Of a DNA stretch of 64,000 bases, positions 1 to 64,000 are shown piece after piece (within the stretch, counting starts at the first letter, position 1; each line of letters opens with the position of its first letter). The stretch is from Peribolospora baueri. Taxonomy: Eukaryota > Basidiomycota > Peribolosporomycetes > Peribolosporales > Peribolosporaceae. The position numbers and the translations under genes were made by a program. The stretch is from assembly GCA_029717555.1 (NCBI GenBank), contig JAMDHS010000008.1, forward strand, positions 248,001 through 312,000, in the 5' to 3' direction. The notes beneath the pieces are model-generated. The model saw nothing but the letters and a program-made list of their open reading frames with translations, was not told the DNA's origin and searched no databases.

Positions 1-327
1 TCATATCCTCCACCCTTTCCTTCCACTCGCTCACTCCAGCCTTGATCGCAGCCCCGCCCGTTCCGTTCGGTTCCGCCCGCCGCCGAGATGGCAAGTGACG
101 AAGGGGAACGCGGGGCCAGCTTCGACGTCCCATGGATATATAAGTTGCTCCGCCTGGCCACGTACCCCGCCGGCGTTTTTTCATGCCAACACCTCCCTCG
201 CCCCTTTAGATTGCCGTCGCCGCTCCCTCCTTCGCTCGTGCCGGTTTAGACATATAAACGACCACCGACGCCTCATACACGCTACCCTACACTCCTTCAT
301 TCATATTTCCATCCGAAAACCCACACC
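1..327. other. 5' flank of the first gene
   Basis: Pyrimidine-rich sequence upstream of the phosphatase start codon at 328, presumably promoter and 5' leader. No reading frame here resembles a protein. The window edge cuts off anything further left. Confidence 0.5.
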
Positions 328-1805
328 ATGACGTCCGACAAGAATAAGAATATCGAGTCCTTCTACGTCGACGCCGTCCTTTTCGTGAGTCGTCGTGGAC
401 CTTGTGGCGGGAGCTGCTCGCACACGAGCCGCTTCGACTGACCGCCGCCCATTGCTTCCCGACCCTTTTTGTGTCGCGCGCCACCGCCACCGCCACCGAT
501 ATGATTAGGACATGGTGAGCAGCAACTCACAGCTGTCCTCGCACGGGCCACGACCGTCGGTCGATCGATCTGACTGACACCTTCCTTCCTTCACCTCCAT
601 CTTCCACAGGACGGCACGCTCGTCGACTCGATCGCCGCCGTTGAGGCCGCCTGGGGCGCCGTCGCGGAGGAGATCGGCCAGGACCCAGACTACGTGATCG
701 CTGCCACGCACGGCAAGCGGGCTGTGGACAACCTGAAGCAGTTCAAGCCTCACATCAAGGAACACGAGATGGACCAGGCGGTGGTCAATTTCGAAAAGAC
801 GATCCTCGAGTTTGCCGACGGCAGTCGCACCCCTTCCCGCCCTTCCTCGCGGCGGAACAGCAAGTCGAGCAGCCGGAGGCCGTCCCAGTCCGGTAGCCGT
901 CGTCCTTCCCAGACGATCAGCCGGAGGCCGTCGGAGAGTTTGAACGGCGGCGGCGGCGGCGTGAGCGCGTTCGGACTCGCCCACGGCCTCAGCAAGCTCT
1001 CGACACTGGACAAGAACAAGGGAGAAGAGAAGATCAACGAGAGCGCGATCGAGGATGACGATGACGAGCCTCGCCCCTCCAACTCGAGTCCCGCCGCCGA
1101 CAGCGGCGTGGATCTCGAGGACGACGCGGAGAATGTGGAGGAAGAGGCGTTCGACGGCAGCATCCGCATCCTCCCCGGCGTGCGCAACATGATCGACGCG
1201 ATCCCCAAGGGCAAGTACGCTGTCGCCACCTCGTCCGCGAGGACGTATGCGTACGGCGCCATGGAGCGCGTCGGTATCGTCCCACCCGAAGTGACCGTCA
1301 CCGCGGAGCACCCGGCTCTCAAGCGCGGCAAGCCTCATCCCGACCCCTTCCTCCTCGCCGCCAAGCTGCTCGGCTATGACCCGGTGCGTACGTAACGGAC
1401 GGCGCCGTCGGCTCGCCCGTCACTTGACTGACCGATATGTTTACTCGTTCGTTCTCACAACAGAAAAAGTGCCTGGTCGTCGAAGATTCTCCCTCCGGCA
1501 TCCGCGCCGCCGTCGCCTCGGGCGGGACGACGATCGCGGTGTGCACGTCGCACGCGCGCGAAAAGATCAAGGACTGTGGTGCGCAATACCTCTTGGACGA
1601 CCTCCGCGCCGTCACGGTGGAGCACGAGGCCGACGGGAGGCTCAAGGTGACCATCGACCACTCCTTCGTTGCTCCCCCCGAGGACGAGGAGACGCTCCAG
1701 CACGCGCACGACGACCTCAGGGCCGCCCACAAGGCCGGCAAGGACGCGGTGGAGAAGAAGAAGCTGGAAGAGCAGAACAGCGCCGCCCCCGCCATCAGCG
1801 CATGA
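328..1805 (+). CDS. HAD phosphatase, glycerol-3-phosphatase (GPP1/GPP2) like
   Basis: Exons 328..384, 509..514, 610..1383 and 1464..1805 join to 392 residues. All HAD motifs are present: FDMDGTLVDS (nucleophile Asp20, acid/base Asp22), ATSS at about 227-230, Lys262 in RGKPHPDP, and VVEDSPSG with Glu286-Asp287. By family it should hydrolyse glycerol 3-phosphate to glycerol in the cytosol, for osmolyte synthesis and NADH balance; 2-deoxyglucose-6-phosphatase activity cannot be excluded. The usual length is about 250 residues. The excess is a Ser/Arg- and acid-rich insert at about residues 90-204 holding four RRxS sites at Ser105, 113, 121 and 129. Exon 2 is only 6 nt (GACATG) and supplies Asp20-Met21. 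All four junctions are phase 0, and the ATG at 328 is the only one that gives the motif I beta strand. Confidence 0.85.
509..514 (+). other. 6-nt microexon encoding catalytic Asp-Met
   Basis: The upstream intron 385..508 ends in TTAG and the downstream intron 515..609 begins GTGAGC and ends CACAG. The six bases GACATG between them restore the invariant FDMDGT motif. Joining 384 directly to 610 keeps the frame but drops the HAD nucleophile. Confidence 0.8.
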
Positions 1806-2401
1806 CCCCCAAACATCGACCGTAGCTTCGACACGCGCCGACGACGACGACGAACGAAGCATCCACATCTCTTAAAAATATCTTCTCTTTGCCCTTCTTG
1901 ACTCTCTCTGCCCGTCGTCGTCACTGCCGCCCCACTGCCACAGCCTCGTCTCTACGGTACACTCCCAGTACCTACCGCGACGTGAGGTCCCACTCCAGCG
2001 CCCTTTCTTGCACCGCGATTCGCCCTTTTCTCTCGTCCATTTTTTTCTTCTTTCCATCCATCCATCCATATGACCTGCCTCCCCCCCAATGTACAAATAG
2101 CTGTTTCTATACGCCCTTTTTCAGATGTCGGGCCCGGTGTTCATCCCCCGCGCGGTCAGCCAGTCAGGCAGCCAAGTAGTACTACGAGCCTTGCCTGGCC
2201 CTTCCTTCTTTCTCCGCAGAACTCTGCTGCCTCGTGTGTCGCGCGCCTTGACTCTTCAGTCGTTTCAAACTTTTTGCAATGGAGACGGATCCTCGATAGA
2301 AAGCCAAAACCAGCGAGCGAAGCATCCCTGAGGAATATAGATAGGCTGGGGGACGTGGACCCAAGGTGGTGGAAAGAAAGAAAGCAAGAAAGCGTCCTTC
2401 T
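1806..2401. other. Convergent 3' region between phosphatase and LEU1
   Basis: Pyrimidine-rich sequence between two convergent genes, holding their 3' untranslated regions. I see no further gene, RNA or repeat of note. Confidence 0.5.
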
Positions 2402-5233
2402 TCACCACTCCATACCCTCCTTCTTCTTGCCGCCAACCGGCTTGAGCTTTTTAGTCCCGAGAGCAGCGAGGCTGAGCCAGGGCTGCCTGCGCTGCTCGAA
2501 TTCCCTGATCTTGTCCTCCTGCTTCAGCGTGAGGCTCACGTCGTCGGTGCCGTTAAGAAGGCACTCGCGCACGAACGGATCGATCTTGAACGGTACCTCC
2601 TCCCCGTTCGGGCGGCGGATCACCTCAGCCGCCAGGTCCACCTCGAGCTCCCTGCCCGCCTTGGCGTCCTCGGCCAAAGGCGCAAGAGCTTCCGGCGTCA
2701 GCGGAATGTTCAGAAGACCCTGGGAGACGTAGACGATGACAAGGGGAGGGGAACGAACGATAAGTGATGGAATTCTCAGCTGGTGAAGAAGGATCTAAGG
2801 AGAAGGTCGCTCACGTTCTTCCCAGAGTTGTTGCGGTAGATGTCGGCAAACGAGAGACCGATCACACAGCGGATTCCAAAGTCGGTAAGCGCCCAAGGGG
2901 CGTGCTCTCGAGAAGAGCCACAGCTGGGCGCGACGGCGTACGGAAAAAAGGAGATGACGACGACACTTCTCAGTCTACGAAGCTGATGACGCCTGGCCAT
3001 CACGACCGAAACTCACCCAAAGTTGGGGCCGGTGACGACGAGAATCTTCGCCTTGCGATAAGGCTCCTCGTTGAGCACGAACTCCGGGTCCTCCTCGCCC
3101 GTCTTGGGATCATAGCGCATGGGATGGAAAAGGGCGACGCCGAGACCGGTGCGCTTGATGGTCTTCAGGAATTGCTTGGGGATGATCATGTCGGTGTCCA
3201 CGTTGGCCATCTCCAGAGGCGCCGCAATGCCTTTGAGCTGCGTGAACGCCTGCATGCCGCCTCCGCTCGTGCTGATCGCACCCTTGGGAGAGGCGCTAGA
3301 GGAGGAAGGAACATCGCGCAAGGCGTCCAAGTCCGACGTGGCCGGGGCGGGAGCCGGGGCGTGTGCGCCGTCCGAGCCGGCAAAGTCGTTGGTGAGGTAC
3401 ATCTTGGAATCGGAGATCTTAATCTCGAAGGTCGGCTCCGAGGCGGCATGTCCTGGTCGGGCGCCGGAGACGAGCTTGCGCACATCCGTCAAGTAGCCGG
3501 TTACGGCAGCCGCGGCAGCCATAGCGGGTGAGAGCAAGTGGGTGCGACCGCCAGCGCCTTGGCGACCCTCAAAGTTGCGGTTCGAAGTGGACGCACACCG
3601 CTCGCCCGGTGCGAGCTGGTCAGGGTTCATGCCAAGGCACATGGAGCAGCCAGCCTCGCGCCAGTCGAAGCCGGCGGCGATGAAAATCTTGTCCAGACCC
3701 TCCGCCTCGGCCTGCTTCTTGATGAGACCCGATCCAGGAACGAGCATAGCGTAGACGTGGTCGGCGACCTTGCGACCTTTGAGCACGCGAGCGGCCGCGC
3801 GAATATCCTCGATGCGCGAGTTGGTGCACGAGCCGAGGAAAACCTTGTCGACCTTGATGTCTTCCATCTTGGTGCCCGGCTCAAGGCCCATGTACTTGAG
3901 CGAGCGGATCATGCCCGCCTTCCGTACCGGGTCCTGCACCTCGTCAGGGTTCGGGACGGTGCCGGTGATGGGCACAGCGTCCTGAGGAGACGTACCCCAG
4001 GTGACGGTGGGCACGATGTCGGCGGCGTTTACACGAACCTCAACATCGTACGTCGCGTCCGGGTCAGAGGGGAGGGTGCGCCAGTATGCGACAGCCTTCT
4101 CCCACTCGGCCGGGTCTTGCGGCACGAGAGGGCGGCCCTTGAGGTACTCGAACGTGGTCTCGTCGGGGGCGATCATGCCAGCGCGAGCACCGGCCTCGAT
4201 GGACATGTTGCAGATGGACATGCGCGCCTCCATGCTGAGCGAGCGAATGGCCGAGCCGCAGAACTCGATGACGCAGCCAGTGCCTCCGGCGGTGCCGATG
4301 ACGCCGATGGTGTGGAGGACAATGTCTTTGGACGTGACGCCTTCCGCGAGTTCGCCGTCGACCTGGATGCGCATGTTCTTGGAGCGCTTCTGGAGGATGG
4401 TCTGGGTGGCGAGGACGTGCTCGACTTCGGAAGTGCCGATGCCGAAGGCGAGCGCACCGAAAGCGCCGTGAGTGGAGGTGTGCGAGTCACCACAGACGAT
4501 GACCGCGTCGGGGATGGTGAAGCCCTGTTCAGGGCCGATGATGTGGACGATTCCCTGACGCTTGTCGCTCATGCCGAAAAACGTGAGGCCGAACTCGGCC
4601 ACGTTGTCCTCGAGCGTCACACATTGCGTGCGCGAGTCGGCCTCGCCAATGAACGACTTGGTGTCCTTGTAGTTTTTCCGATCGACAGTGCTGTTCGCCG
4701 CAGAATCGGAGAATGATCAGCTCGACGCCCTGCGGCATGCTCTCGCGAAACAAGAGATGGGAAGGCTTCACAAGGGACGCTCACGGGATATTGTGGTCCA
4801 AGGTGGCCAGAGTGCAGTCCGGGCGTCGGACCTTGCGACCAGCGATTCGCCTTACAGTATTCAATAGGGCAACGAAAAGGAGGGGGATACGATGAGTGCC
4901 AACGTACGCAGCTGAGGCCGGACCTGTACAATAAGTAGCCTGTGGGGGCGGCAACTCACAGTCCTTCGAACGCCTGAGGGCTGGTCACCTCGTGGACGAG
5001 GTGCCGGTCGACATAGATCAGGCAGGTGCCGTCGGCCTCCTAGCAAGAGGTGCGAGATCGAGGGTGGGATAGAAGGGAAGTAAGCCGAGATGAGCGACGA
5101 CGGCCGACGAACGACTCGAACGTGGTGAGTTCTCTCTCTCTTTCGTCATCGACCGAGCCGGCTCTGCGTGATCGGCGCTCACCTCGTGCACGATGTGCGA
5201 GTCAAAGACCTTCTGGTAGAGCGTGCGTCCCAT
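2402..5233 (-). CDS. LEU1: 3-isopropylmalate dehydratase (fused large and small subunits)
   Basis: Minus-strand exons 5183..5233, 4960..5039, 4785..4850, 3017..4690, 2815..2923 and 2402..2719 give 765 residues, close to the 779 of yeast Leu1. It isomerises 2- and 3-isopropylmalate, the second step of leucine synthesis, using a 4Fe-4S cluster. The N-terminus [17 protein letters not shown], then [19 protein letters not shown] and [13 protein letters not shown], are family signatures. Cluster cysteines are Cys354 (GSCTNSR), Cys414 and Cys417 (CSMC). An Ala/Pro/Ser-rich linker at about 475-550 joins the LeuC-like and LeuD-like parts; the latter has [15 protein letters not shown] and [13 protein letters not shown]. 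Phases close at every junction. One acceptor (start of exon 3) is AAG rather than CAG or TAG. Confidence 0.95.
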
Positions 5234-5685
5234 AATGAGTGTCGAAGAAGGAACGGGTTGTGGGCCCGCCGGCTGGGAGGTGTGGAAGAGATGGGGGATG
5301 GTGTGGGGAGCGAGAAGAACGGCTGTCGGCCGACATGACATATAACTCGGCGCGGAGTGGGCCAGTCGGGGCCTCCGACATTCAGAGTAGGGTTACGTCG
5401 AGTCATGGCCGACTATTGCCGACCCGACGCTGGGCCGCTCCGTCGGCGCTGGGTTACGTAACCAGCGCCGGTACGATGGTGGTCCATCAATGGGATGGGA
5501 TGGCCGTCGGTCACGGACACGATAGGATAACAAAGCAACAATTCGACGAGCGCGATCGCGAGCGAATAGGGAATTCGTAAAATTCGGAAGAAAGTGGGTA
5601 TCGGCGCGAGCTCGAGAAGCGACCTTGGTATGGAATAAAAAAATAAAGAAAAAAAGAGAAGAGGAAGGAAAGCGCGGTAGGATAC
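5234..5685. promoter_or_regulatory. LEU1 upstream region with inverted repeat
   Basis: The 450 bases between the LEU1 start and the stop of the next gene hold LEU1's promoter and the other gene's 3' end. The notable element is an inverted repeat at 5445..5469, listed separately. A clean Leu3-type everted CCG pair was not found. Confidence 0.5.
5445..5469. promoter_or_regulatory. Near-perfect inverted repeat centred on TTACGTAA
   Basis: A 25-bp palindrome with one extra G in the left arm. The core TTACGTAA (5454..5461) matches the Yap-type bZIP element and is flanked by CTGG and CCAG arms. It lies about 210 bp upstream of the LEU1 start codon. Binding is inferred from the motif only. Confidence 0.5.
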
Positions 5686-8145
5686 TCAGAGACCGTCGGC
5701 CTCGGCCATGTCGTCCTCATCCATTCGCCTTCCTCCTCCGAACATGTTCTGCACGCCGCCGCCGGCGGCCCCCGCCCCCCCGCCTCCAAAGACGGCCGTC
5801 GGGTTGCGAGGCCTGCTGAAAAGTCCCACCTTCACCGGTGACTGCGCTCCCTGTCCGTGCTGGCCTTGGTGTGCCGCGGCCGACGACGCGCCCCCATCGC
5901 TCCACGACGGCGCACCTCCCACCGCGGGACTCGTCCACCCCCCGCCGCCTTCTCGCGGCGTCTCCGGTCTCGCCGAGCCCATGCCGCTCCCGCTCCCGCT
6001 GCCGGCCGACAAGGAGGAAGAGCCCGTGGCGGCCGAGCTGGTCTCGAGGTTCGCGGCTTGACGCCCTCGACGCTCCCGGTAGGAAGGCTTCGAGCTGGAG
6101 CCCCTTCGGCCCGCCGAAGACGAACCCTGCGTCGAGGGCGCGTGCGCGTCGGCGTGGCCTTCGGCCTGGTAAGGATACGGGTGCGGTGACTGGTGCTGAT
6201 ATCGATTCTGGTAGTGGTGCTCGAGCGGCGCCGAGGTGTTGCTGACCGTCGGACTCGTCGGCAGCGGGACGCGCCCTTCCCCAGCCAACTGCTGGTGGAC
6301 GCCGAGACCGTAAGCGCCGGCAAAGGTGGAAGGATCGGTGCCCCTGGAGGACATGCTCTCCTTCCTTCGGTGCGACGCTCGCTCACGGTACGCCCCACGA
6401 CTGCCGGACTGGGAAGAGCCGCCGCCGCTGCGGCTCTCACTCCCGCCCGACGCGCCTCCGCCGCCGGCGTTCCTACGCGCGCGCCTGGGGGGGCCGAGAC
6501 CGAGTCCGAAGTCGCCCATGTCCGGCTCTTCCTCTTCCTGCCGTGCTGAAGCGTTTTCTCCGCCGCGCTCCCGCAAGTCGGACGCGAGTTGGTCAGGAAA
6601 GGCTAGGTTAGATGAGGCGAGCACGCCATTGCCGTCGAAACCGCCTGTGCTGGAGGACACATTGGGGCTCGAAGAGCGGGAGGGTTCAAATTCTTGCATG
6701 CCGCTGAGAGGGGAGCGGAACCCGTACGTCGCAGGTGATTCGTTCGACGTCCCGAGTGGGCCTTCCGCTCCAAGATGCCCAAGCGGATGCTGGCGCCGAT
6801 CGTAGTCCCCGACCGGTTGCTGAGGAGGAGGCGCGAAGTGGTAATGATGATGGTGCACCTCGTAGGGCCTGGCTTGCTTCCGCTCGGCAGGACGATCGTA
6901 CGCCTGAAGCTCGCCTGGCGGTCCACCCTGGAACCCATCAAAGTCGTCGTCCACCACCGCTCCGTCCTGCCCTTCTTCTTCCGCCGCTTGGTCTGCGTCC
7001 ACGGCCCCCAAGTCGAACCCTCCGGCTGCCGCTTCCGCCTCGGCTTCGGTGCCAAACTTGGCCCTACCCCTCGCCTCCCTGACCACCCTCCTGGCCGCCT
7101 TGCGGCGTGCTTTTGCCTCTGCTTCCTCCGCCTCAGCCAGAGCCGCCTCTTCGGCGGCAAGCGCGGCATCCGTTGCCGCGTCCTTGGCGGCCTGCTCGTC
7201 CGCTTGAGGGTCCGCCTGTCCAGCGGCGCCAGGAGCGGGATCAGAAGACAGGGGACCGGACGTGCCAGACTGCGAGAGTCTAGCAATCGCGGCATCGGGG
7301 AGCAGCCCAGCGTCCTCGTCACCACTCTCGAGCATGACGCTTCCGCTGGACTCTGTCCGCGGACGGCTTCGTCTGTCGTCGTCATTGTCGTCGTCGGCGT
7401 CGGCGTCCAGGGAAAACAGCGCAGAAGTCTGGCCGTCAGTCGTCCTCGTCGTCGTAGCAACACCCGATCGGCGCGTGCTCCCTCTGGCCCTACGAGCAAA
7501 TCCATTTTCGTCGTCGCTGCCGTCTTCGTAGACGCCGCGTCTCGACCTCGTCCTTTGACGGCTCTTGGGCTTCCCCCAAAGGCCGAAACCGAGCGCGGTG
7601 GGGTCGAAACCGAACAACGCACACGAGCGCGCGCCGTTTCGTGACTTGTTCTTCTTCGCCCCCTTCCTCGCCCTCCTCTGTGTCCTCTCCCGCTCCGCTC
7701 CCTGCGCGTCGAGGTCGGCGATATTACTCAGCAAACTGATGGCGTCGGCCCCGTCGTTGTCGTCGTCGTCGTCGTCGTCGTCGTCGTCCGTACGCTCATC
7801 GCTCTCTTCCGAATCATCCCCCTCGTTCGAAGACCGTCCCCTGCGCGACCGCCTCGCGAGAAGCGCCTCGACCTCGTGTGCGCCGCCTCGGTCTCCTCGC
7901 GGCCTCCTCCTCTCGCTGGCGGCCCCTCCTCCCTCGACTCCGTCCACATCCAAACCCAGCTCCTCCTCCCCGCTCGAGCCGTCCTCTCCCCTCCTTCTCG
8001 CGCCGGAGCAACACAGAAGCGCCGTCGGAAAGGACGCGGCGGACGTGGAACCGGCGCTGGCGTCGCGGGCGGAGGCGCGACGAAGGGCTGCGGGGACGTA
8101 AGCGGCGAGGCGGTCGGCGAGGGAGAAGGAGTCGTCGAGGGACAT
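5686..8145 (-). CDS. Unrecognised, largely disordered 819-residue protein
   Basis: Single exon. I chose the ATG at 8145 (MSLDDSFSLADRL); the frame is open further upstream but only from a TTG. I do not recognise the family. It is rich in Ala, Gly, Ser, Arg and Asp, with an acidic run of nine Asp encoded by a GTC/GAC triplet repeat at about 7759..7788. It also has a basic stretch followed by FGFDPTALGFGLWGKPKSR, an Ala/Glu/Arg segment likely to form a long helix, and a His cluster EVHHHHYHFAPP. It ends with PVKVGLFSRPRNPTAVFGGG and an acidic tail. No signal peptide or membrane segment is visible. Ordered islands (AISLLSNIADLDAQ and the GFGLWGKPK motif) inside low complexity suggest a scaffold or regulatory protein. 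It shares a 412-bp divergent promoter with THR1. Confidence 0.7.
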   Translation of the reverse strand: MSLDDSFSLADRLAAYVPAALRRASARDASAGSTSAASFPTALLCCSGARRRGEDGSSGEEELGLDVDGVEGGGAASERRRPRGDRGGAHEVEALLARRSRRGRSSNEGDDSEESDERTDDDDDDDDDDNDGADAISLLSNIADLDAQGAERERTQRRARKGAKKNKSRNGARSCALFGFDPTALGFGLWGKPKSRQRTRSRRGVYEDGSDDENGFARRARGSTRRSGVATTTRTTDGQTSALFSLDADADDDNDDDRRSRPRTESSGSVMLESGDEDAGLLPDAAIARLSQSGTSGPLSSDPAPGAAGQADPQADEQAAKDAATDAALAAEEAALAEAEEAEAKARRKAARRVVREARGRAKFGTEAEAEAAAGGFDLGAVDADQAAEEEGQDGAVVDDDFDGFQGGPPGELQAYDRPAERKQARPYEVHHHHYHFAPPPQQPVGDYDRRQHPLGHLGAEGPLGTSNESPATYGFRSPLSGMQEFEPSRSSSPNVSSSTGGFDGNGVLASSNLAFPDQLASDLRERGGENASARQEEEEPDMGDFGLGLGPPRRARRNAGGGGASGGSESRSGGGSSQSGSRGAYRERASHRRKESMSSRGTDPSTFAGAYGLGVHQQLAGEGRVPLPTSPTVSNTSAPLEHHYQNRYQHQSPHPYPYQAEGHADAHAPSTQGSSSAGRRGSSSKPSYRERRGRQAANLETSSAATGSSSLSAGSGSGSGMGSARPETPREGGGGWTSPAVGGAPSWSDGGASSAAAHQGQHGQGAQSPVKVGLFSRPRNPTAVFGGGGAGAAGGGVQNMFGGGRRMDEDDMAEADGL
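7759..7788. repeat. GTC trinucleotide repeat (poly-Asp coding)
   Basis: About ten GTC units on the plus strand, read as GAC on the coding strand and encoding a poly-aspartate run in the unrecognised protein. Its length may vary between strains. Confidence 0.8.
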
Positions 8146-8557
8146 GTTGAGGTAGGCGTGCGAAGCGGGCGAGGGGGGCGACGAGGCGAGGAATGGGTTG
8201 GTTGGTTGTCTGACCGCCTCTGTCGTGTGTCTGTCTCGCTCGGCGTGTCTCAATATAAACCTCTTCCCCCGCTCTCGCTCTCCTCGACTCGAACTCGGCG
8301 TGTGAAAGCAAAATGAATCGACGCCTCAGCACCTCCGCACCGGCCGGCCACTCCCGCCGCCGCCGCCGCCGCCGCCGCAGCTGCCGCAGCTGCCGCAGCC
8401 CCCGCGTCTTCTTGTTCGGTCGGGTCGTCGTCTGCTAGGGTTTGACTCGACGGATCGCATCGCAACACCATTCCCTTCCTCTCCGTCCTTCTCCTCCCCC
8501 TTCCCCCCTCGTCGTCCCCAGTACGGCTCAGATAGAGGCAAATAAATAGATAGGCAG
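8146..8557. promoter_or_regulatory. Divergent promoter, unrecognised gene and THR1
   Basis: 412 bp between two outward-facing start codons. It holds a TATA-like AATATAAA near 8252 and a CCG triplet run followed by three CTGCCGCAG-like units at about 8353..8400. No gene is visible. Confidence 0.5.
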
Positions 8558-9909
8558 ATGGCCGCCTCGCCTTCTGCTCACTCCTCCGCGCGCTCTTCTG
8601 CCGCGGCGCGACGACGAAGGATCACGATCAAGGTGCCTTGCACGTCCGCCAACATCGGACCGGGCTTCGACGTCGCCGGCCTCTCCCTCTCCCTCTTTCT
8701 CACCCTCCGCGTGTCCATCGATGGCGGCGACAGAGACCGCGTCTCCTCCTCTGCTTATTCTCACCCCGAGCTCCACTACACCGGCCTGGGAGCCAAGGAC
8801 GCCCCGCTGGACCCGTACAAGAACCTGATCACCCGCGTCGCCCTCTATGTCCTTCGCTGCCACGGCGTGTCCCGCTTCCCGACGCGGATGCGCATCGACG
8901 TGCACAACGAGATTCCCTTTGGCCGCGGGCTTGGCAGTTCCGGTGCGTGCGTCATCGCTGGCGTTCACCTCGGCAACGCCGTTGGCAGGCTCGGCCTCAG
9001 CATGTCGCGCCTCTTGGACTTTGCCCTCATGGTCGAGCGGCACCCAGACAACGTTGCTGCGGCGCTTGTCGGAGGTTTCGTGGGCAGCTACCTCAAAGAG
9101 CTGAGCAAGGAAGACACCGAGGCCAAGGACATCCCCCTCGCCGAAGTCGTCCCGGAAGTGCCGCCGGATGCGGGTGAGGGATGGGGCAGGAACCCGCCAG
9201 TGCCGCCCATCGGCATCGGCCACTACATCCGCTTCGGCTGGGCGCCCGAGATCAAGGCCTTGGCCATCATTCCGGAGTTTGAGGTGCCCACCGCCAAGGC
9301 CAGGGGCGTGTTGCCCAAAACGTACGCGCTCTCGGACATGGTGAGGCCGTCGGGTCGACCGCCCTTTTTTTTGCTCAGACGCCGTCCTTCCGACTCGCTT
9401 TCTTCCTCACGACCTCCCCTTCCTGCTTCTCGATCGCAGATCTTCAATCTTCAGCGGTTAGCCGTCCTCACGACGGCGCTCACGCGTTCTCCACCCGACC
9501 CGGAGCTGATCTATGAGGGCATGAAGGATAAGCTTCACCAACCGTACCGAAAAGGGCTGGTGAGTAGCTCCTTCTCCAAACTCGATCGACTCGGAACGGG
9601 TACCGACCCAGCGATGCTCCCCTGTCCCTTCCTTTTTACCCCTCCCAGATCCCCGGCCTCCCCCGCATCCTCTCCTCCGTGACCCCTTCCACCCACCCAG
9701 GCCTCCTGGGCATCTGCCTCTCCGGCGCAGGCCCTACCATCCTTGCGCTCGCCACGGGCAACTTTGACGCCATCGCCGCCACCATCAAGGCCGAATTCGC
9801 CGCGGAGGGCATAGAGGTTTGGACCGAGGTGTTGACTGTCGGCAGCGAGGGGGCCACTTGTGTCGAAGAAGACGAAGAAGAAGTGGGAGACGAGGTGGTG
9901 CGCGCTTAG
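8558..9909 (+). CDS. THR1: Homoserine kinase
   Basis: Exons 8558..9340, 9440..9559 and 9649..9909 give 387 residues; yeast Thr1 has 357. It is a cytosolic GHMP kinase that phosphorylates L-homoserine with ATP in threonine synthesis. Evidence: KVPCTSANIGPGFDVAGLSL near the N-terminus, the ATP loop PFGRGLGSSGA at residues 120-130, ERHPDNVAAALVGGFVGS for substrate and phosphate binding, and the C-terminal GHMP motif GICLSGAGPTILAL. The extra length is an N-terminal Ser/Ala segment, a loop around PEVPPDAGEGWGRNPP and an acidic tail (EEDEEEVGDEVV). Both introns are phase 0 with GTGAG donors. The ATG at 8558 is the first in frame. LEU1, another amino-acid gene, lies 3.3 kb away. Confidence 0.95.
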
Positions 9910-10813
9910 ATGCGGGGAGAGGGGGGAGACGTGCGTACATGCGTCGTACACGGGGGCGAATAGAATTGTGGACGAGCGGGGTGGAATAAACAAGGTCCGA
10001 GACGAGCGAGTCATGATCTTCTTCGACCGCGACGGGCGTGACGATCTGTCCTGTCGTCTCGTCCCGCACCGGATGGAGGAGGCGGAGAGAAGGCTTTTCG
10101 AGGCGTGCGACAGAGACAGAAAGAGACAGAAAGAGAGGAGTCCCTCGTGCGAGTGTCTCGTCGCGTCGCCGGGCCGGCCATGGAGGCGGCGAGGTAGAGA
10201 GCGGGCATGGCGAGGGGCGAAAGGGGGGAGGAGGAAAGTTAGGGAGGAAAAGGCGGGACAGAAGAAGTGGGAGGGAGCGCCGCCGCTTTTGTAGTCGTCG
10301 ACAGGATCTTGCCCGGCGCCCACGCTTGGCTTTGCGTTCGCCCGCCCGGAGGCCACGCTTCGACTCGCTTCGACTCGGGTTCGCCTCGCCCACCCTTCGA
10401 CTTGGCGGCGACGAGGGGACACCGGTCTGAACGACGACGACGACCGACCGACCACCACCACTACTACCACCACCACCACCATCACCACGAGCGTCACCGC
10501 ACGCCATCCTTCGCACGCACAGCCTTTGGCGCTGTCGCCACGGCCATCGCGTCGCCATCCAGCGCAAGGAGGCGACGCCCAGCGCTTCCAACCGTCTTGG
10601 CTCGACCGACGACTCAGCGACGCGACGCACGGACCACGCACAGAGACGTCCCTTCCTTCCTCCCCCGCCCCCTCCTCGGCATACAGGACGTACAATACAG
10701 TACATACGCTATTCACTCCACCGACCCGTCTTCTCATCCATCCACGCCACACGCCAGCGCGCCGCCCTTAGCGAAACAAAAACAAAACAGCACGGCCGCT
10801 CGACCGCCCCACT
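9910..10813. other. Convergent intergenic region THR1 / DOA1-like
   Basis: About 900 bp between two gene ends. It contains a CAC/CAT-rich triplet stretch near 10450..10500. Open frames cross it on both strands but are of biased composition (His, Arg, Ser) with no domain. In particular I found no PUL domain here that could extend the DOA1-like gene. Confidence 0.5.
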
Positions 10814-13359
10814 CTACTCCCCCAACCCCATCCTCACAAACGCCGCAATCTCCTTCTCGTACGACTCTGGCAGCGCGTGTCGGGCCACAAAGTCGCGCGC
10901 CACGGCCACCGGATCGTCTGAAAAAAATAATAAAATAATAAAATAAAATAAAAAGGAAGACACGTAGGCATGGACGGGAAAGAAAAAAGGAGCGAGTGGC
11001 GGGGATGAGAACACCGATCGACCTCCTCCGCCTCCTCGCGCCGACGCCTGACGCCTGACGAGTCGCCGCAGGCCCACTCACCTCCTCTATTCGCTCCGAC
11101 AGACAGCGGCGGCGCATCGTCCGAAACGTCGACGTGCATCACCACATCGAACCTCTCTCCGTCCACCGTCTCCTCCTCCGCCTCGCCCTCTTGCCGTCCC
11201 GCCTCTCGCTGTGACGGTTCGACCACCTCGATCTTCGCCGTGCCTTTCGAGCTGGTAAGACAAAAGCAAGGGCAAATAAATGCGCGGGACGGGGCGGGGT
11301 GAATGGACGTACCAAAGTCAGAGATTCGGGCCCATCGATTCGAAGAAAGAAACGGCAAGGCGGCGTCGAGGAGAGCGCATCTGCCAACTGGAACCGGACG
11401 AGACTGGACTCGCGCGCACTCACGCGCCTGACACAACCTCCTGCACCTCTCTTGCTCTCCTATCATGCTCTTCTCCCACCGCTGGCAAAGCCCTCCTCGC
11501 CGGATGGACGGAGTAGACCCGGACGGCGTGGTCGCTCGCCCCGGTTACAATGTCTGGCGGATCGTCGACGTCGTGAGAGTCCCGCTCAGACTGTGCTGAT
11601 CGAGGCACCGGAGGGAGGAAGGCGGCGGCCCAGACCGTGATGGCCGGGTGAGGGACGGTGGCGAGCAGCGCGCCGTCTGTGATGCGATGCAATGCGAGGT
11701 GAAGCGAGACGAGGCGAGACGGGGCGTGGCGCAACCTGAGCGTTCAGTGACGCCATTCCGGTCCCACTTCTCCCCCTTCGGTATCAGACGACTCACCGAC
11801 CCAATCCCAAACTCTGGCCGTCCCATCCTCCCCCGCGCTCACCATCCATCGTCCGTACACGTCCAGAGAATACACAAAGCTGCCGTGGCCCTCCAACACC
11901 TTCACCGCCGCCCCTCCAGAGCCAGGTTCGGTGGGCGAGCGTCGGTCGACTAGCGACGGCAGATTCCAAATGCGGATCGAGGCGTCGTTCGAGGCGGTTG
12001 CGATGAGTTTCGGATCGTTCCACGACGCGGTCGCGGTGTCGCCGGAGGAGGCGAGCAGAGTAAGGGGAAGGACGGTTCGAACGACGTCGGAATGGCCTAC
12101 CCACGCCGTGTGGAGCTCTGATCCATGGAAGAGTCGGACGACGCGGTCCGCCGAGGCTAGACGACAACGGATGGCCAAGGCAATGGCCGTAAGAAAGAAG
12201 GGTTCCTAAGACTCCACTCAGCTCTATGCGCGGATCTCTTGGGCTCACCAGTGGCATACCACCCCTTCTCGGTCCGCTCCCCGTGCTCATTCCAGACAGG
12301 AGGACTGACTACGGCCGCGCCCCACACAGCCTCCTCGTGGCCTTTCAGGCACTCCACCTCCTGCCACTCCGCCTCTCTCCCTCGACCAGAACCGATCGGT
12401 GCGAACACCCTCGCCGTGTGGTCCCACGAGGCTGAAATGAGGATGGGCAAGGCCGCCGTGCCGTCCCTGCGATCCGACGATGCCCGCGTCGGAAAGGACG
12501 GCGAGAAGGAGTGGAGACAGGACACGTTGCCGTAGTGGGCGGCGATGACGTGCGCCGGCTTGTCCGGACGGGAAGGAGAGAACAGCGAGACTGAGAAGAG
12601 CGGCCAAGATTGACGTGAAAGCTGGCGGAAAATGAGTGTCATCCCGTCCAAACGGTGTCGACGCAAGGTCGGCTGACGCAAACTGGACGAACAGGGACCC
12701 AAATGCCACTCACTGGTCGAGTCGAGCCCTCCAAAGGCCACGAAGCCTGTGAATATGTTGCGAGGGCGCACGACGACAGAGAATGTGAGCGCGGTTCAGT
12801 ACCCCGCCCTTTCACTCGCCATCCGGATCAACGCACCATCCGGCGCCTCCTCGCAAGGCTCGATCCAATCGAGCGCATTGATGAACCGCCGACCTTGGAG
12901 CTTGCATCCCTCTCCCCACCCAATCACCTCACCCTCTTCTCCGTGCGTGCCGGTACCGTCACCAGCGTCGGCGCGCCGATAAACGGGGGCCCACTCGCGA
13001 ACCGTCTCGTCCCTGGACGCGCTGTAGAGGAAGGGGCCCGTGCGCCCGTCGATGAGCGCGACCGCCTTGACTGCTTTCACCTGTTTCCGCAAGGCGTGCG
13101 TGCGTCAAGAGAAAAGTAAACTCGGATCGCATCGGTCATCGCGAAAGAGGCTGTGGGACGAAGGCGAGAGAAGCAGACGCCTCGGCCACTCACTCACTCG
13201 CTCGTTCAATCATTCACTCACATCAGACGAGTGCCCGTCGAGCTGAGCGAAGAGGTGATACACAGCCGAGGCGTCCTCGCCGCCACGCTCCTCGTGCACA
13301 GACGTGGAGACGGGAAACGGGTCAGTCACGAGCGACAGATCTCGAGAACACGCGGGCAT
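10814..13359 (-). CDS. WD40-PFU protein, DOA1/UFD3/PLAA-like, no PUL domain seen
   Basis: Exons 13222..13359, 12837..13080, 12714..12746, 12249..12590, 11797..12156, 11424..11676, 11313..11380, about 11082..11243 and 10814..10917 give about 567 residues. WD40 repeats run from LDGHSSDVKAVKAV through SASRDETVREWAP, AAHYGNVSCLHSF, YATASADRVVRLF, TASNDASIRIW and VSAGEDGTARVWDW. A PFU domain follows: FDVVMHVDVSDDAPPL, then DDPVAVARDFVARHALPESY. DOA1/PLAA proteins bind ubiquitin through WD40 and PFU and bind Cdc48/p97 through a C-terminal PUL domain; here the frame stops right after PFU. The exon 6/7/8 junctions are the least certain (one intron would be only 43 nt, and either of two acceptors could start exon 8). 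The start at 13359 is the best ATG, not proven. Confidence 0.82.
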
Positions 13360-13768
13360 GGGCAAGAAGAGACGAAGCGAGAAGAATAGCCTGATCGGAG
13401 CGCGAGCGAGCGGAGCGGCGTACAGCGAGGAGATCACTCGCGTCTGAGCACTCGCGCAGGATGCACAGGAGTATGGTCGTAGCTGTGTAGGTATCGGACG
13501 TTGGACGCTGCTCGCCTCTGTCTAGCTCGTCCTGCGTTGCAATTGCAATCCGAACGAACTGCGAGATGACGCCGGCCGACGTGCCCTCCGCGCATGCCGC
13601 CTATTGCCGCAGTCCGCTGAATAGGACGTGAATACTCCTAGAACACACAGGCACCGAGCGTCGCCGCAGCAGAATTCAAACCCCCGCCCGTCCTTTGCGC
13701 TCTCCTCTTCCTCCGCACATCCCCCGCCCCACCTCGTTGCTTATCTGTTCTTCCCCCCTTTTCCCACC
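13360..13768. promoter_or_regulatory. Divergent promoter, DOA1-like and DNAJC7-like genes
   Basis: About 410 bp between the two starts. A perfect 12-bp palindrome TTGCAATTGCAA lies at 13537..13548 near the middle. I looked for heat-shock elements (alternating GAA/TTC spaced by two) and saw none convincing. Confidence 0.5.
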
Positions 13769-15968
13769 ATGACGGGCGCGAACGGAGACGCTGCGAGTGT
13801 GGACGCGAAAGCGGAGGCGGCCGCGAACGGCACGGCCGCCGTGCACGGGTGAGCAGACGTTGGCTTCCTAGCGAGTCTCTTCGTTTGGTTTCGACGAGCG
13901 TCGTGACTTGGGTGTGCTAGTCGTGCTCGTGGTCCCCGCTGGAAGACGATCGCAGTATGCTTATCGGGGACATTTTGTGACTTGACCCGGAAGACCGAGT
14001 AAGGAAGACGTGGATAAGGCGGAGGAACTGAAGAACACCGCGAACGACCTGTTCAAGGCAAAAAAGTTCACTGAGGCGGTGGAGGGTTATACAGAAGCAA
14101 TCAGTGAGTGAGAGGGCCTGACCCCGTTGCCGTCCTACCAGCCGAGATGGGCGGAAATATTTGGCCAACTCACCATGCGCTCGCGCTGTTTTACCCCGGT
14201 CCAATTCAGACCTCGATCCGACAAACGCTTCGTTTCTCACTAACCGGGCGGCCGCGTACATGACCATGTCTCCCAAGCGCCTCAAGCTCGCTCTCGCTGA
14301 CTGTCAAGAAGCGTCGAAGCTGCAGTCCGCCTCTCCCCAACCCAAAACTCTCATCCGTCTCGCTCGATGTCACCTTTCGCTTGGCCAGTTCTCCCAGGCC
14401 CTCTCCGTCCTCTCCCCCGTGCTGTCCTCCCTCGACCCTTCCAACGCCCAAGCCCTCCAGGTCTCTGCTCATGCGAAAAGTGTAGAGGATCACCTGCGAC
14501 AGTTTCACTTTTACCGCAAGGACAAGAGCTGGACATTGGCCAGCATCGCCTTGGACAAGGCGCATCGCGAGGTGGAGGAGGTGCCCCTGCAATGGCGCAT
14601 CTGGAGGGCCGACCTCTTGATCAGCAAGGGGTATCTCAGCGAGGCGAGCACCAAGGCTAGCGACATTCTCCGGCTGAGCCTGAAGAACCCGGATGCTTTG
14701 CACCTCAGGGCGAGGATCCTGTTTCTGCAGGGCGAGCTCGGCAAGAGCATCGCCCACTCGCAGGAAGCGCTCCGGTGCGATCCCGATTTCGCACCGGCCA
14801 GGCGGTTACTCAAGAGGGTACGGAAGCTCGAGGCCGCCAAAGAGGCCGGCAACGAGGCGTTCAAAGCGCAGCGGCTGGATGAAGCGGTAGAGAAGTGAGT
14901 GACCGAGGTTTGAAAAACCGACTCGTAACACAGTCGGAGAGTGACTGACGATTGTGCTTTCCTCCTCCTCGGCCTCCTCGCTTGGAAAGGTATGGTGACG
15001 CTATCAAGCTGGTGGATGAAGAGGCCGAGGAGGATGGGGCCGAGAACAAGTCTTTTAAGGCTATCTTGTACGGGAACAGGGCGATGGCATTATCCAAAGT
15101 GAGCAGGGATTTTGTCCGGGAAAGAGTTCTAAGAGCTTCCCTCTAACCAAGCTTCATCGTCGTCGTTTTCGTTTTCTTCCTCGCCGCTCTACAGCTCGGC
15201 AAACACAAGGAGGCGGTCGAAGACTGCTCGACTGCTCTCGAATTGGATTCCGGGTACACGAAGGCCTTGCGCACGCGAGCGCGGGCGTATTCCGCCTTGG
15301 AGGACTACGAGGCCTCCATACGCGATTTCAAGCGGGCGGTCGAGGAGAGCGTTGACAACAAGGAGACCGCCGGTTTGAAGAAAGAGCTCAGACAAGTGGA
15401 GATAGACTTGAAGAGAAGCAAAGAGAAGGAGTGAGTGGACGTGTATCGCGTCGAGTCTGCGATACTCGACGCCAGAGTCAGGCTGATTGTGCGCGTCCTC
15501 GTCCATTATCTCTCCAGCTACTATAAGATCCTCGGAGTGTCGAAGGACTGTACCGATACGGATGTCAAGAAAGCCTACCGTCGGGAGTCGCTCAAGCATC
15601 ACCCGGACAAGGGTGGCGACGAGGAGAAGTTCAAGCTCTGCGCCGAAGCCTACTCCGTCCTTTCTGATCCCATCAAGAAGCGGCGATACGACTCTGGAGT
15701 CGACGACGACGAGGTTGGCATGGGTGGAGCTGGCTTTGGCAGCGGTAGCCGATTCGCAGAACCCATGGACCTTGCCGACCTGTTCGCCTCTGGAGCCTTC
15801 AGCAGCGGAGGCTTCAGCAGCGGAGGCTACGGCGGTGGAGCCTACGGCGGCGGAGGCTTCCAGTCAGGATCACAGTTTGCGTTCGGCGGCGGTATGCCGG
15901 GATCATCGTTCGCAGGGGCTGGCGGCGCTGGTCGTAGAGGACCGTCACCAGGTTTCCGCTACGGCTGA
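13769..15968 (+). CDS. TPR and J-domain co-chaperone, DNAJC7/TPR2-like
   Basis: Exons 13769..13848, 13994..14103 (or 14000..14103), 14210..14894, 14990..15098, 15195..15430 and 15518..15968 give about 556 residues. Tandem TPR motifs fill the first 400 (KNTANDLFKAKKFTEAVEGY, NRAAAYM, GNRAMALSKLGKHKEAVEDC). A J domain follows near residue 407 (DYYKILGVSKDCTDTDVKKA) with HPD at about 435-437. Domain order and spacing match animal DNAJC7. This is a cytosolic co-chaperone: TPRs bind Hsp70/Hsp90 C-termini and the J domain stimulates Hsp70 ATPase. The tail has Gly/Ser repeats (SSGGFSSGGYGGGAYGGGG). The short N-terminal exon is Ala-rich. Exon 2 has two in-frame acceptor choices that differ by six bases. 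It is head to head with the DOA1-like gene. Confidence 0.9.
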
Positions 15969-16437
15969 AGTCGGACCAGGACGCGCTATCGCACTGCCTG
16001 CTGGCCGTGTGTGTAGATACGTAAATCGCATTTCAGTGTCATGCCTCGATGGAAGCTCGGTATTTCGTCGTTTTGACTTGGACGGTCGTGTACACCACCT
16101 TGACGCTCAAGAAGTTGGAGCGCCGTCGCAATATGATAGAGAACTCCTTCTGGAAGCGGATCAGAGTTGCGTCGATGCCCCATTCTCGACATGAGCTCTT
16201 CGGATCATTTAAAACTGGTCATTAATAAATGAAATGCTTCTGCGCGGTGCTCATGAAGCACAAAACTCGGTCGTCTTCCATCCGGCTGCGTATACTTACA
16301 AGTACACGCTCAAGTATACTTACTATTCGATCGGACTCCGGCGTCGTGATCGCCGGCCGCGCCTTCACGTCGCTCCATCCCCACCCATTCGCCAACACCA
16401 GACAACGCAGAGATCGCCGACCGGTCGGTAGACAGAC
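15969..16437. other. Intergenic region
   Basis: 3' end of the J-protein gene and 5' region of the DUF1640 gene. A short repeat of AGTATACTTACAAGTACACG character lies around 16290..16325. No other feature is seen. Confidence 0.45.
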
Positions 16438-18261
16438 ATGCTCGCCTCGGCCTCCTCCAGCGCCCGTGTCCTCGGCATTTCTTCTTCATTTTCCAGATCC
16501 GCCCTGGAGGGAGCTCGGCACTGTGCGTCACGCCCACCGCGTCCGTTGCACACTTCGGCCGTACCACCGCCTCTACCTTACGAGCCTAGCCACGAGCTGC
16601 GAAGAACGCTACTGAGCTCCTCCGCGCCGGCTTCGCGGATCACATGCACGCCTTTGTCTTCTTTGGTTGCCTTTGCCTCGTCTTCTGCAACCCCGCCTTC
16701 CGACAGCAGTTCCCGAAAACCAGCGAGTCGGAGGAAGAGGAAGGGGATCGCCTCCGGACAGCCTTCTGAGCGGGCTGCCAGCGTTCGTAGATCAGATTCA
16801 GCCCATCCATATTCCCAGGACCCTGATCTACGACATCCGAGTTCGTGGGCGTCGGACGGAAGCCCATCCAAGCCTTCACCGTCACTTCCAGATCAAGTTG
16901 TGGTGTCGTCTGACCAAGGAGATACCCCCTCGTCCGACTCTGCCTCCTCCGACCCCGCGTTCTTAGATGAGCAATCTGGCGCGTCTTCTTCGACCACCAT
17001 TCTCGTGCCTGCCAACAACGGAAGCGAAGGAGGCGGCTCAAGCTTACCGCCGCCTCCCTCTCCCGACCTCACTTATTCGCGGCCTCGCCTAAATCACCCT
17101 TTCAACACTCATCGCTTCGTCTCCCGTCTCGAGGAAGCTGGGTTTGATCGGAAGACAACGGCGAAAATCATAATGGAAGCCACCAAGGCACTGATGAAGG
17201 ACCAAGGAGAGCGGGCGCTTGCTGACCATCTCAACAAGGGCGATCTTGAAAACGTGAGCTGTCCGGCCGCAGTGCGAAGTATTACTTGGCTGTCCCCTCA
17301 AGACCAGGCAAAGGGACTTGCTTCGCACACGTATATAGGTCATCGGCGCGGCGCCTCGCGTTTACCCCTCTTCTATTTAATCTCCACAGGAAGGCTACCT
17401 GTTCAAGGCCGCCCTTTCTGAGCTGCGCACAGAGCTACAAGTCAGAGCTCGAAATGATGCCGCAGCACTACGGTCCATCACCGCTCTCCTCCAACGCGAA
17501 GTCGATGGCCTGACCCAGAAGATGCGCGAGGACATCAATACCCTCAAGCACGAGTGCGTTCGAGTTCGACGTTTGCGTGTTCTGCGCGCTCCTCCAGAGT
17601 GAATGTGCCGGCCGCGGCTTGATTTTATCTGCTTACATACTTTCCACTTCACATCCAACCGGCAGCATACAGCTCGACATGAACTCGCGCAAGGCGGAAG
17701 CCAGGGAAGAGCAAAACGCGTTTGAAACTCAGATCCAGGTCAGTTGGCAAATCCACAGCGCTTTGTTGGAATGGCGAACATTGACGAACAAGTGTTGTCT
17801 GGCGGATCCTGGTCCTTTAGGAACTCAACAACAAGTTTACCATCAGTCTTGGTGATCTCAGGTGAGGACGCTGTCGCGTGGCGAGGAATTCGCGCTCGCT
17901 GAACCAAGCGCGACTCGTTTTTGCCCCTTCCAGAACCGAAATTGAACAAAGCAAGTGGGATACCACCCGTCGAGCATTGGGTGAGCCTTCGACCCGAATC
18001 GAGATCAAGGAGGGTCTGCAGGTGTGACTTACAAGGTTGCGCCCGCTTCGCCGTCTCGTCGTCGTTGTCGCAGCTCTTGTCTTCGGAAGCGCGGCTATCC
18101 TGGTCGTTGGCATCGCCATTTCTGACACGGACTGGGCGCAGGAGCTCGTGGGAAAGTCGCCTAAACACGAGGCCGAACAACCACCGAAGCCGCGCACAGC
18201 CGACGAACTCGGACTGACTGAGCTCGAGGGCGTGGACATGTCGGCGTTGCCATCGGCATGA
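16438..18261 (+). CDS. Mitochondrial coiled-coil membrane protein, DUF1640/CCDC90 (MCUR1-like) family
   Basis: Exons 16438..17253, 17390..17553, 17666..17738, 17821..17861, 17934..17980 and 18074..18261 give 442 residues. The N-terminus is Arg/Ser/Ala-rich without acids, as in a mitochondrial presequence, followed by a long disordered stretch. The conserved domain starts at FNTHRFVSRLEEAGF (about 222) and runs through a coiled coil (ALSELRTELQVRARNDAAAL, LNNKFTISLGDLRTEIEQ) to KWDTTRRAL. The last exon supplies one membrane segment (ALVFGSAAILVVGIAI) and an acidic tail. Family members sit in the inner mitochondrial membrane. Links to the calcium uniporter (MCUR1) or to respiratory-chain assembly (yeast Fmp32) are known only for relatives. 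The final intron must end at CAG 18073: reading straight through meets a stop at 18025, and the AAG at 18035 gives the wrong frame. Confidence 0.85.
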
Positions 18262-18771
18262 CGAGGCGCGTTGAAGGTGCCTGTCAATGGTAATGGAGCA
18301 TTAGATTTCTAGTATAGTCCCCATCAATCTGTGCCAACAGGGGGCGGACGCTGCAAGAGACGATCGTATCTGCGAGCAGATAGATACCCTTTCGAGGAAA
18401 AAGACTGCAATCTCTTTCACCTATGCCGCCGGCCGCGGCAGCCAGGCCCTCCCTTTCCTTCGCGCAAAAAAAAGAAAGCTTTCCAGACACATTCTCCCTT
18501 TTCCGTTCACTCGCTTATACACATGACATAGCTACCACGCAGTCGTTGGTTGCTCGCGCCTGACTACCTTGGCGCGTGAATGGACTTCAGTTTCTTTTCC
18601 GACGTTCCTGCACCTAACGCCGATAGCCATCGGTCATTCCGTCATGAGAAGCGTGCGGGGTGCGATCGACATGCTTAGTCATCATGACCACCGTCACGAT
18701 CACGATCTACGCTCGTCCAGTCCGTCTGTGGAGGCGTCCCCGACCTTTCTAACTACCACCAGCTCGAATTT
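18262..18771. other. Intergenic region
   Basis: 510 bp between two plus-strand genes: the 3' end of the DUF1640 gene and the promoter of the NADHX dehydratase. A GATCATGACC/CGATCACGATC-like stretch occurs near 18680..18710. No gene is seen. Confidence 0.45.
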
Positions 18772-20352
18772 ATGTCTCTCCGCCTCCTCCTCCGTTTGCC
18801 ACTCCTCCCCAAAAGCGCTCAGGCTTTTAACCCCTCTTTGTTCACCGTCGGCGCGTCTTTTTCCAGGATGTCCACCAGTCACAAAAGCGAGATTATGGAG
18901 CAGGTCAGGAAGATCATCCCCCCGCTCTCCGGAAGTATGCATAAAGGACAGGCTGGCAGGGTTGGCATTGTTGGCGGATCGAAAGAGTGAGTGCGGTTGG
19001 CTCAAAGTCAGGCTTGATTTTCATATTTTTGCTTGCTTGGGGGACTCACCCGCTATCTGGCTCGGCCGCTTGATATGTTTGCTTGGGCATTCGAACGCAC
19101 TGTCCGGTTCTCAAGTTACACCGGCGCCCCATACTTCTCTTCCATGGCATGCATGCGGCTGGTGAGTTGGACCGGTTTCCCTTTTTGCGGCGGCTCAGCG
19201 TTGACCGTTTTACATCATGTCACTGCCGCTAGGGGGCCGACATGTCCCACACCATCTGCCAGCCCGACGCAGGAGCGGTGATCAAGACATATTCTCCCGG
19301 TGAGTCCAACACAAACCATCGGTCGCGCTGACCATGCTTGACCGTGGCAGGGATTTTCTATCTTTTCACGCGCGGTTTTGCTGACTTTTCATCTGCGTGT
19401 CTCCTTGCGCAGACCTAATCGTTCACCGCATCTTGGACCCAAACAAGCCCACTAAAGAGATCGAGACAGAGCTTTCGAGTCTTTTCGACCGTCTCCACTC
19501 GGTGGTAGTGGGGCCAGGCTTAGGACGGGACGACTTTATGCAATCCATGGGTCGACTTTCCATCTCCTTGGCGAGGAAGAAGGGCCTGTTCATCGTCATC
19601 GACGCCGACGGGCTTTGGTTGTTGCAAAACGAGCCCGATGCCATCAAAGGATATGATAGGGCGATTTTGACTCCGAACGTTATGGAGTTTAAGCGACTGT
19701 GTAACGCGATGGTGAGTGTCATGGTGACAGCTTTGTGATGGAGATGATCGATGAAACCGGGCGAAGGCGCTTATCAGATCTGGCCAACGTCGTGCATATT
19801 CCCTTGATACCGTTGATGATGTTCCCCGCAATAGAAAATAGATACCTCCCAACCACAAGATGTGGTCTGCAAATCGCTGGCCAAAGCTTTTGGCGGACCG
19901 GCGATCCTCGAAAAGGGGCAACAGGACCGCATCACCAACGGGGAGGAGCTGCTCGTCGTTGACGAACCCGGTGGCCTGAAAAGATGCGGCGGGCAAGGGG
20001 ACGTTTTGACGGGATGTGCCGGGACTTTTATGGCCTGGGGCAAGGTTTATGAGGAGGGTGTTGGGAGGTGAGTTTTGAGGAACAAGGTTCTTTCCATTGT
20101 CGCGTCATACAATCTCAGTGACACACTTTCCCTCTTGCCAACCGAAGGCCGAAGGACAACCCGATCCCCTCTTCACGGATCCCCCTTCTTGCAGCCTATG
20201 GCGCTGCGACGGTGACGCGCACCTGCAGCCGGAACGGCTTTGCTCGGCTAGGGAGGGCGATGCTCACCAACGATATCATTGATGAAGTTGGGCCTGCGTA
20301 TAATAAGCATTTCGGGCAAGACGCGTCCTCGACCTCCGTCCCCCGCTCCTAG
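18772..20352 (+). CDS. ATP/ADP-dependent NAD(P)H-hydrate dehydratase
   Basis: Exons 18772..18986, 19116..19161, 19233..19299, 19413..19711, 19835..20067 and 20148..20352 give 354 residues. This is the ribokinase-fold NAXD/CARKD/YKL151C enzyme, which repairs damaged NADHX and NADPHX. Motifs: [12 protein letters not shown]-like start ([12 protein letters not shown]), [39 protein letters not shown], the phosphate-binding GGQGDVLTG at 261-269, and [14 protein letters not shown] near the end. The ATG at 18772 adds [19 protein letters not shown] and more, an Arg/Leu-rich mitochondrial-type presequence. A second in-frame ATG at 18868 (Met33, [12 protein letters not shown]) gives the cytosolic-length form. 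Exon 5 uses TAG at 19834, and other nearby AGs give stops or wrong frames. Confidence 0.93.
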
Positions 20353-20686
20353 ATCTGGCGGCCCTGTGCCTCGTTGACTCAAAGTTGGAACAAAGTGCTA
20401 CCGGTGTCGATAGATGACCCCGCTCAGTATCTAGCTCGGTATCTAAGAGGGGACCTTGAGCGCGTGCGTGAACGCTCGAACCGCCGTTGTCGTATCAGCC
20501 GTGGCTGCGGCCGCTGGAAGTGACGTCATGCACCCGAGTTGAGGGCGGACTGCGGCAGATGACGTGCAGCGTGGCGTCGACGATCATCCGCATGCCATCC
20601 TCCCTCATCCCGCAAGGAACGAAGCCGAGCCTTCGGAGGCACACCACAGACATACATTTCTTTAAGGAACCCTGTTCCGATGGACG
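20353..20686. promoter_or_regulatory. Promoter region of the CAP10 glycosyltransferase
   Basis: 334 bp upstream of the glycosyltransferase start. It carries a full palindromic CRE (TGACGTCA at 20521..20528) and a second TGACGT half about 30 bp further on. Binding by a CREB/ATF-type bZIP factor is inferred from the motif alone. Confidence 0.5.
20521..20528. promoter_or_regulatory. CRE palindrome TGACGTCA
   Basis: Exact consensus cAMP-response/ATF element about 160 bp upstream of the start codon, followed by TGACGTGC near 20560. Confidence 0.5.
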
Positions 20687-23631
20687 ATGGCCTTCTCCCT
20701 TCGCACCCTGAGGCGTATGCAACGCTTAGCGTTGCTGTGCGTCGCCATTGCCCTCATCATGCTCGTATCGAGATGGCTGTTCGGGGGGATGCATGAGCCC
20801 TCACCATCTTCCTCTCGACCGGCTCTGCAAGTGGAGATGCACGGGCACACAGGCTGGTGGTGGAACGGCGGCGCCGGCGGAGAAGGACATAGGGCGCTTC
20901 TGGAAGGCCAGCGAGGCTCCCCAGGCGAGGGCGGTGGAGGGGGGGATGCGATGCCAGTCGGCTTGGGCCTCTCGCTTCCCTCTCTGGCCGACGCCGCGGC
21001 AGCTCTTGAGCCCATCCCTCCGCTTCCGCCAGAGCTCCTCCCGGACACGCAGCACGCTTCCTCTGCCGCGCATGCTCGCCCAGCGTCTTTCCTACCTGCC
21101 ATCGGCCAAGCAGACTTTGTCTCCTCGCTCACCTCCCCGCTCGACCTCGCGCCGTTGACGTCTCCCGACATCGACGCTCTTCATGCGGACGGAAGGGTCA
21201 GCTTCAAGAAGGGCGATTTGCACCCCATCCCGGCGCTCTTGAAGAGGGCCATGGAGAGGTGGGAAGAGAAACTATCCAGGCAGAGCTCGAATGGGGTGGA
21301 GGCTGTGGCAGAGTATAGACGGAGGTATGGGAGGAACCCGCCGAAGGGGTACGATCAATGGTGAGCTTCATCTTTTCCCGTCTCGCAGCAGTTGTTTGTT
21401 GGCTTGACGATTTGGCCTATCCGCTTTCCAAAACGTATGTCTGGTGCTCATCTGTGTCGTGCGCACATCTTTGTTCCGTGAACCTTTCCCAGGTATGCCT
21501 TCGCCCGAGAGAACTCTGTGGTCTTGATCGACGAGTTTGACCGTATTCACAAGGATCTCGAGCTCTTCTGGGCAATGTCGCCGGAGACGATGGCGGAACG
21601 GCTTGAGACGGCGAGCAAGTGGCCTTTCACATGGGGGTGCAAAGTGGAGGATGGAGTCGTCAGTCTGGTGGGCGAATTGGCGCATCATGATCGGGCGAAG
21701 GGACAGATGAAGCTGATGCAGAGGTTAGTCTGTGCCGATTGCTGCGCTGGAGCATGGTCCTGGATTTGATACTACCTTTCCGACCCGATGCTCTTCCCTT
21801 ATATCATGCAGGTTCGCACACCATCTTCCGAATCTCTTGGCCTGGTACAACGGCCACGACACGCCCAGAGTCGCCTTGACTTGGGAAGAGCGGCAACGGT
21901 TAAAGGAGCTGATCAGGACAGAGCAATGTGAGACTCGTCAGGCATACCCGTACGCTTTCAGGACCCGTTCCAATTTGCTCAGACTGACCAGACGGTGTGC
22001 CGTTTCGTCGCTCCCTCCGATGATGCGATGGCCTCAGACGACCAGGTCGCGCGGGATGAGGATACCGCCCAGCCACCTTCTGACGTGATGGACGTGTCCG
22101 TGGTGAAGCAATGTCCCCCCGACTCTCCAGTGCGCACGATCTACCAGCCCTGGCAAGCCCTTCCGATGGACATGAAGGGTACCGAGATGCCGGACCCACC
22201 GAAGACGCTCCAAGGCGAGGAGGCGGACGCTGTCCTCCTCGTCGACCATCTCGCGTCGTACAACGGCTGCTCTTCTCCTTATCTTCGCTTCTATCACACC
22301 GCACTCACCTTCCTCGGAGGCGGTCCTTGCGGACAACTATACCCTTTCTTCTCCATGGGCGCCAACGACCCGTCGGCCGACATCCTCGCCGTGCCGACCG
22401 AACAGGTAGAAGACCCCGTGGGCGAAGATATCCCCTGGCGCGAAAAGGACGACAAGTTGGTGTGGCGCGGTCAGACGTCAGGGCTTGTCTGGTCCAGGCA
22501 CACGCCGTGGAGAACTTCACAGCGCGCTCGGGCCCACCTCCTGACGCACGAGGACGGCTCTGATCCGAAGACTCCGCCCGTCCGCAACGTCACCTACTCT
22601 GACCGGCGCGGAGCGGTGCAGGTGGCTCAAGTGCCAAAGGTGGTGCTGAACGAGCTAATGGACGTAGGCATGGTGGGGCCACCTGTGCAGTGCATACGTG
22701 AAGACGGCACGTGCGATGAGATGGAACGTACGTTCAAAGGGTACGCCTCGAGAATGAGCAAGGAGGAGGCAAACAGGAGCAAATACGTGTTGGACAGTGC
22801 GTGGGCTCTGCTTCGTCCAATGCTGACGTTTGACAGATGAAGCTGACCGTGTTCCATACCGTGCCGGCTTCTTACGCTGACTCTGGTCTGTTTGGCTCGG
22901 CCTGTAGTTGATGGGAACTCGTGGTCGGGCAGGTTCCACCGCCTTCTCAGTTCTAACAGCGCCGTGGTCAAAGCGACCATGTACCCGGAGTGGTTCAGCG
23001 ACTGGATCGAGGTGAGCTGAGCGAGGCAATTTTTGTTTTGCTTCCTTCTAATGGCGGACGAACTTGAGAGATCTAATCCGTGCCCTCCGCCGTACTTGGT
23101 CCACGACTGCAGCCCTGGCTTCACTATATACCTATTTCGCCTGACTATTCGGATTTGTACGACGTCATGGCTTACTTCCGAGGTCAGCACGTTTTCAAGT
23201 GTTCATTCTTTTCGCGAACGGCCCTGCTGATTCTGGCCTCGACTTGGTCTCATCCGTCACCTATCAGGCTTTGGAGACAACCCGGACGCGCCGCCGACGG
23301 CCGTCGCGCACGACGGGCAAGCTCGCTTCATCGCCGAGGAGGGCAAATTATGGGTGCAAGATCACTTCCGGTGGCAGGACATGGAGGCGTACGCTTTCAG
23401 GCTGTACCTGGGTGAGCACGCCGTCGTCAGCGAGCGCCTCCCTCCCTCTTTCTCGCTTCGGATAATCCGTTCAGTCATGCTCACCTAGGCGCCCCGGCCT
23501 CTCCGCTCCTCGCAGAATACGGCCGCTTGCTATCGCCGGATAGAGAAAATATGGACTACGTCGGCACGGGAGAGGAGCTGGACAGTCTAGCTTTCCGGCC
23601 TCGTGATCGAAATGTAGCGGACATGGAATGA
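20687..23631 (+). CDS. CAP10-family glycosyltransferase (Cxt1-like xylosyltransferase)
   Basis: Exons 20687..21360, 21493..21723, 21812..21927, 22038..22796, 22908..23011, 23113..23182, 23268..23411 and 23516..23631 give 737 residues. It is a type II membrane protein: a short basic N-terminus, one membrane anchor at about residues 12-32 ([19 protein letters not shown]), a stem and a luminal catalytic domain. Family marks are [47 protein letters not shown] (a possible N-glycosylation site), [34 protein letters not shown] and [28 protein letters not shown] (split here only by introns). In Cryptococcus such enzymes transfer xylose to capsule and glycolipid glycans in the Golgi; the donor and acceptor here are unknown. 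Intron 3 (21928..22037) passes over several AGs before the one that keeps frame. Confidence 0.88.
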
Positions 23632-24292
23632 AACTTGATCGAAAGTTTCGCAGAATAATCGGAACAACATACTACCGGGTACCCTTTTCACGTCGGTCGC
23701 CGCCCAAATGGGAGACGCTCTAGGAAAACGCCGTGCGGGGGAAATGAATGGGATGAACATCGGACTGCCCTGCCATAAGCGGCGGCGCCCATCGGCCGAC
23801 CCCGCTTCAAAGTCTCCGTAGCGAGGCCGACTTGGCAAGCGCGCTTCGAGACGTGCGGTGCGGTGCGGATGGACTGATAAGACAAAGCGTTTACACGAGG
23901 CATCAAGTGTGTACGTAGCATCACATGTGACTGGGAACGAGACCTGCGAGTCAAAGTCACGGGGGCGGCCAAGAGATGGGAGGGGGGGAAAGAGTAGGAA
24001 GAGCAGCGTCGAGGGCGCGGGCAATGATAATGTGGGGGCAAACAAACGGGCGAGCGAAGAGGTGATCGCTGGAGAGGAAGCGGGGGGTACCGAGGACGAG
24101 CTGGCTGGGCGAGCTCGGGAAGAAAGAAGGAAGGAGAATGGAAGGCAAGGGGACGGGGCGAGAAGGGGTATGAAATGAAGCAGGCGCGACGAAACGAGTA
24201 CGGAGAAAAACATACAAGGGGACGGACACACAAGACAATGACACACACACACACACACACACACACGGCGGTCGTCACGGGGACGCCGCCGG
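23632..24292. other. Convergent intergenic region
   Basis: 3' ends of the glycosyltransferase and the ankyrin gene. It contains an AC dinucleotide repeat at 24241..24266. The minus-strand frames crossing it are Phe/Leu/Ser/Pro-rich by base bias and are not taken as genes. Confidence 0.5.
24241..24266. repeat. AC dinucleotide microsatellite
   Basis: Thirteen uninterrupted AC units just past the stop codon of the ankyrin gene, probably in its 3' untranslated region. Confidence 0.9.
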
Positions 24293-27200
24293 TCAACGAC
24301 CGACGATCGACTTGACCATATTCTTCATAAACCTCCGCTTGCTCCCCTTGGCTCCCGGTTCGGCCACCGTCTCAGCATACTCGGCTTCAGGAGGGGGGGC
24401 GGCGGGAACGCCTGCGACGTTATGGAGGCTACGCGAGGTCGAAACGTGTACGAGGTGGGCCGCCGGGTTGGGAGAGGAGCCAAAGGCAAGACCGAGACCG
24501 AGCGCCCGTCCGCTCTGCTCGGCGCTCCGTGTGCGAGTCAGGTCGGCGAACGAGGTGGTTGCGCCGTCGACGCCGTGCGTCTGGGCGTGGGAATAGCCGT
24601 ATCCGTGGAGGGAGGCGGTGCCGTGACCAAGAAAGTAGGCGTGGGAGGATCCGGGATAGGCAGCTGGTTTGTTGCCTGCCGACAAAGGCGACGGTGACTC
24701 TCCCTGGCCGAGTCCGACGACGACGCCGGACGAGGTCGGGCTGCGAGTCAGCGGCAGAGGCTTGTCTCGAGCGGGCTTGACCGCAATCCCGCCAGCGGCG
24801 CCTCCGTGGGAGGCTCCTCCGACGACCTGACGAGGTGCCAAAGGCGAGGTCGAAGGCGACGGCGTGCTGCTGCTCGGGCCGCCAGGGGAGCGACCGGCGA
24901 CGAGGTCGAGCGGCACCGAGCCGCTGTGGCGGTGCTTGGACTGGGCACTGGGCGAGGAGGAGGGGGACAGGTCGAAAGAGAAGGAAGAGTGGGTGTGGAC
25001 GACGTCAAAGGCCGTCGCGCCCGAACGTGCGGGAGAGCGATGGCTTTGGGCGCCGTATGGGGGAGATGCGGGCGAGCCGAGCTTGGAGTTGTGCAAGGGC
25101 GAGCTGGCTTTGGGGGTGAGAGAGTAAGAGTGCGGGTCGGAGCGGGCGGGGAGGGTGGAAGTGGTGGAGGATGAAGCGGAGAGGGGAGGAGCGTCGTGTT
25201 CGAACGAGAGAGACGGCCGAGGCGAGTCGCGCTGGCCGCTGAGACTCTTCCGCATCGGCTCAGGGCTCGCCGGAGCAGTGCGACCGACGGAAGCGGCGCG
25301 CTTGGCGCGCGCGGCAGCTTGACGACGCCACTGGATGTTATCCAGCGCGGCCTGGACATGGAATGGGGGCGTCGGGTCGCGAGGGTCAGGAGCGTACCAA
25401 GGCACGGAAGAGGCGGCCGCCTCGTCGGGGGCGGTCATGGGCCGACTGGGAGCCTTGCCGAGGGAAGAAGAAGAGGAGGAAGTGATGACGGCGGTGGCGG
25501 CGCCGGCGGCGGGACCGGCGTTTCGACGACCGCCCTCCCAATCCGTCGGCCGGCGGGGCATGCGAGCGGAAAAACTGCGTCGGGCGTGATCGACGTCGCT
25601 GTTGGACGCCGCTCTGGAGCGGGTGGGGCGGCGGGAGCCGTCTTCTTGCACGGCCGAGGCCGGCGCACCGCTAGGCCTTGGGCTGTGTGCTCCTGTTGGC
25701 TGGCCGCCATGCTGTCGAGAAGCCTGTTCGGCCGCCGCCGGTGCACCTCCTTGGATGCTGCTCTTGGCGCTCCTCTTGCCGTCCGACGCCGCAGCCGCCG
25801 CGGCCGACCCGCTAGCTTTCCGGTCCCTCTGCTCCCTCTGACTATTCCTACTCGCCGCCTCAAGCTTCCTCTCCAGCGCCAAGCTCTCGCTATACGCGGC
25901 GAGCTGAGCCGAAAGACTAGGTACGCTCGTGCTCGAGCCGAAGCCGGGCAAGAGATGGAGAGAGCCTAGTGCGGAAGGGGAAGCGGAAGGGGAAGCGGAA
26001 GCGGAAGCGGAAGCGGAGGCGGCGGTCGCGGTGTTGAACGCAAACAGCTCCTCCTCCGTCTTGCGGCGAAGCGACTGGGCAATCTCGTGTTGGGACGCGA
26101 TAAACTCGTGGTACTCTGGCGTGTCCCGTTCTGGCGGCGACACGCCGGACCAGGACCACTCGAGGACGGGAGAGAGCGGGGGTACGGAGGTGGAGCTGCT
26201 GGCGGTGCCTACGGACGTGGAGAGACCGGGATGGCCGGCGTGTTGTAGATGGGAGAGGTGGTGCTGGTGCTGATGGAGCAAGAGCTGCTGAGACGACGGA
26301 GACGGCGACGGCGGCACGGACGAGTCCGAGTTGGACCTCGACGGCGGCCGGCGTGGCGCGTCGCCGTCGCGGTCGCGGCTCGGTCTCGCGGTGGGGACGT
26401 CGAGGTGGGTGGATGGGCGAGGAAAGAGGGAGGAGGAGGACAAGGATGATGACGCCTTGGAAGGCGACAAGCCGTCGCCAAGCACGGTGGGACTAGAGGA
26501 AGTCGGAACAAAGGCGGGCGGGGAGGCGCCGGCGCCGGCGTTCCTCGACGGCGGCCTCGCGATCCCGCCAGGTCGACCGCTCCTCGACGCCGAGCCCGAT
26601 CCGGAGCCGGAGCCGGCAGAAGCGACAGAGCTAACGCTGTCCCCGCGATCGCGGCCGAAACCGGCGAGGAGGGCGGCGAGAGCGGGAGGAGGCAAAGGCG
26701 TGGGGGTGAAGGTGGCGGGAGAATCGCGGAGGGGCGAGGGGCCGGCTTGAGAGTCGGGGGTGAAAAAGTGGTCGTCGTCGGTGTGCGACTGCGACTGCGA
26801 CAGAGACTGCGCACCAGCGGCCAGACCGACAAGATCACGAGGCGTGCCAGGCCTGGAGGGAGAAGAGCCGAGGAGGAGGAGGCCGCGGAGGCGACGACCG
26901 GAGCCGGAGCGTCTGGACGAGATGGAAGAGGCCGAGTTGACGCTATCGGACCTCTGCAGGAGGGCGGCGGTGGGGAAGGCGCCGCCGGAAGGAGGGGGTT
27001 GGGTGGGCGTGGTGGCGGGGTCGTCGCCGTCGCCGTCGCCGTCGCCGAGGTCGTCATCGTCGCCGTCGCCATCATCAAGCGGACGATCAGGCAAACTGAC
27101 AAAGCCGCCATCGGCGCGACCGAGCCGATGCTTGCGGGGCGCTGGCGGTGCCCTGAGAGCCGAAGGCAAGCGTGCGTCTCCCTCTTGGTCGTAGTACGCG

Positions 27201-29509
27201 GCGTACTGCGACCTGGCGTCCTCCTCGTCGGCGAGCATCATCTCCTGCTCGCCGTCGTCGTGCTCCCCGCCGCCACCACCGCCGCCGCCAGACAAGCAAC
27301 CAGGGAGAGACGAACCGGCAGAAGCCTGTCGTCGTCGGGAAGACGAAAAGGCGGTCAAGCTAGCGTCGGACAACTTGCGCAAGCGGGCACGCGTGCCCGA
27401 GCCAAAGGGCCTCTTCGCCGAATCGCTTTCGGACGCGCTGATCTCGCTGTCGTCGTCATCGTCGCCGTACCCGTCGCCGTCGCCGCGTCGGGTAAATGTG
27501 GAAGGCTTGCGTGCGCGGAAGAAGGAGGCAGCGGCGGCGAACGTGCTGGTCGGCGCGGGTGTCGAAGGCGTAGGAGGCGTCGGAGCGGGGTCGGTCGTAG
27601 CGGGGTCGGTCGGAAACGCGTCGGCGTCAGCATCGGCGTCGACATCGGCGTGAGCAGGGCGTCGAAGGTCCTGCTGCGACGAGGAGCGCATGAGGTCTCG
27701 ATCTCGAGCGGCGGGCGTCAGCGAAGATGGCGGATGGACGGCGGCGGCAGCGGCGGAGCCGGGCATGGGGGTTAGGACGAAAGCGGTCTGGGAATGCGGA
27801 GCGCTCAGAGGCGGCCTCACCCCGCCGCCGCCGTCGGCTCCCTCTCCGCCCCCGCTCCCGCCTCCTCCGTCCGTTCCATATCCATATCCATATCCATATC
27901 CGTATCCGTATCCATATCCATAGCCATGCACCCCCGAGCCGTCCCCGCCCCCGCCTCTCGGACCAAGCCTGTTGCCCGGTCCCGGTCCCAATCCCCCTCC
28001 GAGCCTAGGCCCGTACCGGTCTCGCTCCTTGGGCGAGTCCATGCTACCCCTCCTCATGCTCTCCAACTTCCAAAGCCTCTCCTCTTCCTCCTCCGCCTCG
28101 TCGTCCACAGAAGACCTCCTACCGGACGCGCCAGACGACCCCGCGGCGGGTGCGGCGGGTACGGCAGACGAAGAGGACGAGCCGAGCGTCTCTGCGGAAG
28201 CCTTGCGAAAAAGATGGGTGAGGCTGCGCTTGCCACGCAGTCGGTGATGGGCGGCGCCCAAACCGAGGTGTGCATGCTGGTGGTGATGCGACGCGCGTCC
28301 ATGGCTGGACGAGCGAACGGGCGAGACGGGCGGGTGGGGCGAGGTGGGCGTCGCGAGCTCCTCCATGAGGCCCAAGGCGAGCGCACCGCCTGCGCCGTCA
28401 CCAAAGCCGTCACTGGTGGCGGAATTGGGCATGCTTCGCGTGGAGACGGGAGCGGAAGCGGGCGAGGGCTGCTGTGCGCCAAAGGCGGAGCGGAGCGCTG
28501 CGCCGGGGCGAGCGGCCTTTTCGATGATGGAAGGCAGGCTCGGCCTGCGTTTCGCCTGCTGGGCGGGGTGGTGGTGGGGGTGCTGCGGCGACGGGCGATG
28601 GGAGGCGGGACCACCGGGAGAGGGGAGCGGGGACGATGGGCCGACGTCGCTGGTGGGTGTAGCGGAGCGGAGGAGAGGACCGGGCTCGGAGGCGTCGCTG
28701 CTCGTCCGCCTGGGCAGGGAAGATGCGGAGGAAGGGGGGCCGCCTAAGCTGGGCCTGCCGGCGGCAAAGGCGGAGGAGGCGAGGCGGAGGTTGGGGTTGG
28801 AGGAGACCTTGGCGAGGTTGGGCTTGGCGCGAGCGAGCAGGACCTTCTCTCTCGCAGCGGCGGCGGCCCTGGAGGCGATGTTGTCAAAGGAACGCTGGCC
28901 GTGGAGGGCGAGCGAGAGGGGGCCAGAGGAGGCGGGGGACGGCGGGGAGGAGGAAGAAGAAGCAGGAGGGGCTGGGGCAAGGGTAGGGAGCCTGTGGGCG
29001 CTTGTACTGGCGGCGGCGGGCTCGAAGACAGGCGCCCTGAGGAGGGCGACGACGTCGGTATGGCCGTTGCTGGCGGCGAGGGCCGCGGGCGAGTAGCCGT
29101 ACTTGTCCAGGGCGTCGGCCCCGCCGCCGCTGACAAGAAGAAGACGGACGACGGCGAGGTGGCCATTGGCGGCGGCGAAATGGAGAGGAGTAGAACCTGC
29201 GGTGCCAACGGCGTCGCCAGTGCCGGCGCGGATGCGTTCGTTGGTGAGGCGGCGCGGGAGGCGAGGGGCGTTGACGTCGGCGCCGTGGTCGAGGAGCATG
29301 CGGACCACCGCCTCGTTGCCGCCGGAGCAGGCAGCGTGGAGGGGGAGGACGCCGTTGAGGACGGAGTTGGTGGGCTGGCCGTTGTCGAGAGCGTACTTGA
29401 CCAGGCCGAGGTTGCCGCTGGCAGCGGCGGCGTGGAGACCGAGGTTGGTGTACTCGGTGGAGACGTTGTAGCGGGCCTCTGCGCGAGCGGCAGCTCGGGA
29501 GGGAGCCAT
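24293..29509 (-). CDS. Large ankyrin-repeat protein with disordered tail
   Basis: A single exon of 1738 codons, unusual among the intron-rich neighbours. About four ankyrin repeats lie at residues 20-165 (LGLHAAAASGNLGLVKYAL, LPLHAACSGGNEAVVRMLL, STPLHFAAANGHLAVVRLLL, SPAALAASNGHTDVVALL). The rest is Ser/Pro/Gly/Ala-rich with many short basic-Ser motifs, poly-Gly and poly-Asp runs and a GY run from a hexanucleotide repeat. The C-terminus is a short conserved-looking basic segment, RRFMKNMVKSIVGR. I recognise the N-terminal ankyrin layout as one seen in other basidiomycetes, but no function is known to me. Ankyrins imply a protein-binding role; the basic C-terminus could bind membrane or a partner. 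The start at 29509 is the first ATG, MAPSRAAARAEARYNVSTEY. Confidence 0.85.
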   Translation of the reverse strand: MAPSRAAARAEARYNVSTEYTNLGLHAAAASGNLGLVKYALDNGQPTNSVLNGVLPLHAACSGGNEAVVRMLLDHGADVNAPRLPRRLTNERIRAGTGDAVGTAGSTPLHFAAANGHLAVVRLLLVSGGGADALDKYGYSPAALAASNGHTDVVALLRAPVFEPAAASTSAHRLPTLAPAPPASSSSSPPSPASSGPLSLALHGQRSFDNIASRAAAAAREKVLLARAKPNLAKVSSNPNLRLASSAFAAGRPSLGGPPSSASSLPRRTSSDASEPGPLLRSATPTSDVGPSSPLPSPGGPASHRPSPQHPHHHPAQQAKRRPSLPSIIEKAARPGAALRSAFGAQQPSPASAPVSTRSMPNSATSDGFGDGAGGALALGLMEELATPTSPHPPVSPVRSSSHGRASHHHQHAHLGLGAAHHRLRGKRSLTHLFRKASAETLGSSSSSAVPAAPAAGSSGASGRRSSVDDEAEEEEERLWKLESMRRGSMDSPKERDRYGPRLGGGLGPGPGNRLGPRGGGGDGSGVHGYGYGYGYGYGYGYGYGTDGGGGSGGGEGADGGGGVRPPLSAPHSQTAFVLTPMPGSAAAAAVHPPSSLTPAARDRDLMRSSSQQDLRRPAHADVDADADADAFPTDPATTDPAPTPPTPSTPAPTSTFAAAASFFRARKPSTFTRRGDGDGYGDDDDDSEISASESDSAKRPFGSGTRARLRKLSDASLTAFSSSRRRQASAGSSLPGCLSGGGGGGGGEHDDGEQEMMLADEEDARSQYAAYYDQEGDARLPSALRAPPAPRKHRLGRADGGFVSLPDRPLDDGDGDDDDLGDGDGDGDDPATTPTQPPPSGGAFPTAALLQRSDSVNSASSISSRRSGSGRRLRGLLLLGSSPSRPGTPRDLVGLAAGAQSLSQSQSHTDDDHFFTPDSQAGPSPLRDSPATFTPTPLPPPALAALLAGFGRDRGDSVSSVASAGSGSGSGSASRSGRPGGIARPPSRNAGAGASPPAFVPTSSSPTVLGDGLSPSKASSSLSSSSLFPRPSTHLDVPTARPSRDRDGDAPRRPPSRSNSDSSVPPSPSPSSQQLLLHQHQHHLSHLQHAGHPGLSTSVGTASSSTSVPPLSPVLEWSWSGVSPPERDTPEYHEFIASQHEIAQSLRRKTEEELFAFNTATAASASASASASPSASPSALGSLHLLPGFGSSTSVPSLSAQLAAYSESLALERKLEAASRNSQREQRDRKASGSAAAAAASDGKRSAKSSIQGGAPAAAEQASRQHGGQPTGAHSPRPSGAPASAVQEDGSRRPTRSRAASNSDVDHARRSFSARMPRRPTDWEGGRRNAGPAAGAATAVITSSSSSSLGKAPSRPMTAPDEAAASSVPWYAPDPRDPTPPFHVQAALDNIQWRRQAAARAKRAASVGRTAPASPEPMRKSLSGQRDSPRPSLSFEHDAPPLSASSSTTSTLPARSDPHSYSLTPKASSPLHNSKLGSPASPPYGAQSHRSPARSGATAFDVVHTHSSFSFDLSPSSSPSAQSKHRHSGSVPLDLVAGRSPGGPSSSTPSPSTSPLAPRQVVGGASHGGAAGGIAVKPARDKPLPLTRSPTSSGVVVGLGQGESPSPLSAGNKPAAYPGSSHAYFLGHGTASLHGYGYSHAQTHGVDGATTSFADLTRTRSAEQSGRALGLGLAFGSSPNPAAHLVHVSTSRSLHNVAGVPAAPPPEAEYAETVAEPGAKGSKRRFMKNMVKSIVGR
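27876..27922. repeat. Hexanucleotide repeat encoding a Gly-Tyr run
   Basis: About eight units of CATATC/CGTATC on the plus strand, inside the ankyrin gene, read as Gly-Tyr pairs on the coding strand. The period of six keeps the frame whatever the copy number. Confidence 0.85.
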
Positions 29510-31596
29510 GATGAATTGGCGGAGGGGCTAGGGCGGGCGAGAGGAGGGGGTGAGAGGGAAGATGGTGGGGAGACGGAGACGGCCAAAGAGGCGTTCCGCC
29601 TTGTCTGGGAGATGGAAAGAGGGAGGAGAAGGAAAGAAAGAAGGAAGGAAGGGATGAAAGAATGGATGACTGAAAGAAAGAAGGGATGAACGAAAGAAAG
29701 AAAGAATGAAAGAAAGACGACTGAAAGCGATGGCGTGGGTGGATCAGACAAGGTCACACACACAGCTCGCGCTCGGTCAGGCGGTGCGGTCCGAGGGTGT
29801 GGATGATGATGACGACGTGCCGGGGCTGTGGATGATGATGATGTGCCGGGGCGACGGCCAGTCGACGGGGTGGGGGATATGATATGATATGATATGACCG
29901 AGGGGGCCTCGAAGAGGCCTCAGCTTGGTCGGGAATGGAATCGACTCGAATGGAATCGACTCGAGGTGACGGCGTGGCAGCGCTCTCGAGCCTTCGCCGC
30001 TCCCACCCACTCACTCACTCCACTCGCAAGCCAGGGCGGCGTTTGGACGGGGCAGGCAAGGGCGGGGGGAGAGGGAGTGGGAAGAGGAGAGGAGCGAGGG
30101 TGGAGACGAGGAGGGGTGTGCGGGGGGGGTCGGCGAGGAGGAAGAGGGAGTGGTGGTCGTAGAGGAAAGAGGAGGATGATTGGATTTGGTTCCAGCTCGC
30201 TCGATCCGACAGTCGATCGATCGACGGATGGATGGACGGGCGAACGTGGACTGTCCCGCTCGCTCTCTTGTCTGCGCAAGAGGGCGACGGCGGCGCGGGG
30301 ACAAGGAGCGAGGGCGAGGTGAAGCGGTGCGAGGTGATGGCGATGGCGATGGTGATGGAGATGGAGATGGACCGCTGGCTGACGGATGGGCGTAGGTATA
30401 TTTATTACTCCGCGTGGAGTCACGACGGTTTCTATCCTATCTATCTGATCAACTGCCACCTGCTCTTCCTCATGGCGACGACGAGAGGTACGGCTCGCCG
30501 TGTATCCGTATCCGATACGAGCGGCCGTCGAGAGACAGACAGCGACGATAGACGATCCCGTTCCATCCTCCATCTTCTTGCTCTCCACTCCACTCCACTC
30601 CACTCCGCACATCCAAGCGTAGCGTTCCTTCCACCCCCACCTCCAATCCCATCGCATCCCCATCCCATCCTGGCACCCGACCACCGAACGAGCAGCCGTC
30701 GCCTCCGGGACGGCCGGCCAGATGAGGCCAGACCCGATCAAGCCAAGCCAGATCCGGCCAGAACGACGACGCACGCACGCACACATACACATAGGCTCGA
30801 GTCGAGTCGAGTCGAGTCGAGTCGAGTCGATCGGGCACGGAACACCGAGCCCCCATCCCATCCCGTCACGTCACGTTTCAGTTCGGTTCGGTTCGGCTAT
30901 CTCGACTCCACTCCACTCGTCCATCTCGTGCGTTTCAGACGCCCGTTCACCGGCCAGCCCAAAAGGACGCATCGGTTATATCGTATCGTATCGTATCGCA
31001 CGACTCGACTCGTCCAAGAGAAAGACGAGGACGAGACGAGACGAGACGGTGCGATGACCGACGACCTACGACCGACGTCCTGCGCCGCGCTCCATGCTCC
31101 GTGCACGTGCCTATGCCTATGCTTATGCCTATGCCCGGCCATGCAACCAACCCAAACCACCTTCCGTCTCCCACCTCCCTCACTCACACCCACACCCTCA
31201 AAAACGCTCCCTCCCATCGCAATCGCATCGCGCGAGTTAAAAAAAAAAAGAGAGAGAAAAAGAAAAAGAAAAACATCGGGTCGTATAGTCTTTCATCACA
31301 TCGCTCCCCAACCGAGCCTCTATCCATTTTTTCGTTTACGGTTGGTCGTCGGAATCGTGACAGGCATGAATGAGACGAACGTGACGTGACCGGACGAGAC
31401 CAGGCGAGGCCATGCGAAGCCAGACAATGAAGAGACGAGCGTGAGACAAGAGCAACTCAGCACACGTCGCACGTCGCACGTACGCCTCGACGAGGGTATG
31501 TGTGCGACGAGGACGACGGACGGACGGACGGAGGGAAAGGAGGGGGAAAAGCAGAAAGAGGAGACGGCCGGGGACTGCGCCACGCCACGCCGCCCA
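29510..31596. other. 2.1-kb gene-free region rich in short tandem repeats
   Basis: The 5' region of the ankyrin gene and the 3' region of the elongase. It is packed with short arrays: GAAA-type units near 29630..29720, GATAT units near 29876..29896, TCGAG units near 30797..30830, GTTCG units near 30880..30900, TATCG units near 30975..30998 and GACGA units near 31030..31050. A 385-codon plus-strand frame (30232..31389) is explained by these repeats and is not called. Confidence 0.6.
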
Positions 31597-32927
31597 TCAC
31601 GCCGTCTTCTTCGACGCCTTGGACGGCTTCATGTACGAGGCGATGAAGAAGCGGGCGAAGAGCCAGGTGAGGGGCTGTAAAAAAAATGAATGAGCGACGC
31701 GGCGAACCGAGCGACGACGGCGAAACACGACACCCCGCCCCTCACCATCAGATAGACAACGTTGAGGAGCACGGCAAAGCGCATGCCGACGGTGCCCAGG
31801 CACGTCGTCTTTCCGCTCAGCGAGTCGAGCCAGTGCAGCGGGCTGAACTCGTATAGCTCGGGCTCGAATGGCAGTCGAGAGGGGCGGAGGTGGAGGAAGA
31901 GGTAACACGCTGCGAGCGAACCTCCTGGAGGCGACGAGAGAGGGAATCAAGACAGCTAAGTGAGCACGACGACGGAACCAAGACAGAAAAGTGAGCACGA
32001 CGACGGACAGCCACTCACCGACAACAAACTGGGAAATCTGCATCGTCGTCAGGCTCCGCTTCAGCGCACGCGGGTATGGCAAGCGAAGGGCGGAGAAGCA
32101 GTAGTAGGTGTACATGAGGGTGTGGATGAACGAGTTGAAGACGCAGAAGACTGGCGCGGGCGGCGATTGATATTCATCAGCTCGGCCGATCCTTCCTCAT
32201 ATCGTTACCACCTTCTTTTGCTCCACTCACGCCAAATCGCCGACGCCTGGTACCGGTATCCGGCCCACATGGTCAAGATGGCACCTGCATGGTGGTACTC
32301 TTGCAGCGCGCTCGACTTTTTACCCTTGCCGAGGATGATCATCGTGTCCACTATGCAGGTGACCGAAAACCAGGTACGGGTACGGGGGTTGAGACGCGCA
32401 TAAATCGCTGCCAACTGGCCGGCTGCCGTTTACTCACCGACTTCATAGAACTTGCTCAAATAGAACAAAAAGCCGAATCTCGCCAGCTTATCGGCCCAGA
32501 GCGTGTTCTGTGCGTCGCAGAACTGGAGCTTGAGTCCCTCCAACGCGCCCCGCCGGTACCCGTCGGTAAAGTGGCGAACGACGGCAGAGAACATGTGGCA
32601 GAACGTCCACAGCGAGTAGACGGCGAGCGCGGCGGAGTGGGAGACGACGGCGGCGGTGGAGAACCGGCCCTTGAGCCTGTTCTTACCGTCCTGGACCACG
32701 TTGGCATAGCTCACCCCGACGCAGTACACGGCGACAAAAGTGAGCGGCGTGGCGGGGTGGAGGAAGGACTCATACCAGCTTGCTGGCAGCAGGATCCCGT
32801 CCGGCTTGGCCGGGTACGGGAGCTCGCGCAGCTGGGCCCATGTGGGCAGCGTGGCGGCCGGGTGCGGGGAGAGGCGAGAGGCGAGGGAGGCGAGGTGGGA
32901 GGAGACGTTCAACGCGGCGGCACTCAT
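31597..32927 (-). CDS. ELO-family fatty acid elongase (beta-ketoacyl synthase)
   Basis: Exons 32438..32927, 32231..32350, 32019..32150, 31746..31924 and 31597..31674 give 332 residues. It condenses malonyl-CoA with acyl-CoA in the ER, the first step of very-long-chain fatty acid elongation. Marks: KFYEVVDTMIILGKGK, the histidine box LQEYHHAGAILTMW (Gln180 to His184), NSFIHTLMYTYY and several hydrophobic spans. The box begins with Gln rather than His, as in elongases acting on polyunsaturated or C18 substrates, and unlike yeast Elo1-3. The C-terminus KKTA fits a dilysine ER-retrieval signal. The start ATG at 32927 (MSAAALNVSS) is the first in frame; only non-ATG codons lie upstream. It is divergent from the MED5-like gene. 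Confidence 0.92.
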
Positions 32928-33852
32928 GGTGGACGCGGACGAGGGGACGCTGAGCAAGGGGAGCAGAGCGAGCGGTGGGCCGTGCGAGCAAGTCTATGAA
33001 GGAGGAGGAGGAAAGGAAGGACGGGTGTGCGTGAGGACGGCGAGGTAAAGAAGAAAACGAAAGGGGTCGCGAGGAGGGGTTGAGGAATAAAAGAAGGTGA
33101 GCCGTGCGAGAGGAAGAGAAGACTGGGGGGGGAAGATGCGGCCCCAGCGAAAAGATTCCATCCCTCCTCCATCCTTTCTTCGTCCCTCCCTCCATTTCTT
33201 GTGCTCCCTCCAACATGAGTCGGTCTCACCTGGAGGCTGGCCAAGGAACGAAGACGTTGGGGAAGCCAGAGGATGAAGCCAGGCACGACTGCCGCGCGAG
33301 GTCGCGCGAGTGAGCTCATACGACACACCACTCTCTTTCTCTCACACACACACACACACAAACAAGCCTCGTCCGAGATTTGACAGGCGAGCCAGACGTC
33401 GACGGCGGTGGGCAGGATGGAGTGCGAGTTGAAAGCGCCGTCCGCCGGCCCCGGCTCGAGTGAGTGACGTTGGGGAACCAGCAAGCCGGTCGGTCCTCCG
33501 TCTTTCCCCCGTTTCCCCCGCGCCGGTTGCCGGCTTTCCCCCAACGGCCGAACGCCGCTTGCCGCAGCGATCGCATCGATCTTAGATCTCGCCAGATCGC
33601 GTGGGTCCAACACGATCGACAAACATGAATACAGCACACACATTCGATTCGGTTTGATTTCACCCCACCGTCCTTTCCATTTGTCTTGTTCTCCCCATTT
33701 TAAATCTGACCCTCCGCTATCTGCGCATAAGCCCGGACACACGGCGTGGGAAGCTTGCACGTGCCCTCGACGCGGACGCGCCCCGATCGTCGAGCCGTCC
33801 CCTTCGGCCAGCCGAGGCGCTCCCAGCTCGCCGCCTCCTCCTCCGTCCGTCC
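32928..33852. promoter_or_regulatory. Divergent promoter region, elongase and MED5-like gene
   Basis: 925 bp between two outward-facing starts. The minus-strand side is pyrimidine-rich, as before other genes here. A CA dinucleotide run of nine units lies at 33343..33360. No gene is seen. Confidence 0.5.
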
Positions 33853-36800
33853 ATGGCCCTCGTCGAGCAGTCCGTCACGCTAGCATGCTGGAACAGAGCT
33901 CTGTCGCCGGCCAAAGTGAGCCCCAGCCTTCCTTTGTCAGGCGCCGCGTAACTGCCGCCAGCGCGAGAGAGAGCCGAGACGGACTGACTGACTGCCGTCA
34001 TCGTCCTTCTCACAGTGGTCGAGCCTCCTTGCCGAAGCGAAACGCACGGACCAGTCGTTGGGAAGGACGACGACATCGGCATCGACGTCGACGTCGGTAA
34101 CGGCAGACGAAACGCGCGATGACGACAGGTCGTTGCCTGGTGAGCACCGTCGGCTTTTGCACGTCGTCGGCGCTCGTCCCTTTCTTCTCACCTCGCCTCG
34201 CCTCGCCAGACACCTTGCTCTCCCTCATCTTCGCAGCCAGTCCGCCCCCACCTCTTCTTCTCGCCTACCTTCGTCAAGGCCTTGCCCCGTCATCCACCCA
34301 CACCCCGCTCATCGACCCCGCCTCCTTCCTGCTCTCCTTCCTCGACCACCTTTGCCGAACCACGGCGGTCCCCGTCGCCGGCGGACTAGATGGCGCTGCC
34401 GGAGTCGAGGCAGAAGTAGAAGTAGGAGCAAAAGCGGAAACGGAAGGAGGAATGGAGGGGTGGCGTTTGGAAAACGCTCGACCTTCAGCATCGCCGCTCC
34501 CCTGCCCCGATCTGGACACCGTCGAAGCCCTCTCCACCCTCGCCCTCGCCCACTTAGATCCCGAAGACCTCCAAGAACGCGCCGGTCCGCGCTCGCCGTC
34601 CTCTATCCTCGGCGCCTGTGCGCTCATCCGTCTCGCTTGCCTCCCCGTCCCCTCTTCCTCCGCACACCATCTGCCTGCGACGCCGCCTCTTCGTCCTCCC
34701 CACAGCCGGGCGAACACGAACACGAGCGCAACGATCGGTCTTGCCCTTCTCCTCCTCTCTGCCTGCGCTCCCTCCTTCTCCACCTCAGGCCCACAAGTCC
34801 CCGACTCGGCCACCGCGGAAAAGGTCCGACAAGTGCTCGAGACGATCGTGCGCGACTTGGGTTCCGTCGGCAAAACGCAGACGAGCGCGGACGAGGCGAG
34901 CGACGACGGAGAAGAGGCAGAAGCGACGCGGCGGCAGTTCATCATGTTTTTCGAGACCATTCTCGCTTGGCATCCCACCGCCGACGACGCCCGTGCCGCC
35001 GCAGACTGGGAAAAGGCACAGCGGAATGGACAAGCGACCGCGGCAATGACGACGATGATGGCCACGACGGCAAACGGGACCGGAACGGGCGCGGCGCGGG
35101 CGGACGCCCGCTTCACCGCTGGACCGTCTCTATGGCGGGACGCCGCTTCGGTCAAGACAGACTACCTTAACGCCACCGCGGGGCCCGAGGTGGTCATCGC
35201 GCTCGGCAGGCTCGTACGTCTTCGCAAGCTGCCTTCTCAACCTGCGGGTTCTCCTTCGTCCCGCTCCGATGTTTTCTGCGCGCGTGCTCACCCGTGCCTC
35301 CCTTTACATCGATTTTGGACCTTCAGGTTGGTTCGTCTGCGAGCGTCGGAGGCATGCAGGGTTGCATAGACGTGCTCAAGTCGCTTTTGGACGTTCGCTT
35401 GTCGAGGAACGGCGTGGAGCGCGTGAGTGGAGTGCATTGGCCGTTGCCAATCGAGATCGTTGAGGGCGCATATAACCACCCTCGTTCTCCTCCCTCCCTT
35501 CGTCATGGTGGCCTGGCCGAGCTGAACCTTGACTCGTCTTCTCCGCCCCTCGACCCGCACGGCCGCTGCGCAGCCGATTTCTTCTGACGCAGCGCGAGAC
35601 TTTTTCGTCCCCTTTCTTTTCGAGCTCTTCCTCGCTGCCATCGAGATGCTTGCCTCGGCCGTTGAGAGGCGACGGTCAGCGGACTCGAGGGGCGCCGCAG
35701 AGGTGGAGATGTGTTTCGACTTTGTTTGTGGGCTGGTGAGTGGAGGCGCTTGGCCGCTTCGAGCTTCAGCTTGGGACTGGCTCGTATGTTGTGGTGACCG
35801 TCTTCGCTCAGTTTTCTCTGACCCGTCGCTCCCATTTTCCTCCTTTCCAGCTCCCAGTCGTCCTTCCATCCGTCTTAGGTTCCCTAGCAGCGTCGCAGGA
35901 CGTCATGGCCGAGGACGGAGAGGGGACGTTGAGCCCGCTCCCGGTTGCGCCATTCGTCCAGGAAGCCATCTGGCTCCTCTTCACCAACAGGCCGGCTGTC
36001 TTGGACAGATGTGACGCTGGCAGGGCGAACGAGGATGGGAAGGAAAAGGCCAAGGTGGACGAGCCACTGGACCCGATGGACCTGATGGACCCGATGGATG
36101 GCATCTTTGACACGGCCTATGGAGAGGATCAGGATCAGCGAAGGATCAAGTAGGTTCTTTTTGTCGTAATCATCCATCTTCTCATTGAGCTCGGCTCCGA
36201 AAGAGGTCGCTCATCTCGTTCCCCGGTGATGGATGGGCCGTCTCTCGTGTCGTTCCTTCCTCCAGTTTCCTACCTCCGCCCATACGCTCGTCCCTTCTGT
36301 CCTCCTTCACCGCCGTCTCGCTGCTGTCTGTGGACGCTGCAAATACGTTGCTGCCCGGTTGGAGTGAGGCATTGGAGGGGCGACCCAATGCGAAGGCGGC
36401 GGCACAAGCCGAGGGCCTCGCCATCGACGTGGGTCATCGTGCCTTTTTTTTTCATGCCCTCGAGGTGAAGGATGGCCGAATGCGAAGCGCTCAAAGAGCT
36501 TGATTATTGTTTTTATTCGCCTTGCCGTCGTCCAGACATACATCGACAACGCTCTCAACGCCGCATCAAGCGTGGAAGAGACCGCCGTCACGCTCAGCCG
36601 CCTGCTCGACGACGCCCAAAAATCCGTTTCCCAGCCCATCTTCGCCGAGCTCCTCGCCCGTCGGCTTTCGATAGCCGCGTCAGGAGGTGACATCGATACC
36701 TTGGCGAGGTTTTGGAAGGAGCTCGCGGACAACAGAAGGTTTCTTGACGTTGCCTTTTTGTACGTCGCACCGGTCAAATGGATCGAGCCTGTGACGCAGT

Positions 36801-38910
36801 TTGTTGATGCGTACGTGGTGGGCGACGAGGGTGAGCAAGCAGAAAGGAGCGCGACGAATCAAAGGCCGATCAAAATTTCCTTTTCCTTGCTGAGGGATCG
36901 TCCACCTGTCTTCCTCCCAGACGACGCCTCGTACCTGTTTCCCATGTTCGGCACCGTCGTCCTTTCCCTTCAAGTCATCTTTCAACGTCACGGGGTGTGT
37001 TTGATGTGCGTTGCCCATGTGCCATCTGCCGGGACCTTTTTGACGTCTTTCCATCTTTCCCAATCTCCCTCCCTTGCCCTCTCCAGCTGTCCTCGAACCT
37101 ACAGGCCCACCTGGGCGCCGTGTCGGACGGCTTTTTCGCCCGCTTCCTCCGGTCCTCCTCCGCGGCTCTGGGGTCGCAGAGCCTGAGCGAGGAAGAGAAG
37201 GGTCTGCTCGGACGGTGGATCTCGGCGTTGTTCGACAGCGAGGGCATTTCGGATGACCTCGTTCGGTGAGAGACCGCCCTCTTGCCCGCCGACGGGGGGG
37301 CTATCACGATCATAAGCGTCGGATGAGTGGTCTCTGACCGTCGTCGCCCCTTACCCTTTGTCTTCCTTACAAACAGGTCCACGCCGCCCCAATCGCTCCT
37401 TTTCCTAACGCCCACCCTCTTCTCGCAATCGACCGCCGCGTGCAGCCTCGGCGTCATCGACTTGGACACGCTTCGGTCCGGTTTGACCTATTTTCTTCAG
37501 GGCGTCCTCAATTTCGCTCTCCCAGGGGCACTGCGTTGGCTTGCTCAGGAGATCAGAAGGCTCGGGTGAGCCATTCCGTCCGTTTCGAAGGACGAAACAA
37601 GACGCCCCGCGCCTTTCTTATGAAGACGTCGGTTAACGCTGATCTCGCCCCACCGTGTCGTCCCGTCTCGTCGCCAACATACCGATCCCCGCACGCATAT
37701 TCAGACCGACTTCGCCTCAGACTTGCATCCATCTCGACGTCCTTCACACGCTCGTCACTTCGGAATCGTTCCCGTTGCCCGTCATTCCGCTCGTCTTTGC
37801 CGACCTCGCACACGTGCTCGCTCAAGCCCCGGCGGACAAATCCGAAGTGCGGATCTCGACGGAGATCAGAGCCAAGGTGCAGGAGATGGCTGAGAGAACC
37901 AGCTGGAGTGATTGTGAGAGTGAAAAAGTCGGAACGTGTGATGTGTCACGTCTCGTCTGCTCCGGTGCTCACCCTCTCGGTACCCCCCTCCAGCACGGAC
38001 ACCTCACCCTGGAATCGAGGCCATCCGAGACGTCTTCCGATATGCGTCCTCCGTCTCCCCCATGCCGTCTCCATCCTCGGCACTTGACGACGCAGCTCTG
38101 CAGTCCGCGCTGGCGAACCCGATCAAGTCGATGAGCGTCCTTTTGGACGAGGTGCTCTCCGTGGCGCAGATCGGAGACCTGTTGGCGTTCTCCGCCAACG
38201 GAGGAGGCCAGGCGGAAGAAGAGTCGGCGGCGGGACCGGAGAGGAGAGCGAAGAAGGCGCTCGCCGCTTGTCTCGTCTTGGTTAAACCGGCGACGGGACT
38301 GGCCTCACCGGTGCCGCCTTTGCTCAGGGCATTTGTCCTCCGCACCGTTCCGGATCGTCTTCTCTCCCTCTCGGAACGCAGTCCAAAGCCGGACGATGCG
38401 ATCGGGCTGACGAGCGGCGGCGCCGACGCTACGGAGGCCCATCGACGAGGGCGACCACAGCCGGCGACGCTTTCGAACACGGCGATGACGACGATCAGGA
38501 CGCTGGCCGACGTGCTCGTGGCCTCTTTCGACCTGGCCACCCATCTGGTGGAAGGGCAGACGAGAGGCGGTGGCCACGACCGAGAAGAAGAAGAAGAAGA
38601 AGTAGTAGAGAGAGATGACGAAGACGACGGCACTGACGATCGCACAGGACCAGCGGCCGCGCGCCAACGAGCTCGCGCCGGCCTGGCAGAGCTGGGCCGC
38701 TCCTTTGCATATGCGCTGGCGCGAACCGCGGCGGCCGAAGGAGGCGGCGAAGGACGAGGAGGCGGAGGCGGACAGAGGGGAAGCGGGAGAGACGGTGGTG
38801 CGGCGGTGGCGCTTGGCAAGATGGTGAGCGGCCACGCCGTCGACGTGCCGGCTTTGCGGCCGGTGGCTCGTCTGTTTGGGACTGTGTCGTTCGACGGGAG
38901 GAGGCTCTGA
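33853..38910 (+). CDS. Mediator tail subunit 5 (MED5/NUT1)-like, 13 exons
   Basis: Exons 33853..33915, 34016..34139, 34210..35213, 35327..35422, 35574..35735, 35851..36149, 36266..36428, 36536..36830, 36921..36994, 37087..37265, 37377..37565, 37705..37913 and 37994..38910 give 1257 residues, with phases closing at every join. It begins MALVEQSVTLACWNRALSPA. It is a helical, Leu/Ala-rich protein without a catalytic motif. Segments that recall fungal Med5 are LSLIFAASPPPPLLLAYLRQ, LIDPASFLLSFLDHL, SLLSVDAANTLLPGW and SLGVIDLDTLRSGLTYFLQG with GALRWLAQEIRRLG. Med5 is a nuclear Mediator tail subunit with HEAT-like helical repeats. The gene model is firm; the family name rests on pattern memory and is moderate. 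A large alpha-solenoid of another kind is the main alternative. Confidence 0.68.
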
Positions 38911-40249
38911 TCGTGGGGTATCGGATGGGCGACGCCGACGATGGATGATCCATACCGAGCACGGTTCGTCTGATCAACGCAAAGCGAAAGACTCGAAGAG
39001 GCACTGCACTGGTCGCACGTGAGGGGAATGTGTGTAAACGGCCAAGGAATTCCGGTCATTATCCACGGGGGGGGAGAGAGAATCTTTCATGACGTTGCCG
39101 ACGTCGTGCGTTTGGACTCGTCACTGAGGAGGCTCGAGAAGGCCTGTTCGTTCGTTCATCGTTGGTCGGTCTGCTCCCCGCCGCTGGGTCGACATGGGAC
39201 CGCGAGGCACGTGTGTGTGTATCTATGGATGGACGTGCATTCACGTACGTATATGAGCGTCGACGGCTGGTCATCCGAGTTTAGAGGACGGACGGGGAAG
39301 AGGGAATGACCCGGCTCACGCGAGAGCTTGGGTGCTTGGAAACGATGAAACGTGAAAAGGGGGGGAAAAAAAAATGAGAAAGAAAAAATGAGAAAGAAAA
39401 AATTTTCAATTCAAGGTGATAGGATAGGGACGACGAAGGAGGTGTGTGAAGAGGGGGGAAGCGTCACACGCATGCATCCACCCCTTCCTTCTCCCGGTGA
39501 CAATGAATGTATCCTTTGTCTTACTTTCTTCTTCTCACCTTCATCTCGTCTCGCTTCTTCCGCAGCCGCGGCCCGTCTCCGAACGATCCGTCGCGGAGGT
39601 TGTCTGTGTGTGTGAGTGTGTGTGTGTTTTCCAATCGGGTGGGTCGAGTCGTCGGCGAGCCCGATGTGCAGCGGCTCGTGACCGGGACTGAGGAGGAGGA
39701 GATAGATCGTCACCGAGCCGAGGTGAGGAATGTGATCAAGGGGCATCATCCCTGCCGGGACGAACGGAAGCGTTTCGGCGAGGAAGGATCTTGTATTCTC
39801 GATTACGTCGCGTGATGCATATATAGCTCTTTATATACATTAATGAGAGCCAATGCGCAGAGGGATGAAGACGTAATGGGCAAGACTGGTAGCGGGTGGA
39901 TGGGGTACTACAGGTTGACCTGTGGACGCGGACGAGCGGCTGTGCAGATATAACCCTACCAGGTGTAGAGTATAAAAGAGTGGGCGGGGACGTGTCTCCT
40001 TTTAGGAGGCCCAGATCTTTCCCACCATTTCAACTCTGCTGCGTTCTAGCCTGCTCGGCATCCGCTTCCACAGTCAGTGCCGCAGGCTCAAGGGGTGCAG
40101 CAGGCAGTCTGCGTAGAACTGCCGAAGCGCGACAAACGTACACGGACTCCCTCCAACACTGCTGAACTGGAAAGGTTGTCGACCAATCTCCACGCCCGCC
40201 AAACACTCCCTCTCCCTCTCCCTTTGTGTCTGTGTTTCTGACCAACGCC
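38911..40249. other. Intergenic region with Nudix promoter
   Basis: 1.3 kb between two plus-strand genes. It includes a GA/A-rich stretch near 39355..39415, a GT-rich run near 39600..39630 and a TATA box at 39971. No coding region is supported. Confidence 0.5.
39971..39978 (+). promoter_or_regulatory. TATA box upstream of the Nudix gene
   Basis: TATAAAAG, a full TATA consensus in otherwise GC-rich DNA, 279 bp upstream of the Nudix ATG at 40250. It suggests a regulated, TATA-dependent promoter with a fairly long leader. Confidence 0.5.
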
Positions 40250-40831
40250 ATGCCAATCAACGCCGATGTTCACCTTGACTTCAATTTTGACAAGTCCCTC
40301 TCAGGATACAATGAGAGCGCGAAGGCCTACATATCTCAACTCCCTATCGAGTCTCGGCCAGACCGCCTCATCGTTGGAGTCGCTGTCACTCGCGATGATC
40401 CCCGTAAACCGGGCCTCCGGCAGCTCCTGATTGTCCAGCGCGCGGCGTCAGAAAAGTACTATCCCAACGTCTTCGAGTTACCCGGTGGCAAGGTAGATCC
40501 CGAGGACTCGACGATCCTCCACGCCGTCGCTCGCGAACTCTTGGAGGAAACAGGCCTTTCCGTTCGCAGGATTACCTCCTTCATCAAAAGCTTCGAGTAT
40601 ACCACCTCCAAGTCCATGCCCGACGGTAGTAGTCAGCTGGTCATAAAAAGGTCTCTCCAACTCAATTTCATGACCGAAGTGGCCGACACGAGCAGAGTCG
40701 TTCTCTCTCCAGAGGAGCATCAGAACTACCGCTGGGTGTCTTCAATGAAGGAGTTGCAAGGGCTTGACGTCACCGAGAAGATGGCGGACGTCATCGATGA
40801 GGTTTTCAGGAAGATGTCAGGAAAAACTTGA
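40250..40831 (+). CDS. Nudix hydrolase
   Basis: Single exon, 193 residues, starting MPINADVHLDFNFDK. The Nudix box at 79-103 reads GGKVDPEDSTILHAV then ARELLEETGL: the RELLEE metal-binding core is intact. The first Glu position is Asp and the spacer to RE is one residue longer than the textbook GX5EX7REUXEEXGU pattern, a variant I recall from fungal members. Nudix enzymes cleave nucleoside diphosphates linked to another group; the substrate cannot be read from the sequence. No targeting signal is seen. A frame extension upstream starts only at GTG (40226), so the ATG is preferred. It lacks introns and has a TATA box, unlike its neighbours. Confidence 0.88.
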   Translation: MPINADVHLDFNFDKSLSGYNESAKAYISQLPIESRPDRLIVGVAVTRDDPRKPGLRQLLIVQRAASEKYYPNVFELPGGKVDPEDSTILHAVARELLEETGLSVRRITSFIKSFEYTTSKSMPDGSSQLVIKRSLQLNFMTEVADTSRVVLSPEEHQNYRWVSSMKELQGLDVTEKMADVIDEVFRKMSGKT

Positions 40832-42340
40832 CGGCCAGCAAAAGAGATGAGCTCAATTGGCCTCACAAGTATGCGTGTTTACTGCGATAGCTTATTCGGC
40901 TTTAAGATCTCCTAGATTTTGGCCGGCCGTATAAGAATCGAAAGACGGGCGTGTGGACGTCGCTCCACGAGTTGAAACCACATTCTTACTGTACTGTCAA
41001 GAAGACGGACGGCGTGTATCCAAGAAATGACACAATTAAGACACGTGTCTCCCGACTATCTATATGCGTATGGCCACTCTACGTATTGTGCGCTTCAAGA
41101 GAATGGCTGACAGCCGGGGAAACGACATTTCGACCGCCAAGGAACGACCGTCGGCTCACCTTTTCTTCTCATGGACTGGATGACCGGCCGGCAAATCGAC
41201 TTGCGCAAGAAGCGATCCATCGGAGGTGGCTGTAGTCGAAAAGATGCTCGATCAAGTCGCCGCTCTCGTCGTCCAGCTCACCTTGGGTTCGTCATACCGC
41301 CGCACGATACTTGGCTGTCGCCCCGAGACTTAGAGAACCCTCCGGTGTCTGTCCCGTCTTACCTTCGCCGACGACTCGACCCCATCATCCTTCACTTCTT
41401 TCTTTACGGCGGCAAGTGTGATGTTCGGGACTTGCTCGTCCTACGCTCACTCAAGGCCGTAGCTGTGCCTCCTTCACCGACAGTTGCTCCGTCATCGAAC
41501 CGAATTCACTGTTGTGGGTATCGTGATTAACTCCTTTTTTAATCAGCTGGAACCGTCACGGTTGTAGATTTAATCAACCCACGTTCAGTTTCAGACCTGG
41601 TCATGCATATGTTCATCGCCGCGACGGGGGTCCTCGCGTGTGTGCAATGAGAGGGGAGAACGTTCAGCCACGGAAGTCCACCCTGTGGCGTGGCGGCGCT
41701 GACGAAGACGAATGCCTGATGCGGCCCGGGCCGGACGCATCTCAACGCGGCCCCTGTTAACGGGACTAGCTAGCTAGGTAAACAAAAGAAAAAAGACTCG
41801 GACCTCGCCTGCGCATGTCGGCGCCGCTCTGGAATGACGGGACGTGAAGGCGAGCTGGGCGGGCGGGGGCGCGGAACGGCTGTTTGTGCTCGGCCTCAAG
41901 GATGTCCGACAGTTCTCGTCTCGTCTCGCGGGTGCGGCCAAGCAAGGACGCCAGAACAAATCGTTGGCGCTCGTTCGCTTCCGGATCGCCCTTACATGCA
42001 TAACGGCCTGGCCTGGCCTGTCCGGACGATCACATCCTGGGCGCACGGAAGATGCGCGCGGGTTGGTGCAAAAAAGAAAAACAAGAACCGACCGACCGAC
42101 CGACCGACCGATGCGGTTGGTTGGTTGGCTCAAGGCGACGGAGACAAGAGACGGAAAGACGCCGGCCCAATCCAATCCAATCCAATCCCACGACTGCTGC
42201 TGCGGCTGCGGCCACGACGCACCGGCGGACTGTGACGATGAGCTCACACGACCGGCGGCACATTCCAAACATTCACACTCAACACTCACACACGCACGCA
42301 CACTATTGGACCGGCGGCGGCTTGCCCCTTCGGCCCAATT

Positions 42341-42366
42341 AAAAAAAAAAAAAAAAAAAAAAAAAA
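42341..42366. repeat. Poly-A tract of 26
   Basis: The longest homopolymer in the window, 26 uninterrupted A. It could be replication slippage or the tail of a retroposed sequence; no recognisable body precedes it. Confidence 0.85.
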
Positions 42367-42530
42367 CAAGGGAGACAATTCTTCCCTTCTCTTCTTGTGA
42401 CCTATTGTTTACGTCCCGCCGCGCCCATTTCCAACGGGCGCACTTCTTCCTTCCTTTCCCTTTACCTTGTACCGGGCCCAAGGCCAGTTGTCTGTCCGTT
42501 TGTCTACATACAGTTTGTCTGGTCAATCCG

Positions 42531-42556
42531 GGACGGGACGGGACGGGACGGGACGG
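42531..42556. repeat. GGACG pentanucleotide array
   Basis: Five tandem GGACG units followed by a GGGGCG end. One of several pentamer arrays between genes. Confidence 0.85.
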
Positions 42557-43197
42557 GGCGAAGGAAGAAGAGTACGTCCGTTCATTCCACGCATCCGAGA
42601 GCACAAACTGTTTACACGTGTCGACGAAACGGGCAGGGAGGGGTAAACACAAGGGGGTAAGCGGGATGTTGGGGAAGGGGAGGGGAGAGAGCGAGCGGGC
42701 GAGCGGGCACGGGATGCGAGGCGAGGCGGGGCGAGCGATAACTTAGATGCTGAGGGGCAGCAAAGCCATCAGCTACGAAGGAAGGGAAGGAAGGGAGTGG
42801 CACTGGACCAGACCAGACCGGTCGGGCCAGGGCCAGGGCACAACCGGAGCGGAGGGAGCACAGAAAAAGGAAAAAGCGGAAAGGGAAGGTGAGGGGAGAC
42901 ACAGAGAGACGTAGGGATGGGATGGATGGAAAGGGAGAGAGAAAAAGGAGGCTTCTTGTTTGAGAATGGATGCTATAGAGGTACAGATGATGATTGACGC
43001 GAGACGGGATCATGATGCCGGAGAGAGGACGAGAGATCGGGCAAGGGGATAGAGAAGCGGGTCGCGCTTCGGGGGACATAGGCGTTTTTGAAGACGGGAA
43101 CGGAGGGGGTCAACTTGCATGTGCCGAGAGGGAAGAGTCGATTATGCCGATTAAGAGAGGAAAGCCATAGGGGGAGGGTTAGGGGGTGTGCGTGCGA

Positions 43198-44812
43198 TCA
43201 CTTCACGACGTTGACCTGCCACGTAGCAACGTGCAAAGGCTGGCGACCGTTGTTTTGCATTGGCGCTTGAGTGGGCTCGGGGTATTTGTGCAACGGCACC
43301 GTGTTCACGTGGACGGTCGGAAGTGGGGCGGTGGTGGCGGCAGAGGCAGGGTCTGGTCGAACGTTTTCCTTGGCCGCCGAACCGGTGGTCACGCCGAGAC
43401 CGCCGGCGGCTGACGCGCCGCCGCCGCCGCCTTCGGTGATGCCTGACGAGTTGGAGCCAGCGAAGGGGTCGAGGACGGAATACATGGACAGCGGGGTGAG
43501 CGGCATCTCCTCGTCATCCTCGTCCATGCCGCACGAGCTCGAGCATCGGCTCGTGACGGGCGAGACATCGCTAGAGCATGTCGACGAGGCGTCCATCGAG
43601 TCCTCCGAACCGTTCCTCCGCATCGGCGTGCAGGGCTCGGGACGGGCGGCGTGGAAGGAGAAGGGCGTGGAGGGAGAGGAAGAAGTGCCATAGGCGGCGC
43701 GAGCCTTGCGGAGATACCACTCCTGGACGACGGTAGAGGCACGCGAGTAGTACGCGAACGAGTACTTCTTGACGAGGATGGTGGACAGCTCATCTAGGCG
43801 CCCGCCGAGGAGGCCGTCGATGAGGTGCGCCACGCGAACCGCGTCCTCGACGCTCGTCCCCGTCGTCGGCGGCCGGGCGAGGTGACCGAGAATGAACTTG
43901 GAGAGCATGACCGCGCCAGCGGCGAGGGCGGAAGGGGCGAACTGGATAAAGTCGCGATGGAAGAGGCAGACCTCCATGAGGAATCGGGCGACGTGTTGCG
44001 TCGCGGGCTCCTCGTACGTGTTGCCACTGCACTCGATGCGGAGCCACGCCTCGGCCGTAGGGTGCCCAATCATCCATCCGATGGTGGAGAGAACGTGTCC
44101 CTCCATCTGGATGAACGCCGACTCGTCGTAGGCGTTGCAGCACATCTGGGCCAGATCGTGCACCGTCGGCACGCGGTCCTTGGCGTCCTCGAACTTTGCC
44201 GCGATCCAGAGCGCGGCACAGCCGACGAGCTGGTAGTGCTTCTTGTAGACGATTCGCTTTGACACGTAACGGTCCACGATGTTCATCGCCAAGTAGAGCG
44301 TCTCTGGGCGGAGGCGGAACTGCTGGTGAATTTCGATGAGGAAGTCGACGAGGTAAGGTCGCATGTACCACTGCAGCTCGGGCTGCATGTCCATCAACTC
44401 GGGCGAAGCCATGGTTTGCGACTGCGCAATTCGAAGGGGGAATCAAGCCGCGTGCATGAGTTGCAGCGATGGAGCCACGCGGAGGGGTGTTAACGAGAGC
44501 GTGGAGACCCACCTCGATGTCCCTCATGTACGAGACCACGTCTGACTCGTACTCGGGCTCGAGCAGGTTCTGTTGGTATTCGCGCTCGAGCTGACGGAAA
44601 GCCTTAGAGCGGCCGGAGTTGGCATTGGCGTTGGTGGACGACTCGGCGGTTGACTTGACGGACGGGGACCGAGAGCTGCGGCGAGAAGAGGGGCGAGAGG
44701 ACGTCGAGCCCTTGCGTTTCAGGGCGGTCGAGTTGGAGGGCGAGGTGCGCTTCTTCTGGTAGAAGGAGTTGCGAGCGGGCATACAAGATGGGGCATTGGC
44801 GACGGGAGGCAT
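43198..44812 (-). CDS. G1 cyclin, Cln/Puc1 type
   Basis: Exons 44513..44812 and 43198..44421 give 507 residues. The N-terminal exon is Ser/Arg-rich and leads into REYQQNLLEPEYESDVVSYM. The cyclin box follows (MASPELMDMQPELQWYMRPY, LVDFLIEIHQQFRLRPETL, VDRYVSKRIVYKKHYQLVG, AALWIAAKFEDAKDRVP), then the second fold with ECSGNTYEEPATQHVARF. This pattern matches the single G1 cyclin of basidiomycetes, which activates Cdk1 for Start and morphogenesis in the nucleus and cytoplasm. The C-terminal 150 residues are Ser/Thr/Pro/Asp-rich, PEST-like, fitting rapid degradation. The intron has a GTGGGT donor. Upstream lies a gene-poor stretch of about 11.6 kb. Confidence 0.93.
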
Positions 44813-47800
44813 GGTTGCAGGCAGCAAGTGTGAGACAGAGCAAGGGAGGCGTAGGGGCTGCGGGCGACAAGAAGACAAGCGTCCGATGAAGCGGATGAGA
44901 GAGCGTGAGCAAGGGAGCGCAAGAGTGAACGAATGTCGGGTGCGTTGCAATATTAAAGGAAGGGCGGGCGAGCGGGCGGGCGGGCGAGCGAGGTGCGGGT
45001 GGGGTGGGTTAGCGAAGGAGCGTCGGTGTAGAGCAAGAGAGAGTGATTCCAGTGTCGGCGACGGAGGTCGGCAACGGAAGGGCGGATGAGCAAGAGGGAG
45101 AGAGTTGAGGTCAGAAGATGAGAAGGGCGTCGAGGGTCGGACGGCGATGAAGGTCCTTATTATAAGACGGGGAGGGACGACGAGAAGAATGCGCGACGAC
45201 GATACTCACGTCGACGGTGATGGAGCCGCGAGTCGTCGGCGCAAGGGGTTCAAGGAGGAGCGGGGCGTAACGTGCCTTCGAAGAACCGGCTCGAGCACGA
45301 CGATGTCGACGATCAACGGTGATCGGACGGCGCTGAGGGGAAGAACGAGCAGGGGGGTGGGCGAAATGAAACGGGAGCAGAGAGAGGGCGAGGAAGGAGA
45401 GGGAGGGCGGAGAGGAGAGGCCAAGCCGAGGAGACGGCGGCGACGACGGCGAGCGTAGCGAAATGGGGGGGAGGGAGAGTGCAGAATGTGACATAGGTCT
45501 GGGTCAGCGCCGTGCCGAGGGCCGGAGAAGAAACGAGGGCGGGAGGAATGCGCGTCGCGGGGAAGAGGAGAGAAGAGGGCGAAAGGACATGATAGATAGA
45601 GTGCGAGTCCCAGCCCGGGCGGGGGGGAACGTCCGGCGACGACGGGGAAGGATTGGGAAGGAGAGACAAGCAAGCGTTGGCGTCCGGACGGGCGACTGCG
45701 ACTCACATAGCGACGAAATCTACGCAAGGTAGAGTTGCAATGAGAGAGAGCCAAATGGGTGGGACGGGGCATCGATCAGCAACGACGGCGCTACGCACTT
45801 GCGACCCGCCGTTCCGTTCGTTTGTCTCGGCTACGCCAAACAAGCCGTGCCGGAGGACTCACCGGCAGCCGGCGACACAGACGAGGCTGTGGAAGGGAAA
45901 GGGGAGGCGGAGACGGAGGCGGAGGCGGGAGGCATGACGGGCACGGGCGGGGCGGGGTGAGAGGGGGAGAGGCGATGTGATACGATGCGAGGCGGGGCGG
46001 GGCGGGGCGAGGGGCGAGGGGCGAGGGGCGAGGGGCGAAGGGAGGAGGGAGGAGGCGAAGGAGGGAGGGAGATGGAGGAATCGGATGGTGAGCGGATGGA
46101 CAAACGGATGGACAAACGGATGGAAGATGGATGGATGGATGGATGGATGGATAGATGGATGGACGACGACGACGACACAAATCTCATCCAAGGCAAGGGA
46201 GAGGAACGGACGGAGAGGGGGGCGCCGCATCACCCGCCAGCACAAGCGCCAGAGTCGGGTGCTGCGGCAAAATGGCGGCAAACGCGTCACGCGTCGCGTC
46301 GATCGAGTTGCTCCGGCGGGCGCGCGAGCGAGCGGGCGGGCGGGCGGGAGAGGGAGTGCCGCAGCATTCCTTCTTCTAACCCGGCCGAGCCAAGCAAGAA
46401 CGAGACGAGACGAGACGAGACGAGACGAGGCAGGCGCGCAAGGCAGGCATGCGACGATTCCAGCGACAGACAGCACGCCGGCTGGCTCATATTGAGCGTA
46501 GACGGCGTGCCCGTCGACAAGAATGTGATATGGCCACACCGCACTCCCCATCGCGAGCACGAGCATTGAAAAAGCCCGGGAGACGAAAGGACGCGAGAGA
46601 GAGAAAAAGAGAAAGGACGACGAAGGCTCGGCGCGCCGCCGCCTCCAATCGTCCGTCTCCCCTCCCCCTCCGCTTCGACCTCCCGCCGAGACGCTCTGGA
46701 TGCTCTCGCACATCCCCGCCGAACGAGCGCAGACGGTAGACTCACCAGGTGGAAGAGAAAGTGAAGTCGGAGAGGGCGATCGGGCCGGACCGCGAGGGCG
46801 AGGGCAAAAACGCGGCGGTTTGGAAGAAGAGGGGAAGGATCTGAGGACGAGGACGAGGACGAAGGATAGGGAGAGGAAGAGGAAGAGGCAGGAACGCGAT
46901 CGTGAGCTAAGCGATGCTTCAGCAGTGGCTATCGGTCGCACAGACGTGAGGGGGGACGGACGGGGCAGACCTGCCTGCCGCCCGCTTCGGTCCACGGGCG
47001 CGCGCGCCGGTCGAAGCCAAAGGGCCGGCCCAAGCGTAGCTTCTCCCTCGACGCCTGTTGACGCTTCGATACGGCCAAACAAACTCACATGGAAAAGTCG
47101 CAGGTCAGGCTCGCGGCGGCGTGAAAGTGGCACGAGTGAGCGGAGGGGGAGGAGCAATTGCCGTGTCGGGCGAACGCGGGAGGTTGGGCGTGGGCGTGGT
47201 CGACGCTTCGCTGTTGCGAGGGCGAGGACGAGAACGATCGTAAGAAGGTCGTAGGGGAATGAGCCCACCGAACCGACCGCGTCGTGATGGTGGGGTCGTG
47301 GTCGCGTGAACGGTGCCGCCGACGGAGGACGTTAAGGAGGACGACGGAATACGAGAGAGCCGTATCAAACCAGCGGGAGACGTCTTCCCAGAGGCACGCG
47401 ACGGTGAGGATAAAGGGAGAGCCGAACGGACGCGCGAGGACGGACGAAGAGGAGTAAGAGACCGCGACGCCTGGGGCCGCTAGAGGCGAGGCGGGGAGGT
47501 ATCCCAGATGAACAGTGGTAACGGTGGTGGAGGAAGGGGGGAAAGAGGACAGGACACGGGACGGGGGGAGGTGGGAAGGAAGGGGAGGAGGAGGAGGAGC
47601 GCAAGAGGGTCGCGTCCTAATAAACCGCGTTGAGTGGTGAAAAAGTGGGAGAGCGAAGACAGAGAGAGGCGCGGCGGCCGCCATTGGTTAAGCGAAGAAG
47701 CGAACGAACGTCTGCCGGTTGAACGGACGGACGAAGGTGATCGGGCTCGAAGGATGTGTGGTTGGAGCGAAGCGACGGAAGAACACGCCCGTTGTCACGA

Positions 47801-50800
47801 GTAGTCTACAGCCGTTGGTTTGGTGCCAGATGTGCGCGCGGAAGGGAGTGGGTGGGGGGGAGGGGAGGGGTGACAAGGTCCGAGGGGCCGGAGCGACCCA
47901 GGAAGCAAGCACGCACTCCCATCCTGTTCCTATCCGCACTGTGACGAGCTGTCGAAGGACCTACTACTGCCCACTGCCCCCGCGGCCGCGGACGGCGGAA
48001 AGGGCGCGTCGTCGGGTCGAGCGAGCAGGGGCAGACATGAACATGTCGCTGGCGAGCGGGCAAGGATGGAGGGAAGGAGGGAGGTAGGTCGTTCCGTTCG
48101 TCACGCTTCGTTCGCTCGCTACCACCTGCGATCACCGTCCGTCCGCGTCCCAACTTCAGCCCGCTCGCTGTTGTTAGAGCCAAGCCGCCAGCCCGGTAGG
48201 CGGCCGTTTGCGCGCTTTCCACCTCGAACGAAGCGCATGCCCGCCGCCGCCTCGGGGCCGTGCTGGTCTGTTCTTTGTTTTGTTTCCCGTCTTCTTCTTT
48301 CACGCGCCCCTGGGAACGCTGCTTGCTGCACTTCAGCTTTAGGTGTGTGTGCCGCGGGGCGCTTTGGAACGGATCGACACCGGGGAAGGACCGAGGGATG
48401 CTAGGACAGAAAGGGACGGCGACTACATACAACGACCGGTCCGCATGGGTGCGGCACGGGAGACGGCAGGCGGACTGCTGGCTTGGCTGTGTTGTGTTGT
48501 GTGTGTTGCGTTGTGTTGTGTGTTGCGTTGCGTTGTTTTGGCAAGTCAGGGCAGGTGAAGGGCGCGATTGTTGATGTGATGATGGGCGGAGGAGAGTGCG
48601 GAGGAACAAAGGAGGCAGAGGCGAACGAGGCGAGGAAGGGCCTGCCGAGCGGGCGGCGACCCGAGGGAATGGGTATGCGGCCGGGCGGGTGAGTGATGGT
48701 GGTCGGAGCCGGGTAAGCGAGAGGAGCGATGGATTGATTCATTCATTCATTCCATTCCAATCCATTCCAATCCATTCGGGCCAACCCAACCCAGTGCTGG
48801 ATCGTCGTCGTCGACCCGAGCGAGACCGGGCGAGGCGGACGGGCGCATCGCTCGCGTCGCCGCAGCAGCCAACGCCATCGGCCAGCGCCGCCCTCGTCCT
48901 CGCCGGTCCATCACCCTCGCTGATCATCACCCTTCAGCTCGGCCTGCCACAGTCGGCCCCGTCGTCGGCCTGCCTGCAGCGCCGTCGCCGCCAACGCCCT
49001 CCCTCCTCCAGTCTCCATCTCCGCCTTTGCTGATAAGACGCGTCGCGTCGCGGACACGGACGCGATTCATGCTTGTGAAATAGCACAGGGGATTGCTTGC
49101 GTCCTTGCTCGCTTGCTTGCCTGCTTGCCCGCTTCCATCGTCCTCCACGTCAGGTCACGCCACGCACATGCCACGCCAGACATCTCGCTCACTCCGGCGT
49201 TCGCTCCCCGCAAAACGCGCGCCTTCTCCTTCGCGGGCGGCTCGCGCGAGTGGACATGGACACGCGGGACACGTCCCACCCGCTCGGTCGGGTCGGGTCG
49301 GTGCTGCTCGGCCCGGCCGGTCGGTAGGTCGGTCGCTCGGTCAGTCGAACGAATGAACGAAAGAACGAACAAACGTCACTGCGCGCCAAGTCAGATAGAT
49401 AGATCAGCATAGTATTCCCCAGCCAGGCGGCCGTGTAGAAGACGAGGGAACGGAAACGGCGCCCGCGTGCGCTCGCTCGCTCCGAACACGTCCACCATCG
49501 AACATCCAACGAACCCGTCGCCCGGCCATTTCAACAGGGCTCCTATCCCACCGCTGCTGGAGGCGGGCCTGGCGATCGCCCAAATGGATAGATAGTGAAC
49601 TACACATGCCAGCGCTCCACCCCACCCCAGGCGGGCAGCGCGCGTGCTCGGCTCGGACACCTCGAGGCGAATGAGTTATATCTGAACGAGAGAGAGAGGG
49701 AGAGGGTTAGACGGCGCGCGCCGACGCACGGGCGCTTTCCTTCGAGGCACTCTAGCACCTTGACTAGCTCTTTCGTCTCGCCTCGCCTCGCCGTGCTGGC
49801 GGGAGCCACGATGGGCTCGCGACGGTGGCCGCCATGGAGGAGCGTCTGAATGGCTCCTCGTCGCAAGTAAATATGCGCCGATGATAGATAGCTCTCGTCG
49901 TCATCCGAACGTCGCTACTAGAAATGAGACATGCAAGCAAGAGGTCTCGCGCGCCTGCCTGCCTGTGGGACGAGCGCTCGGTCGGCCCCGTGGGCATGGT
50001 AGGTAGGATAGGATGGATGGACGTTGGCTTGCGTGCGTGCTTACCGACGCGTGTCGGCCTAAGTCTCATCGGTGGGCAAGGGGATGGATGGTGATATGAT
50101 GAGGCTGCGACGTCGGTCGTCGCTTGTTATTCTCTCCCGCGGGACATCGGTAGGCGCGCTAGACCGACCGACCGATGGATGGATGACGGACGGCGCGCAC
50201 CTCCCTAAGGACGACCTGTCTGCCGTGCGGCTTCGAATTCCCGACTAGCTGGCTAACTAAGCAGTCCAGCGCCGACGGTCACCAGACTCGCGCTGGCGTC
50301 ATTGCTGGTGCTGTGGCTCGATGTCCCACATCAAACAGGATACGGGAGCGACGGAGCAGACACGGGCCGCCCAACTCGCTCGCGTTCGCCCTGCCTGCGC
50401 ACCGCACGTCGCACACGCATTGCACCCGGTCCTTACGTTGTAGACTATGTCGATAAAAAAAGACGAGGGACGGACCGGAACCATTCCTTCGCCTCGTCTT
50501 CCAAGTCACCCGTCGTGTGCCTCGCTATCGAAATCGAAGGCCGACCTTCCCGCCTCCTCTGATCGTCACTCCCCGCCCCGGTCCGCATTGCCGGCAAACC
50601 CTTCCCTCATCGTGCCAGAACAAAAACTGGACGTCGGTGGAGGGTGGGGTGGACCCTGCAAGCGCACCTGCCTACCTCCCTACTGTGCATACTCTACACG
50701 TGTTCCAGCCAGCCAGCAACGGCGGGCAGAGGCCGACGTGACGTGACTCCGGTGCGTGGACCGCCGCCACCGCAAGCCACCGCCGCCCGGCGCGGCAGAT

Positions 50801-53219
50801 CAAAACAAAACAAAACGCGCATTCTCGTCCTTCCCAACGTCCCACGTCAACGCCCGTCGGTCCACCGACCTTCCGAGCTGACCTCCACGATCTCGTCCCT
50901 GATCACCACGTCGGCACTGGACGCGGCATCTCACACGCGCATACGTACGTACGTGCATACCCGTTCAACCCAGTTCCAGTTCCAGTTCGTGGCCGCGATC
51001 GAGGGAGCGCGCTCCCCGCTCATCAGCGGGCGTTGGGCGAGGGCGCCGGCGGGCGTGAGAAAATGCGCTCCGGCCGTGTTTGTTGTGTGTTCCGCGTCGA
51101 AACGCAATAAAAAAAATTCCCACGATTGCGTTTCGTTTCGACTCGATTCGACATCGGAACACGCACCTTCCCCGTCCGTTCGTGCTTGCGTGCAAACATG
51201 GTCATTGGTCACCGGGATAGACAGACAGACGGTCGACGGCGGTTCGTCGAGCGGTCTGCGGGGCCATACGAGGTGTGCGTAGGTAGGCATGGTGTGCGCC
51301 TGCGAAGAGGTTCCGGACGATGTGACGGAGCGCGATGGCGCATGTGGCGCCGGGGCGAGGGAGACAATGAAACGGAGAAGCCCAAGTACCGAAGCGAGGG
51401 GATGAGATCGAGGCGCCCGTGCCCGTGATCCCCGACCCTCTTCCTGCCTGCTCGCCGTCGTCGCCATGGTGGCGCTGTCCGTCGTATTGATCACGCAGCG
51501 CACCGCCCCCCTCGACATCACTTCTCTATTTCACGTTGGTCGTGCGCGGCGGCGATCCTCGCGCAGCCCTTCTCGTTCGTCCCCCTTGGTAGGTCACTCT
51601 ACGCTGCGCTCGGATGCTGGACGGCGTCGGTGGGACGGACCGGAATCACGGTTCTCGCTCCACCCGACAAGGCTGGCTGGCGTCCATACCTCTTACATCA
51701 GCTCTCTGCCCATCTGTCTACGACTCATGCACCCACAGACTGCACTGCGCCTTCGGTCGCTCCGGGCCATGTTCGAATGGTTGCCGATGGCCGGCCGAGA
51801 GGAAGACGGCCGGGTGCGGTAAGTAGAAAGACGATGCGATGCGAGCAAGCAAGAGCGACTATGCGCGGCTGCTTATCACAACCAACCCCCGCACCATCGT
51901 ACATCGCACCGTCCGACGCACCCTTGGCATCGCCCACCCACCTGCGCCCTCCGCGGCCTGCCTTGCCTGCCCTGTGACGTGCAGTGTGACATGGGTCGAG
52001 ATAGCACCACACCGACCGCAGCCGCAGCCGCAGCTGGAGGAGACGCGGCCCGACGCGACGCGCAAAGCCACGCGAGCCCAAGTCGGCCCCGCCCGCATGG
52101 CCGTCGCGTGGCAATCCTAGCTACTGTCCGACCGGAGCGGACCGTCTAAAGGCCGAGGAAGAGGCCGAGCCGAGGTAGCTGCCTCCGCGTCGTCGCCTGT
52201 CCACGTCTACTGCATCTACTTACGGCCACGGGACGGACGAGGGGAGTCTGATACGCCTCTCGCCGGTGCGCTCCCCAAGGCGGCGGCTCAGGAACGACAG
52301 ACGGCGGCGCGAACGTCTGTCGTGTCGACACGAGGAGGCAGCGACTCTCGACGGAACGAACTAACGTGGGTGCTGCAACCGTTTCCGTCGCGGGACGTGA
52401 TGCTGGTGGGAGGACCGCTGGCTCGCTCACTCGCCTCGCTCGCCGCCAGCAGCGCGGTCGGTCGGCCGTCGCAGCCGCGTGCCTCAAGCTGCTCGGCCGG
52501 CGCGCCAACTGGTGCAGAAAACACGGACGGTGCATCCAGGCCTCGATGATGCATCACACGGCCTCCGCGGGCGGCGTCCGTCCAACAAGGCGCGTCGTCG
52601 CGCAGACCGAATTCTATCTAATGTGCTCAGCGATTCCGGTTCCACATCGGAAGGGAAAGCATGGAAACGCCCCCAAGGTCGCACACAAGGCCAAATCGTG
52701 GGCGTCTGAATCGCCCTATCTTGACGTTCTGATGCAGATCAAATTCGGGTAACCTCGCTGGCGTCGACTGGCTGGAAGACGCGGTAATGGCTCGACATCA
52801 CCTCTCGTCCGTCCAGGAGAGGGTCCTTAGGGTTTTGTCAGCACACTTCGATGTCCGACGGCCCGATCAAGGCGCTGTTCACACAAGTCCCAGTGTTGAG
52901 ATTCAAAGATGTTCCTCACGTACACGTCTGGCATGTGGCTCGGTGCGCTTTGAGTGCGGTGGCTGCGGTCCCTGATGGCGATGGCCGATGCACAGCCTGA
53001 GACTCTTAACGATGCTACCAGCGTCCAGCATCCAGCATAGGTACCAACACCTCGCCATGGGCCCGGTTCACTTCTAATGACTTTTCGTCTTGAAGTTGAG
53101 TTAAGAATCTCTCAGGCTCATCGACCAGACGTCTCCCGAGAACTAGCATGGCGGACCTAGAGCCACCCACCGGCAGTTGGAACGCCTGACCCTAGCACTG
53201 ACGGGTCTACCAAGGCGGT
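44813..53219. other. Gene-poor region with short tandem repeats
   Basis: 8.4 kb in which I support no gene. From about 44.9 to 47.7 kb the minus strand is strongly pyrimidine-rich, like the leader of other genes here, and carries five GTGAGT donors on that strand, so part may be a spliced 5' leader of the cyclin. It includes GACGA units near 46399..46430, GGAT units near 46128..46160 and numerous tetramer and pentamer arrays up to 50 kb. Long frames in it are Ser/Pro/Arg or His-rich and mostly lack an ATG. Confidence 0.5.
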
Positions 53220-54180
53220 TCGAGTCAAATATATGCCCCAAACAGGGACCCGCCCAGTTGTCCTAGCTGACGAGGCCATGCTCAGGATCAAGACCAAGTC
53301 AACCAACCTCGTCGGAGAGAGAGCGGCTTGCGATGACCCGAGCCCTGAGGCAGTTTGCGAACGACGGGGAAGCGTAGTTGAGGGTGAGCGCAAGCGGTAC
53401 GTCCAATACTTCGCCAAGTAGAAAAGCTTCACGCTCAACCGCGGCACTTGGGAATTCGAAGACGACTTATTGGCAGATGATGCCGATGAGCTGATCGCTG
53501 AATGGAAAGCCTCGCGGCCCGCGCGGCCCACGATGCTGTCGCATATCCCTCCGCTAGCGACGCCTTTCCGGGACATTGCCTTATCCCCCACATCAGCTTC
53601 ACCGCCACTCACGCACGCAGGAGAGCGGTTCGTGGAAAGGCCCATCGCCTACCTTTCCCGCCTTATCCGTCCCGTCGAACAACGTTACTCCCTCACGGAG
53701 CTGGAACTGAGCGGATTAACTAGCCCCAACCAGTCGAGGTACGGTCCCCGACAGTAGTCCCACGTCGGAGGAGGGGATCAAACGGGGAGCGTCGGCATTC
53801 CGGTGCAGGTGGCCTGGCTTATGGACGATTGTCATGTCCGAAAGGAAGGGCTGCCGTTGGAGGCGGAATCTGTCGATCGCAGCGCTGTAGAGCGTCTCGG
53901 ATGAGGAGTGGAGGATCGATAGGAGAGCGGAGTGGTCGCTGACAACGAGGGAAGGGGAGCCTTCGAGGTAGTACTGGAGCTTGGTATGAACCAAGTCAAT
54001 CCGCTCAGTTCCAGCTCCGTGAGCGAGTAACGTTGTTCGACGGGACGGGTAAGGCGGGAAAGGTAGGCGATGGGCCTTTCCACGAACCGATCTCCTGCGT
54101 GCGTTAAGAGCTGACCTAATGACATGATAGGGTTAGGGACAGGCTGGAGATATAAAGACCACGGCGGCCTCCAGCCAATG
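53220..54180. mobile_element. Broken Ty3/gypsy LTR-retrotransposon fossil (RNase H parts)
   Basis: Two fragments of the RNase H part of a Ty3/gypsy polyprotein lie in opposite orientations. The plus-strand one covers about 53611..53721 and the minus-strand one about 53716..54130. Both read VERPIAYLSRL...RPVEQRYSLTELELSGL, and the minus copy continues into EGSPSLVVSDHSALLSIL and a KPGHLHRNAD tail, typical of gypsy RNase H. No capsid, protease, integrase or LTR is recognisable. It is clearly broken and a small remnant of a full element. Protein similarity is still easy to see, so the insertion is not extremely old, but I cannot date it. Confidence 0.8.
53611..54104. repeat. Inverted repeat formed by the two fossil copies
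   Basis: Arms of about 110 bp at 53611..53721 and 53994..54104 are inverted copies of each other at roughly 96% by eye, separated by about 270 bp. Both belong to the RNase H region of the Ty3/gypsy remnant. Confidence 0.75.
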
Positions 54181-56448
54181 ATGAGGAATATCATCTCTTT
54201 TACCACCATTCAGCTCGTTGGCACCATTACAGCGGAAGGACAATCCGGCTGGCGAAAAGACGGAAACTGGTGCCATCGTGCGATCACTCTCCTGCGAACC
54301 CGCCGTCGTAATTGGACCTGGAAGCAGTAATTCATTCTTTTACCTTCTCGGACTCGGTGCACGCACTGAGGATCGTCGCAGACACTCCAGACATGGTCAA
54401 GGAAGCCGTCGGCGAGTCCGGTCTATGTCGTCGCAGGTAGAACGCGCTGGCGATCCACGAACGTTCTGCACCGCGTCGCATACTGGAAGTGGGGCGGCTG
54501 AAGCAGGCCGACTAGGCTAGCACTTGATCCATACCGGTAGACCTCGAATTGCTGCCTGCACTCCGTCGCGACTCGTGGGGACGTCTGTCTTCATCGAAAA
54601 ACGCACATTGTCACGCGGGCCAGGCGACAAGGCAGGGCTAAGCCTGCCTTTTGATATCGCCTTGAAAGGTCGAGACAGACACATTTGCGGGACGGAGGTG
54701 AACAGGCTCGCTTACAGCATTCCCCTTGACTCTGTCGCCAGGCGAAGCTTAACACGGACAAGGACGGGGGCGATGGAAGAACCGAATGAGGGTCGTGGGT
54801 GGAGGTCATTGACGCTGTGCGGGAACGTCGGGCAGAGTCAATGTGCGTCACGCACATGGACGGTTGCGTCAGAGCTCTAGCAGGCGTCCTGCCCTTGACG
54901 GTCTAGTGTTCCCCCTCCTAATTGACGTAGATCATCTTCATTCCAACCTTCCCCTCGTCCCCATCTCCGTCCGAACAGTCGCTCCTGCAAGTGCTCCCGA
55001 TCCTTCATAGGCGACACGCGGGGTGCCTCTCCTTGACCTTGGGCGGAGACCGCCCGTTCGCAGCGTACGCGTTCTCCCTGTTGAGCTGCAAAAGCGAACC
55101 GGTGTACGACACGCGTTGTCCGGCAACCGCGGTGGCTTCCTCGCCCGTGGCAGCGGATGTGGACGCCGCAAGAGAGGTCGCCACACCGTCAGCACAGACT
55201 GGGGTCGGTGAAAAGGATGGAAGCGAGCCCGTGAGACTTTCTTTCCCTACAGCCGACTTTGCTGCATTCTTTGGCTCACCGGGGGGTGCCGCCAGGTTAG
55301 GCTGCAAGGTGACCGCCCTCGCCGGCGGCTCTCCGGTCCTGCACGGCCATGGCGACGGCCGTGTCGAGCTACTAGGGACGTCACCGGCACCGGTCATCTG
55401 GGACTCCAACTGGGAACACGTCTTGAGAATTGCGCACTGTTCACAGAAGATGGGAAGTCTGTTATAGATCGCTGAAAAAAAAAAAGAAGACGACGCCGCG
55501 CGCCGAAACGCTAAAAGGGCATATCACGACGTCGATCCGATGCGGAGCAGCCGGAAAGGAGAGACAGCGCAAAGTTGTGACAGGTTTCTTTGCTCAGCTC
55601 AGCTGCGAGCCGTGTTTCCAGATGCCTTCGTGCAGCCGTCGAGGCTGCGCGCCGTGACGGACGACACTCGACGTCCACATCTCTTTACGTCACCCCTGGC
55701 CTCCACAGTTCCGGCCGACGGGACGCTCTTGTTTGTTTGCGGAAACCATCCAAGATCGCTCGCTTTGAGTGAATGAGCGTCGAAGGCCGGGTGCGGAAGG
55801 AACAAAGAATCGAAAGCGTGGAGTGGAGAGTCGGACCGGACGCGAGGCGGTTGCCCGAGGGGGGCCACGTGGGCGTGGGAGTCTGGAGCGCTTGGCCTGC
55901 CTGTCTCTCCTCTGGAGCCGAGCGCGACTCGGACTTAGGGAACAACGGGCTGACGAAGGAAGGCGAAAAAAAAGGTCGGCCAGTCGTCTCGTCGTCGTCG
56001 CCGTCATTCATCTGTCTTGTCGTTCTATCACCATCACCATCGCCATCACCACCACCATCGCCATCGCCACGCCACCACCATCGCCACCTCATCCACACCG
56101 TCACCACCTTGATCACCTCCATCGCCGCCTTCGTCGTCACTATCAGCATCCTCGCCGACACCATCAACACCCTCGCCCACTTGCCCCTCGCCCCCTGCTA
56201 GCCTCCCTTCTCTCGCCTCGCTCGTCCACACCTCTCCCTCAAGCCACTCGCACCTCCTCCTCCCTCTCCGCTCTCTTTCATCTCCCCTCCTTACAACCCG
56301 TCTTCGCCCTACACTCCTCGCCCGCGCCGCATCCACAGACCCACGCCACTTTCCCATCCCGCACCGATTCCGCATCTTCGCGCGCCCACTCAGTCTTCTC
56401 TCTTTTACTCGCACTTCTACTCCTTTCATCCATATCCAGCTGCCCAGG
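54181..56448. other. Region between the fossil and eIF4E
   Basis: 2.3 kb. The left part has no recognisable coding content; an open frame at 54991..55467 begins only at GTG and shows no domain. From about 55980 the plus strand is pyrimidine-rich with CAC/CAT triplet repeats, and this is probably the eIF4E promoter and leader. Confidence 0.5.
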
Positions 56449-57651
56449 ATGGCTGCTGTTGACCCTTCTTCCTCCTCTACCCTCCCCCGCGCCGCCGCCG
56501 CGGCCGCCGACCACGCCATCGCACAGGCCACCGCCGAAACTGCTCCGCCCAGCACCACCGCCACCAGCGACGCGCCCGAGTCCGCCCCCCAGACAGTGGA
56601 TGCGCCGTCACGCGAGGACGAGATGCGCACCGTCTTCCAGGACCCCACCAACTTCAACGTCAAGCATCCGCTTTACAGCTCTTGGACGCTCTGGTTCGAT
56701 AACCCCAGCAAAGGCGGTTTCGCGCCCAAGGGGTCCAAGGACTCCTGGGGCGACGACATGTCTAAGGTCATCAGCTTTGACAGCGTGGAGGAGTTTTGGG
56801 GGTGAGTGTCTTCCCCTTTTGCCCCCTCGCTTTTTCTCCCACGGATCCCTTGCCCTCGCCCGGCTACTTTCCGGAGTCCGCTTTGCTCGCCATGGGTTTC
56901 TCCGCTGTCTGGATGGACGATGGAGAGGAAGGTTAACGGTGGAAGGAGAAAACCATCCGGCCGAAGCTTTCGTCCGCATCCACCTCAGCACGGATGCATA
57001 CCTGACCGGGTTTGCATGTTGGTTTGCCTTGCGACACCTTTAACTCATCCGCACCCCTTGTCCTTTTGCCCATCGCGTCACCGCTCTCCCTCCAGTCTTT
57101 ACCACAACATCATCCCGCCATCCATGTTCGGCCAGAAGGCGAACTACTACCTTTTCAAAGAGGGCATTCGACCAGCATGGGAGGATCCGGCGAACACCGA
57201 GGGTGGCAAGTGGTCGATTCAGCTGCCGCGAGAGAAGTTCAAGGGCTCGATCGATAAGACCTGGCTGTTCACGGTGAGTGATCGACCGAGAGGAGCGAAA
57301 TTCGATTTCGGTCGGTTACCGAAGCTCATGGCGAATGATTCAATCCTACTGCAGATGCTCGCTGCTATTGGAGAAACCTTCGAAGCAAACCACACGCCTT
57401 CGCCTAATGATGACGGGCTGATCACCGGCGTGATCGTGTCCGCACGAGCAAACTTTTACCGAGTGAGCATCTGGACTCGGGCGGCGGACGACGAGCTGCG
57501 CGACCGCCTCGAGACTATCGGCCGTCACTTCAAGACGCAGGTGTTGGGCTTCCAGGTCGATCAGAAGCTCGGCTCTGGGCTCTTGACCGATGTTGAGTTC
57601 CAGAGTCACAAGGAGAGCGAGAAAAAGAAGGGCAAGAGGTGGATCATCTGA
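56449..57651 (+). CDS. Translation initiation factor eIF4E (cap-binding protein)
   Basis: Exons 56449..56801, 57096..57273 and 57355..57651 give 275 residues. It binds the mRNA 5' cap and eIF4G to recruit ribosomes. Conserved features: HPLYSSWTLWFDNP, KDSWGDDMSKVISFDSVEEF, and LYHNIIPPS. Trp100 and Trp146 correspond to human Trp56 and Trp102, which stack on the cap, with Glu147 beside the second. The C-terminal part has RANFYRVSIWTR and the basic end KKKGKRWII. The first 55 residues are an Ala/Ser/Thr/Pro-rich extension of variable type. The 295-nt first intron is longer than most here. A GGGCTC array follows the stop codon. Confidence 0.95.
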
Positions 57652-57664
57652 GTTTTGCCCTTGC

Positions 57665-57697
<33 letters not shown>

Positions 57698-59134
57698 AAG
57701 GAGGAGGATGTGGACGACGGCGCGGGCTGGACCGGCCGATCTGATCTGGGATCATGTTGGCTGGAAGGCGTCATGGGTTGACGGCTAGAGGGGACGAGGC
57801 TACTCGACCAGCATTGCGAGTCGAGGCTGCCGCCGTGAGCGAGAAGGGGGTCGGCTCGTATTGGAAGGAGGTCGAGCCGCTGACCGTTCTCGAGGGATCG
57901 AGCTCGCCGCAAGTCCTATCAACATCAGAAGCCGGAAAGCCGGCCCGCCTACCTCCCAAGGGCGCCATGTTGTTCTCGCCGCGCTCTGACCGTCGCCCGT
58001 CTCCATGTCCCGTGGATCGATCGCCAAGAACCCTCGCATCGTTCTGCGCTTCGTCCTTTCGCGCGACACAGCGACGCGCACAGCAACACGTCCGTCGAGC
58101 CAGCTGCACCACTGTCCGTCATGTCGTTCCCAGCACGCATCCAGCATTTTCAGTCAGTTTCTCCCTCGTTTCGCTCGCCGGACGCCCTCGTCCCGATTCG
58201 ATAGGGCGTCGCTCTTCCCTCTTTCTTGTCATTCTCCTCGTCTTTCCTCTTCTTTTTTTTCCGTCTTCCTTTCTCAAGCATCCGTCCCTCGTCGTCGTCT
58301 CTGTTTCTCTTAAAAATCGGTCGCTTCTTCGTCACCTCGGCCGCCGTGGACGTGAACCGACCGATGCATTGTTCTTCGACCTCGCCGACAGGCCTTTTTT
58401 TCGATTCGACTTTGCCCTTCTTTCCAAGCATCGTTTAATCTCTTCACCCTTCTTCTTCCATTTGCGCACCTTTGCCCCCACTTCGACTCGGACCCGACTT
58501 CCGAGCATGCGCTCCTTCCCTCTGCACCCCCACTCGGTTTTCTTCTTCCGCTCAAGATCCCTACTCCTTGCCTCCGCCTTTCTCTCCCATCCATTCATCC
58601 ACCCAACTGTCCGTCCATCCAACCAACTATCCAACCAACCAACCATCCATCCATCCATCCATCCATCCATAAATCCATCCCTTTCCTTTTCATCCTTTGC
58701 TCGTCTTGTGTATGATACCTCGAGTTGGGGAGCGGTCGGCGCGGCGTTGTGCGGCCATCCGATAACGTTGGGTGGCGAGAATATAAACATTGACCTCACT
58801 CGACGCCGTCGACGGGTTATCCGTCGCCGGTCGCAGCCGTGGTCGCAATCGGGTCGCGTTGCCCTGCTTGCCTGCCTGTCTGCCTGGCGTTGCGTGACGA
58901 GCTGTCTACGGCGGAGGTGGAGCTCGAGGACGAGTCACTTTGGAGGAGTCACTTTGGAGGAGTCACTTTGGAGTCACGTTGGACTCGGCTACGTCGACGA
59001 CGGGCCCCACAAGAAAGGACGTTCATTTTAAAAGGACTCGAATCCCGTGGCCGATCGTCTTTGCGACCTCGTCCTCCCTCTCTCCTCTTCACGTCGCCCC
59101 GCCTTTCATTCTTCTTCCACCCGAGTCGCCCTCC
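57652..59134. other. Intergenic region eIF4E / GNAT
   Basis: 1.5 kb. It has a GGGCTC array of about five units at 57666..57697, an ATCC array at about 58638..58680 and four GAGTCAC repeats at 58932..58977. A 425-codon frame (57754..59031) is low-complexity Ser/Phe/Pro/Arg and is rejected as a gene. Confidence 0.5.
58932..58977. promoter_or_regulatory. Four GAGTCAC repeats, Gcn4/AP-1-like
   Basis: GAGTCAC occurs at 58932, 58946, 58960 and 58971, the first three exactly 14 bp apart within a tandem GAGTCACTTTGGAG unit. The complement GTGACTC contains six of the seven bases of the Gcn4/AP-1 site TGACTCA. It lies 160-200 bp upstream of the GNAT start codon. Confidence 0.5.
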
Positions 59135-59982
59135 ATGTCCCACTACCATCCAAAGGGCCTCGGTCTGCTCCCTTCCGAGTTCTACATCTCCACCGACAAG
59201 TCCCTACTAGACATAGACGCCATCTGGGCCTACCTCCACGGCGAGGCCTACTGGTCCAAGGACCGGACGAGGGAGAGACTCGAGAGGCAGGTCGCCGGGT
59301 GCTGTCTCGCCGTCGGGCTTTATGAGCGCGACGGTAGTAGGGACGGTAAGGGACGGCTGGTCGGCTTTGCGAGGGTTATCGGTGACGGAGAGGCTGTGTG
59401 AGCGAAGCGGCCGTTGTCGTTTGCCTTTAAACTTTGCTTTGCTTTGCTTTGCTTTGCTTTGCTTTGCTTTGCTTTGCTTTGCTTTGCTCTCTGTCTTGTC
59501 TTGTCGTGTCTTGTGGCGCGAATGCGAGCTGACCGATCCGTTCTTCCCGGCCGTGGGGACTCGCAGCGCCTACCTCACCGATGTGTTCGTCGTGAAGAGC
59601 CTCCAGGGCAAGGGCCTCGGGCGCTACCTCTTGGACGAGACGCTCAACGCCGACGGCAGGGACGAGGTGCGTGGTCGCTCGTTCGAACGAATATGAACGA
59701 ACGAATGGGACGGGACGGAGGGGAGGCTTGAAGGGTGCGTGGGTGCGGCGAGCAAGCCATCATCATCGCTCACGACCCGTCCTTGCTCCTCCCCTCCGTC
59801 ATCTTCGAACTTTTCTTCCTTCCTTTCTTCCTTCCTTCCTTCCCGTTCGTCCAACCCAGTGGTTCTGGATGCTCCACACCTCGGGTCGCGAAGCGTGGTA
59901 CGAGGAGTACTTCGGCTTTCGCCCCCAAGCTTCCGTCCATAGTTTCCGGGAACGGATGGGCAGAAGTCAGGAACGCCAGTAG
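59135..59982 (+). CDS. GNAT-family N-acetyltransferase
   Basis: Exons 59135..59397, 59567..59666 and 59860..59982 give 161 residues. The acetyl-CoA binding motif A is LTDVFVVKSLQGKGLGRYLL, with QGKGLG at 101-106. Motif B is WFWMLHTSGREAWYEEYFGF. The upstream strand, GRLVGFARVIGDGEAV, is also typical. The layout matches small fungal and bacterial GNAT proteins of unknown substrate, so only the acetyl-transfer chemistry is claimed. The first intron contains eleven tandem TTTGC units (59433..59487). The start codon is the ATG in CTCCATGTCC. It is convergent with IST3, only 280 bp away. Confidence 0.88.
59433..59487 (+). repeat. TTTGC pentanucleotide array in a GNAT intron
   Basis: Eleven perfect tandem TTTGC units inside the first intron of the GNAT gene (59398..59566), starting about 35 nt after the donor. 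It is the most regular long microsatellite in the window. Confidence 0.9.
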
Positions 59983-60262
59983 ACAGTAGTGAGCACGCGC
60001 GACGGGTTGCAATCCGTCCTGCGTCCTATGGACGACCAAAATTTTTCTTTCGCTCAGGACTGAGGAGGACGAGATGGGTCGCGAGCTCTGGTCAGGTACT
60101 TCATAGGATCGTCCACTCAGGTGGGCAGCTAGCAAATGTAGATTGGAACAGAGATCGGACATGTCTTGCTTCGTATCACAACCCTCCGTAGCATTGCCTA
60201 GAAGCGGCGCTGTCCCGGCTACACGAACAACGTGCGTGCAATCGAGCTGCTTGGCTTTTCGC

Positions 60263-61632
60263 TCAATACGGCTTGAACCGAAGCCGCCCACTAGACCTCT
60301 CTTGGCCTCTGTCTCTTTCTTCGGCCGGCGAGCGCACCCTCCCGCCGTGGCGGTCACGGTCGCCGTCGTTCACATGCCGCCTGTCCTGCCCCCACCGCTC
60401 CCGATCCCTCTCATCGTCCCTGTACCGGTCCTTGTCCCTGTACCGATCCCTCTCATCGCCCCTGTACCGGTCCCTATCCCTGTACCGATCGCTATCGCCG
60501 ACCCTGTCCCCGTCTCGGTCCCGTTCTCGTTCGCGATGGCTACCTTGGTCTCGTCCTTCATCCCGTTGCCTGTCCATCTCCCTGTCCTTATCCCTCTCCT
60601 TCCGTTCTCGCTCTCCCTCCTTTTTCCCTCCTTTCCCTCCTCTCCGCCTTGCGCGTCTCCTCCGCTCTTCCTTCTCCTCCTTCGTCCTCCTCTTCCCAGA
60701 CCTGCCTTCCCCCTTCTCCTTGGCCTTTTCCTCCCGTTTACGCTTGCGAAAGTAATCTGCCAGCGGGTCTTCTGGGTCGATGGACTGCAGGGACGAGGGA
60801 GAGGAGGAACGGGAGGAGCTAGGGGAAGCTGTGCGGTACGAGAAGGAAAGAAATAGACCGGTTCGCCCGTCAACACAAGAGCCGTGCATCCGTGCGCCCG
60901 CGGACGCGCGGACAGCGGCCCGTACGAGGGGAGGGGCGCGTTCGCTCACCTTCGGCCATCTTAGGTGCCGCGTTCAGACTCTGTTCCTCAGGTTCCTTCC
61001 ACTCGCCATCCTCGCCCTTCTCCTTGGGCTGCTTGTACGCGGTTACGTGATCGACGCGCAGCGTACGTCCGAGCACCGTCGCGCCGTTGAGGTTGTCGAC
61101 GGCCAGCACGGTCGAGCGCTGGTCTTCGTACATGAGGAAGCCGAAGCCGCGAGTTTTACCTGTCGCCTTGTCGCGCGGCAGGTTGACGTCCATTACCTCG
61201 CCATACCTGCGGACGCGGACGCCGACGCACGCGTCAGTTCGCCTCCCACCGGTGACGAGGTCGGCCGAGCACGGAAATCGAAGGCGAGGTGCACTCACTG
61301 AGAAAAGATAGTGATCACGTCCCCTTCGGTCAAGCCATAGGGCAGGCCGCCCACGAAGATGTACGCCGAATCTGAAGAGAGACCGAGTCCAATCCACCGC
61401 TTTTGAGCCACCGTCGTAAAGACGCTGGCTAGGATGCGGTGGCCTGTGCTGTGCTGCTCACTCACCCTTGTACTGGTCGTGCCAAGAACCTGAGATGCCG
61501 GCAGTGACCTCGCGCTCGTTGATACGTTGGATCTCGCGCACGACGCTGCAAAAGTAAACAATTAATGGAAGTCGGTCGGTGAGAGACACATGCGACTTCC
61601 TTCCTCGTCCTCCTCGCGCTCACTCACTTCAT
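60263..61632 (-). CDS. Spliceosomal RRM protein IST3/RBMX2 (U2 snRNP, RES complex)
   Basis: Exons 61628..61632, 61466..61545, 61299..61371, 60950..61206 and 60263..60828 give 326 residues. The first coding exon is only ATGAA. The protein begins MNVVREIQRINEREV, then GISGSWHDQYKDSAYIFVGG. RNP2 is YIFVGG (32-37) and RNP1 RGFGFLMY (72-79), followed by EDQRSTVLAVDNLNG and GRTLRVDHVTAYKQPKE, all diagnostic of Ist3/RBMX2. It acts in the nucleus in the activated spliceosome and pre-mRNA retention complex. The C-terminal half, absent from the short yeast protein, is a highly charged tail of Arg-Asp/Arg-Glu repeats as in animal RBMX2. It is divergent from TFIIB. Confidence 0.93.
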
Positions 61633-62337
61633 CGTCCGTGTCTGTCCAACCGAAGGGAACGCTGGCGAGGTGAAGGACGGGGGAAGTAAGCGCGGACCGG
61701 ATTCGATCACCCAAAACGTGATACAGCTTTTTGGACCGATAGTATACGTATATACATACTCCAAGTATACACGTTTCTCGCGTACGCATACTCGCTGAAA
61801 AGGACGGCCCGGGTGGAGCGAGGCGGACAACCAGCTTCGTCGCCACCACCACCACCTGCCTCATCCATCCATCCCCTGGTCCATCGCAGTCGTCTTCGTC
61901 CTCGCGCGTCGCTCGCTTCCAGGTGGCCGTACCCCACCTCGACCTCGTCTACGAGCGCCCCTCCAGACCTACGTCTCGTTACGCAGGGCTGAGCACCCCC
62001 TCTTTGCTTCGCCAAGGCCCAGCGAGAGTCGCTCATCCGGACCGAGCAGCAAGCGAGCCGCTCGAGGACTTTGACGTTGTGAAAGAGGTTAGGATCCGTT
62101 TTCGCATGTCGCTCCCTCTGTCTTCTGTACTCGCAGCGTTCGCGGGGTCCGGCGCTGGGGTGGATGGATGATGGTGGATGGATGGATGGGTTTGGGAGAT
62201 CGTTCTTGCAATCCGATGTGTATCGACGCGTGCGCCGGTTACTGACAGGTCACAACTTCGCCACCTGCTTTTCGGGATCATTCATACTCCTCCACTCTGT
62301 CTTCTGTCACGTCGACTCAGTTTGGACGCTTGTCAGG
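61633..62337. promoter_or_regulatory. Divergent promoter, IST3 and TFIIB
   Basis: 705 bp between two outward-facing starts of general gene-expression factors. A GTATAC/AGTATACG cluster lies near 61738..61770 and a GGAT run near 62158..62190. No gene is supported. Confidence 0.5.
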
Positions 62338-63502
62338 ATGGCTTACGCTCCCTTCCCACTCGTCGAGTCACCTTTCGCGGCCAACGGCATCGCGCAAAAA
62401 AAGGACCCTGGGACCTTCCTGCCGGACCTCAACGTCCGGCTTATGTGCCCCGACTGCAAGATCGATCCGCCGAACATTCGAGAGGAGTTCGCCTCGGGCG
62501 ATCTCGTCTGCGGGGATTGCGGACTCGTCCTAGGCGACAGAATCGTCGACACGAGGAGCGAATGTGAGCCTGCGCTCGTCGTTTGCCTTTCGCAATCTGG
62601 CCGTAGGTCGTGAATGACGTGGCATCGACTGACACTGTAGAGAATGGCATCTGTCAGGGCGAACGTTTGCCAACGACGAGGGTGACGATCCGTCCCGTGT
62701 CGGTGCGGCGGTCAACCCGCTGCTCGACAATATCGAGCAGACGGACACGATCATCGGCAGCCGGGACGGCGGTACCGGCTTCGCTCGTGATCTGCAACGG
62801 ACGGCGACAAAGGCGGTGGGCGCCCGTCAGGAGCGATCCATCATTGAGGCGTTCCGGAACATCTCGAACATGGCGGACCAGATCTCGCTCTCGAGAAACA
62901 TTGCCGACATCGCCAAGCAGCTCTTCAAGCGAGTTGACGAGGAGAAGCTGCTCCGGGGAAAGAGTCAGGAGGCCATCATCGCCGCCTGCATCTTTGTCGC
63001 ATGCCGCCAAGGTCGCGTGCCACGCACCTTCAGGGAGATCTGCGCCCTGACCAACGTGCCGAAGAAGCAGATCGGGCAATGCTACAAGGCACTTGAGGCC
63101 GCCTTTGGCACGAGCGCCACCGGCATCGCTGCGGGGGCGAACGGCGTGGATCACGAGTCGGCGGCTACGACGGGCGCGCGAGACCTCATCACCCGTTTCT
63201 GCAATCACCTCGCCTTGCGCGCCTCGATCCAGGCGATGGCGATGCAGATCGTGGATCGTTCCCGCGACCTGGGCGTGCTCGCGGGACGCTCGCCCATCTC
63301 CATCGCTGCAGCGTGCATCTACTTCAGCGCCCACGCCTGTGGCACTCCGAAAACGGCGAAGGAGATTGGCAACGTGGCGAGCGTGTCGGACGTGACGATC
63401 AAGAGCAGCTACAAGGAGCTATTGAGACGCAAGGACGAGATCGTGAAAAAGGAATGGATCGCCGCCGGCAAGCTGGATGTCAGGCGGCTCCCTGCCAACT
63501 GA
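62338..63502 (+). CDS. Transcription initiation factor TFIIB
   Basis: Exons 62338..62563 and 62658..63502 give 356 residues; yeast Sua7 has 345. TFIIB bridges TBP on promoter DNA and RNA polymerase II and helps select the start site. The N-terminal zinc ribbon uses Cys37, Cys40, Cys58 and Cys61 (MCPDC and VCGDCGLV). The B-reader/linker region has [20 protein letters not shown]. The two cyclin-fold repeats follow ([20 protein letters not shown] and [20 protein letters not shown]). The exon 2 acceptor CAG at 62657 restores the invariant WRTF; the earlier TAG does not. The end RRLPAN follows soon after the second repeat, as expected. Confidence 0.97.
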
Positions 63503-64000
63503 TGCCTGCTCCGTCTCCGTTTTCACGTCGACGGCGTCCACGTCCACGTCCACCGGAGTCGTCGTCGCCCTGGCGCGGCGCCAGGGCATTGTACATTCTT
63601 TATCGAAAGGCGTGCGAACGTTTCTTTGATGAAGAGCTGGAGGGGCGAGCCTGGAGGATGGCTGCTGGGAGCGGGTGTTCAGGAGCCGCCACCAGTTGCC
63701 TTCGCAGACGGCCGTTGCTTGTCAACAAAAAAAACCTGGGGAAGGAGCATTTGCTCGAATTGGTTCGGGTTGGAATTGGGGCCTTGGATAGACGGCGCAT
63801 CTTGCACTTGCTTGTATTTTCCTAACAACAAAACCAAGACTTGATGTAGTAACTGGATGTTGGCCTATGTGTGATCCCGTCGCTCGCCTTGATTGCACCC
63901 GACCGGCGGTCATGATCCGTCGACCCGACTGCGGTGCTTGGCAACACGCTGGGCGACGCCAAATGCGGCCTTTGCCCGTCTACTAATCTCTTGCCAAGCT
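63503..64000. other. 3' flank of TFIIB to the window edge
   Basis: About 500 bp containing the TFIIB 3' untranslated region. Nothing else is recognisable before the window ends. Confidence 0.45.

What the first reader, a model, noticed from the sequence alone, without database searches (positions are those of the whole stretch)
385..609. A 6-nt microexon carries the catalytic nucleophile of the GPP-like phosphatase
Seen: two introns (385..508 and 515..609) flank the six bases GACATG. With them the protein reads FDMDGTLVDS, the invariant HAD motif I; without them it reads FDGTLVDS, still in frame. Known: the first Asp of DxD is the phospho-acceptor of all HAD phosphatases. Inferred: skipping would yield a full-length protein lacking the nucleophile, so splicing of a tiny, hard-to-recognise exon could act as an activity switch for glycerol or osmotic control, or produce a dominant partner. 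I know of no description of this arrangement.
Basis: partly seen in the sequence, partly recalled or inferred. Interest (0 to 1): 0.8.

Follow-up and report, generated by a model that had tools for sequence, protein, structure and literature searches.

The report
Six-base exon carrying enzyme's catalytic residue
In a glycerol-phosphatase-like gene of what looks like a fungus, two codons of the active-site motif sit alone on a six-base exon between two introns; the exon looks real, but nothing here shows that cells skip it to switch the enzyme off, and plants have a closely similar arrangement.

Summary
At the stated coordinates the gene reads ...VDAVLF | GTGAGT...ATTAG | GACATG | GTGAGC...CACAG | GACGGC..., and the six bases restore HAD motif I (FDMDGT). 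Model enumeration, shuffles, a control on other predicted introns, profile scores and a paralogue with the same 14 bases uninterrupted support a real microexon. No transcript was available.

The activity-switch idea is unproven. For it: the microexon's acceptor is weak, exon 3's is strong, both phases are 0, and a small hairpin could cover the exon. Against it: skipped exons are about 3% of alternative-splicing events in surveyed fungi, where intron definition is favoured, and very short exons are reported in basidiomycetes. The consequence is also slightly mis-stated: the skipped product VLFDGT keeps one Asp after the strand and loses the second Asp and loop length.

My call: a constitutively included microexon, spliced one intron at a time; a new instance, in another enzyme family and probably another kingdom, of a known kind.

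The parts
328..384 (+). Exon 1, MTSDKNKNIESFYVDAVLF (ends in phase 0)
385..508 (+). Intron 1, 124 nt, GTGAGT...ATTAG; weak acceptor
438..442 (+). Only CTNAY/TTNAY branch-point candidate in intron 1 (CTGAC, A at 441); the next AG is the microexon acceptor at 507-508
   Evidence: the AG-free run is not significant by itself (3,891 of 20,000 shuffles)
507..539 (+). Possible RNA hairpin: AGGACA (507-512) with UGUCCU (534-539) and GUGAG (515-519) with CUCAC (526-530), covering acceptor AG, microexon and donor
   Evidence: post hoc, z -2.0 for 508-538
509..514 (+). Microexon GACATG (Asp-Met) of HAD motif I DMDGT
515..609 (+). Intron 2, 95 nt, GTGAGC...CACAG; branch candidates CTGAC at 570 and 574 (also CTCAC 526, TTCAC 590); strong acceptor
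610..1383 (+). Exon 3: rest of motif I (DGTLVDS), low-complexity insert, VATSS (motif II), KRGKPHPDP (motif III)
1384..1463 (+). Intron 3, 80 nt, GTGCGT...AACAG
1464..1805 (+). Exon 4 with VVEDSPSG (motif IV); stop codon at 1803-1805

Best explanation
The gene encodes a Gpp/beta-phosphoglucomutase-like HAD phosphatase whose motif I is split by two phase-0 introns. The 6-nt exon GACATG is normally included in the mRNA. The likely route is one intron at a time by intron definition: intron 2, which has the stronger acceptor, may leave first, fusing the six bases to exon 3; intron 1 then splices from branch point 441 to the first AG downstream (507-508). The main product is the full 392-residue enzyme. 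Failed splicing would mostly give intron retention with a stop codon, and rarely an in-frame form without a complete motif I. Shown: sequence anatomy, scarcity of other solutions, profile fit. Inferred: splicing itself, its order, constitutive inclusion, enzyme activity and substrate.
For: Motif I is completed exactly; VATSS, KRGKPHPDP and VVEDSPSG are present, and the protein aligns with yeast glycerol-3-phosphatase 1, 2qlt, the best of 45 solved-structure hits. With the exon against without: PF00702 75.8 and 59.6 bits, PF13419 68.5 and 57.8, PF13242, which lies elsewhere, 27 and 27; all 21 NCBIfam families listed for the skipped form score higher with the exon. The one other Gpp-like gene that one search found in this genome has the same TTCGACATGGACGG uninterrupted in one exon. 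Chance controls. Donors 385 and 515 are ordinary for this genome (39 and 28 of 72 predicted donors score lower; 32 and 32 of 91 in the second set). Retaining intron 1, intron 2 or both gives an early stop. Literature passages: exons as small as 1 bp in Cryptococcus neoformans (PMC3990503); 6-bp shortest exon in Phanerochaete P450 gene models (PMC1184071); skipped exons 3% of fungal alternative-splicing events and intron definition proposed (PMC3925392).
Against: No RNA evidence. The microexon acceptor is among the weakest (1 of 72, and 7 of 91 in a set chosen without an acceptor matrix, score lower), while exon 3's is among the strongest (70 of 72 and 87 of 91 score lower), which could favour skipping. 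Branch point to acceptor is long: 67 nt by the script's count, against a median of 38 in the 29 of 91 introns with a CTRAY candidate; 9 of 29 are at least 60. In a plant test a 6-nt exon placed in the potato invertase gene was skipped or mis-spliced in over half of transcripts (PMC4674806 passage). No orthologue in another species could be compared. The intron sets are ab initio, small and not RNA-verified, and that the genome is fungal is itself inferred.
Confidence: 0.75

Rival explanations
1. Regulated switch: the microexon is skipped under some condition by pairing donor 385 with acceptor 609, giving a 390-residue protein without a complete motif I.
For: Exon length and phases keep the frame. 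Weak acceptor at 508 and strong one at 609. Possible hairpin over the exon and both its splice sites. Precedents seen as passages: glucose-dependent 20-nt microexon of Xlr2 in Trichoderma virens (PMC11121469); skipping of a 15-nt exon of rtnA in Aspergillus niger and a 33-nt one in Neurospora crassa (PMC6616335); cold-induced exon skipping in potato invertase (PMC8483784).
Against: No transcript or condition tested. Skipped exons are 3% of fungal events (PMC3925392). One in three exon lengths keeps the frame by chance. A second Gpp-like gene with motif I intact in one exon up to its Gly exists.
Confidence: 0.15
2. Single 225-nt intron: the six bases are not an exon and the protein is a pseudo-phosphatase reading FDGTLVDS.
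For: Donor 385 is ordinary and acceptor 609 strong, and my first intron finder, which was not told of the microexon and demands 120 coding bases on each side, picked 385-609 as one intron.
Against: It needs chance to place exactly D-M between an AG and GTGAGC (0 of 20,000 shuffles with GTRAGY; 0 of 81 introns). The other motifs are intact, as expected for an active enzyme. Most profile scores drop.
Confidence: 0.05
3. A different exon supplies DxD: ATG at 88, a 14-nt exon 390-403, then exon 3, reading MAIVVDLDGTLVDS.
For: It is one of three motif-giving models in the enumeration.
Against: Its acceptor is the GTGAG of the intron 1 donor and its second donor is GTGGCG, both poor; a TATATA at 137 lies downstream of that ATG.
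Confidence: 0.02

Closest known systems
Plant GH32 (acid invertase, fructosyltransferase, fructan exohydrolase) 9-nt mini-exon DPN
   Same: A microexon of a few codons carries the catalytic nucleophile Asp; its loss by deletion in a chicory allele is in frame and judged to inactivate (PMC4477480 passages); it can be spliced differentially (PMC9412663 passages). In potato invertase the second intron leaves before the first (PMC4674806 passage).
   Different: Unrelated enzyme family (HAD phosphatase), apparently a fungus not a plant, 6 nt not 9; the plant exon is transcript-verified.
Trichoderma virens Xlr2 20-nt switch-like microexon
   Same: Fungal microexon that encodes part of an essential motif (two zinc-cluster cysteines) and is included or not by glucose (PMC11121469 passages).
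   Different: Ascomycete transcription factor; [quoted passage not shown] RNA-verified, unlike this one.
Skipped 15-nt and 33-nt exons of fungal rtnA
   Same: Small in-frame fungal exons that are sometimes skipped (PMC6616335 passages).
   Different: Skipping there runs through a twin intron (stwintron); no active-site residue is involved in the passages seen.
Very short exons in basidiomycetes (Cryptococcus neoformans, Phanerochaete P450 genes)
   Same: Exons down to 1 bp and 6 bp reported (PMC3990503; PMC1184071; passages).
   Different: No active-site exon is described in the passages seen.
Saccharomyces cerevisiae Gpp1 (2qlt) and Cryptococcus neoformans Had1/Gpp2 (CNAG_01744)
   Same: HAD phosphatases of the Gpp type; best solved-structure match; Had1/Gpp2 is osmotic-stress related (PMC5919746, PMC6901960 passages).
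   Different: The yeast chain aligns without the low-complexity insert. The exon structure of the Cryptococcus gene was not found: no 'intron' or 'exon' in either paper.

Membership tests
HAD superfamily, Gpp / beta-phosphoglucomutase-like phosphatase | Motif I DxDGT | tested here: met
   DMDGT at residues 20-24 when the microexon is included
HAD superfamily, Gpp / beta-phosphoglucomutase-like phosphatase | Motifs II (S/T), III (K) and IV (acidic pair) | tested here: met
   VATSS, KRGKPHPDP and VVEDSPSG present, aligned to 2qlt; motif names recalled
HAD superfamily, Gpp / beta-phosphoglucomutase-like phosphatase | Profile match above curated cut-off | tested here: met
   PF00702 75.8 bits (cut-off 26.4), PF13419 68.5 (23.8); HAD-IA v3 74.1 (29.4). 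The finer NCBIfam equivalogs listed, all bacterial-archaeal models, stay below their cut-offs
HAD superfamily, Gpp / beta-phosphoglucomutase-like phosphatase | Glycerol-3-phosphate phosphatase activity | not testable with these tools
   substrate inferred from the yeast Gpp1 match only
Catalytic-residue microexon (kind known from plant GH32) | Exon of at most about 15 nt between two spliceosomal introns, carrying a residue of the catalytic motif | tested here: met
   by sequence model only
Catalytic-residue microexon (kind known from plant GH32) | Inclusion in mRNA shown by transcripts | not testable with these tools
   no RNA data held
Catalytic-residue microexon (kind known from plant GH32) | Conserved across relatives | not testable with these tools
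Switch-like regulated microexon (Xlr2 type) | Condition-dependent inclusion | not testable with these tools
   no RNA data
Switch-like regulated microexon (Xlr2 type) | Splice-site asymmetry that would allow skipping | tested here: inconclusive
   weak acceptor 508, strong acceptor 609; compatible with skipping but not proof

The most novel reading that the evidence does not exclude
A hairpin-gated catalytic microexon: the RNA stem 507-539 hides the weak acceptor, the six bases and the donor of intron 2, so that temperature, salt or an RNA-binding protein sets the share of enzyme that has a complete motif I, with a dead in-frame form otherwise. It would parallel, by convergence, the plant invertase mini-exon.
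Probability: 0.07. Interest if true: 0.75.

Novelty: new member of a known kind. Interest (0 to 1): 0.42.

Why it matters
If real, two unrelated sugar and polyol enzymes, in plants and in a probable fungus, each isolate a catalytic Asp on a microexon, which makes it testable whether such exons are accidents of intron gain or are kept as a cheap on/off control. It also means that an annotation that misses the six bases would make this enzyme read as a pseudo-phosphatase; such misannotation of microexons is described in plants (PMC8831610 passages).

Tried and rejected
Examined and rejected: a single 225-nt intron, an alternative DxD exon (390-403), an alternative donor at 366 (loses VDAVLF). 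Introns 1 and 2 as copies of a repeated intron family: each matches only itself in the genome at E <= 0.001. The AG-free run before acceptor 508 as proof of use: not significant, 3,891 of 20,000 shuffles. Stable structure of the whole 225 nt: z -1.61, 14 of 200 shuffles as stable; of 443-508: z -0.05, 88 of 200. The hairpin 507-539 depends on the window chosen: 0, 6, 46 and 69 of 126 other predicted donors fold at least as stably in four windows, and 12, 16, 22 and 27 of 126 have the donor at least as much paired; it is only a lead. Relatives in viral contigs: none by tblastn for exon 3.

HAD survey of the genome: PF13419 (1 match), PF00702 (17 matches) and the pattern TTYGAYNTNGAYGGNAC (3 hits, 1 in the reversed control; one reads FDVDGTLSPARQ, the other two are unclear). 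None was examined for a microexon except the C48 paralogue, and the PF00702 loci were not inspected one by one, so this says little on how common such exons are. Species identity was not settled: aromatic-lyase matches could not be cut out. Rfam and tRNA scans of the window found nothing. No structure prediction was tried, because the spliced protein is not contiguous in the DNA. In one search I scored intron 3's acceptor one base off; one search has the right base.

Papers not held: PMC86406, PMC1369924. Searches for a description of this arrangement (open-access papers; several lists were capped, e.g. 20 of 91 and 8 of 2,642, which was badly aimed) showed none for a HAD phosphatase; two searches showed the plant precedent. 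All papers cited were seen as passages, not read whole.

Full report
What is there. The window is C167:248001-312000 of a 22.1 Mb, 178-contig genome; G+C is 0.57-0.66 in 8-kb steps. That it is a fungus is inferred: a compact genome with short spliceosomal introns and a nearest solved relative from yeast; I did not establish the lineage. It begins with a plus-strand gene whose first exons read MTSDKNKNIESFYVDAVLF (328-384), DM (509-514) and DGTLVDS... (610 onward). The two introns are 124 and 95 nt with GTGAGT...TTAG and GTGAGC...ACAG ends. A third intron, 1384-1463, precedes the last exon. The protein has 392 residues. It matches HAD hydrolase profiles (PF00702 75.8 bits, PF13419 68.5 bits), and its best solved-structure relative is yeast glycerol-3-phosphatase 1, 2qlt, E 4.3e-21. 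The substrate is an inference.

Is the six-base exon real? No RNA is available, so the case rests on sequence. I listed open models from an ATG in the first 420 bases to exon 3 with one or two GT-AG introns (at least 35 nt, middle exon up to 150 nt): 12 and 321 models. Three contain a hydrophobic-DxDGT motif; two use 509-514 (the second loses VDAVLF) and one uses poor splice sites. In 20,000 dinucleotide shuffles of 391-603, none gave AG|GAYNNN|GTRAGY with introns of at least 50 nt; 131 gave the looser AG|GAYNNN|GT, 33 of them with a hydrophobic second codon, and 2 had that with GTRNG. Among 81 other predicted introns of 110 nt or more, 0 had AG|GAYNNN|GTRAGY, 1 had any AG|N6|GTRAGY and 1 had AG|GAYNNN|GT. 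Profile scores fall without the exon: PF00702 59.6 against 75.8 and PF13419 57.8 against 68.5, while PF13242, elsewhere in the protein, stays at 27; all 21 NCBIfam families listed for the skipped form score lower than with the exon. The other Gpp-like gene that one search found (C48, about 14.5-15.9 kb, minus strand; sequence) reads MPTEIIEVHTVLFDMDG in one exon, with the same TTCGACATGGACGG, and has its intron two codons later, after the Gly. It is a distant paralogue (31% over 121 C-terminal positions), so the arrangement is not simply shared.

Splice signals. I trained splice models on 264 kb of this contig without RNA. One set, chosen with the matrices, has 72 introns after leaving out this gene; another, chosen without an acceptor matrix and with GTRAG donors only, has 91. 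Donors 385 and 515 are ordinary (39 and 28 of 72, and 32 and 32 of 91, score lower). The acceptor of the microexon is poor (1 of 72 and 7 of 91 score lower), and that of exon 3 is excellent (70 of 72 and 87 of 91 score lower). Intron 1 has one branch candidate, A at 441, and the first AG after it is the microexon's; such an AG-free run arises in 3,891 of 20,000 shuffles, so it is only consistent. The branch-to-acceptor distance, 67 nt, is long but within range: 9 of 29 introns with a CTRAY candidate have 60 or more. These sets are small and ab initio, may overlap, and the training was changed after a failed run. The first finder, unaware of the microexon, chose 385-609 as one intron.

A hairpin. 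Bases 507-539 can fold as AGGACA/UGUCCU plus GUGAG/CUCAC, covering the acceptor AG, the exon and the donor; the core 508-538 folds at -11.7 kcal/mol, z -2.0, 8 of 200 shuffles as stable. Against 126 other predicted donors the rank depends on the window: 0, 6, 46 or 69 are as stable or more. I noticed it after the fact and without comparative data, so it is a lead, not a result.

What skipping would do. Joining 384 to 610 keeps the frame and gives 390 residues, VLFDGTLVDS. One Asp still follows the strand; deleting DM or MD gives the same protein. What is lost is the Asp-x-Asp spacing, hence the second Asp, and two loop residues. Loss of activity is likely but inferred. Retention of intron 1, of intron 2 or of both gives an early stop.

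How it most likely works. Fungal introns are proposed to be recognised as units, and skipped exons are 3% of events in surveyed fungi (PMC3925392, passages); exons as short as 1 bp are reported in Cryptococcus neoformans, where exon skipping also occurs (PMC3990503, passages). In potato invertase the intron after the 9-nt exon leaves before the one ahead of it (PMC4674806, passage), and in a plant survey the intron upstream of a constitutive microexon is more often delayed than the one downstream (PMC8831610, passage). A weak upstream and strong downstream acceptor here fits the same order. Against ease of inclusion, a 6-nt exon put into the potato gene was skipped or mis-spliced in over half of transcripts (PMC4674806). 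I favour constitutive inclusion with some retention, 0.75, over a regulated switch, 0.15.

What is known. Plant GH32 enzymes carry the nucleophile Asp on a 9-nt mini-exon (PMC4477480 and PMC9412663, passages); a chicory allele that has lost it by deletion is transcribed in frame and judged inactive, and the mini-exon is said to be differentially spliced under some conditions. Cold-induced exon skipping is described for a potato invertase transcript (PMC8483784, passage; that the skipped exon is the mini-exon is recalled). Fungal precedents for small regulated or skipped exons are Trichoderma virens Xlr2 (PMC11121469, passages) and rtnA (PMC6616335, passages). My open-access searches, with capped lists, showed no HAD phosphatase with a motif-I microexon. 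The finding is thus a new member of a known kind, in a new enzyme family and probably a new kingdom.

Noticed in passing
window 610-1383, residues 102-129 of the protein: Four RRxS motifs at residues 102, 110, 118 and 126, exactly 8 residues apart (RRNSKSSS RRPSQSGS RRPSQTIS RRPS), inside a low-complexity insert that the yeast Gpp1 alignment skips. They look like basic-directed kinase sites (PKA-type, recalled). A Cryptococcus neoformans Had1 phosphopeptide RRASQSG... is reported in PMC5919746 (passage). Phosphorylation may be a likelier control than exon skipping.
   Followed up: partly
L005 (C48), minus strand, about bases 2027-3418: Second Gpp-like gene with FDMDG in exon 1 and an intron between the Gly and Thr of DMDGT, so motif I is also interrupted there, at a different codon.
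   Followed up: partly
window 137 and 102, 201: TATATA element and two AGGGG/CCCCT stress-element-like pentamers (name recalled) upstream of the start codon; short enough to be chance.
   Followed up: no
window 3019-4713, minus: Aconitase-family gene (PF00330, 544.1 bits) with Aconitase_C, convergent with the phosphatase gene; reads like 3-isopropylmalate dehydratase (name recalled).
   Followed up: no
L048: FDVDGTLSPARQ, resembling phosphomannomutase motif I (name recalled); the open frame ends soon after, perhaps at another intron near motif I.
   Followed up: no
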